Positions 1 to 30,151 of a stretch of DNA of 30,151 nt are shown one piece after another. The notes beneath the pieces are model-generated. The model did no database searches and had not been told where the DNA came from. It worked only from the letters and a program-made list of their open reading frames with translations. This DNA comes from a virus: the IMG/VR virus record IMGVR_UViG_3300025674_000241, positions 1 to 30,151 of that record; one strand, given 5' to 3'. The position numbers were made by a program, and so were the translations under genes. Within the stretch, counting starts at the first letter, position 1. Every line of letters begins with the position of its first letter.

Positions 1-635
1 CCACTGGAGTCTATAAGAAGCCTGTGAGTAGATGATGCAGGCGTTCCAGATTTAATGCTGAAAGTATTTTGTCCGGTAGAGTTGTCAGAGCGAATAAACC
101 AATTATTACTATTTGCTGCAAAGTGAATGCCGACTTCATCGGATGTTCCGGTGCCTTCAATCTTTACCTTCGGCGCCGTAGCTTTTAAGTGTAGTAATTC
201 GTCAACAGTCGAAGTCCCCAGACCCAGCTTCCCGTCCGATGTGATGCGGAGGCGTTCGGTGTTGTTATACCCATATAGAGCAAGTGAATCGTCGGAATGA
301 TCATAGACAATTCCTCCTGTTGAGCTGTCGTCCGTATCGCCAAAGGTAATCGCACCGAAAGAGTTATTCGCTGAAATTATGCGGACAACACTAGAGGTTG
401 CGCCTTTAATCTCCAGATTGCTGTCGGAAGCAAATGTAGAAGTACCAATGCCAACCCTCCCACTCGCATCAACAAACAACCGCCCAGTCCCATTAGTCGA
501 GATGGCTAGTTGATCTGTTCCAGGGGAATAGATTCCAGTATTCGGGTCGGACGCGTCGAAAATAATTGACGGCGTGGAAGCACTGCCCTTAGGAACAGTT
601 AGCCCTTTTTTAACTAAAAAATTGACTTCAGCCAC
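1..635 (-). CDS. Tail-fibre-like structural protein, partial (C-terminus outside window)
   Basis: Reading leftward from a GTG at 633-635, the frame stays open to the window edge (about 211 residues). The start is chosen because GGGGAGA lies 7 bases upstream, while the nearby ATG at 640-642 hits a stop after four codons. The protein begins MAEVNFLVKKGLTVPKGS and contains two copies of a phage fibre motif (GRVGIGTST and GKLGLGTST) separated by beta-rich, Ser/Thr/Gly/Asn-rich sequence. Such repeats are typical of marine and freshwater phage tail fibres and virion decorations. I infer a virion surface or receptor-binding role. The C-terminal tip, which normally sets specificity, is not visible. 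Confidence 0.72.
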   Translation of the reverse strand, partial: MAEVNFLVKKGLTVPKGSASTPSIIFDASDPNTGIYSPGTDQLAISTNGTGRLFVDASGRVGIGTSTFASDSNLEIKGATSSVVRIISANNSFGAITFGDTDDSSTGGIVYDHSDDSLALYGYNNTERLRITSDGKLGLGTSTVDELLHLKATAPKVKIEGTGTSDEVGIHFAANSNNWFIRSDNSTGQNTFSIKSGTPASSTHRLLIDSS

Positions 636-741
636 GGTTCATTCTCCCCGTTAGGTACAACTAAATTTTAAGCGTTTTAAGTATCTGTTAACGTGACCGG
701 TTCTAAATTGGAGTAAAATAAAAATAGTCCTCACAGACTTT
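636..741. promoter_or_regulatory. Divergent intergenic region between fibre gene and HNH gene
   Basis: This 106-base AT-rich gap separates a leftward gene from a rightward gene, so it must hold signals for at least one of them. On the + strand a run containing TAAAATAAAAATAG (about 713-726) lies some 20 bases before the HNH start and could hold a -10 element, but no clear -35 is seen. On the - strand the only clear signal is the ribosome site GGGGAGA at 643-649. Confidence 0.35.
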
Positions 742-1134
742 GTGACGGAACGTGATTTACTATTCGAGTTACAGTGTTTATCACGATCTACAGCGCGTAA
801 GAGGTTTAGGAAGGATATTTTCGCAGCGTGGGACCATCAGTGCGTATACTGCGGTAAACCAGATCCAATGACACTGGATCATGTCGTACCTAAGTCTAAA
901 GGCGGTATGACAGTACGTGCGAATCTTATACCTTCGTGCGGGGACTGTAACCTCTCGAAAAGTAATGAGCGCTGGGATATTTGGTACAGGTCGCAGACGT
1001 TCTGGACACAAAATAAAGAATTGAAAATTTTGGAGTGGGTCAATCGAGACCACAACGAATCTGATTCAGCTAAAGAATACGAAACGCTTTGTAAGGAACC
1101 GTTGCTACTCCCAGTTCTCGAAGACGCCGCGTAG
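742..1134 (+). CDS. HNH homing-type endonuclease
   Basis: A 130-residue protein with a complete zinc-finger HNH module: CxxC at C34/C37, the LDHVVPKSKGG core (D46, H47), N61, and a second CxxC at C66/C69 followed by NLSKSN. This matches the compact free-standing HNH nucleases common in phages, which nick or cut DNA and often act as mobile genes or help packaging. Translation starts at GTG without an obvious ribosome site. Beyond the HNH core the C-terminus (about 40 residues, acidic) has no recognisable domain. It stands alone between the fibre gene and a membrane gene, consistent with an inserted selfish nuclease. Confidence 0.85.
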   Translation: MTERDLLFELQCLSRSTARKRFRKDIFAAWDHQCVYCGKPDPMTLDHVVPKSKGGMTVRANLIPSCGDCNLSKSNERWDIWYRSQTFWTQNKELKILEWVNRDHNESDSAKEYETLCKEPLLLPVLEDAA

Positions 1135-1139
1135 ATTTG

Positions 1140-1145
1140 TATAAA
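1140..1145 (+). promoter_or_regulatory. Possible -10 element (TATAAA)
   Basis: The sequence TTGTATAAAAT follows the HNH stop codon directly, about 25 bases before the ATG at 1171. It resembles a sigma-70 -10 box with an upstream TG. No convincing -35 is seen, so this is a weak prediction. Confidence 0.35.
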
Positions 1146-1170
1146 ATAGAATTGGCGATATGAAGTATCG

Positions 1171-1449
1171 ATGCCCGAATGGCTGCTGGCCCTTATCGCC
1201 TCCTCGTTGGTGAGCGGTGTCGGGCTTACGTGGAAAAAGATATCGGATACGAACGATCGTGTCGATCGACTTGAAGTTCGGCTGGCCGAAGATTACGCCA
1301 CGAAAGTAGATTTGGACACAGCGTTCGACCGCGTGGACAAGGCGCTGTGCCGTTTTGAGAACAAGTTGGATGCGCTCGTTATGTCTGAGCTTCGGTCGTT
1401 TCGCGAAGGAATGATCAATAAGGTCAGTGGAATCGAGGACTCCGTCTGA
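1171..1449 (+). CDS. Small membrane-anchored coiled-coil protein
   Basis: A 92-residue protein with one N-terminal hydrophobic segment (about residues 4-20, LLALIASSLVSGVGLTW) followed by a charged, heptad-like helix from residue 25 to the end (DTNDRVDRLEVRLAEDYATK and similar). This is a membrane anchor plus extended coiled coil, seen in many phage accessory and spanin- or holin-associated proteins, but I see no diagnostic motif. It lies near the endolysin gene and faces another small membrane gene across an 11-base convergent gap, which makes a lysis role possible. Function is unknown; the reading frame looks real. Confidence 0.6.
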   Translation: MPEWLLALIASSLVSGVGLTWKKISDTNDRVDRLEVRLAEDYATKVDLDTAFDRVDKALCRFENKLDALVMSELRSFREGMINKVSGIEDSV

Positions 1450-1460
1450 CCTTAAAAACG

Positions 1461-1649
1461 TTACTTTTTAGCGATTTTGGTCACGATGCCGGCCAGGACT
1501 TCAATGAACTTGTATAATTTAGCGTACGCAGCATTATCTGCGGGCGTAGGAGTTAAGTTCACAATAACGATTGCCATACCGTGAGCAGCGGCGCCGAGTG
1601 CGACGATGTCGGCCCAATGAGTGGTGATGAAGGAGAAGACGTCAGCCAT
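1461..1649 (-). CDS. Small one-pass membrane protein, holin candidate
   Basis: A 62-residue protein with a short amphipathic N-terminus, one strong hydrophobic segment at about residues 13-32 (ADIVALGAAAHGMAIVIVNL), a Pro-rich turn (TPTPAD) and a positively charged C-terminal helix ending KIAKK. Size, topology and the basic tail suit a small holin or related membrane peptide, and an endolysin gene lies about 1 kb away. Against this, it is on the opposite strand from the endolysin. Its start is ATG at 1647-1649. The holin role is an inference. Confidence 0.6.
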   Translation of the reverse strand: MADVFSFITTHWADIVALGAAAHGMAIVIVNLTPTPADNAAYAKLYKFIEVLAGIVTKIAKK

Positions 1650-1746
1650 CTGAGTTTGAGGCGGTTATTTATAGTTTAGTCCCAGAAAGTTAAGATTAGG
1701 TGTACAGATAGTGCGGTATGGAAGTTATGTGATTTGGCGCACCGCA

Positions 1747-1759
1747 GCCCCGCAAGGGC
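1747..1759. terminator. Weak GC hairpin downstream of the leftward 1776-2084 gene
   Basis: GCCC, five unpaired bases, then GGGC, lying 17 bases past the stop codon of the leftward gene. It has no T-run, so it is a weak or processing-type signal. It resembles in composition the stop-codon hairpins near 25.1-28.1 kb. Confidence 0.25.
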
Positions 1760-1775
1760 GAGGATAGGGGTCTGG

Positions 1776-2084
1776 TTAGTCGCGCCGCCAGGTCGATTTG
1801 ATCTCCATGGTGCCGCCCAACAGGTCCTGCGCTTTGGACCCGTCCGGTTCGTGCTCTATGTACTCGTACTTAGCCGGATCTTCTTTTTCCCATTCCTCTG
1901 CAAGTTTTTCCGCTTGTTTACTGACATCCAGCATTGTTTGTTCTACTTTCCAAAGTACCCAATCCGGTCTAGTCCATTCAAGTATTTTACCAATCCAAGG
2001 GTTACGTTTTAGACGCGGCCAAATATCTAACGCGTTTATAATTAACTCGTGTATTACTGCGTTCCAGATATTGTACTCGTCCAT
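1776..2084 (-). CDS. Hypothetical protein, helical and Trp-rich
   Basis: A 102-residue protein beginning MDEYNIWNAVIHELI. I chose the ATG at 2082-2084 because GGAA precedes it by 6 bases; a TTG four codons upstream is possible. Six tryptophans and long charged helices are evident (for example SKQAEKLAEEWEKEDPAK). No catalytic motif, membrane segment or known family is recognised. It is divergent from the PPC-like gene at 2147, with a 62-base gap holding a promoter for the latter. Codon pattern and ribosome site support it over a comparable frame on the opposite strand. Confidence 0.6.
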   Translation of the reverse strand: MDEYNIWNAVIHELIINALDIWPRLKRNPWIGKILEWTRPDWVLWKVEQTMLDVSKQAEKLAEEWEKEDPAKYEYIEHEPDGSKAQDLLGGTMEIKSTWRRD

Positions 2085-2116
2085 TTTTAATTCCAAAACC
2101 TAAGATTAGCCTATCT

Positions 2117-2125
2117 TGGTATAAT
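2117..2125 (+). promoter_or_regulatory. Extended -10 promoter (TGGTATAAT)
   Basis: TG, one base, then consensus TATAAT, 21 bases before the ATG of the PPC-like gene. Extended -10 promoters do not need a -35. The distance leaves a very short leader with a GGTGG ribosome-site-like sequence at 2136-2140. It would drive the PPC-like and endolysin genes. Confidence 0.55.
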
Positions 2126-2146
2126 TAAGCTAAACGGTGGTTACGC

Positions 2147-2590
2147 ATGTCCGAACTTACCCGTGATTTAGAATTAAATTCTGTTCTGGCCTCCGGGGTT
2201 TCGGACGCCGGTCAGCGCAGCGGTTCGACTAATTTCCAGCAACGCCGCGTGATCAGCCCCGTGGCTAGCGGAGTTATTGTTGACGCCGCGACCGCCAAGT
2301 ACGACACTGCCGATGGTAAGTACGGCATTAGCGATTACTACCGGTTTGTAGCCACTGCAACTGGCGTGATGCACGTCAACATCCGTGAGCAGAACAGTCT
2401 GCGCAACGTGATTGTGCTTGATTCGACCGGCACCGAAGTGATGACTGCTGAGCCTTCTAAGTACAGCAGCCGCGCCAACTCGGTTACCACTCAGCGCATC
2501 GCGTCGTCTGGTCTGTATTACATGTATATCCAGAGCGGCGGCCGTAGCTCAGCTGAGTATCGGATCGACGTCGACGTCATCGAAGAGTGA
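2147..2590 (+). CDS. PPC-like (pre-peptidase C-terminal fold) protein
   Basis: A 147-residue protein with a low-complexity N-terminus (1-45) and a beta-rich domain (about 60-147). That domain fits the PPC pattern: DYYRFVATATGVMHVNI, then VIVLDSTGTEV, then IASSGLYYMYIQSGG and a closing YRIDVDV strand. PPC domains are usually secreted beta-sandwiches flanking proteases or binding surfaces. There is no signal peptide, so a virion or lysis-associated role is more likely. Its stop overlaps the endolysin start by 3 bases (GTGA), implying coupled translation. Family assignment is from pattern only. Confidence 0.6.
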   Translation: MSELTRDLELNSVLASGVSDAGQRSGSTNFQQRRVISPVASGVIVDAATAKYDTADGKYGISDYYRFVATATGVMHVNIREQNSLRNVIVLDSTGTEVMTAEPSKYSSRANSVTTQRIASSGLYYMYIQSGGRSSAEYRIDVDVIEE

Positions 2591-3819
2591 AGACTTCACA
2601 AAACGGAATCGAGCTCATTAAGAGCTTCGAAGGCTGTGTGCTGACTGGGTATCCGGACGTCGGCGGCGTGCCCACTGTGGGTTACGGCTCGACCGGTCCG
2701 GATGTCTACATCGGCATGAAGGTCACACAGGCTGAGGCTGAACAGCGCTTAGCTAAAGAACTGGAGCACTTCGAAAACGGCGTCTCAAATTTAGTCAAAG
2801 TCGCGATCAATCAGAACGAGTTTGACGCGCTTGTCTCATTCAGTTTTAATGTGGGACTTGGCGCGTTTCAACGAAGCACTTTGTTGCGCTTGCTGAACGA
2901 CGGTACGGAAAGAGATATTGTATCCTCTGAGTTTCTCAGGTGGAACAAGGTCGACGGCAAACCTGTCGAAGGGTTAACAAGGCGGCGCAAAGCTGAACAG
3001 GCGCTATTCTTGACCAAGGTCAAGCATCCGCAGTTGTCTTCCTCAATTCTGGCTGAGCATGACACCTGGCTCAAGCGCCGCCCAGTGCAGAGCTCGGAAC
3101 TCACCGCTGAAGAAAAGCTGTTTGTACCTAAGGGCTCAGCGTGGGCTTGGACGGAGATTCGTATCCATTCCGGCGAACGTCATCAGCAAGTAATACTCGA
3201 AGCTCAGCCGGATAAGGCGTGGTGGATGTGGCCCGACCACTTCAAAATCATTAACGACGTAGAACCTCAGGAAGGTCCGCCTAAATCGGACGGCGAGATC
3301 AAGCTTGTCGTTCCTTACTTCAGCCAGCGGGACAACGCTCGCGACCCAATGCGCACCTGTTTTAGCAGCAGCTGCGCCATGCTTCTGGCCACTTTAGATC
3401 CGGATGCTATTGAGGGAGACGATGAGTATATAAACGAAGTTTATAAGTATGGAGATACGACAGAAGCCTCTGTACAGTTAGACACGCTGAAACACTTTGG
3501 CGTCGATGCTCGTTTTGTTCAAAACGCAGACTGGGGAGTTATTGAAAATGAATTAAAGAAAGGTATTCCGGTACCCATCGGTGTGTTGCACAAGGGTCCC
3601 GTTAGTAATCCCACCGGCGGGGGACATTGGATTGTTGTCGTAGGCATCACTGCCGACAAAAGCAAATTGTGGGTCCACGATCCTTTCGGGGAAATGGATC
3701 TCGTTAACGGGGGCTATCCGTCAACTGATGGCAAATATAGGTTGTACAGCAAGAAAAATCTCGGCCCCCGGTGGATGGTCGAAGGACCTAAGTCCGGTTG
3801 GGCTATAATCGCTAAGTAA
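2587..3819 (+). CDS. Endolysin: GH24 lysozyme fused to C39-like peptidase domain
   Basis: A 410-residue protein. Residues 5-145 are a T4/lambdoid-type GH24 muramidase: E15, D24 and T30 keep the exact spacing of T4 lysozyme E11-D20-T26 (SFEG, then PDVGGVPTVGYG). It should cleave MurNAc-GlcNAc bonds in host peptidoglycan. After a linker (about 150-235), residues 238-400 look like a C39-type papain-fold peptidase: VPYFSQRD, C258 in TCFSSSCAM, H347 in GGHWIVVVG, D365 in HDPFGE. This half may cut peptide cross-links. No signal peptide is seen, so a holin would be needed. It starts at GTG overlapping the previous stop. The fusion is unusual and would give two cleavage activities if both are active. 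Confidence 0.85.
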   Translation: MKTSQNGIELIKSFEGCVLTGYPDVGGVPTVGYGSTGPDVYIGMKVTQAEAEQRLAKELEHFENGVSNLVKVAINQNEFDALVSFSFNVGLGAFQRSTLLRLLNDGTERDIVSSEFLRWNKVDGKPVEGLTRRRKAEQALFLTKVKHPQLSSSILAEHDTWLKRRPVQSSELTAEEKLFVPKGSAWAWTEIRIHSGERHQQVILEAQPDKAWWMWPDHFKIINDVEPQEGPPKSDGEIKLVVPYFSQRDNARDPMRTCFSSSCAMLLATLDPDAIEGDDEYINEVYKYGDTTEASVQLDTLKHFGVDARFVQNADWGVIENELKKGIPVPIGVLHKGPVSNPTGGGHWIVVVGITADKSKLWVHDPFGEMDLVNGGYPSTDGKYRLYSKKNLGPRWMVEGPKSGWAIIAK

Positions 3820-3833
3820 TTACTTGGTTTCAT

Positions 3834-4106
3834 ATGAACAGCGAAGATTGGACTAACGTTGCTAAGTGCGCTGATGCGCGTGTAATGTCCCGTACATTTT
3901 CTTTTGACGACGAGGACAACAATATCCTTGGCGATCTAGAAACAAGAGAGATGGCCCGCGCTCAGGCGTATAGAGAAGTCCTTATTGGTGCTACCTATAT
4001 GGACATCACTATGGAGATAGCCGAAGCGTTTAACCGCAAGGATCTAATCGAAGAAGTTATTGACAAAAAGGTTACGGGTATACAAATCGATATCATCACC
4101 GCTTAA
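3834..4106 (+). CDS. Hypothetical acidic protein
   Basis: A 90-residue acidic protein with predicted helices and no membrane segment. Notable stretches are FSFDDEDNNI near residue 22 and a C-terminal helical part EAFNRKDLIEEVIDKK. No family is recognised. It follows the endolysin by 14 bases and is likely on the same transcript. ATG start. Confidence 0.55.
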   Translation: MNSEDWTNVAKCADARVMSRTFSFDDEDNNILGDLETREMARAQAYREVLIGATYMDITMEIAEAFNRKDLIEEVIDKKVTGIQIDIITA

Positions 4107-4132
4107 ACTGAGAGGCCCAACTACGTCGCGGC

Positions 4133-4381
4133 GTGGCACACACGGACAAATACGCAGAGCTTCTGGCAAATTGGAGCGTTAAAGAAGAGCAAAATCGAGC
4201 TGACTTCATTGATTTTCTTTACTGGTTGTATGGGCGCACTGACGGTTTATACACGGGTCTTTGGCAGCAGTTTTGTACCGATATCGCTGATGTAACCCGT
4301 GAATGTTTAAATTCAGATCAGACTTTTATTGAAACAGTAGTGGACAAAGTTAAGTCCCGTGTCAAAGCTGGTACAATTTAA
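4133..4381 (+). CDS. Hypothetical small protein
   Basis: An 82-residue protein starting at GTG, rich in aromatic residues (FIDFLYWLYGRTDGLYTGLW near residues 25-44). The amphipathic C-terminal helix ends KVKSRVKAGTI. The aromatic patch alternates with charged residues, so it is more likely a protein-protein surface than a membrane span. No known family is recognised. It sits in a run of small same-strand genes between endolysin and ThyX. Confidence 0.5.
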   Translation: MAHTDKYAELLANWSVKEEQNRADFIDFLYWLYGRTDGLYTGLWQQFCTDIADVTRECLNSDQTFIETVVDKVKSRVKAGTI

Positions 4382-4401
4382 AAAGGGTCTTAAAGAGCAG
4401 G

Positions 4402-4626
4402 ATGGCTAGAGACTACGATAAAGAATATAGTGAATACCATAGTACTGAAAAACAAAAAAAGCGGCGAGCGGCGCGTAATAAAGCCAGACGTCACCTGGAA
4501 CAACAGGGTCGGGTCCGTAAAGGAGATGGAAAGGATGTCGATCACCGAGATCGGAATCCGCATAACAATTCCCCGGACAACGTTAGAATAAGGTCACAGC
4601 ACGCCAATCGCGGCGATAACAAATAA
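4402..4626 (+). CDS. Small HNH-like DNA-binding protein
   Basis: A 74-residue, very basic protein (a run of Lys/Arg around residues 18-30) ending in an HNH-like pattern: DVDHRDRNPHNNSPDNVRIRSQHANRGDNK. The D-H, then N spaced 8-10, then N-x-x-R order is the non-zinc HNH core found in small phage proteins. The conserved DH plus downstream Asn suggest nicking ability, though it may only bind DNA. GGGTCTTAAAGAGCAGG precedes the ATG. The stop overlaps the next start (TAATG). Confidence 0.65.
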   Translation: MARDYDKEYSEYHSTEKQKKRRAARNKARRHLEQQGRVRKGDGKDVDHRDRNPHNNSPDNVRIRSQHANRGDNK

Positions 4627-5117
4627 TGGCGATCATTCCCGGCTCTGATAAAGGTAAAGCGCCCGAAGCGATGCCTCAGTTGGCTATGCCGACTTTAGGT
4701 ACGTTAAATCAGGAGCCCATGATCGGCATTCGCCGCGCGGCTCAGATGGACAACACCAACCGAGTCTCCTCGCAGTACGCTCACGATCGCGGTTTTTACT
4801 CGCGACCTCCTGTCGGCCCAGTGGAATACGGGGAAGGCAATATCAAAAAGTCTACGGCTCTGACTGGCCCTGCAGGATATAACCAGCGCAACATTCCGTT
4901 GCCTAATTCGCCCGACGATATGAGTCAGGCCGAGTACATGATATCTCTAAGCGAAGATAATCCTAAGTCCCGGCAAATGCTGCGCCAGTTGACCTCCGTT
5001 CCGAAGCAAACTATGCTTCAAACACCTTCTTTCGGCGACGCGTATCCCTTTCAATCCAGCAATATGGCTAACAATTTGTTAGCCCTGGCCAAGATGAAGA
5101 AGGAGGGCCTTAAGTGA
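4626..5117 (+). CDS. Hypothetical proline/methionine-rich protein, possibly virion-associated
   Basis: A 163-residue, mostly unstructured-looking protein with many Pro, Met, Gln and Asn (for example MPQLAMPTLGTLNQEPMIG). It ends in a helix containing LLALAKMKKEGLK. No domain is recognised. Similar disordered proteins are often minor virion or scaffold-like components, but that is inference. Translational coupling is strong: its ATG shares a base with the upstream stop and its own stop is overlapped by the GTG at 5114. Confidence 0.5.
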   Translation: MAIIPGSDKGKAPEAMPQLAMPTLGTLNQEPMIGIRRAAQMDNTNRVSSQYAHDRGFYSRPPVGPVEYGEGNIKKSTALTGPAGYNQRNIPLPNSPDDMSQAEYMISLSEDNPKSRQMLRQLTSVPKQTMLQTPSFGDAYPFQSSNMANNLLALAKMKKEGLK

Positions 5118-5245
5118 ACGACAACGACTTTCCGATTCGTTTAGCTGGACAGCGTTTCGGTCTAGACGCCGCACGCATGGCACGTATCACGCCTTCTGAA
5201 GTTACGTCGCGCCTTCGTTACCAACAGACTTTTCCCCGCACATGA
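5114..5245 (+). CDS. Short hypothetical peptide in ThyX operon
   Basis: A 43-residue frame starting GTG inside the preceding stop (GTGA) and ending where the next ATG begins (ATGA). It reads VNDNDFPIRLAGQRFGLDA then ARMARITPSEVTSR. The two matched overlaps are the main reason to call it. It is short, has no recognised family, and remains tentative. Confidence 0.4.
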   Translation: MNDNDFPIRLAGQRFGLDAARMARITPSEVTSRLRYQQTFPRT

Positions 5246-5427
5246 CCCGTCTCGCAGGTTCTCTGATCAACATCAATCCAGCCGCTATCCCTCAGTACGG
5301 GGATCGCTGGGCAGGCCAGGTCATTAAGGAAAACCCCGGCATTGTGGAGCGCGTGGCATCTGCCATCGGTATAGTACCTGCAGCCCAACAGCCGTCTGGT
5401 GAACAGTTTGCACAACGCGAAGCTTGA
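5242..5427 (+). CDS. Short hypothetical protein upstream of thyX
   Basis: A 61-residue frame whose ATG overlaps the previous stop by 4 bases and whose end runs 29 bases into thyX. The sequence (INPAAIPQYGDRWAGQVIKE, then IVERVASAIGIVPAAQQ) is helical with a Pro-rich tail. No family is recognised. The long overlap with thyX suggests either coupled translation or a wrong thyX start. Confidence 0.45.
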   Translation: MTRLAGSLININPAAIPQYGDRWAGQVIKENPGIVERVASAIGIVPAAQQPSGEQFAQREA

Positions 5428-6106
5428 TTGGATCACGCCAGAGCCTGAAGTTGTTGTTGCTCGGCACGCTCGGGTCAGCACCAAGAATCCCGATCGTGCC
5501 GAGTTCGAGAAGCTGCTGACCTTCTGTATCAACGAAGGTCACTGGAGCATATTCGAGCAAGTCTGTGCGTCTTTTGAAATTGTCACCAGTCGTGCAATTT
5601 CAGCTCAGATAATTCGCCACAGATCTTTCCACTACCAAGAATTGTCTCAGCGTTATTGTGCGCCGGATAAAGTTCTGGATGACGCCTGGGCTAACTGTTG
5701 GGACTTCGAGCTTAGAGCTCAGGATTTTAAAGATCGCCAAAACAGTCTTGAATTTGGGGATGAGACCGTTAAGGAGGTCTTGAAACAGCGCATCAAAGAG
5801 GTCTTTTCGGAGATCGAGGATGTGTACCAGACGCTTCTTGAGTCCGGCGTGGCACGGGAATGCGCTCGAAATATTCTTCCGATGTGTACGCCGACAAAGC
5901 TCCACATGCAAGGCACACTAAGGGATTGGATTTTTTATGTTGGTCTCCGGGGCGCCAACGGGACGCAGAAAGAACATAAGTACATCGCCCATGACATCGG
6001 CCGCGCACTGTCTGCTTATGTGCCGACTTCGATTAAAGCGCTTCTTCGTTCGGACAATCCCGCTGTCGAAGGCTGGCGTGTTATCGAGAATTTAGAAATC
6101 GGTTGA
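5399..6106 (+). CDS. thyX: Flavin-dependent thymidylate synthase ThyX
   Basis: A 235-residue protein close to the normal ThyX length. It makes dTMP from dUMP using methylene-tetrahydrofolate, FAD and NADPH. The signature RHRxxxxxxxS is present at R73-H74-R75 to S83 (RHRSFHYQELSQRY), with the expected N-terminal VVVARHARVST strand and the later TLRDWIFYVGLRG helix that contributes folate and FAD contacts. The GTG at 5399 lacks a clear ribosome site; a TTG at 5408 is an alternative, and coupling to the upstream gene may explain initiation. Cyanophages often carry thyX to raise nucleotide supply during replication. Confidence 0.95.
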   Translation: MNSLHNAKLDWITPEPEVVVARHARVSTKNPDRAEFEKLLTFCINEGHWSIFEQVCASFEIVTSRAISAQIIRHRSFHYQELSQRYCAPDKVLDDAWANCWDFELRAQDFKDRQNSLEFGDETVKEVLKQRIKEVFSEIEDVYQTLLESGVARECARNILPMCTPTKLHMQGTLRDWIFYVGLRGANGTQKEHKYIAHDIGRALSAYVPTSIKALLRSDNPAVEGWRVIENLEIG

Positions 6107-6211
6107 TCCTGTGAGTTAGAATTCTTAGCGACGGAGCCTGAGCCCCTGTTACGTCCTGATGAGGCGTCTCACGCTCAGGCCATCAAATTTTTTAGTTAGT
6201 CTCCCTACAAG

Positions 6212-6249
6212 AAAACCCCCGGTGCCCTTCATGGGGGCGTTGGGGGTTC
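6212..6249. terminator. Bidirectional hairpin terminator between thyX and the leftward block
   Basis: AACCCCC at 6214-6220 pairs with GGGGGTT at 6242-6248, with an inner GCCC/GGGC stem around TTCAT. Read leftward it ends in TTTTCTTG, a reasonable U-tract for the genes to the right; read rightward it would also slow transcription leaving thyX. It sits exactly in the convergent gap. Confidence 0.75.
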
Positions 6250-6270
6250 TCCTTTCGCGCGATTCTTTAA

Positions 6271-6867
6271 CTATAGCATATTTTTCCACGGATCGCCGAC
6301 CGACTGCGGCGGCTCATTATTCTTTTGGAAAGTTTCCTGCGGAGTAGGAGGCTGCGTGGGCACCAACTGTCGCGCTTGGACTGCGCTGGTGAGCCACTGA
6401 ACTTGCTGCTTCAATACAGCGTTTTCTTTAATGACTTCTTGAGTCTGGCTGTCTGCCCACGCTTGAGCGTTTTGGCTCAGCTGCGTCAGCACCTGCTCTG
6501 GGTGATCGAATGAGTAGACAGCTCCCATCGGCGTGTCGATCCGCTGCCCGCCGTTCTGCGGAGTCACCAAGCTTTCCAGCAGGCGTTCGGCCTGTTCAAG
6601 TTCCAGCTCAGCGTGGAACGCAAGCTGCTGCGGCGAAACTAAGCCTTTGAAATTTTCGTAGCAGTAGCTAAGTGCTTTAGATACCTTGGCGGCTCGTTCC
6701 GCTTCCACTCGTTCTTTGTCTTTCTTCGACGAAAGCAGCGACAGGCTGACGACGGAACCACCTGCAGCGGCACCGATTGTTGGCCACACGGAGGGATTTT
6801 GGATGACCCCGACGACCGCAAGCCCTAAGCCAGCAGCCGCCGCGAGCAGATTTTTATTGATTGGCAT
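6271..6867 (-). CDS. Membrane-anchored protein with possible winged-helix domain
   Basis: A 198-residue protein starting at ATG 6865-6867 (MPINKNLLAAAAGLGLAV). Two hydrophobic N-terminal segments (about residues 6-22 and 29-46) form a likely membrane hairpin. A basic/acidic helix follows. Residues about 65-120 (SYCYENFKGLVSPQQLAFHA to YSFDHPEQVL) have the helix-turn-helix-plus-wing layout of a winged-helix domain. The C-terminus is a coiled coil followed by a Pro/Gln tail. It overlaps the primase stop by 14 bases and is the last gene of that transcript. A membrane tether for the replication complex is one guess; function unknown. Confidence 0.65.
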   Translation of the reverse strand: MPINKNLLAAAAGLGLAVVGVIQNPSVWPTIGAAAGGSVVSLSLLSSKKDKERVEAERAAKVSKALSYCYENFKGLVSPQQLAFHAELELEQAERLLESLVTPQNGGQRIDTPMGAVYSFDHPEQVLTQLSQNAQAWADSQTQEVIKENAVLKQQVQWLTSAVQARQLVPTQPPTPQETFQKNNEPPQSVGDPWKNML

Positions 6868-9622
6868 CTGATGGTTTGGGGTCGTGCTCAGCGAATGCTT
6901 TGTCCCACACGTTTGGGTTTGCCGCGAAGTCCACGGGTGAAGGCAGACGATTGGCACCCCGATTGCGGGGATCCGTGGTTGGATCGTACGGCTTGATTAT
7001 AAGCCCCTGTATCACAGCCTTGCCATTAATAAACTTGGACTGAACACCTGGCACTTTCAGCACATTGTTAGTTGTCTCCCGCAGGCGATCAACGAAACGA
7101 GGCTTGGCGATCGTACGGAATCCGTTGCACTTCGCGAAGTTGCAGTAGCTGGCATACACTTCCGTAAATGCGTTCTTGACGTACAGACCCTTCTCCTGTT
7201 CGTCGATGTTGGGCTTAAGTGCACCGGCGCCCAGTACCGTGTACGCATTAGGAGCGTACATCGTGCACTCAGCAAGCCAAGCCACGATCGGATTGTTGAA
7301 GATCAGGGCTTCGATGTTGGTCGTGTTCAGCGTGGGTGCAAACTTGGTCGGGTTGGCCAGCACTTCCCGCATTTGATCGTGTCCCATAGCAAGCGCCCAG
7401 GCTGCGATGTTCGGCAATTCGGGAGCGAACTCGCCTTCGATGTGATCAGGGAAGACACTGATCAGATTGCGTCGCTTGGAGGCGTTGACCACGTTGTTCA
7501 TCACGATGGTCAGGCGCCGACGCTCCAGGCCGCTGCTGATGTCGGAGCTGCTGATGTGCTCGTTTGAAGCGATCGACACGAGAAGCTCGGGCTTGAAGTT
7601 TATGACTTCCTTGCCGTACTTACGTTCTGCACGCAGCGTGTCGCTAGCTGACGTCAGTTTCTTAAGGGTGTCTAGACGGCGGCTAAACGAAGCTTCGTCC
7701 GTCAGAAGCAGCAAGCGTTTGCCGATCAGACTGTGCCCTTCGAACCGGTTGGTCTCGATGGTTTCTAGATCAGACGTATGGGTTCCGGCGTATCCAGCCA
7801 GAGCAATCAACACCTGCTGCAGCGTGGACTTACCGGAGCCACCAGCACCGATCAGGTGAAGGAAGCGCTCCCCGGTCGAGTAGCCGACAAGCACAGCCCT
7901 GCAGAATGCACGAATGATCACGACGTTATCTTTGCCGACCGCCCATTCAAGCCAGGTCGAAAACTTGGGGCAGTTGGTGTCTTCGCTGAAATCGAAGCCC
8001 AGGCGGCTGCGGAAATACAGATCCCGCTGGAATCCATCCTGGAACTCCAGGTCACTGACGTCCAGCACACCGTTTTTGAACGCGACTTTGCCCCGGTTTG
8101 AAGTCCAGATCGACTGCCGCCCCCCTTTGATCGACCGGAGCAACCGGGCTTTCAGCAACATGAAGATGCTGTTGACGGTGCCACTGTTGTACCGCTGCAG
8201 GATGCCCGTCTGCACGAACGTATCCAGCGCTTTTAGAATGCGTCGCTTGATATGCTGTTCGTCGCTAAGGAACCAGATGCCCTCGTCTTTGTCGTAGCTG
8301 AAGAATTCATCTAGCGAGGAGTCGTACAGAAACTCATCCCCGTAGTTGCTGGAGATGACTTCGGCAATATCGTTCTCGCTGAATGCCCGCTCATTGTTCT
8401 GGAGGTTGATGAGCTGAGCAGGGGTTTGCGGCGTGGCACTGGCCATGGGTTCCTCAGTAGCTGTTGATGTTGTTTTTGATGTTGGTTTTGGTGTCGGCTC
8501 TTCGGTCAGACTGAAGTCTTCAATGGAGAGCACAGAGTTTTTTGGTTTTGCTTTTTTGGCCTTGAGCTGATCCCTGACTTGTTCTGGACAGATATTCGCG
8601 AATAGCGAACGGTCTGCGTACTTAACTTTGCGCCAGCAGGCAAGCTCGGGTTCATCGGCAGCCATGGCCGCTGCGGGGAGCAGCTCGTTTGCGTCTGAGA
8701 TCGAGTTGAGGATCCGATTGAATTTGCCGTCTAACTCTGGGGCGTACTCGTAGATAGAGTAGAACAGGCGGTGCGACGTGTCAAGGGGGGCCTCCTTCAG
8801 AGGCACATCGTTGGTGCGGCACCAATTTGTCCACCCGATAATTTCCTTCAGACCGGTTGCCATGGCTAGGCTTCGGTCCTCCACGGGCTCTCCGTTCAGC
8901 ATGTTCTGAACGTTCTTGCTCAACAGCGGTTCGAGCGGGCACCCAGCCGGATCGACCTCAACTTCGAGCGCCTCGGCTGCGTCGCCCTTGTCGCCGAGTT
9001 CAGTCGGCAGCGCGGCGAACACTTGGGCAGCAGCATCGATCACGCTGCTGGGTATGAACTTGTCGGTGCAGCAGATGAGATCGTTAAGACTCCTACCGCC
9101 ATAAAACAGGTTGACTGTCTGAGTTGCTCGCTTGTCTGATCCCGGAATTTTGCCGGCGATTGTCCGTACAAACCACCGGTAAAAATCCGGCTGAACGATG
9201 TCTCGTTCGAGTGCAAAGACAAGACGGAAGCGAGGCCAATCCGGTAAATTGCTTGGGGAATAATACGCGAATGAAAGATATTTTTTACAGACTTCGAGTT
9301 CGAGTGCTTGTTCAACTGTCAGCTGTATATCTTTAATCTTTTCCCCGTCGGCAGTCTTGCCATCGAGTTGGTTATCGATGTCGATGATCACGACACCAGC
9401 TTTTATGAAACCAGTGTCGCCTTTCTTACGCTTACCGTCGATTAGATGGGCAGCGCACAATCCATCGCCTTGGGCTATTTTTTCAGCTATTACTTTTGCC
9501 TCATCGCTGGATGCTATCCAGTTATCGTTGAAGGCTGAGAAGTTACCGTCAGCCGATATCTTTCCCGTTTTGGGGTTCAGGTATTCGCGGACCTTCTCGT
9601 TGAACGAATAACTGAACCGCAT
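6854..9622 (-). CDS. Primase-helicase: AEP-type primase with SF3 (D5-like) helicase
   Basis: A 922-residue replication protein. The N-terminal third looks like an archaeo-eukaryotic-type primase: metal-binding DID at D81/D83 (VVIIDIDNQ), SPSNLPDWPRFRLVF near 122-136, and NLFYGGRS near 171-178. A low-complexity Thr/Pro linker (about 370-400) follows. The C-terminal half is a superfamily 3 helicase: D5-like region, Walker A GAGGSGKST at about residue 590, Walker B LLLLTDEA, and motif C/sensor SIASNEHI with GLERRRL arginines. It would unwind and prime phage DNA at the fork. Similar fusions occur in phages, plasmids and NCLDVs. Exonuclease, OB-fold and polymerase genes lie on the same strand. Confidence 0.92.
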   Translation of the reverse strand: MRFSYSFNEKVREYLNPKTGKISADGNFSAFNDNWIASSDEAKVIAEKIAQGDGLCAAHLIDGKRKKGDTGFIKAGVVIIDIDNQLDGKTADGEKIKDIQLTVEQALELEVCKKYLSFAYYSPSNLPDWPRFRLVFALERDIVQPDFYRWFVRTIAGKIPGSDKRATQTVNLFYGGRSLNDLICCTDKFIPSSVIDAAAQVFAALPTELGDKGDAAEALEVEVDPAGCPLEPLLSKNVQNMLNGEPVEDRSLAMATGLKEIIGWTNWCRTNDVPLKEAPLDTSHRLFYSIYEYAPELDGKFNRILNSISDANELLPAAAMAADEPELACWRKVKYADRSLFANICPEQVRDQLKAKKAKPKNSVLSIEDFSLTEEPTPKPTSKTTSTATEEPMASATPQTPAQLINLQNNERAFSENDIAEVISSNYGDEFLYDSSLDEFFSYDKDEGIWFLSDEQHIKRRILKALDTFVQTGILQRYNSGTVNSIFMLLKARLLRSIKGGRQSIWTSNRGKVAFKNGVLDVSDLEFQDGFQRDLYFRSRLGFDFSEDTNCPKFSTWLEWAVGKDNVVIIRAFCRAVLVGYSTGERFLHLIGAGGSGKSTLQQVLIALAGYAGTHTSDLETIETNRFEGHSLIGKRLLLLTDEASFSRRLDTLKKLTSASDTLRAERKYGKEVINFKPELLVSIASNEHISSSDISSGLERRRLTIVMNNVVNASKRRNLISVFPDHIEGEFAPELPNIAAWALAMGHDQMREVLANPTKFAPTLNTTNIEALIFNNPIVAWLAECTMYAPNAYTVLGAGALKPNIDEQEKGLYVKNAFTEVYASYCNFAKCNGFRTIAKPRFVDRLRETTNNVLKVPGVQSKFINGKAVIQGLIIKPYDPTTDPRNRGANRLPSPVDFAANPNVWDKAFAEHDPKPSDANQ

Positions 9623-9728
9623 GAGATCCCTTGTGGCCCGGACATTCTGACACAGAAAACCGTAATGAGCACTAAATGCTCTGGATTAACGGATTCTCTC
9701 TAGGATTGATCGTCTCAGATGAGAATCA

Positions 9729-10511
9729 CTATGTTAATTCGTGCATGTCGTAGTACTTGCGTACGATCTCCCACCAGTTGTCTTTATCTTTTTCAATTTC
9801 GTTTTCACCGAATGAAAAGACTTGGACGCTGTAATCTGGCAGCGGCGTGGATACGATGATCTGAGTCTTCGTTATCTTAATCCCTAGGCATTCTTCGGCG
9901 GCGATTGTATAGGCAGCTAACTGAAGTTTTGTTTTCTTGAGTTTGAAAACTCCACTGATCAGTGCTTTGCGTAGATCTTCAGGTATATTCGATTTAGAAG
10001 ATGGAAACTTAGCGCTGTAGGGTCCTACAGATGTTTTAAAATCTCCAAGTATGATTTCGCCGTTGCTGTCTTCGTAGATAATGTCGCAGCACCCAGCCCA
10101 CCCGTGCTGTTTATTGCTGTCGTAATAATGTATGCGTCCTACGCCGTCTTCTCCGACATACCGATTCCACGTCGGCTGGTTCATCGGTTTCTCTGACCAC
10201 AGCACTCGGCCTGTGCCGATCAGTTCGTCGACGGTTTCCGGTACGTCTTTCCAGAAGGGTTTTAGATCTTCTCTAGGGTTTACAGTAATACCACGCACAT
10301 GATTTTCTACGGCTTCGTGTATCCAGCTACCACGTGCAGCGGCCGCCTCCGACTTACCTGGGTTAAGCGCGTTCCAGTGAGCTAGTTTCCGCCGCGTCTC
10401 CTCGCTCTGCGTGGCCGACAAGATTGATGTAACTGACGGCAGCGGAACACTAACACCTTCGCAGCGATAATGACGTAGACCGTTTACTGTAACCCGAGTA
10501 CTACTAGACAC
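9729..10511 (-). CDS. PD-(D/E)XK exonuclease, RecB/Cas4-like
   Basis: A 260-residue nuclease. The RecB-type motifs are complete: an N-terminal GSWIHEAVE helix with H65, D143 in GWAGCCDIIYE, the D157-F-K159 pair in ILGDFKTS, and the QLAAY motif at Q197-Y201. These coordinate Mg2+ and cut DNA phosphodiesters, usually as a 5' or 3' exonuclease. In phages such enzymes degrade host DNA or make ends for recombination. No cysteine cluster for an Fe-S centre is evident, which argues against true Cas4. GTG start. It sits between the primase-helicase and the SSB-like region. Confidence 0.85.
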   Translation of the reverse strand: MSSSTRVTVNGLRHYRCEGVSVPLPSVTSILSATQSEETRRKLAHWNALNPGKSEAAAARGSWIHEAVENHVRGITVNPREDLKPFWKDVPETVDELIGTGRVLWSEKPMNQPTWNRYVGEDGVGRIHYYDSNKQHGWAGCCDIIYEDSNGEIILGDFKTSVGPYSAKFPSSKSNIPEDLRKALISGVFKLKKTKLQLAAYTIAAEECLGIKITKTQIIVSTPLPDYSVQVFSFGENEIEKDKDNWWEIVRKYYDMHELT

Positions 10512-10571
10512 GTTATAAAGACGACGAGTGCCGCCCTACTTCTTCGATCAGTTTAAAGGAAAGTCAGCGAT

Positions 10572-10895
10572 TTAAAAACGCAATGCAATATTCGGCGGAG
10601 GGCCGTCTTCCTCCTCGTCGTCATCGTCTTCGTCATCGGAGATGTAGAACTCATCTACCTGATATGCAAAGTCTTTCTGCGTGCCTTTCATTTGTTCTTG
10701 AAGGCACAGTCCAGCACCATACGAGTCAGTAACGATTTCAGCGCAGTCTTCGGCGCTTCTAACTTCACCTTCTGGGCTGACACACTCCTGGAGGAGTTGA
10801 TTTGATACCAGGAGGGCTGCAATTCGATCCAGAGCACGGTTTGTCTCCGTTAGCTTTTCGAGCAGTTCGCGGTGCAGCTTTTCGATCTTATGCAC
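10572..10895 (-). CDS. Acidic-tailed hypothetical protein with terminal Phe
   Basis: A 107-residue protein. The N-terminal helix (residues 1-35) is coiled-coil-like. The middle has three cysteines. The C-terminus is intensely acidic (SDDEDDDDEEEDGPPP) and ends NIALRF. An acidic tail with a final aromatic residue is the partner-recruitment device of single-strand-binding proteins (E. coli SSB, T7 gp2.5), and the neighbours are replication genes. There is no visible OB-fold, so this could be an adaptor or inhibitor using a mimicked SSB tail. It overlaps the upstream MTase-like gene by 8 bases. Confidence 0.55.
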   Translation of the reverse strand: MHKIEKLHRELLEKLTETNRALDRIAALLVSNQLLQECVSPEGEVRSAEDCAEIVTDSYGAGLCLQEQMKGTQKDFAYQVDEFYISDDEDDDDEEEDGPPPNIALRF

Positions 10896-11433
10896 TTTGA
10901 TTTGAAGGTAATGGCGGAACTGCCTGCCAATCTACAAGATACTCGATGTTTGTGCCATCAAACCAATTAGTGGGACTCTTGAAGACAAACCATGCGGACG
11001 TTACTGAATCACGCGCTTTGCTTATGGAGCTGAATTTCGGGCGTGGGGACAGAATGAGCAGATCAGACAACTTATTGTTTTGCAGGAACTTCCTTCGTTT
11101 TGTCACCGGCTCAAGGAAGCTCAAGCGATCTAGTACGATTACTCCTTCGTTTGCTATTGCTATACCGTAGTCTAATATGTACTGAGTTTCTTCTTTTAGT
11201 CCTGTTGTGTTTGCAATAACCCAATCATAGACGCCTTGTTTGGGAGTCCACCACAGGGGATCGAAAACGTGCATCCCTGGTTCATAGCTGTCCGAAGTCA
11301 GCTGAACTTGGCCGAGCTGTTGCGCCAGTTGGTTTCCGTCGTCGCAAGGCAAAAGCAACTTGCCGGACAGAGGGATTTTTGATGATAGTGCTCTTACAAG
11401 ACCAGGAGGCAGCTGGTAAAAGTTTGTACTCAT
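10888..11433 (-). CDS. Degenerate Dam-like DNA adenine methyltransferase
   Basis: A 181-residue protein that keeps the outline of phage Dam-type SAM methyltransferases: an HVFDPLW strand, YDWVIAN, the central VIVLDRLSFLEP, ILSPRPKFS, and SAWFVFKS near the C-terminus. At the catalytic motif IV, where active enzymes have NPPF or DPPY, this protein has ANTTG. The substrate-adenine loop is therefore lost and methylation is unlikely. It may bind DNA or SAM, or be decaying. Family placement is by strand pattern and is moderately sure. Confidence 0.55.
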   Translation of the reverse strand: MSTNFYQLPPGLVRALSSKIPLSGKLLLPCDDGNQLAQQLGQVQLTSDSYEPGMHVFDPLWWTPKQGVYDWVIANTTGLKEETQYILDYGIAIANEGVIVLDRLSFLEPVTKRRKFLQNNKLSDLLILSPRPKFSSISKARDSVTSAWFVFKSPTNWFDGTNIEYLVDWQAVPPLPSNQSA

Positions 11434-11519
11434 TGTGATGTGATTACGTTAGGAAAAGCTGAATTCTACTCTTGGTCAATGCTACAGCGTCTAGCCTTAA
11501 CAAAGAGTCTTTGAGTCTC

Positions 11520-11768
11520 ATGCGTCTGTTTGAACTCACAGCCGAACAAAGCTTCTTGCATCAACGTGTAATTCGGGATGCTGAAAAACTGGACAAGGCT
11601 GCTTTAGTTAAAGTTCTTACGGATGTTCATCGTCTGTACCTGATCAAGGGCGGCCTGTTTACTAGGCTCGTTAACTGGTGCGCTCGGACCGGCGTGGTCT
11701 TACCGGCGTTTGATGAGCTGTACGAGGGTTCGGATGGCGGTTTAAGTACGGACCCAGAAACCGTCTGA
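11520..11768 (+). CDS. nblA: NblA-like phycobilisome degradation protein
   Basis: An 82-residue protein from ATG 11520 (MRLFELTAEQSFLHQRV); an in-frame TTG at 11472 would add 16 residues. The LTAEQSF start, ungapped spacing to VIRDAEKLDKAALVKVLTD, then HRLYLIKGGLFTRLV, matches remembered cyanobacterial NblA (for example Anabaena LSLEQQF to YEQMVVREATYQELL). NblA links phycobilisomes to Clp protease for degradation. Cyanophages such as Ma-LMM01 and PaV-LD carry nblA, probably to free amino acids. This one has about 30 extra C-terminal residues. It is the only + strand gene in the replication block and its 3' end overlaps the opposing gene by 27 bases, suggesting its own promoter. Confidence 0.7.
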   Translation: MRLFELTAEQSFLHQRVIRDAEKLDKAALVKVLTDVHRLYLIKGGLFTRLVNWCARTGVVLPAFDELYEGSDGGLSTDPETV

Positions 11769-12092
11769 GAATTTAAAACCCCATCGGGTTAGGTATTTGG
11801 CGAGGGGTTTACGATCCGCGAAGTCTGGATACGCGTAAACGTAGCCGCTATGCGAGTCCAGGACGCGACTAATGAGACGGGCGCAGGCTGCCCAACAACG
11901 TAGATCGGCAGCATTGTGTTTGGCCGCCGCTCGTCGCGCTCTGCGGTTGCGCCTACGCTTATACCAGTCGTTCTGAGCCCGCTTGCTTTTGTAAATGATC
12001 AGTCCCAAATTTGATGCGAACCCGTGGTCCTCTAGATAAATCGCAATCCAGACCCCTTCGTGTTTGATCCTGTGTGTTGTTATTTTTCCCAT
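11742..12092 (-). CDS. Hypothetical basic protein
   Basis: A 116-residue protein with a strongly basic centre (WYKRRRNRRARRAAAKHN, about residues 43-60). The C-terminus, RKPLAKYLTRWGFKFSDGFW, recalls the end of GNAT acyltransferases, but no acetyl-CoA loop is visible. Its ATG lies one base after the U-tract of a terminator and lacks a ribosome site, so expression depends on read-through. It overlaps the NblA-like gene tail-to-tail. Function unknown. Confidence 0.5.
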   Translation of the reverse strand: MGKITTHRIKHEGVWIAIYLEDHGFASNLGLIIYKSKRAQNDWYKRRRNRRARRAAAKHNAADLRCWAACARLISRVLDSHSGYVYAYPDFADRKPLAKYLTRWGFKFSDGFWVRT

Positions 12093-12093
12093 G

Positions 12094-12116
12094 AAAAAAG
12101 CCCCCGCGTAGGAGGC
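12094..12116 (-). terminator. Intrinsic terminator next to a start codon
   Basis: Read leftward, AGCC-T-CC pairs with GG-G-GGCT around TACGC (one mismatch), followed by TTTTTT at 12094-12099. It ends transcription from the 12146-12928 gene. The following gene starts one base beyond the U-tract, so the hairpin may act as an attenuator for it. Confidence 0.75.
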
Positions 12117-12145
12117 TCGAACCTTGGCTTCTGCCTAAGTGTAGG

Positions 12146-12928
12146 TCAGAAATCAATACCCAGCTTTTTTGCTTGCTCGGGTGTCAGCTCAACTGCTTTT
12201 TTAGCGGAGGGTGGTTCGGCAGCCGCCAGTGCTTTGGGATCACCTGCTGATGCCAGCATCTCAGTCGAGACAGCTTTTCTGGAAGCTTGGAATGCTTCCT
12301 TCAGTGCCTTGTGATCTTCGCCCAGGGGCAGCTCGATCAGGTCGGCACCAGGGATCACAGACTTGAGCGCCATGCTGGCTTGCTCGGCACCTTTGTCCTG
12401 TAGCCACTCCCTCACGTCTTTGACCAGTTGCTCTTCCTCTTCGGTTTGAGTCGGGCGGTCGTTGAAGGAAAGGACGTTGTAGTTGATCTTGGCGCCGTCG
12501 GCACCAGTCATCGGATCGCGTTCGTTAAACGACTTGGTCTCGAACTTGGTGCTGGTGATGATCGAAGCGCAGTTGATTCGGTTGTTGTACAGGTTTTGGA
12601 AGTACGCGATGAAGTTCTTTTGGGAGGACTTACCGCTAATGATGCTGGTTGTGACGCAGCGTGGGGGAAGTAACCGGTGCTTAGGAGTTACACCGATATA
12701 CGCGATGCGAAGAAACTCTTCGCCTTGGCGCATCCCTAGGTTTCCGTAGAAAGGGCTGAAACCCAGAAGGATGAACTCGATGGGAATGCCGTTGTCGTTA
12801 CGGTCGACGATGGCTGATTCAGAGTCGACGTCAGACTTCCAACGGCGAGCTTGAAGATCAATGCGAAGTGTGTGCGGAGGGATGTTGCACAGAATTTCGG
12901 ATTCGGAGAATTCGCCAGCGATAAACAT
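12146..12928 (-). CDS. Unknown replication-block protein (candidate ssDNA-binding partner)
   Basis: A 260-residue protein. Residues about 1-175 are beta-rich (TLRIDLQARRWKSD, GIPIEFILLGFSPFYGNLG, LPPRCVTTSIISGKS, KINYNVLSFNDRP). The remainder is helical and acidic and ends ELTPEQAKKLGIDF, again a C-terminal Phe preceded by Asp. Position directly after the OB-fold gene, with a short gap, suggests a shared transcript. The beta-barrel-like first part and terminal Asp-Phe would suit a second single-strand-binding or recombination mediator protein. No definite family is recognised. Confidence 0.5.
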   Translation of the reverse strand: MFIAGEFSESEILCNIPPHTLRIDLQARRWKSDVDSESAIVDRNDNGIPIEFILLGFSPFYGNLGMRQGEEFLRIAYIGVTPKHRLLPPRCVTTSIISGKSSQKNFIAYFQNLYNNRINCASIITSTKFETKSFNERDPMTGADGAKINYNVLSFNDRPTQTEEEEQLVKDVREWLQDKGAEQASMALKSVIPGADLIELPLGEDHKALKEAFQASRKAVSTEMLASAGDPKALAAAEPPSAKKAVELTPEQAKKLGIDF

Positions 12929-12948
12929 GGTTCGGTAAGCAGCAGAAA

Positions 12949-13593
12949 TCAGAGCGAGAAGTCAATAGATCCAAGGGCAGCGGCAGCTACTTTTCCTTTT
13001 TCGGGATCGGCGGCTTTAGTCGGAGCTTTGCGAGAGGATTTAGGAAGATAAAGAACTTTGTCGAGGTTGTAGTTCAGGTAGCTTTTGTCGTCTTTCTCGG
13101 AAGTTGATACACGACCCACAGCGATTGTTGGGGTACCAGGCGCGAGCTCAGCAAGCTGCTTACTGAGTTCATTCCACGCCGTGACTTTAAACCACTGTGT
13201 TTCGTTGTCTTCAGTCTGCCACGCAAGCGAACGGTTTGTCACCGTCGAGTCGCCTACTTCTGCTTCATCGCTCTTAGGGCCGAGTCCACCCGTGGCTAGG
13301 AACAGGTTGATCGCAAGCAGATCGTCGAAGTTTTCTTGAGTCACAACCAGCATCGGCTGCATTTGAAGCACGCCGTCTACGGTTGCTCGGGTCGGACCCA
13401 AGGCGAGCACAGTCTGATCTTTTTTCAGATTTGCCAGAAGCTTGCCGACGTAATGGTCTTTCTTCTGTATCAGCTGGACTTTGGTCGCGACGCGCTTGTC
13501 GTTGGACGGCAGCGCCTCGGCTAAGACGTTGAGGGTTTCTTCGTCGGTCTGCGCTTCAGACGTGACGCGCAGTCCCAGAATGAAGACGTTCAT
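12949..13593 (-). CDS. SSB-like OB-fold protein
   Basis: A 214-residue protein. Residues about 115-185 follow the SSB pattern: DSTVTNRSLAWQ, then TQWFKVTAWNELSKQLAEL, then GTPTIAVGRVSTSE and YLNYNLDKVLYLP. In E. coli SSB the matching strands are KTEWHRVVLFGKLAE and so on. The first half (residues 1-95: KVQLIQKKDHYVGKLLANL, PMLVV) may be a diverged second OB-fold. The C-terminal tail is Lys/Ala-rich and ends GSIDFSL rather than the usual acidic tip. It would protect single-stranded DNA at the fork. The HNH/HTH gene overlaps its start by 38 bases. Confidence 0.65.
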   Translation of the reverse strand: MNVFILGLRVTSEAQTDEETLNVLAEALPSNDKRVATKVQLIQKKDHYVGKLLANLKKDQTVLALGPTRATVDGVLQMQPMLVVTQENFDDLLAINLFLATGGLGPKSDEAEVGDSTVTNRSLAWQTEDNETQWFKVTAWNELSKQLAELAPGTPTIAVGRVSTSEKDDKSYLNYNLDKVLYLPKSSRKAPTKAADPEKGKVAAAALGSIDFSL

Positions 13594-14116
13594 CCTTGAG
13601 CTTCCTGTAAATCGTTGAGCGGTGTACGTTGAGTGCTTTGGCTATCTGCTTTGCAGAGGCGCCTTGGCTTTGGAAGGCTAGCAGCATTCGAACGTCTCCG
13701 CCTGACAACTTCGTGTTTTTCTCCGCACAGTACTCAAAGTGATACGGATTTATACAGTGCGCATTTTTGCAGCGTGGCTTAGGTACGACCCCATCACGGG
13801 GTATGTCTAGATATTTAAGTATGGCTGTTCGTACGTAGTATCTCTTTCCTAAGGCATAAAAGCAAGGTGTGTTGTTCGTGAACGACCCTTCCCACAACTC
13901 GCAGCGCTGTTGGCTGAATTCGTTAAAAGCTAGTTTTTTAAATAATTCTGATACGGAGTTTTCAGTCGCCGTGCCGTACTTTATTTCGTAACGGTCGCAG
14001 TCCAAGGCACGTCCGATATCCAAAGCTTGTCCCTGCGCGTGAGCCGTATCTGATGCACACACAGGGAGCGAGAGCTTCTTGGTTTTAAGTTGAAATAAAA
14101 TGCTGTGATTTTCCAA
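13556..14116 (-). CDS. HNH-like endonuclease with C-terminal helix-turn-helix
   Basis: A 186-residue protein from a TTG start. The central part has the phage HNH variant with CELWEGSF, then PRCKNAHCINPYHFEYC (C-x-N-x-x-CINP-x-H). The C-terminal residues 143-178 form a resolvase/Hin-type helix-turn-helix: GDVRMLLAFQSQGASAKQIA then KALNVHRSTIYRKL. The two modules together suggest a sequence-directed homing nuclease or a regulator derived from one. It overlaps the SSB-like gene, and its start lies four bases from the stop of the Ala-rich gene. Confidence 0.7.
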   Translation of the reverse strand: MENHSILFQLKTKKLSLPVCASDTAHAQGQALDIGRALDCDRYEIKYGTATENSVSELFKKLAFNEFSQQRCELWEGSFTNNTPCFYALGKRYYVRTAILKYLDIPRDGVVPKPRCKNAHCINPYHFEYCAEKNTKLSGGDVRMLLAFQSQGASAKQIAKALNVHRSTIYRKLKDERLHSGTARHV

Positions 14117-14119
14117 GTT

Positions 14120-15052
14120 TTACTTTTTCTTCTTCCCGCTTGCTGCTTGCTGAAGCGCTTTCCGCGCGTTGTTCGTTAATGATATGTTTCCTTTAGATGC
14201 TTGGTTCAACGCAGCTTGTGCTGCTTTTCTATCGCTACCGGGGGCGGCGATCAGAGCTGCAGCCGCCTGAGATCCCATTCTTCCGTCGCTTCCTGCCGCC
14301 GCACGCGCACCGATGTTCCCCGTGGCCTCCTGCCTGGTTTCGATGCGCTGGGCTGCGCCGGCAGCAGCACGAGAGGCTTCTGGAGACGACGGCGCAACGT
14401 ACGTTCCCCTTTGAGTTGTTGAGGGAACAAGCCCCGCCGAAGCCTGTTTTGTTGTTGTCCCTTGTTGCGCTGATGTTTTTGCCCACGCGGGAGTCATGCC
14501 GCGAGCAACAGCGGCCGCTTGATCGGTAGCTGTCGTTTCTTCCGGTATTTCCTGCGGCAGCTCCTGCTGCATTTCCTGCGGGAAGTTGTAATAGTTATAC
14601 GTCGTATAGGAAGGAGCAACGGCAGCCGCAGGAGCCGCTGCTGCAGGTGCTGCGGGCGTCGCCACCTGCGCACCTGGAATCAGGCTTGCGGTTGTGTAGT
14701 TGCCCGCACCTAAGCGACCACCACGAACTCCTTTGTAGTCCGTGGTAACAAGAGGCCGGGTGACCGCCGGCAGATTAGCCATGTAGTCTTCAAAAAGACT
14801 GTTTGTCGTTTCTTCTTCTGTAACTTCCTCTGCAGCTTCGCCTACAGCAGACGTAATTGCGGGGGTCGTAGTATCTTCCGGCTTTTCTACTTCCTCCATC
14901 CCTTCGGAAAGGGATTCGAACTGCAGTCCTGGATACCGCTTAGTTAGTAGATCTTTAATGGACCCCACGTCGCCGGCTTGCATAGCTGCCTGCATGGGAC
15001 CGCCGCCAGCACCCTTGCTGATCCGAAAACCGTATGCGGGAGTAGAAGTCAC
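14120..15052 (-). CDS. Ala/Thr-rich low-complexity protein
   Basis: A 310-residue protein of strongly biased composition. It has a short ordered N-terminus (IKDLLTKRYPGLQFESLSEG), an acidic Thr/Glu stretch (about 55-85), an Ala/Pro tract (about 130-148), NYYNF, and a long Ala/Gln/Gly-rich tail ending KALQQAASGKKKK. No domain is recognised. The bias, disorder and basic end are typical of phage scaffold-like, internal virion or DNA-condensing proteins. It lies between the polymerase and SSB genes, where a purely structural role would be unusual. Confidence 0.55.
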   Translation of the reverse strand: MTSTPAYGFRISKGAGGGPMQAAMQAGDVGSIKDLLTKRYPGLQFESLSEGMEEVEKPEDTTTPAITSAVGEAAEEVTEEETTNSLFEDYMANLPAVTRPLVTTDYKGVRGGRLGAGNYTTASLIPGAQVATPAAPAAAAPAAAVAPSYTTYNYYNFPQEMQQELPQEIPEETTATDQAAAVARGMTPAWAKTSAQQGTTTKQASAGLVPSTTQRGTYVAPSSPEASRAAAGAAQRIETRQEATGNIGARAAAGSDGRMGSQAAAALIAAPGSDRKAAQAALNQASKGNISLTNNARKALQQAASGKKKK

Positions 15053-15087
15053 GCCAGAAGCCTAATCTTATTTCTAGGTTAGCAAAA

Positions 15088-15600
15088 CTAACTTACTTTT
15101 TCGAAGTAGCGACGCAGCTTATGGCCTTTACGTACTACCATATCTAACGTAGTAGAAGTACACACAGCGTCTTCGTAAGAATTAAAGACCAAGGCTTGTT
15201 CCTTTTTAGTACTATAACGTACGAGTGTTTTATCCTTAATAGCTTCCATGACGAAGCGACCCTCCGGGTTGAGGATGACCCACACCTCTTTAAATCGCAG
15301 GTGGGTTTTATTGGCCACCTCAGCCTCGGTAAATAATTCCTTTTTCTTGGATACTTTAGAACGGATTCCGGGCGCTTCTACTTTTTTTAAGCTGTGTGCT
15401 GGGCTACTAAGTTTATTTTCCTTCCGTAATTGTCTGGCAATAGCCCGAGCGTGGTTAGCCGCCCGCAAAGGGGAAGTGAATTCTTCTGGACAAACGAAAA
15501 ACTCATCTGCGCCTTGAACAACACCGAAGTATTTACCTTCGCTTTTCAAGGTAAATACTTCTCTTTCCGTGACTTTTGGGATGCTCAAAATACACTCCAT
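15088..15600 (-). CDS. Hypothetical protein with hairpin in its 5' coding region
   Basis: A 170-residue protein beginning MECILSIPKVTEREVFTL. It has an N-terminal beta-rich part (KYFGVVQGADEFFVCPEEF), a basic middle (SKVSKKKE), and a second beta/alpha part (VWVILNPEGRFVMEAIKDK). No known family is recognised. The coding sequence holds a perfect 14-bp inverted repeat (codons about 14-25), and a palindrome lies just upstream of the start. Both could control translation. It lies 57 bases downstream of the polymerase gene. Confidence 0.55.
   Translation of the reverse strand: MECILSIPKVTEREVFTLKSEGKYFGVVQGADEFFVCPEEFTSPLRAANHARAIARQLRKENKLSSPAHSLKKVEAPGIRSKVSKKKELFTEAEVANKTHLRFKEVWVILNPEGRFVMEAIKDKTLVRYSTKKEQALVFNSYEDAVCTSTTLDMVVRKGHKLRRYFEKVS
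15526..15561. repeat. Perfect 14-bp inverted repeat inside a gene
   Basis: GAAGTATTTACCTT at 15526-15539 and its exact reverse complement at 15548-15561, separated by 8 bases. In the leftward transcript it forms a long hairpin about 40 bases after the start codon. Confidence 0.85.
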
Positions 15601-15614
15601 GTGATTTTATAAGC

Positions 15615-15636
15615 GGTACAGCGGCTGTACTGTACC
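15615..15636. repeat. Palindrome upstream of the 15600 start (operator or leader hairpin)
   Basis: GTACAG-CGG-CTGTAC at 15616-15630, with an overlapping alternative pairing GGTACAG/CTGTACC (15615-15621 with 15630-15636). It is located 15-36 bases upstream of the start codon and could be a protein-binding dyad or two mutually exclusive RNA hairpins. Confidence 0.6.
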
Positions 15637-15657
15637 ACAGACATGCTGACGTCGGTA

Positions 15658-17556
15658 CTACTTTGCTGACCAATCTTCTCCGATTCCAGCCTCGGCGACC
15701 AATCGAGTTTTACTGAATACTCCGTCTCCTGCACGTACCATCATTTCCGACAGCTTCGATTGCCATTCGTCAGCTTTATCTTCTTTAACTTCCAGAACTA
15801 TTTCATCGTGTACCACTGCTACTAATTTAACTTCATCGTTTACGTATTCGTTCAACGTACCTAGAGCAACCTTCAAGATGTCTGCCCCGGTGCCCTGGAT
15901 AAGGGTGTTCGCGGCGATTGTCATTTTCGCATCGTCGTAGCTCAGTAAGCGCCTACGTCCTAAAGCTGTTCTGGTGTAACACCATCCATCCTGCACTAGC
16001 GCACCTCTCTCCCGGTGCCATTGACGCAGGCGTGGGTAGGAAGAATGAAACTTTGCGTGCGTCACCTTGCTTTCAGAAAGGCTGAGCATTAAACCGAAAG
16101 AAGCAGCTGCGTATGTTTTAAATCGAGCGTACCCAATTCCATAAATCATCCCGAAGTTAGCTCCTTTAGCCATTTGTCTTTGCTGCTTACTTACTTCTTC
16201 TATGCTGCAGTCGTTCATTAGACTTGCTGTTAGTGTGTGCAAATCAATGTCTTTGTTGTACGCCTCTTGCATTTCCGGTATGTCGGCTAGTTCCGCTAGT
16301 AACCTAAGCTCCATCTGTGAATAATCACAGATCACTAATTTGTACCCAGGGCTCGCAACGAAGCATTCGCGGAAATTTTTAGAACGAGGTACCTGCTGCA
16401 GGTTGACTGCGTAGGTTGTTTTTGCTGCCTTTTTGGTTCGTTGCTTCGCTCCTGTGCAGGTAAAGCGTCCACTGTTAGCGCCGAACTGGTTGTAAAAACT
16501 GTGGATTCTATTAGTGACAGGGTTTATGTTTCCTATGAGCTTCGTGATGTGCTCTAGTTTTGTTTCTATTTTTACGCGCTGTCTGTAAAGGGCAAGAGTC
16601 GGATCGTCGCTGTTGAACTCCGAGAGCGCAATTTGACTTAGTGTCTTCTTTTTCGTTTTATCGTCTTCCGGTAAGTCGACTCCGCACGCAGTTAAAGCGG
16701 CGCATACCTGCGCTGTGCTCGAAGGATTAAATTCTTTCTTCGGTTTCTTACCTATGGCTAGAGACCCGTCGACGCAGCGTGGCAATTTAAGTTCATCAGG
16801 CAGGCGCTCATCGAGACTTTCGACAAACTGTTTTGTGACCTCTTCAAGTTCGACCTGTATATCAACCTCTAGTTTCTTTAACTTTTCCACGTTTACAGCA
16901 AATCCTTCGTAGCACATTCGAGCCACCGGGCGGATAACCTTGGATTCAAGGCTGTAAACTCCCATCAGATCTTCTTGTTTAAGCTCTTCGATCTGCAGAG
17001 CAGCTATGCGGGGCAGCAGATCTACGTCTTTTGCTGCGTACTCGATTTGTTCTAGCTCTAGATCGGGAGCGCCCCAATCGGAGACCTGCTGTTCTTTATC
17101 GATCTCTAGTTCCAGGCGCCGCTCTACAACTGCTTTTAACGAGCAGGAAACATCTGCGAAGTAGGGTTTGTTGGCTTGAGGCGATACTCGTTTTTCTTTA
17201 AAACCAGCACGGAGTACTCTCTCTGCCAAGTATGTGTCGAACACCTTTCCCTTGTAGTCGATCCCGATTCGATATAAAAACTGAAGGTCAAAATTGGCGT
17301 TGTGTATTACTAGAAGATCGCGGCTCTCGATCAATGTTTTAAGTTGTTCGTCGGCCTCAACCTTGAAGAGATCGAAAACATAAACGATTCTGTCCTCCAG
17401 ATCGGGCGACGCATCGCAGAGCTGAAGAAGGCGACATTTAGCGATGGAAGCTTGGAGCCCCGTGGTCTCGGTGTCGAGACACAGCTTCTTAATTTCCTTT
17501 AACTCATCGACAGCGGTTTGGTACTTTTGCTCGTCAGTAATTACTTTGATTTGCAT
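15658..17556 (-). CDS. DNA polymerase, family A, with 3'-5' exonuclease
   Basis: A 632-residue replicative polymerase of Pol I type without the 5' nuclease domain. Proofreading exonuclease: D28-E30 (DTETTG), D90 (NANFDLQF), Y173/D177 (YAAKDVD). Polymerase: motif A with D411 (DYSQMELR), motif B R460-K464-F468-Y472 (RQMAKGANFGMIYG), motif C H583-D584-E585 (VHDEIVLEV). All catalytic residues are present. The residue equivalent to E. coli 762 is Phe, a position proposed to correlate with viral life style. The template-strand loop (GRFTCTG to NLQQVP) is longer than usual. The ATG lies three bases after a terminator U-tract with no ribosome site. Confidence 0.96.
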   Translation of the reverse strand: MQIKVITDEQKYQTAVDELKEIKKLCLDTETTGLQASIAKCRLLQLCDASPDLEDRIVYVFDLFKVEADEQLKTLIESRDLLVIHNANFDLQFLYRIGIDYKGKVFDTYLAERVLRAGFKEKRVSPQANKPYFADVSCSLKAVVERRLELEIDKEQQVSDWGAPDLELEQIEYAAKDVDLLPRIAALQIEELKQEDLMGVYSLESKVIRPVARMCYEGFAVNVEKLKKLEVDIQVELEEVTKQFVESLDERLPDELKLPRCVDGSLAIGKKPKKEFNPSSTAQVCAALTACGVDLPEDDKTKKKTLSQIALSEFNSDDPTLALYRQRVKIETKLEHITKLIGNINPVTNRIHSFYNQFGANSGRFTCTGAKQRTKKAAKTTYAVNLQQVPRSKNFRECFVASPGYKLVICDYSQMELRLLAELADIPEMQEAYNKDIDLHTLTASLMNDCSIEEVSKQQRQMAKGANFGMIYGIGYARFKTYAAASFGLMLSLSESKVTHAKFHSSYPRLRQWHRERGALVQDGWCYTRTALGRRRLLSYDDAKMTIAANTLIQGTGADILKVALGTLNEYVNDEVKLVAVVHDEIVLEVKEDKADEWQSKLSEMMVRAGDGVFSKTRLVAEAGIGEDWSAK

Positions 17557-17559
17557 AGT

Positions 17560-17582
17560 AAAAAGCCCCGCTTGCGCAGGGC
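17560..17582 (-). terminator. Intrinsic terminator immediately before the polymerase start
   Basis: Read leftward, GCCCTGC pairs with GCGGGGC (one G-T pair) across a GCAA tetraloop, followed by five Ts. It would end transcripts from the upstream 17613 gene. Polymerase expression then requires read-through or antitermination. Confidence 0.82.
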
Positions 17583-17612
17583 CGGCAAAACGTTCGGGTA
17601 GTGTACTAGGGA

Positions 17613-18359
17613 TCAGCGAAGCCGAGCTTCGAAGGCGTTCTTAATGAAGTTGTCGATGTCGCCCCACATCTCCACGAGTTGACGTCCCCGCTCAGTCAGC
17701 TTGATCGCGTAATACACGCGGGACATTGATTGAACGCTGACACTCGCATTGGGGCTGCTGCTTCCCCTGGAAATGTTCTTCGTGCGATCGACGAGACCGT
17801 TATCCATCAGCCAATGCAGCGCATCACGCAGACAGATATAAACAGGTGAGACGTGGAAAGTTTCGCGGCGGTCAACCCCTGCACGAAGTTCCTTCGGTTC
17901 CCAGGTCCCGTTCATGATCTCGAAGCCTTGGTAGAGCACTGACCGGGGGCTGCTATCGAGATTGTTGACCCAGTAGGTTGCGACCTGCCGCAGGGTCCAC
18001 CACTGCTCATTACTGCAGCTGGACAGAATCATGGCAGCCCCAGCGCCCCACAGGGCATTCGTTTTGTGGAGGTCCTCCAGCAGCTTGTCCTTAGACTTCC
18101 GAAGGCTCACTACTTCAAGCCCAGACTTGGTGATTTTCGCGGCTTTCGGTGCGTCGTTTACCGAGATTTTCCACGCCAAGCTTGCCAGCTCGGGCAGTTT
18201 CTTCTCTACAGACATTTTGAACAGCTTTGCGCTGTCCACCTTGCGGAGATTTAAGACCGAAGAAAGTTCGATCTCAACCGGCGTGGTTGAGGAAGCCTCT
18301 ACGAGGGCAGCAGCTTCGTCTTTGGTGAGAGCGTTCCCTTTCAGTGTGTATGTGAACAT
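17613..18359 (-). CDS. Hypothetical protein with C-terminal winged-helix-like region
   Basis: A 248-residue protein from ATG 18357-18359 (MFTYTLKGNALTKDEAA); a TTG seven codons earlier is an alternative. The N-terminal half is helical with mixed charge. The C-terminal part (about 165-235: VSPVYICLRDALHWLMDNGL, VDRT, YYAIKLTERGRQLVEMWG) has the recognition-helix and wing layout of MarR/PadR-like DNA-binding domains. It may regulate phage or host transcription. It lies between the MoxR operon and the polymerase. Confidence 0.6.
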   Translation of the reverse strand: MFTYTLKGNALTKDEAAALVEASSTTPVEIELSSVLNLRKVDSAKLFKMSVEKKLPELASLAWKISVNDAPKAAKITKSGLEVVSLRKSKDKLLEDLHKTNALWGAGAAMILSSCSNEQWWTLRQVATYWVNNLDSSPRSVLYQGFEIMNGTWEPKELRAGVDRRETFHVSPVYICLRDALHWLMDNGLVDRTKNISRGSSSPNASVSVQSMSRVYYAIKLTERGRQLVEMWGDIDNFIKNAFEARLR

Positions 18360-18430
18360 GGATGCCAAGGTGTTTGACAAGAGGAGATTAGTGTCTTTTC
18401 ACTATCGGTGCAACCCTTGAATCAGATTTC

Positions 18431-18682
18431 TTAGACCCACAGTTCGTCTGGACCATCTGTGACTAGCGGTTTAGGCCCCATCACATCAGTCACCTGTTGC
18501 CATATAGTTTCACCATCTTCATCTAATGATGCGATGTAAAGGATACCGGTTTCTGAATTAAGCCAGAAAGCACCGAGACCCGGAGGCTTGGGATAGCCCT
18601 GAACCTCCTGCTCGGTGCGTTTCGCTTTGTTCTTGTATTCGCTAATCAGACCTTTAAAGATCTGCCCGGCGTCTTCGGTCAT
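18431..18682 (-). CDS. Small protein, last gene of the MoxR-VWA operon
   Basis: An 83-residue protein: a charged N-terminal helix (residues 1-27) and a compact beta-rich part (GAFWLNSETGILYIASLDED, then GETIWQQV) ending in an acidic DGPDELWV tail. The WxNxxTGxLY pattern resembles short beta-hairpin display modules in phage proteins, but no family is certain. Its ATG overlaps the VWA stop by 4 bases, so it is probably translated with VWA and could be a regulator or substrate adaptor. Confidence 0.6.
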   Translation of the reverse strand: MTEDAGQIFKGLISEYKNKAKRTEQEVQGYPKPPGLGAFWLNSETGILYIASLDEDGETIWQQVTDVMGPKPLVTDGPDELWV

Positions 18683-20226
18683 CGGATTGCTTTCTGGATT
18701 ACATCGACGACATTATTGTCATCCGAGGTATCGACGAGGTAGCTCTCGTCACTAAACGTAGCCACAACAGGCGGCAGGTAGCGGGCGATGCAGAAGGTTG
18801 TCCATTGTGTACCTGTGTCGTTCTTGAAAGCATTGATCCTCTTGCTAAAGGCGTCTGTCACAGAGGATTCCCCGTCAGTGATCATCAGAACGTCGCTGTT
18901 CTTCTTGAGTTCTTCATTGGAGAGCGCGTGGCCGATGACGCTGTTGAAGTTGGTGCCGCCCCGTAGGGTCCAGTCACCTACAAAATCAAGCAGCTTGCCG
19001 CTGTCGGACTTGTTAGGCGCGATGGTGACTGAGTTCTGAATGTGCGTATCGAATAGGTTGATTTGCACAGTCCGGTTCTGCTTGAGAGCTTCTTCGGCAA
19101 TTACAAAAGCGATGGCTTTCGACCAGATCTCGTTTGAGCCGGTCATAGAACCCGACACGTCTACGTACATGACAATGGGGCCTTTGCCTAAGTCCTTACG
19201 GTTCGCCGTGTAATCTTTTGTGAGCAGTGTGCGTTCCGAATACTTCAAAGCAAATAGTGCGCGGCCTTGCGGCGTAGCCGCTAAAGCAATTTCGCTCGGA
19301 AATGCCTGCACCACGTTGTTGTCGAACTTGGCGCCAACGATTTTTTCGTAATTGCTTTTTGCCTTACGCGCCCGTTTACGTTCTGCCCACACGCGCCGCA
19401 GTGTGCCCAGGCGCTGAGCCACCTTGCGTAGCGTCTCGTTCCTAGACAGACGCTTAGCCAGCGCCTTCTTCTCGGCCAGAGTTCCTGTCGACGTGCCCGT
19501 GCCTGCTGTGTCCCCGAACAGGTTGCCTATCTGCTCCTGAAGCTTGTCGTGGGCCTTGTTAACCCGATCCACTGCATTACTTGCTTGAGCACCGACCTGT
19601 TCGGCTGCTTGCTGTACTGCATCGTTGATCTGGTTGATCGTCTCCTTAGCTTGTTGTCGCAAGCTTGCCGCTTTGTCGGTCTGACCTTCCTTCATTGCCT
19701 GCTTGAACTTCTCTCGAAGCTCCTGCAGCTTGTCGCCAGTTTGAGTTAGTAGCTCAACGTCGAACATTCCCTCGGTGATCGCCTGCTCGATCTCCTCTGC
19801 CAATTCGTTCAGCAGCATCACAGCGTTGTTGCCTGATGCGAACTGATCGCCCACGCAACGGTTAAGCAGATAGGGCCAGCCCGCTGCGTTAGTGAGCTCT
19901 TGCATGATCGCCCACCAGACGCCATTCTCCGGTTTGTAGCCTTCGGGCATCTTGGGCGGCAGACCGTCGTAGACCGAACGGAAGTAATCTTCGACTTCCT
20001 GTTCGCTGATCAGCCACTTAACGTTGTCTTCGTTGTACAGCCGCTCGAAAATTTCTTTTCCAAATCGGCTCAGCTGCGTAATTTTGTAAGTGTTGATCAA
20101 ATAATTAACACTGGGGCGCTGGTCCCGCACAAAATCTTCCCAGAGGAAGTCGGCGAGGGCGCTGCAGCTGAGCGTGAGCGGTTCGTTCTCGATGAGGCGA
20201 AGAAATTCGCGGCGTGTTTGGGTCAT
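18679..20226 (-). CDS. VWA-domain protein, ViaA/CoxE-like MoxR partner
   Basis: A 515-residue protein. Residues 1-150 are helical and mixed, about 155-300 form long coiled-coil helices (DKLQELREKFKQAMKEGQTD, IGNLFGDTAG), and 345-515 are a VWA domain. The metal-ion site is complete: D356-x-S358-x-S360 (VDVSGSMTG), T425 (RGGTNF), D451 (ITDGES). This helical-plus-C-terminal-VWA plan is that of ViaA and other proteins that work with MoxR ATPases, passing force from the ATPase onto a client. It overlaps its MoxR partner by 4 bases. No membrane segment or signal peptide. The client is unknown. Confidence 0.85.
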   Translation of the reverse strand: MTQTRREFLRLIENEPLTLSCSALADFLWEDFVRDQRPSVNYLINTYKITQLSRFGKEIFERLYNEDNVKWLISEQEVEDYFRSVYDGLPPKMPEGYKPENGVWWAIMQELTNAAGWPYLLNRCVGDQFASGNNAVMLLNELAEEIEQAITEGMFDVELLTQTGDKLQELREKFKQAMKEGQTDKAASLRQQAKETINQINDAVQQAAEQVGAQASNAVDRVNKAHDKLQEQIGNLFGDTAGTGTSTGTLAEKKALAKRLSRNETLRKVAQRLGTLRRVWAERKRARKAKSNYEKIVGAKFDNNVVQAFPSEIALAATPQGRALFALKYSERTLLTKDYTANRKDLGKGPIVMYVDVSGSMTGSNEIWSKAIAFVIAEEALKQNRTVQINLFDTHIQNSVTIAPNKSDSGKLLDFVGDWTLRGGTNFNSVIGHALSNEELKKNSDVLMITDGESSVTDAFSKRINAFKNDTGTQWTTFCIARYLPPVVATFSDESYLVDTSDDNNVVDVIQKAIR

Positions 20227-21410
20227 TGAGCTACCTCTGAGATTTCGCGTGCGATGGTGTCTAAGTTGTTTTGAAGTTGCTGTGTGAGCTTTACGCCGTT
20301 CATGCGATCGGATGCGCTGATCTTAACGCGATCACTGGTTAGCAGCTCATCGACTTTGGTTTTGATGGTGCCGATATCTTTGTGATACTTGCGGAGCATC
20401 ACAACGTATTCGTTCAGTCCTTCGAGATTCTGTCCTCGGCTGCGATGCACTGTGTTCTGAAACTCAGCCATCACACCGGACGCTGCCCGCTTGGCGTCGC
20501 CGAACAAACGAGCCGCCGTGGGAATCTCCTGATCAAGCACTTCGCGTATAACATCCTGATCGTCAGGAGAGTTATACACAATGTGTACGATGCTGTTGTG
20601 CATGTGCTCGGGATGCACTGTGTCGTCGCCCTGAACCAGAGCCCAGGCCCGCAGGAACTTAAGAATCTGAACGCGACGTCGGTCGCTGATCAGGATGCCT
20701 CGCTGAGCCAGGAGCTCCCACACAGAAGTGAACTTGTCTAGAAACTCATCGGAGATCTTGACCTTATCTACTTCGGCCTGAAGCTCGCTTAGTTGTTCGA
20801 GCGAAAGGTGCTCGCCGACGGCAGGACGCTGCTCGATGCCTAATGCCCATTGATCCAGAATCCGCTTTGAAGCGGGCTTCTTGAGCGCGTGGACCGTCGG
20901 ACGGAACAGAAAACGATCGCTGAAGGCTTGCAGCGACTCCTCCTCGGGCCAGCTGTTGGTTGCAGCGACGATGCTCTGCAGAGGAGTGATGATAGTTGAT
21001 TTGCCGTTGTTGAAAGTCCTCTCGTTTAGGAGGGTCAGTAAAGAGTTGAGGATGGCTGAGCTGCCACGGAACAGCTCGTCCAGGAAGCCGACGTGTGCCG
21101 AGGGGAGGTAACCATCGGTATCACGTTCGTATTCATCCTTCAGCAGTTTTGTTACTGCGACAGGTCCGAATACTTCCGAAGGGTCGGTAGTAGGAGTCAG
21201 CAAGTAACCGAAGTAGTTAACTCCTGTAATACCTTTGCAGATGTTGCGAACGAGATCGGATTTGCCGGTGCCAGGGGCACCGAGCAGAAATGCGTTTTGC
21301 CTGGAGATTAGACAGCTGAGCAGACCATCAATAACGTCTGTTCGTTCGAGCGTGGCGGAGTTAAGAGCGCTACGAAAGTTTTGAAGCTGAGTGAAGAGTT
21401 TGGTGTTCAT
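20223..21410 (-). CDS. MoxR-family AAA+ ATPase, RavA-like
   Basis: A 395-residue AAA+ protein. Walker A GAPGTGKS (44-51), Walker B GFLDE (108-112) followed by the RavA-type LFRGSSAILNSLLTLLNERT, sensor I N152 in AATNSWP, arginine finger about R166 in FSDRFLFR. After the AAA+ core (to about 300) a helical tail could contact the VWA partner. MoxR ATPases with VWA proteins remodel or insert metals into protein complexes, and related pairs occur in conflict systems and in N4-like phages. Start and stop both overlap neighbours by 4 bases. Confidence 0.92.
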   Translation of the reverse strand: MNTKLFTQLQNFRSALNSATLERTDVIDGLLSCLISRQNAFLLGAPGTGKSDLVRNICKGITGVNYFGYLLTPTTDPSEVFGPVAVTKLLKDEYERDTDGYLPSAHVGFLDELFRGSSAILNSLLTLLNERTFNNGKSTIITPLQSIVAATNSWPEEESLQAFSDRFLFRPTVHALKKPASKRILDQWALGIEQRPAVGEHLSLEQLSELQAEVDKVKISDEFLDKFTSVWELLAQRGILISDRRRVQILKFLRAWALVQGDDTVHPEHMHNSIVHIVYNSPDDQDVIREVLDQEIPTAARLFGDAKRAASGVMAEFQNTVHRSRGQNLEGLNEYVVMLRKYHKDIGTIKTKVDELLTSDRVKISASDRMNGVKLTQQLQNNLDTIAREISEVAQ

Positions 21411-21610
21411 TTGTTTAGGGGCTTAGGGAATTGAGCTTGAACGGATTTGATGTTTACCTCGCCGGCGTATACACCGCTAGCAGCAGCTAGACGTTTACAC
21501 GCTGAATCGAAATCAACAAAAGTGATCGCTTCGAAGGGATCGGTCGTAGTTGTGCGGTCTTCAGTTAAGTAACCTTTGTCAGTTTGAAATACGTAGAGGG
21601 TTCGGTACAT
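21407..21610 (-). CDS. Small conserved-position protein of MoxR operon
   Basis: A 67-residue protein (MYRTLYVFQTDKGYLTEDRT, then a helical SACKRLAAASGVYAGEV). It has a compact beta-alpha-beta look and no recognised family. Its ATG shares one base with the upstream stop (TGATG) and its own stop overlaps the MoxR ATG (ATGA), so it is translated within the operon. It may be a small adaptor. Confidence 0.6.
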   Translation of the reverse strand: MYRTLYVFQTDKGYLTEDRTTTTDPFEAITFVDFDSACKRLAAASGVYAGEVNIKSVQAQFPKPLNK

Positions 21611-22806
21611 CAGAAGTCAACTGCAATTTCAGTGTTTGGGTTGTCTTTAACGTCAGCAATCAACTCATCGAGATTGTCTGCCGACGCGGAGATAAGTTCT
21701 TTGCGGCGTTCGATCAGTTTACGAAGGTGCTTGGAGCGTTGTTCGTAAACATCAATCTCAGTGTTTGCTTCTGCTACTAGCAGATTCAGGTGAGAGATGT
21801 TCTCGGTTGATTTAATGCGTTCACATAGGGTTTTATACTTAGAAGAGAGTGCAAGGGATTGCTTGAGCTTTTCGAGACCCTTCGATTGATCTCGATTGTT
21901 GCAGATGGATTCCAACTCAGAGCGAACTGAGGATTGAATCACCTGAAATTCTTGCTGCGCCTGCCTGTAGGTGGATTTGTCGGGCGACGTCAGCATTTTG
22001 CCGCACTCCAAAAGCCGCGTGGACAGCACCGCTAGCTCCTCAAAACCCGGAACGGAATCGCTGATGAGCTTAAGTTTGTTTGCTGTAATCTCCCACGAAC
22101 CGCGCTTCTTATCGGAGCCTGTTTGCTGTTTACCAATCTTTGTGATGTTGCGAGCATCAAGATCATCTAGCAATTCGGCACCCATTGTGAGTGCTCGATC
22201 AGCAGCTGAGGCTTTAGCAGCTTCAAGAACTTGCGCAGTGTTGATGTTGTTCTCGTAAGCGAGGAGTGATTGAATGTCGCCCTGGACAGGCTCATCGGCA
22301 ACCTCAAGAACAACAGGCAGAGGACCTACAACCGAAACACGAATCGGAGCGTGGTACGCAGCTTTTGTAGGAAATACTTTCATGTATGCCTGGAAAGCAA
22401 GATCGTATTCTTGCTCGTCTTCAAACAGCGGTCGAAGAATGTTTTCTGCTGTTTCTTGCCAAGCTGCGTACTCTTGATCCCAGAGTTCACGAAGTTCGTT
22501 GTTAGCTACCTCTGTCGCATACTTGATGTCTTTGATGTATTCGTGTGCTTTGTAGAAGTAGTTTTCCGTTACGAAGTGTGCGTCGCCGAAGTGAATTGTG
22601 CACTCGTCGTACAGTTCACGTTGAAGAGAACGAAGCGAATCAAGTTTGCCCTTTAGTGCATTAGAAAGCGACGGGCGAATAGAAACTGTGTTCTTCTCTT
22701 TGAGTGTTCGTATTGTTTGGTCCGGTAGCTTCAGATCATCGAAAGCGATCTGCACGCTCTGACGGACTGTGCCGGAGATTGAACAAGCAAGAAAGTAGTG
22801 ATTCAT
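21610..22806 (-). CDS. Large helical protein, DUF3150-like, third partner of MoxR-VWA
   Basis: A 398-residue protein from ATG 22804-22806 (MNHYFLACSISGTVRQSV). It is mostly long charged helices: residues about 50-150 (LRSLQRELYDECTIHFGD, then VANNELRELWDQEYAAW) and 290-390 (a KSLALSSKYKTL-like pattern to ERRKELISASADNLDEL). The N-terminal third resembles the DUF3150 family, which in integrative elements lies beside MoxR and VWA genes; that match is by overall pattern only. The start overlaps the 49-residue peptide stop by 4 bases. It may bridge the ATPase and VWA to a target. Confidence 0.6.
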   Translation of the reverse strand: MNHYFLACSISGTVRQSVQIAFDDLKLPDQTIRTLKEKNTVSIRPSLSNALKGKLDSLRSLQRELYDECTIHFGDAHFVTENYFYKAHEYIKDIKYATEVANNELRELWDQEYAAWQETAENILRPLFEDEQEYDLAFQAYMKVFPTKAAYHAPIRVSVVGPLPVVLEVADEPVQGDIQSLLAYENNINTAQVLEAAKASAADRALTMGAELLDDLDARNITKIGKQQTGSDKKRGSWEITANKLKLISDSVPGFEELAVLSTRLLECGKMLTSPDKSTYRQAQQEFQVIQSSVRSELESICNNRDQSKGLEKLKQSLALSSKYKTLCERIKSTENISHLNLLVAEANTEIDVYEQRSKHLRKLIERRKELISASADNLDELIADVKDNPNTEIAVDF

Positions 22807-22952
22807 TGTTTGCACTCGATTGAAGTTTCGTTAGTGGGATGTTGATGGTGGGCTGTCAGAGAAGGATCTACTCCTACGAGACCCAGGGCAGCAAACGCCA
22901 TACCAATCGAAGCGATAAGTACAGCGCCTGCATTAGCTACACGATCACTCAT
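22803..22952 (-). CDS. 49-residue single-pass membrane peptide in MoxR operon
   Basis: Short frame MSDRVANAGAVLIASIGMAF, then AALGLVGVDPSL, then a His/Pro-rich tail ending ECKQ. One transmembrane helix covers about residues 8-28. Its ATG overlaps the upstream stop (ATGA) and its stop overlaps the next ATG (ATGA). Both overlaps and the clear hydrophobic helix make it a convincing small gene. It could anchor the MoxR complex at the membrane. Confidence 0.65.
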   Translation of the reverse strand: MSDRVANAGAVLIASIGMAFAALGLVGVDPSLTAHHQHPTNETSIECKQ

Positions 22953-23302
22953 TTGAGTCGGGTAAATGCGAGAGAAATTTTGTCCGTGACTTGGTCACAT
23001 TCGCCTGACTGAACCAGAAGTTCAGCCTGCTGCTTCAACTTAAGCTTTGCCAGCTTGAGTTGTTGCTCAAGGTCTTCAACCTTGGCGGCTAGTTTCTCAA
23101 GTTTCGAGTGCGGCGTGGGCTTTCTGCTTACCCGCACAATGATGTTCGCTTTGTACTGAGGGAACTTGAACTTACTTTCGGCTCCGCTGAAGAGACCGAG
23201 ATCGAAACCCTCGCTTTCCGCTTGCTGAACGTCAGCCAGCAGATTGTCTCGGGCAGCTTCGAAGGGAGTCCCGAAAGCTTCGTTCACTTGAACTAAAGCC
23301 AC
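22949..23302 (-). CDS. Coiled-coil protein, first gene of MoxR operon, 5' end disrupted
   Basis: A 117-residue protein from GTG 23300-23302 (MALVQVNEAFGTPFEAARDN). The C-terminal half is a long coiled coil (KLEKLAAKVEDLEQQLKLAK). The GTG has no ribosome site. Upstream, a 17-bp tandem duplication (23350-23383) shifts the frame. Removing one copy joins this frame to the ATG at 23388, behind a leader like others in the window, adding MTIKLPSILKLADTAASAWS and three more residues. The annotated frame is thus probably a truncated or phase-shifted form. Function unknown. Confidence 0.6.
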   Translation of the reverse strand: MALVQVNEAFGTPFEAARDNLLADVQQAESEGFDLGLFSGAESKFKFPQYKANIIVRVSRKPTPHSKLEKLAAKVEDLEQQLKLAKLKLKQQAELLVQSGECDQVTDKISLAFTRLK

Positions 23303-23349
23303 GTCGCATTCGGACCAGGCTGATGCTGCTGTGTCAGCGAGCTTGAGGA

Positions 23350-23383
23350 TAGAAGGTAGTTTGATCTAGAAGGTAGTTTGATC
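23350..23383. repeat. 17-bp tandem duplication causing a frameshift
   Basis: TAGAAGGTAGTTTGATC occurs twice in direct contact (23350-23366 and 23367-23383). Seventeen is not a multiple of three. With both copies, translation from ATG 23388 stops after 31 codons; with one copy it continues in frame into the 22949-23302 gene. Confidence 0.9.
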
Positions 23384-23388
23384 GTCAT

Positions 23389-23483
23389 GGTGATGTGATG
23401 TTGTTGGATGCGCACCACGTTCAGGGCCGGTGCCGCCCGTAAATAGTAGCACTGCAGAGCAGTCCTGTAAATAGGTGCGCCTG
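23389..23483 (-). promoter_or_regulatory. Structured leader of the MoxR operon
   Basis: In the leftward strand GCGCACC (23474-23480) can pair with GGTGCGC (23410-23416), enclosing ACTGC-TCT-GCAGT (23451-23463) and a GGGC/GCCC stem, giving a possible three-way junction. The junction strands share CTATTTAC-A/G-GG. It ends in AACAACATCACATCACC before ATG 23388, a leader sequence repeated elsewhere in the window. Confidence 0.45.
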
Positions 23484-23657
23484 CTACTTGGTCGGATACA
23501 CGCAGAGGCCGTGCCAGTTTGAGATGTGATGCTCATTCATGACGATTTCCTTTGCGTGCCTAGTGTCTTGAGCCTCCACTGCGCACAGAAATTTCCACGA
23601 ACCGGTTTTGTTACTAAACACATCGAAGCTTTGCGCTGCTTTAGTTTCCTTTTGCAT
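23484..23657 (-). CDS. Small hypothetical protein
   Basis: A 57-residue frame starting MQKETKAAQSFDVFSNKTGS and ending HGLCVYPTK. It has three aromatic/charged clusters with Trp, His and Cys, consistent with a small folded protein. I prefer this frame to a basic, less protein-like frame overlapping it at 23537-23725, because of its composition and its clean position before the structured leader. No family is recognised. It sits immediately upstream of the MoxR operon leader. Confidence 0.5.
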   Translation of the reverse strand: MQKETKAAQSFDVFSNKTGSWKFLCAVEAQDTRHAKEIVMNEHHISNWHGLCVYPTK

Positions 23658-23810
23658 GGTTTAGTTAAAAGCTCAGTTAGGTTAGCACACGCTGACTTTT
23701 GCATTGTGTTAGTTACAAGGTACACACTGGTATGTATGGATTAAAACTACATAGGAAAACATTTTAGAATAAGCTCTAACTTAACGTGAATTTCTAGGGT
23801 TTGCGCTTAG

Positions 23811-24161
23811 TTAGCTTCTTGCAGTATTGAAGCTGCAATCTGCAGCGTCTTCCGTATCGAACTCTGGAAAATCAAAGTTGCACCGACCGTTCAGGTTGTA
23901 CCCGCAACTCCCGCAGGGGCTCTCAGCTAAAGGATTGAACTTCCTATTCATGATCTGCTCGGCTATCTTTTTCAGAAAGATAACTTCTTCGTAGAAAGCC
24001 TGTGATACTTCGTACGTTGTTAGCCTGTAGCTGCACTCTGCGCATTCTCTGCGACGCCTGATCGCTTTGTACTTGTTCCTTCTTGTTTCGATTGTTTTGA
24101 ACGCTACCGCTTTGCACTTTGGGCAGCTTAGGGCTTCGTAGCTTGTTCCTGGTTTGAACAT
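23811..24161 (-). CDS. NrdR-like zinc-ribbon protein
   Basis: A 116-residue protein. Residues 13-50 match the N-terminal zinc ribbon of the ribonucleotide-reductase repressor NrdR: CPKCKAVAFKTIETRRNK, then RRRRECAECSYRLTTYE, with four metal-binding Cys. The ATP-cone domain of NrdR is absent. Instead there is a helix and a second Cys set (SPCGSCGYNLNGRC and a later C). It may bind NrdR-type DNA boxes to alter host nucleotide metabolism, or merely bind DNA. It lies beside the tRNA. Confidence 0.7.
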   Translation of the reverse strand: MFKPGTSYEALSCPKCKAVAFKTIETRRNKYKAIRRRRECAECSYRLTTYEVSQAFYEEVIFLKKIAEQIMNRKFNPLAESPCGSCGYNLNGRCNFDFPEFDTEDAADCSFNTARS

Positions 24162-24173
24162 TGTGTGTAATGA

Positions 24174-24246
24174 TGGGGATCGTGAGGATCGAACTCACCT
24201 AAGGCGGATTATGAGTCCGCTGCATTCACCAGATTGCTAGACCCCC
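24174..24246 (-). tRNA. tRNA with anticodon CAT (Met or Ile2)
   Basis: Full cloverleaf on the - strand: acceptor GGGGGTC/GATCCCC (one G-T pair) with discriminator A, D-arm with GG in the loop, anticodon stem GCGGA/TCCGC around CTCATAA (anticodon CAT), and T-arm GTGAG-TTCGATC-CTCAC. CCA is not encoded. It could be elongator tRNA-Met or the CAT tRNA-Ile that needs lysidine; the sequence alone does not decide. Confidence 0.93.
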
Positions 24247-24255
24247 GAGTGCTTT

Positions 24256-24579
24256 TCAGCAGGGATCGTAATCGTAGCCTATCTTCACGTCTACGACATC
24301 ACACGGTAACACTCCGTAAGGTCGCGCATCGTGATGTTTGCTGAAATAAGGCGACTGACCCATAGACAGAACGTCTCCCGTTTCTACATAGTGATACATA
24401 AACTGCCTAAACGCTTGTAGTTCCTGCTTAGTTACGTTCTCTAGGCGTGTCTCATCGTTATTGAGCAGAGCATCTGCCCATTGCGCAGGTATTTGAAACC
24501 AGATGTGATTGTCCGTCACGGCCGACCGTGGCAATTTAAGTAGGCCATCTAGCTTAACTAGACAGCCTGCATAGTCCAC
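24256..24579 (-). CDS. Phage protein with HDA-PYGVLPCD motif
   Basis: A 107-residue protein from GTG 24577-24579. It carries IPAQWADALLNND and the C-terminal block PYFSKHHDARPYGVLPCDVVDV. The same blocks occur in the protein at 28794-29051 (LPAHWASVLINHD and FRKYHDAQPYGVLACD), so the two are paralogues. This is a small family I recall from many phages, function unknown. The invariant His-Asp and Cys-Asp may be a binding site. Confidence 0.65.
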   Translation of the reverse strand: MDYAGCLVKLDGLLKLPRSAVTDNHIWFQIPAQWADALLNNDETRLENVTKQELQAFRQFMYHYVETGDVLSMGQSPYFSKHHDARPYGVLPCDVVDVKIGYDYDPC

Positions 24580-24585
24580 TACATT

Positions 24586-24696
24586 TTAGGATTGCCTAGG
24601 AAGGAAGAAACACAGAGCGCCCAAGATGATCAGCAGGGGAAGCTTAGTAGCCCACCCCAGACCAATCAGAAATCCACCGATCATTAAAGAATTCAT
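24586..24696 (-). CDS. 36-residue hydrophobic peptide
   Basis: Frame MNSLMIGGFLIGLGWATKLP then LLIILGALCFFLPRQS, almost entirely hydrophobic with one or two membrane passes. It fills the gap between two genes and ends 7 bases before the next GTG. Small phage membrane peptides of this kind are common, but the evidence is limited to hydrophobicity and position. Confidence 0.45.
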   Translation of the reverse strand: MNSLMIGGFLIGLGWATKLPLLIILGALCFFLPRQS

Positions 24697-24707
24697 TGAG
24701 TAACCTC

Positions 24708-24980
24708 TCAGTTAATTTGGTTGATGCGAGCTTTGAGCTTTGCAGCAGCTCTGAACAAACTGCCGTTTATACGTTGTCCGTATGTCTGCTCGATGTACTC
24801 ACAAATGTTGTTCACGGCTTCGATGTGCTGAGGCTCCCAAACTGAGTCAAACTCATCTGTGTTGTACTTAATAACTTGTTCTAGAAGATAAGGCGTTACT
24901 AAATCAAGTAACGCTTCAACGTCAGGTGTCATTTGGGAAAAGGGGTAGAGGGCAAAGGGACTATCATCAATCCTCGTCAT
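24708..24980 (-). CDS. Hypothetical helical protein
   Basis: A 90-residue protein from ATG 24978-24980 (MTRIDDSPFALYPFSQ), overlapping the upstream gene by 14 bases. A downstream ATG at 24930-24932 (MTPDVEALLDLVTPYLLEQV) is an equally good start. It is mostly helical and ends FRAAAKLKARINQIN. A CCATGC-CGA-GCATGG hairpin lies just before the first ATG and may affect which is used. No family is recognised. Confidence 0.55.
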   Translation of the reverse strand: MTRIDDSPFALYPFSQMTPDVEALLDLVTPYLLEQVIKYNTDEFDSVWEPQHIEAVNNICEYIEQTYGQRINGSLFRAAAKLKARINQIN

Positions 24981-25134
24981 TCCATGCTCGGCATGGTTGG
25001 CGGGTGACATAGTAATGGGCGAATGAATCGCTCAGGTTGTACTCACGAGCAGTAGCAAAAGCTTCTTTGCTGTCTGTAAATTGATCGACAGTTTCGAGTC
25101 GATCGTTGTCTCTACGTTGAATGAAGTAAGGCAT
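24967..25134 (-). CDS. Small hypothetical protein
   Basis: A 55-residue protein MPYFIQRRDNDRLETVDQFT, a helical middle, then SFAHYYVTRQPCRAWNDED. The beta-helix-beta layout and RPC-AW ending resemble a small phage family I have seen but cannot name. It follows a stop-codon hairpin by about 32 bases and overlaps the next gene. Confidence 0.6.
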   Translation of the reverse strand: MPYFIQRRDNDRLETVDQFTDSKEAFATAREYNLSDSFAHYYVTRQPCRAWNDED

Positions 25135-25166
25135 TGTGTACGCTCTATAGAATACTATGCGGCGGC

Positions 25167-25179
25167 CCCGCGAAGCGGG
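25167..25179. repeat. Stop-codon hairpin (copy 1), CCCGC/GCGGG
   Basis: CCCGC-GAA-GCGGG, one base from the TGA of the leftward gene at 25181. No U-tract follows. The + strand contains GCGAAGC, a heptamer known to form unusually stable DNA mini-hairpins. Confidence 0.75.
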
Positions 25180-25180
25180 A

Positions 25181-25546
25181 TCAGACTTGTGCGTATTCTC
25201 CCCGATCCACAACCCATTGGCTCTGTGGTTCCATCAAACGAGGCTCATCATCTTGCGCAGACAGATACCACTTGTGCGCTGTTTGATAAACACCAGCACC
25301 GGGACAAAACTCACCAAGCACTGCGTTGATGCGCGACTTAGTTGTAGGTGTTTGGTATCCGCAGTCGCAGATAGTTACATGCTTAGGTGTAACTACAGCC
25401 ACGGGCGAACCGTGCAGCAACACAGTGCACCGCTCGATTGGTTCGTCTGCATGTTGAAAGTCTGTGCAGATAACTTCTGTGTTTGCAGACTTCCAGTTCT
25501 TCTTGTTGTAGATAGCCAGCAGCATTTGCTTTTCAATCTGTCGCAT
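25181..25546 (-). CDS. Phage protein with TPTTKSRIN motif
   Basis: A 121-residue protein: MRQIEKQMLLAIYNKKNWKS, then NTEVICTDF, CTVLLHGSPVAVVTP, and CGYQTPTTKSRINAVLGEF at about residues 60-80. This order (N-terminal helix with NW, LHG strand, then TPTT-SRIN helix) is a common small phage family of unknown function. The ATG start lies 34 bases from the divergent ATG at 25581. It ends at a stop-codon hairpin. Confidence 0.65.
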   Translation of the reverse strand: MRQIEKQMLLAIYNKKNWKSANTEVICTDFQHADEPIERCTVLLHGSPVAVVTPKHVTICDCGYQTPTTKSRINAVLGEFCPGAGVYQTAHKWYLSAQDDEPRLMEPQSQWVVDRGEYAQV

Positions 25547-25580
25547 GGTTCTGTTAATGTGAGTGGAAAGGGTTACAACA

Positions 25581-25784
25581 ATGGGCGGCTTTCCTGCTGA
25601 GTTTCTGGCTCGCTACATCGAGGAGAATGTAGGACCGTTAGGTGCAGTTGGCCGGTTTCCGTTAGGACTGACAGGTTACTTAGCCGGTGTGCCCGGACTT
25701 AGCCCTGATGGAATTGAACGACCCGAAAGTAAGCCAGCTTTGTTTGGTGGTTTAGCTGGCTTGGCTGTTGATTCGTTCACTTGA
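25581..25784 (+). CDS. Small Gly-rich protein on the opposite strand
   Basis: A 67-residue protein from ATG 25581 (MGGFPAEFLARYIEENVGPL), chosen because GGAAAGG lies 8 bases upstream. It is rich in Gly, Leu and Pro and ends ALFGGLAGLAVDSFT. It is the only rightward gene in this small-gene region. Its stop directly abuts the stop of the leftward gene (TGA next to TCA at 25782-25787). No family is recognised. The ribosome site, one of the best in the window, supports it. Confidence 0.55.
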   Translation: MGGFPAEFLARYIEENVGPLGAVGRFPLGLTGYLAGVPGLSPDGIERPESKPALFGGLAGLAVDSFT

Positions 25785-25958
25785 TCAATAGTCTTGGTTG
25801 ACTATGTGTTCGAGTGCGGGGATGATCTTATCCTCGATTGCATCTAGTACATCGTTAGGCAGCACTTCTTTGGCAAGTATTTGCTTAAAGCGTGCTAGCG
25901 TGTGATACGCAAGGCTGTGCGAATCGAGTGTGTAGATGTCGTAAGGGAAGTGATTCAT
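25785..25958 (-). CDS. Small hypothetical protein
   Basis: A 57-residue protein MNHFPYDIYTLDSHSLAYHT, a helical middle, then EDKIIPALEHIVNQDY. No family is recognised. Its end is exactly back-to-back with the rightward gene, which supports both frames. Confidence 0.55.
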   Translation of the reverse strand: MNHFPYDIYTLDSHSLAYHTLARFKQILAKEVLPNDVLDAIEDKIIPALEHIVNQDY

Positions 25959-25997
25959 TGGAGTTAGTTTGTGTAGGCGGCGTGGGCAACCACAGGG

Positions 25998-26491
25998 TTA
26001 ACAGGAAGACCTGTAATAAAAGTCTGCATCGGGCAGAGTGTTGATGATCTCGATGAACTTGTCGCGTGCCTGTTTGAGAATTAAATGATCTTGGTCTGTG
26101 TGTCTGCGATCGTAGTGTTTGAGTAGATGCCCCCAATCGGGATTAGGAAACATACAGTCTATAGGATCCTCTCCATCGATAACTAACGTTGCGTCTTCGA
26201 TGAACTCCTCCAGAACTTTGGTGTCTACATAACAATCGGCGGCGTCGTTGTCAGCTTGTGCGTGCTCGATTATGTAATCGTGCAGCCAGCTTGTGCGTGC
26301 TCGATTATGTAATCGTGCAGCCAATGTGTGTTGCGCCAGTGCATCAATACGATGCGTACTGTAACTTGTTTGAAGTTAACTAGGCTGTCGGGCACACCGC
26401 ACAACTGCAAAGCTTGTGTAGCTTTGTCTGCTGTGTTGTCCCATGTATCTGAGAAGTAACAGTCTACTTCTAGGTACTGATCGAGTCCCAT
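25998..26491 (-). pseudogene. Phage protein with C-terminal DFYYRSS motif, split by a tandem duplication
   Basis: Two frames that belong to one protein. The first part starts at ATG 26489-26491 (MGLDQYLEVDCYFSDTW, then FKQVTVRIVLMHWRNTHWLH) and stops soon after the duplication. The second part continues NDAADCYVDTKVLEEFIEDA to the end DADFYYRSSC. A 35-bp tandem duplication (26253-26322) shifts the frame by two. Removing one copy gives an intact protein of about 152 residues. The order matches a widespread small phage family whose members end DFYYQSSW. It is either inactivated, phase-variable or an assembly artefact. Confidence 0.8.
26253..26322. repeat. 35-bp tandem duplication causing a frameshift
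   Basis: Two identical 35-base units in direct contact (26253-26287, 26288-26322), starting AGCTTGTGCGTGCTCG. Thirty-five is 3n+2, so the reading frame is lost; both copies encode WLHDYIIEHAQA in one frame. Confidence 0.92.
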
Positions 26492-26518
26492 GATGTTGTT
26501 GTGATTGTGTGAGTCGGC

Positions 26519-26532
26519 CCCGCGTTAGCGGG
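26519..26532. repeat. Stop-codon hairpin (copy 2)
   Basis: CCCGC-GTTA-GCGGG. In the leftward transcript the loop is TAAC and contains the TAA stop of the 26525-26692 gene. No U-tract. Confidence 0.75.
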
Positions 26533-26692
26533 AGTTGAGCTGTTGTTCTATCTTGGCGATAGTTATGTTCACAGCTTGGTATGGATCAGGCTCAATGATG
26601 GAAATCGGGATGGCGTTAACTGTATCCTTTAGGTGATACAACAAACCCACCCATGCTTTCTCTGACATTGTGATTGTTACTGGGGTGTTCAT
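26525..26692 (-). CDS. Small hypothetical protein
   Basis: A 55-residue protein from ATG 26690-26692 (MNTPVTITMSEKAWVGLLYH), ending IAKIEQQLNSR. A beta strand, a Trp helix and an amphipathic C-terminal helix are suggested. No family is recognised. The stop codon lies in a hairpin loop. Confidence 0.55.
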   Translation of the reverse strand: MNTPVTITMSEKAWVGLLYHLKDTVNAIPISIIEPDPYQAVNITIAKIEQQLNSR

Positions 26693-26714
26693 CACAGCGT
26701 GGGAAGTAACGGGA

Positions 26715-27014
26715 TCAAAGAGGAGTAATCGGGATACCACAATCGTCGTCGAAAGTGTAACCATCAGGAACTTCCCAAAGGTCACCATCCTGATGCAATC
26801 TCCAGGTAACACCATCGCTAACTATGCTCGCGTTGTTTAAGATGTTCTGCCACGCTTCCCAATACCATTCGTGATCTGGGCCAGCCTGACAAGTAAGCAC
26901 ATCGTTGTAGTCGACGCCTACACATTTAGCCCAGTGTTCGTCAGCATCAGAGCAATACAGTTGGGGGATGTAGACACCGTGGGAGTCAAGTAGGACGAGG
27001 TTAGGTTCAGTCAT
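26715..27014 (-). CDS. Hypothetical acidic Trp-rich phage protein
   Basis: A 99-residue protein from ATG 27012-27014 (MTEPNLVLLDSHGVYIPQLY). It continues with VDYNDVLTCQAGPDHEWYWE, VTWRLHQDGDLWEVPDGYT and an acidic end. The pattern (LLDSHGVYIPQ, QAGPDHEWYWEAW, WRLHQDGDLW) is a small phage family I recall without known function. It follows a stop-codon hairpin and a CAACAACATCACACA leader. Confidence 0.62.
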   Translation of the reverse strand: MTEPNLVLLDSHGVYIPQLYCSDADEHWAKCVGVDYNDVLTCQAGPDHEWYWEAWQNILNNASIVSDGVTWRLHQDGDLWEVPDGYTFDDDCGIPITPL

Positions 27015-27046
27015 TGTGTGATGTTGTTGGTAGTAGATGAAGGCGC

Positions 27047-27060
27047 CCCGCGTTAGCGGG
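27047..27060. repeat. Stop-codon hairpin (copy 3)
   Basis: CCCGC-GTTA-GCGGG, one base from the TGA of the 27062-27277 gene. No U-tract. Same sequence as copy 2. Confidence 0.75.
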
Positions 27061-27061
27061 A

Positions 27062-27277
27062 TCAATCAAACTCGCTAAGGTCTACATCTATAGGGCGCTC
27101 GATGATCTTGCGGCCCGTATCATGTACCTGCGACGTGATAACTACACGACCACACAGTGAATTGTATGCAGCCGGACATTCGCGCATCAGATGGTTGCGC
27201 ATCTCTGATGTCATGTAGTTGTTAACAACGTGCAGGATCTGGTCTTTGTGGAAGTCACGGATGTGGTTGTACATCAT
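27062..27277 (-). CDS. Small hypothetical protein
   Basis: A 71-residue protein MMYNHIRDFHKDQILHVVNN, then a RECPAAYNSLCGRVVITSQ strand and an acidic end LSEFD. Helix first, beta second. The ATG overlaps the preceding stop (ATGA); a second ATG follows directly. No family is recognised. Confidence 0.58.
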   Translation of the reverse strand: MMYNHIRDFHKDQILHVVNNYMTSEMRNHLMRECPAAYNSLCGRVVITSQVHDTGRKIIERPIDVDLSEFD

Positions 27278-27432
27278 AAGTAACCAAGTTGATTGAAGTT
27301 ATTTACAACTATTTGGCAGGCGAGGGACTTAACTTCGTCCAGATAATCTACTTCCCCAAATTGTGACTCAAGAAGGCAGATCAGATCCTCTTGAAGCTGC
27401 TCACGGACAGAAATAATGTCGGCGGTGTTCAT
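27274..27432 (-). CDS. Small helical protein
   Basis: A 52-residue protein from ATG 27430-27432 (MNTADIISVREQLQEDLICL), all helical and acidic. Its start lies 2 bases after the previous stop and its stop overlaps the next ATG. No family is recognised. Confidence 0.52.
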   Translation of the reverse strand: MNTADIISVREQLQEDLICLLESQFGEVDYLDEVKSLACQIVVNNFNQLGYL

Positions 27433-27434
27433 GT

Positions 27435-27629
27435 TCAGAATGTGATGGTTTGCTCGAAGGATGAAAATGTCTTGGCGCGTAAGTCTTCCAGCATAGTTAG
27501 ATGTTCGCGTGCCCAATCACCACCGGGATGATCTGGCGTTTCAGCAACTAACTGCAAGAGATCTTGCTCGTAGGCACGAATCATGCGGCGCATGAAGTCT
27601 CTATTTAAGTGTGTGCGAGTGTCGTACAT
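27435..27629 (-). CDS. Small hypothetical protein
   Basis: A 64-residue protein MYDTRTHLNRDFMRRMIRAY, then LLQLVAETPDHPGGDWAREH and a helical end. Two helices with a Pro/Gly turn. The ATG directly follows the upstream stop (TAAATG). No family is recognised. Confidence 0.55.
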   Translation of the reverse strand: MYDTRTHLNRDFMRRMIRAYEQDLLQLVAETPDHPGGDWAREHLTMLEDLRAKTFSSFEQTITF

Positions 27630-27794
27630 TTACTTAGGCCAAGCGTGGGAACTAATGATCTCGTTAGTGAATTGTGTGCGTACACATTGGCGGGCGATAG
27701 CTTCAGCCTCGCGGCAACTATCTGCTTCAGCGTGAATCTTGAAGTCGCCGTGATTGGCGGTTTCAACGTGCACAATGTAGTTGTACTTAGTCAT
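27630..27794 (-). CDS. Small hypothetical protein
   Basis: A 54-residue protein from ATG 27792-27794 (MTKYNYIVHVETANHGDFKI), with a helical SCREAEAIARQCV and end SHAWPK. It has a beta-beta-alpha-beta look, like small phage proteins with a Cys-containing helix. The leader has CTGTAACTAA, a sequence also upstream of the gene at 29051. Confidence 0.55.
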   Translation of the reverse strand: MTKYNYIVHVETANHGDFKIHAEADSCREAEAIARQCVRTQFTNEIISSHAWPK

Positions 27795-27802
27795 TGGATT
27801 AG

Positions 27803-28075
27803 TTACAGGTTGCGGAGATGAGAATAGCCAGGGACTTGGTAAGCATAGTCCGGCCCAGGCAATGTACGCAATAGGTGACGATAAGCTGCAACTGTACACT
27901 CAATGCGCGGCGCATTGTATGCGGCCTCACGCCAGATTCCAGGGACAGCGAGGTTACCTAGGTAACCCTCATCCCATGCGGCTACAGCTACATCGTCAAG
28001 ATCAAGTAGAACATAACAACGTTGAGGGTTACCGTTGCGATCGTTAGGTGCACAGTGATGTTGAATGGTTGCCAT
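27803..28075 (-). CDS. Hypothetical phage protein
   Basis: A 90-residue protein from ATG 28073-28075 (MATIQHHCAPNDRNGNPQRC), then YVLLDLDDVAVAAWDEGYLG and a C-terminal GPDYAYQVPGYSHLR. The opening APNDRNGNPQRC-YVLL is a recurring phage sequence pattern without assigned function. It begins about 28 bases after a stop-codon hairpin. Confidence 0.6.
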   Translation of the reverse strand: MATIQHHCAPNDRNGNPQRCYVLLDLDDVAVAAWDEGYLGNLAVPGIWREAAYNAPRIECTVAAYRHLLRTLPGPDYAYQVPGYSHLRNL

Positions 28076-28102
28076 GATGTTGGTGTGATTGTGTGAGTTG
28101 GC

Positions 28103-28115
28103 CCCGCGAAGCGGG
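28103..28115. repeat. Stop-codon hairpin (copy 4)
   Basis: CCCGC-GAA-GCGGG directly against the TAA of the 28116-28448 gene. No U-tract. Loop and stem are identical to copy 1, including the GCGAAGC heptamer. Confidence 0.75.
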
Positions 28116-28448
28116 TTACTTAATACCTGTAACTTCTTGGGCGACTTGATTAACAAACGTCCACACCATGTGATTAACCATGCCGCGCACGCTTGTGCTG
28201 TTCTTGGCGAATCGTTCTAGCCAAGCATCACCATACTTGTTGTAGAAATAATCCTCTACATCGTCTTCAAACTTGATGAAGAAGTCCCAAGTCTCGTGAT
28301 AATAGGTAAGCCCGTTAGGTGCACAAGCTGCACAACCTTTGCGGGCAATGTCCTGCAGATCTTCAAACGTTAGGAGTCCATTGTCTTCATTGATCAGATA
28401 CTCAACTGCGTGAGATGCAGTGAGCTGCGTGGATTGGCTCAGGGTCAT
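28116..28448 (-). CDS. Hypothetical phage protein
   Basis: A 110-residue protein from ATG 28446-28448 (MTLSQSTQLTASHAVEYLIN); a GTG three codons upstream is an alternative. A C-x-x-C (KGCAACAPNG) near residue 40 could bind a metal. The following FFIKFEDDVEDYFYNKYGD is strongly acidic. No certain family. The leader copies that of the gene at 29085-29402. Confidence 0.58.
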   Translation of the reverse strand: MTLSQSTQLTASHAVEYLINEDNGLLTFEDLQDIARKGCAACAPNGLTYYHETWDFFIKFEDDVEDYFYNKYGDAWLERFAKNSTSVRGMVNHMVWTFVNQVAQEVTGIK

Positions 28449-28551
28449 AACATTCACCAGCTACATGGCTGGCAGCTAACACAATGAGGGTAAGTCCCTC
28501 ATGTAACTAACCCAAACTGCAGTGCAGTCTGGGGATAGCTACAGGAGAGAA
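28449..28551 (-). promoter_or_regulatory. Leader module copy A with two hairpins and downstream terminator-like stem
   Basis: In order on the + strand: CCAGC/GCTGG (28457-28461 with 28468-28472), ATGAGGG/CCCTCAT (28484-28490 with 28496-28502), and CCCAAACTGC/GCAGTCTGGG with one mismatch (28511-28533). The third lies just past the 28552 gene and may end its transcript. The first two and the GGTGAATGTTATGA start region also occur at 29400-29456. ATG-TTA-TGA forms a two-codon upstream frame overlapping the real ATG. Confidence 0.6.
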
Positions 28552-28791
28552 TCAACGTTTGATCTTGGCAATCGGATAGCGATCACGCAAGATCTCTATA
28601 GCTTCATCTCTACATGAAGCACGGAAGTAATCTGCCCACAGACCTTCTTCATCCTGTGCAAAGTAGAGCGGTTCACCAACACCAAAGTAGATACCATCGC
28701 TGGTATAACCGCCTTGATTGAGTCTTTCCTTCTGCAAGTACACGCGGCCAGTGAACTGTTTGCAGAGCTTAGTTACTTCAAAAGGGAACAT
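28552..28791 (-). CDS. Small hypothetical protein
   Basis: A 79-residue protein MFPFEVTKLCKQFTGRVYLQ, then a beta-rich YTSDGIYFGVGEPLYFAQDE and a C-terminal helix CRDEAIEILRDRYPIAKIKR. No family is recognised. TCTGATCATG at its start is shared with the gene at 29051. Confidence 0.58.
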   Translation of the reverse strand: MFPFEVTKLCKQFTGRVYLQKERLNQGGYTSDGIYFGVGEPLYFAQDEEGLWADYFRASCRDEAIEILRDRYPIAKIKR

Positions 28792-28793
28792 GA

Positions 28794-29051
28794 TCAGAAC
28801 AGGAAAGTGAAGTTAATGCAGTCACACGCAAGCACACCGTATGGTTGCGCATCGTGATACTTACGGAAGGATGGTTCTTCATCCCAATCTGCAATAGTTA
28901 CAGTGCAGAACAATGAATCACCAAACTCACCGTCGATGAAGTTACTGATCTCCTGTTCTTCTTCGTCACTTGTGCCGGTGTAGTCGTGGTTGATCAGTAC
29001 ACTGGCCCAGTGTGCGGGCAGAGTGTAGGTAACTTCGCGCAGTTCAGGCAT
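28794..29051 (-). CDS. Paralogue of the 24256 HDA-PYGVLACD protein
   Basis: An 85-residue protein with LPAHWASVLINHD near its start and FRKYHDAQPYGVLACDCINF at its end. Both blocks match the 24256-24579 protein; the spacer differs in length and is acidic here (TSDEEEQEISNF). Two diverged copies in one phage suggest different partners. It ends 2 bases before the next ATG. Confidence 0.65.
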   Translation of the reverse strand: MPELREVTYTLPAHWASVLINHDYTGTSDEEEQEISNFIDGEFGDSLFCTVTIADWDEEPSFRKYHDAQPYGVLACDCINFTFLF

Positions 29052-29084
29052 GATCAGATAGCAATGGGATTGAGTTAGTTACAG

Positions 29085-29402
29085 TCAGGAACAATAGCGG
29101 CCCATGATAACGTCGCCGTCATCACACAGTTTGATTAACACGCCGCTAAAGAATGAGTCTGAGCTGTAACCATGCCAGCCAGACTGCGCTAGATCGCCAG
29201 TAGAATCCTGTTCGATACGCATAAAGTCAGACATTGCGTACACATAACCTTTGTACATAATGAATGATTCATCCTCAAACTCAGTGTCAGTTAGGTAATC
29301 AAACTGCTGTCGAATCTTGGCAGCTTGCTTGTCACCGACAAAGAGATCAAGGGTCAGGCCAGACATAGGCTGGCGTGGTTGATTGTTTGTCTTAATGTTC
29401 AT
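29085..29402 (-). CDS. Hypothetical phage protein, first gene of the leftward small-gene cluster
   Basis: A 105-residue protein from ATG 29400-29402 (MNIKTNNQPRQPMSGLTLDL); upstream GTG and TTG are alternatives. It is acidic in the middle (DYLTDTEFEDESFIMYKGYV) and ends DDGDVIMGRYCS. No family is recognised. The duplicated leader and its place after a long gene-free region suggest that it starts a transcript. Confidence 0.58.
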   Translation of the reverse strand: MNIKTNNQPRQPMSGLTLDLFVGDKQAAKIRQQFDYLTDTEFEDESFIMYKGYVYAMSDFMRIEQDSTGDLAQSGWHGYSSDSFFSGVLIKLCDDGDVIMGRYCS

Positions 29403-29490
29403 AACATTCACCAGCAATAGAGCTGGCAGCTAACAACAAAGAGGGATGAATCCCTCATCAAACCGTAAGGCTTGAGGAGAGAATCGAACA
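29403..29490 (-). promoter_or_regulatory. Leader module copy B with two hairpins
   Basis: CCAGC/GCTGG (29411-29415 with 29422-29426) and GAGGGA-TGAA-TCCCTC (29441-29456), followed by a GAGGAGAGAATCGA-like end that matches AGGAGAGAATCAA in copy A. Stems and the sequence between them are kept while loops differ, which suggests that the structure is what matters. Confidence 0.6.
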
Positions 29491-30151
29491 CAACACGATG
29501 ATCCTAAATGATCCTATCGGATCAAACTTAGGACTACATCCGGACAAGGCTAGTGATTAACTGGCTCCGCCCTAATACAGTTCGGGATTGTCACCCGAAA
29601 CTAAAAAGTACGCACTAAGTTAGCTACAGTTTGCACAATTTCACCTAGTTGCGGGACTTAATTCGCCATCGGCGGTAGATCGACCGCGTGGGAATCGCAT
29701 CCAGCTTTGTCCAGCGTACCTGCATTAAGGACAGATACTCTGGACAAGCCTGCAAAGTGACAAGTGCAAAGCTGTAACTAACTACGTGCCACGGGCTATT
29801 CAGCATGATTAGGTGTGTGCAACGTAGCTAAACCATTTAGCTGTGCCACACACTTAGGTAGAGACCTATACCTTTCGCAGTCTTACTGCTCGGCTTTGAT
29901 CACACTTAGGGCGCTGGAAGCTCAGCGCCGCCCGTATAGTTCTTGTCATTAACTGTTCACCTAGTTAAAGGTGCCAGCTGACAAGGTATAGCCTGACAAT
30001 GTGGGACGGTGAGCCTGCCACTGCTCGCGTTAATTTCAGTCCGGCCGCCGCCGTCTGGCTACTGCGCACACCATCGGCGCAGTCCGCATCAAGGCCGTGC
30101 ACAGTGCGGCGCTAGTTCGCCTACCCTCACTGTGTCGGTGCTTGTCCCACT
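29491..30151. other. Gene-free, hairpin-rich region
   Basis: No convincing gene in any frame. Instead, many inverted repeats: nested TCCTAA/TTAGGA with GATCC/GGATC (29502-29533), TTCGGG/CCCGAA (29581-29599), GTGTGTG/CACACAC enclosing AGCTAAA/TTTAGCT (29813-29853), GGCGCTG/CAGCGCC (29910-29929), CTTGTCA/TGACAAG enclosing CACCT/AGGTG (29942-29985), ACTGCGC/GCGCAGT (30061-30083), and a long-range GTGGGAC/GTCCCAC pair (30001-30007 with 30144-30150). It may be a structured RNA, an origin, or a control region for the leftward genes. Confidence 0.5.

Follow-up and report, generated by a model that had tools for sequence, protein, structure and literature searches.

The window analyzed here is a 30,151-bp viral record, a metagenomic contig that we assign to a bacteriophage because it carries endolysin, primase and DNA polymerase matches. 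Its minus strand contains an operon (positions 18679–23388) that opens with gene 1 and continues with gene 2 (22803–22952, 49 aa), the start of which overlaps the gene 1 stop by 4 bp (ATGA), gene 3 (21610–22815, 401 aa), which is conserved in the operon and has no family match, a gene encoding a MoxR-type AAA+ ATPase (20223–21410, PF20030 bpMoxR) and a gene encoding a VWA-domain protein (18679–20226). The MoxR AAA+ gene adjoins the VWA gene in a conserved arrangement, and in the 22 loci examined gene 1 is followed by the 401-aa gene, MoxR and VWA in that order wherever the stretch is long enough. Gene 1 had been proposed from the sequence alone to be the first gene of a MoxR operon; the MoxR and VWA genes indeed lie downstream of it, on the same strand and in the same order in relatives. 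PADLOC returned marginal matches only, to the VWA protein. The operon is in phages often followed by genes for a 255-aa protein and DNA polymerase A. A tRNA-Met (CAT) gene is located at 24174–24246 on the minus strand and is likewise found upstream of gene 1 in the related sequences G001 and L029.

RavA-ViaA and bpMoxR systems are described as MoxR-VWA operons in the excerpts of two reports used for comparison (PMC10585395, PMC7159879). As in the operons of those excerpts, a MoxR-class AAA+ ATPase stands beside a VWA protein in the window; unlike them, the window operon resides in a phage, includes extra genes (for a 140-aa helical and a 401-aa protein) and carries a leader that is conserved. 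A further difference is that the window operon yielded no identifiable beta-propeller gene.

Near its 5′ end, gene 1 contains an exact tandem duplication of 17 bp. The sequence-only reading that prompted this analysis had described such a pair, and the unit TAGAAGGTAGTTTGATC is present twice at 23350–23383 in identical, directly adjacent copies. On the minus strand, the copy nearest the ATG (GATCAAACTACCTTCTA, 23367–23383) lies where relatives have a single copy, and the second identical copy (23350–23366) meets it in the junction CTTCTAGATC, which brings a new TAG into the frame of the gene 1 body. When the window was resampled with a first-order Markov model, 0.05 exact tandem pairs with a unit of at least 10 bp were expected per sequence, versus the two observed; the 17-bp pair is far beyond chance. 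The frameshift and early stop that had been predicted were also borne out. Seventeen leaves a remainder of two on division by three, and the extra 17 bp puts gene 1 out of frame after codon 7, with an open frame behind the stop. From the minus-strand ATG at 23388, translation would yield MTIKLPSRSNYLLSSSSLTQQHQPGPNATWL and then terminate, a truncated reading frame of 31 codons and a stop (23293–23388). The remainder of gene 1 in its original frame (22949–23362, KLPSIL... to the stop) corresponds to residues 4–140 of the intact 140-aa protein of relatives. Within it, the 117-residue frame noted earlier runs from a GTG at 23302 (22949–23302) and is open back to the junction TAG; this GTG would be a possible restart, and it is not conserved as a start codon in relatives. 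One copy of the unit had been expected to restore the gene, and relatives with one copy do read without interruption as MTIKLPSILKLADTAA....

A protein similarity search with gene 1 identified 28 related loci in 27 viral contigs, all of which have one copy of the 17-bp unit and an ORF of ~140 aa from the matching start (L052 is cut by the contig end and the start in L040 is GTG). Twelve further contigs, not found before, were retrieved by a DNA-pattern scan with the upstream leader alone, each again with one copy and an intact gene 1; the ORF downstream of the leader in these contigs is 140–141 aa long and its product is 43–59% identical to the L026 protein (eight compared). One-copy forms in relatives, proposed beforehand as a check on the duplication, were hence seen in 39 of 39 related contigs, with the gene intact in each, and the single-copy state with an uninterrupted ORF is ancestral. 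Relatives with two copies and a conserved GTG at 23302, the pattern named in advance as contrary to a frameshift, did not appear: relatives have one copy and the GTG is not conserved. The duplicated junction string has no exact match in the IMG/VR viral_contigs, while the single-copy string is present in both close relatives. Because G001 and G002 show no difference across 8,278 bp, they were counted as one relative. No relatives of gene 1 were detected in plasmids (nucleotide search), a phage collection (protein search) or species genomes.

An alignment of 21 gene 1 proteins has 37 invariant columns, and over the remaining 414 bp of gene 1 the window differs from its closest relative, L026, at three synonymous and no nonsynonymous sites, so that apart from the duplication the gene shows no decay. 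Comparative sequence data of this kind indicate that gene 1 is a real gene with a predicted 140-aa product, that its start is the ATG at 23388 and that it is, as judged from these substitutions, otherwise fully constrained. With only three synonymous differences, the duplication must be either very recent or absent from the organism, that is, false. Two AlphaFold models of the 140-aa protein are helical and have low global confidence (pTM 0.26 and 0.28).

Upstream of gene 1, the window has a sigma-70-like promoter, TTTACA-17-TACTAT (23443–23471, minus strand), in an arrangement similar to that of the closest relatives. Between this promoter and the start codon lies a conserved 5′ leader, GGGCGGCACCGGCCCTGAACGTGGTGC (23412–23438, minus strand), a candidate hairpin or pseudoknot RNA with the layout GGGCGGCACCGGCCC-N2-AACGTGGTGC. 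Every relative whose sequence extends upstream of gene 1 has the leader there (L026–L053, L054, L055, L086, L103, L114, L125, L126 and L135); it is always found upstream of the same 140-aa gene family, and the pattern search by leader alone retrieves new members. The suggestion that the leader is shared with other genes was therefore right in one sense and wrong in another: GGGCGGCACCGGCCC occurs only once in the window, and the leader is shared by the same gene across the family. A different repeated leader, CGCGGGGC... ACAACATC before the ATG (26488–26524, 27016–27052 and 28072–28108, minus strand), is common to small genes; it is without an obvious Shine-Dalgarno sequence, and similar stretches occur several times in relatives.

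The gene 1 leader has no match to any Rfam model. In 28 sequences, its outer pair appears as G-C, A-T or C-G and its inner pair as C-G or T-A, and two more distant members break the pairs as aligned. The covariation score was reached by 12 of 500 shuffles, a value that for 19 distinct leaders of few distinct types is suggestive only. No two-sided compensatory change was found in the second, pseudoknot stem, and, folded as a single sequence, the leader did not exceed shuffles in stability. In the first stem the two halves lie either 7 or 9 nt apart, and the linker also varies between leaders, variation that would suit an RNA better than a fixed DNA operator. The leader may be a new phage regulatory RNA, and we offer this as a lead. 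More specifically, at close to but below even odds in our estimate, it could be an undescribed phage cis-acting RNA, a 5′-terminal hairpin and perhaps a pseudoknot, that works only with the 140-aa family.

A second exact tandem duplication, of 35 bp in two copies, is present at 26252–26321 on the minus strand. It too is out of frame and private to the window, and it breaks a gene (25998–26491, minus strand) into the ORFs 26270–26491 and 25998–26324, where relatives have one uninterrupted ORF of 152 aa; in L021, L022 and L023, the three related loci checked, the 35-bp unit is single-copy and this ORF is whole. Apart from the 17-bp pair, the 35-bp pair was the only one of such size in the window to be detected by TRF and by a scan for exact repeats in direct contact. 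In a scan for frame breaks that used 930 ORFs of relatives, the 35-bp case was the sole gene split in this way. What remains of gene 1 ahead of the 17-bp duplication is too short to register in the frame-break scan, and the break there is known from the alignment. The scan's other flags came from plus-strand ORFs that overlie genes on the minus strand and from one difference near 27.3 kb, which was rejected as a duplication and looks like ordinary gene fusion or splitting. Two small ORFs at 27065–27516 on the minus strand are one fused ORF of 99–100 aa in G001, G002 and L004.

Related loci served as a control for the frequency of such events. Across ~1.2 Mb, exact tandem arrays with a unit of at least 14 bp were found in four loci (L033 with a 21-bp array, L110 with a four-copy 21-bp array, and two with arrays built from simple 6- or 9-bp units), and none of these four is a plain two-copy out-of-frame duplication. 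The control loci overlap and are partly redundant and the numbers are small; within that limit, two duplications of that plain out-of-frame kind within 30 kb are out of line with the control. That a second private, frame-breaking duplication is present suggests a cause that affected the contig as a whole. The 17-bp duplication is best read as a private one-off of this contig, without a function of its own.

In our judgment, at somewhat better than an even chance, the duplication is most likely an error in the assembled record. Two overlapping sequence ends would have been joined with their overlap left unmerged; such a join would put identical copies of any length side by side, and it would have happened again, over 35 bp, at 26252–26321. 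Unmerged assembly overlaps would naturally yield exact adjacent copies lacking junction homology. The window case resembles them in its exact adjacent copies, arbitrary length, absence of junction homology, privacy and occurrence more than once in a contig. The 17-bp pair has a junction register freedom of 0 bp and the 35-bp pair one of 2 bp, and slippage between pre-existing short repeats is therefore not evident. An error is also consistent with the single-copy, intact ORF in all related contigs, with more than one such event in the record, above a background that is small and redundant, and with the lack of any other gene break of this kind in the window. The second duplication, together with the absence of its plain out-of-frame kind from the control loci, leads us to favor a contig error over a fresh mutation. 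Assembly, rather than replication, is the source we infer for duplications whose exactness, privacy, frame effect and recurrence in the contig are directly observed. Several features run against an assembly error. At 34 and 70 bp in total, the arrays would fit within a typical short read, and a large-k assembler would thus need reads containing them; the contig has neither Ns nor any other trace of a join at either site; and identity to G001 is similar on either side of 23350. The last result also gives no support to a strain chimera at 23350. A literature search on such duplications found no specific precedent.

A real and very recent mutation draws support from the duplicate standing in the assembled consensus and being shorter than a read. 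Here, spontaneous 17-bp and 35-bp tandem duplications in this phage lineage would have knocked out gene 1 and the small gene, and translation of gene 2 could also fall because normal termination at the 4-bp stop/start overlap (ATGA) would be lost. We regard this as a serious possibility that falls appreciably short of even odds. Out-of-frame short tandem duplications are known spontaneous frameshift mutations, and the window case is like them in its exact adjacent copies, its lengths that are not multiples of three and its single-copy ancestor; the intact remainder of gene 1, as expected of a fresh event, and the visible overlap of genes 1 and 2 are also in keeping with a mutation. However, this one contig has two events of a single rare, frame-breaking class and no further broken gene, and there is little or no microhomology at the junctions. 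Moreover, gene 1 is kept by every relative, and a knock-out should therefore not easily rise to consensus. Reversion by loss of a copy would be possible, as in any short tandem repeat, and would be incidental.

A phase-variable switch, in which the 17-bp repeat gains and loses copies and so toggles the first gene of the operon, is very improbable. The repeat is situated just after the start codon, its copies are exact and adjacent, and a length not divisible by three would change the frame with copy number, as in phase-variable contingency genes with a repeat near the gene start. Such loci normally hold many short units, whereas the window has only two copies of a long unit; the site is free of any repeat in all 39 related contigs, and a site that varies in no relative is unlikely to be a switch. 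In addition, slippage would have no repeat to work on in the one-copy sequence, and the 35-bp event makes clear that gene 1 is not alone in having this property. Among the three readings originally proposed, a private event, either recent or erroneous, accordingly stands with the one-copy relatives, and the reversible switch does not. Least probable of all, with hardly any weight, is a true start at GTG 23302 or another internal codon that would place the duplication harmlessly in an untranslated leader: the GTG does open the 117-aa frame, but it is not GTG in more distant relatives, the upstream start and first 23 residues are conserved, the promoter and leader directly precede ATG 23388, and the reading is already contradicted by conservation at the level of sequence.

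With at least two private tandem duplications in the contig, its gene breaks should not be taken as biology without the reads. Together, gene 1, the leader before it and the MoxR-VWA genes make up a phage module that is conserved. If the leader is indeed a cis-acting RNA, it could, for example, be a site through which control of the MoxR-VWA operon is exerted by the 140-aa protein or a ligand.
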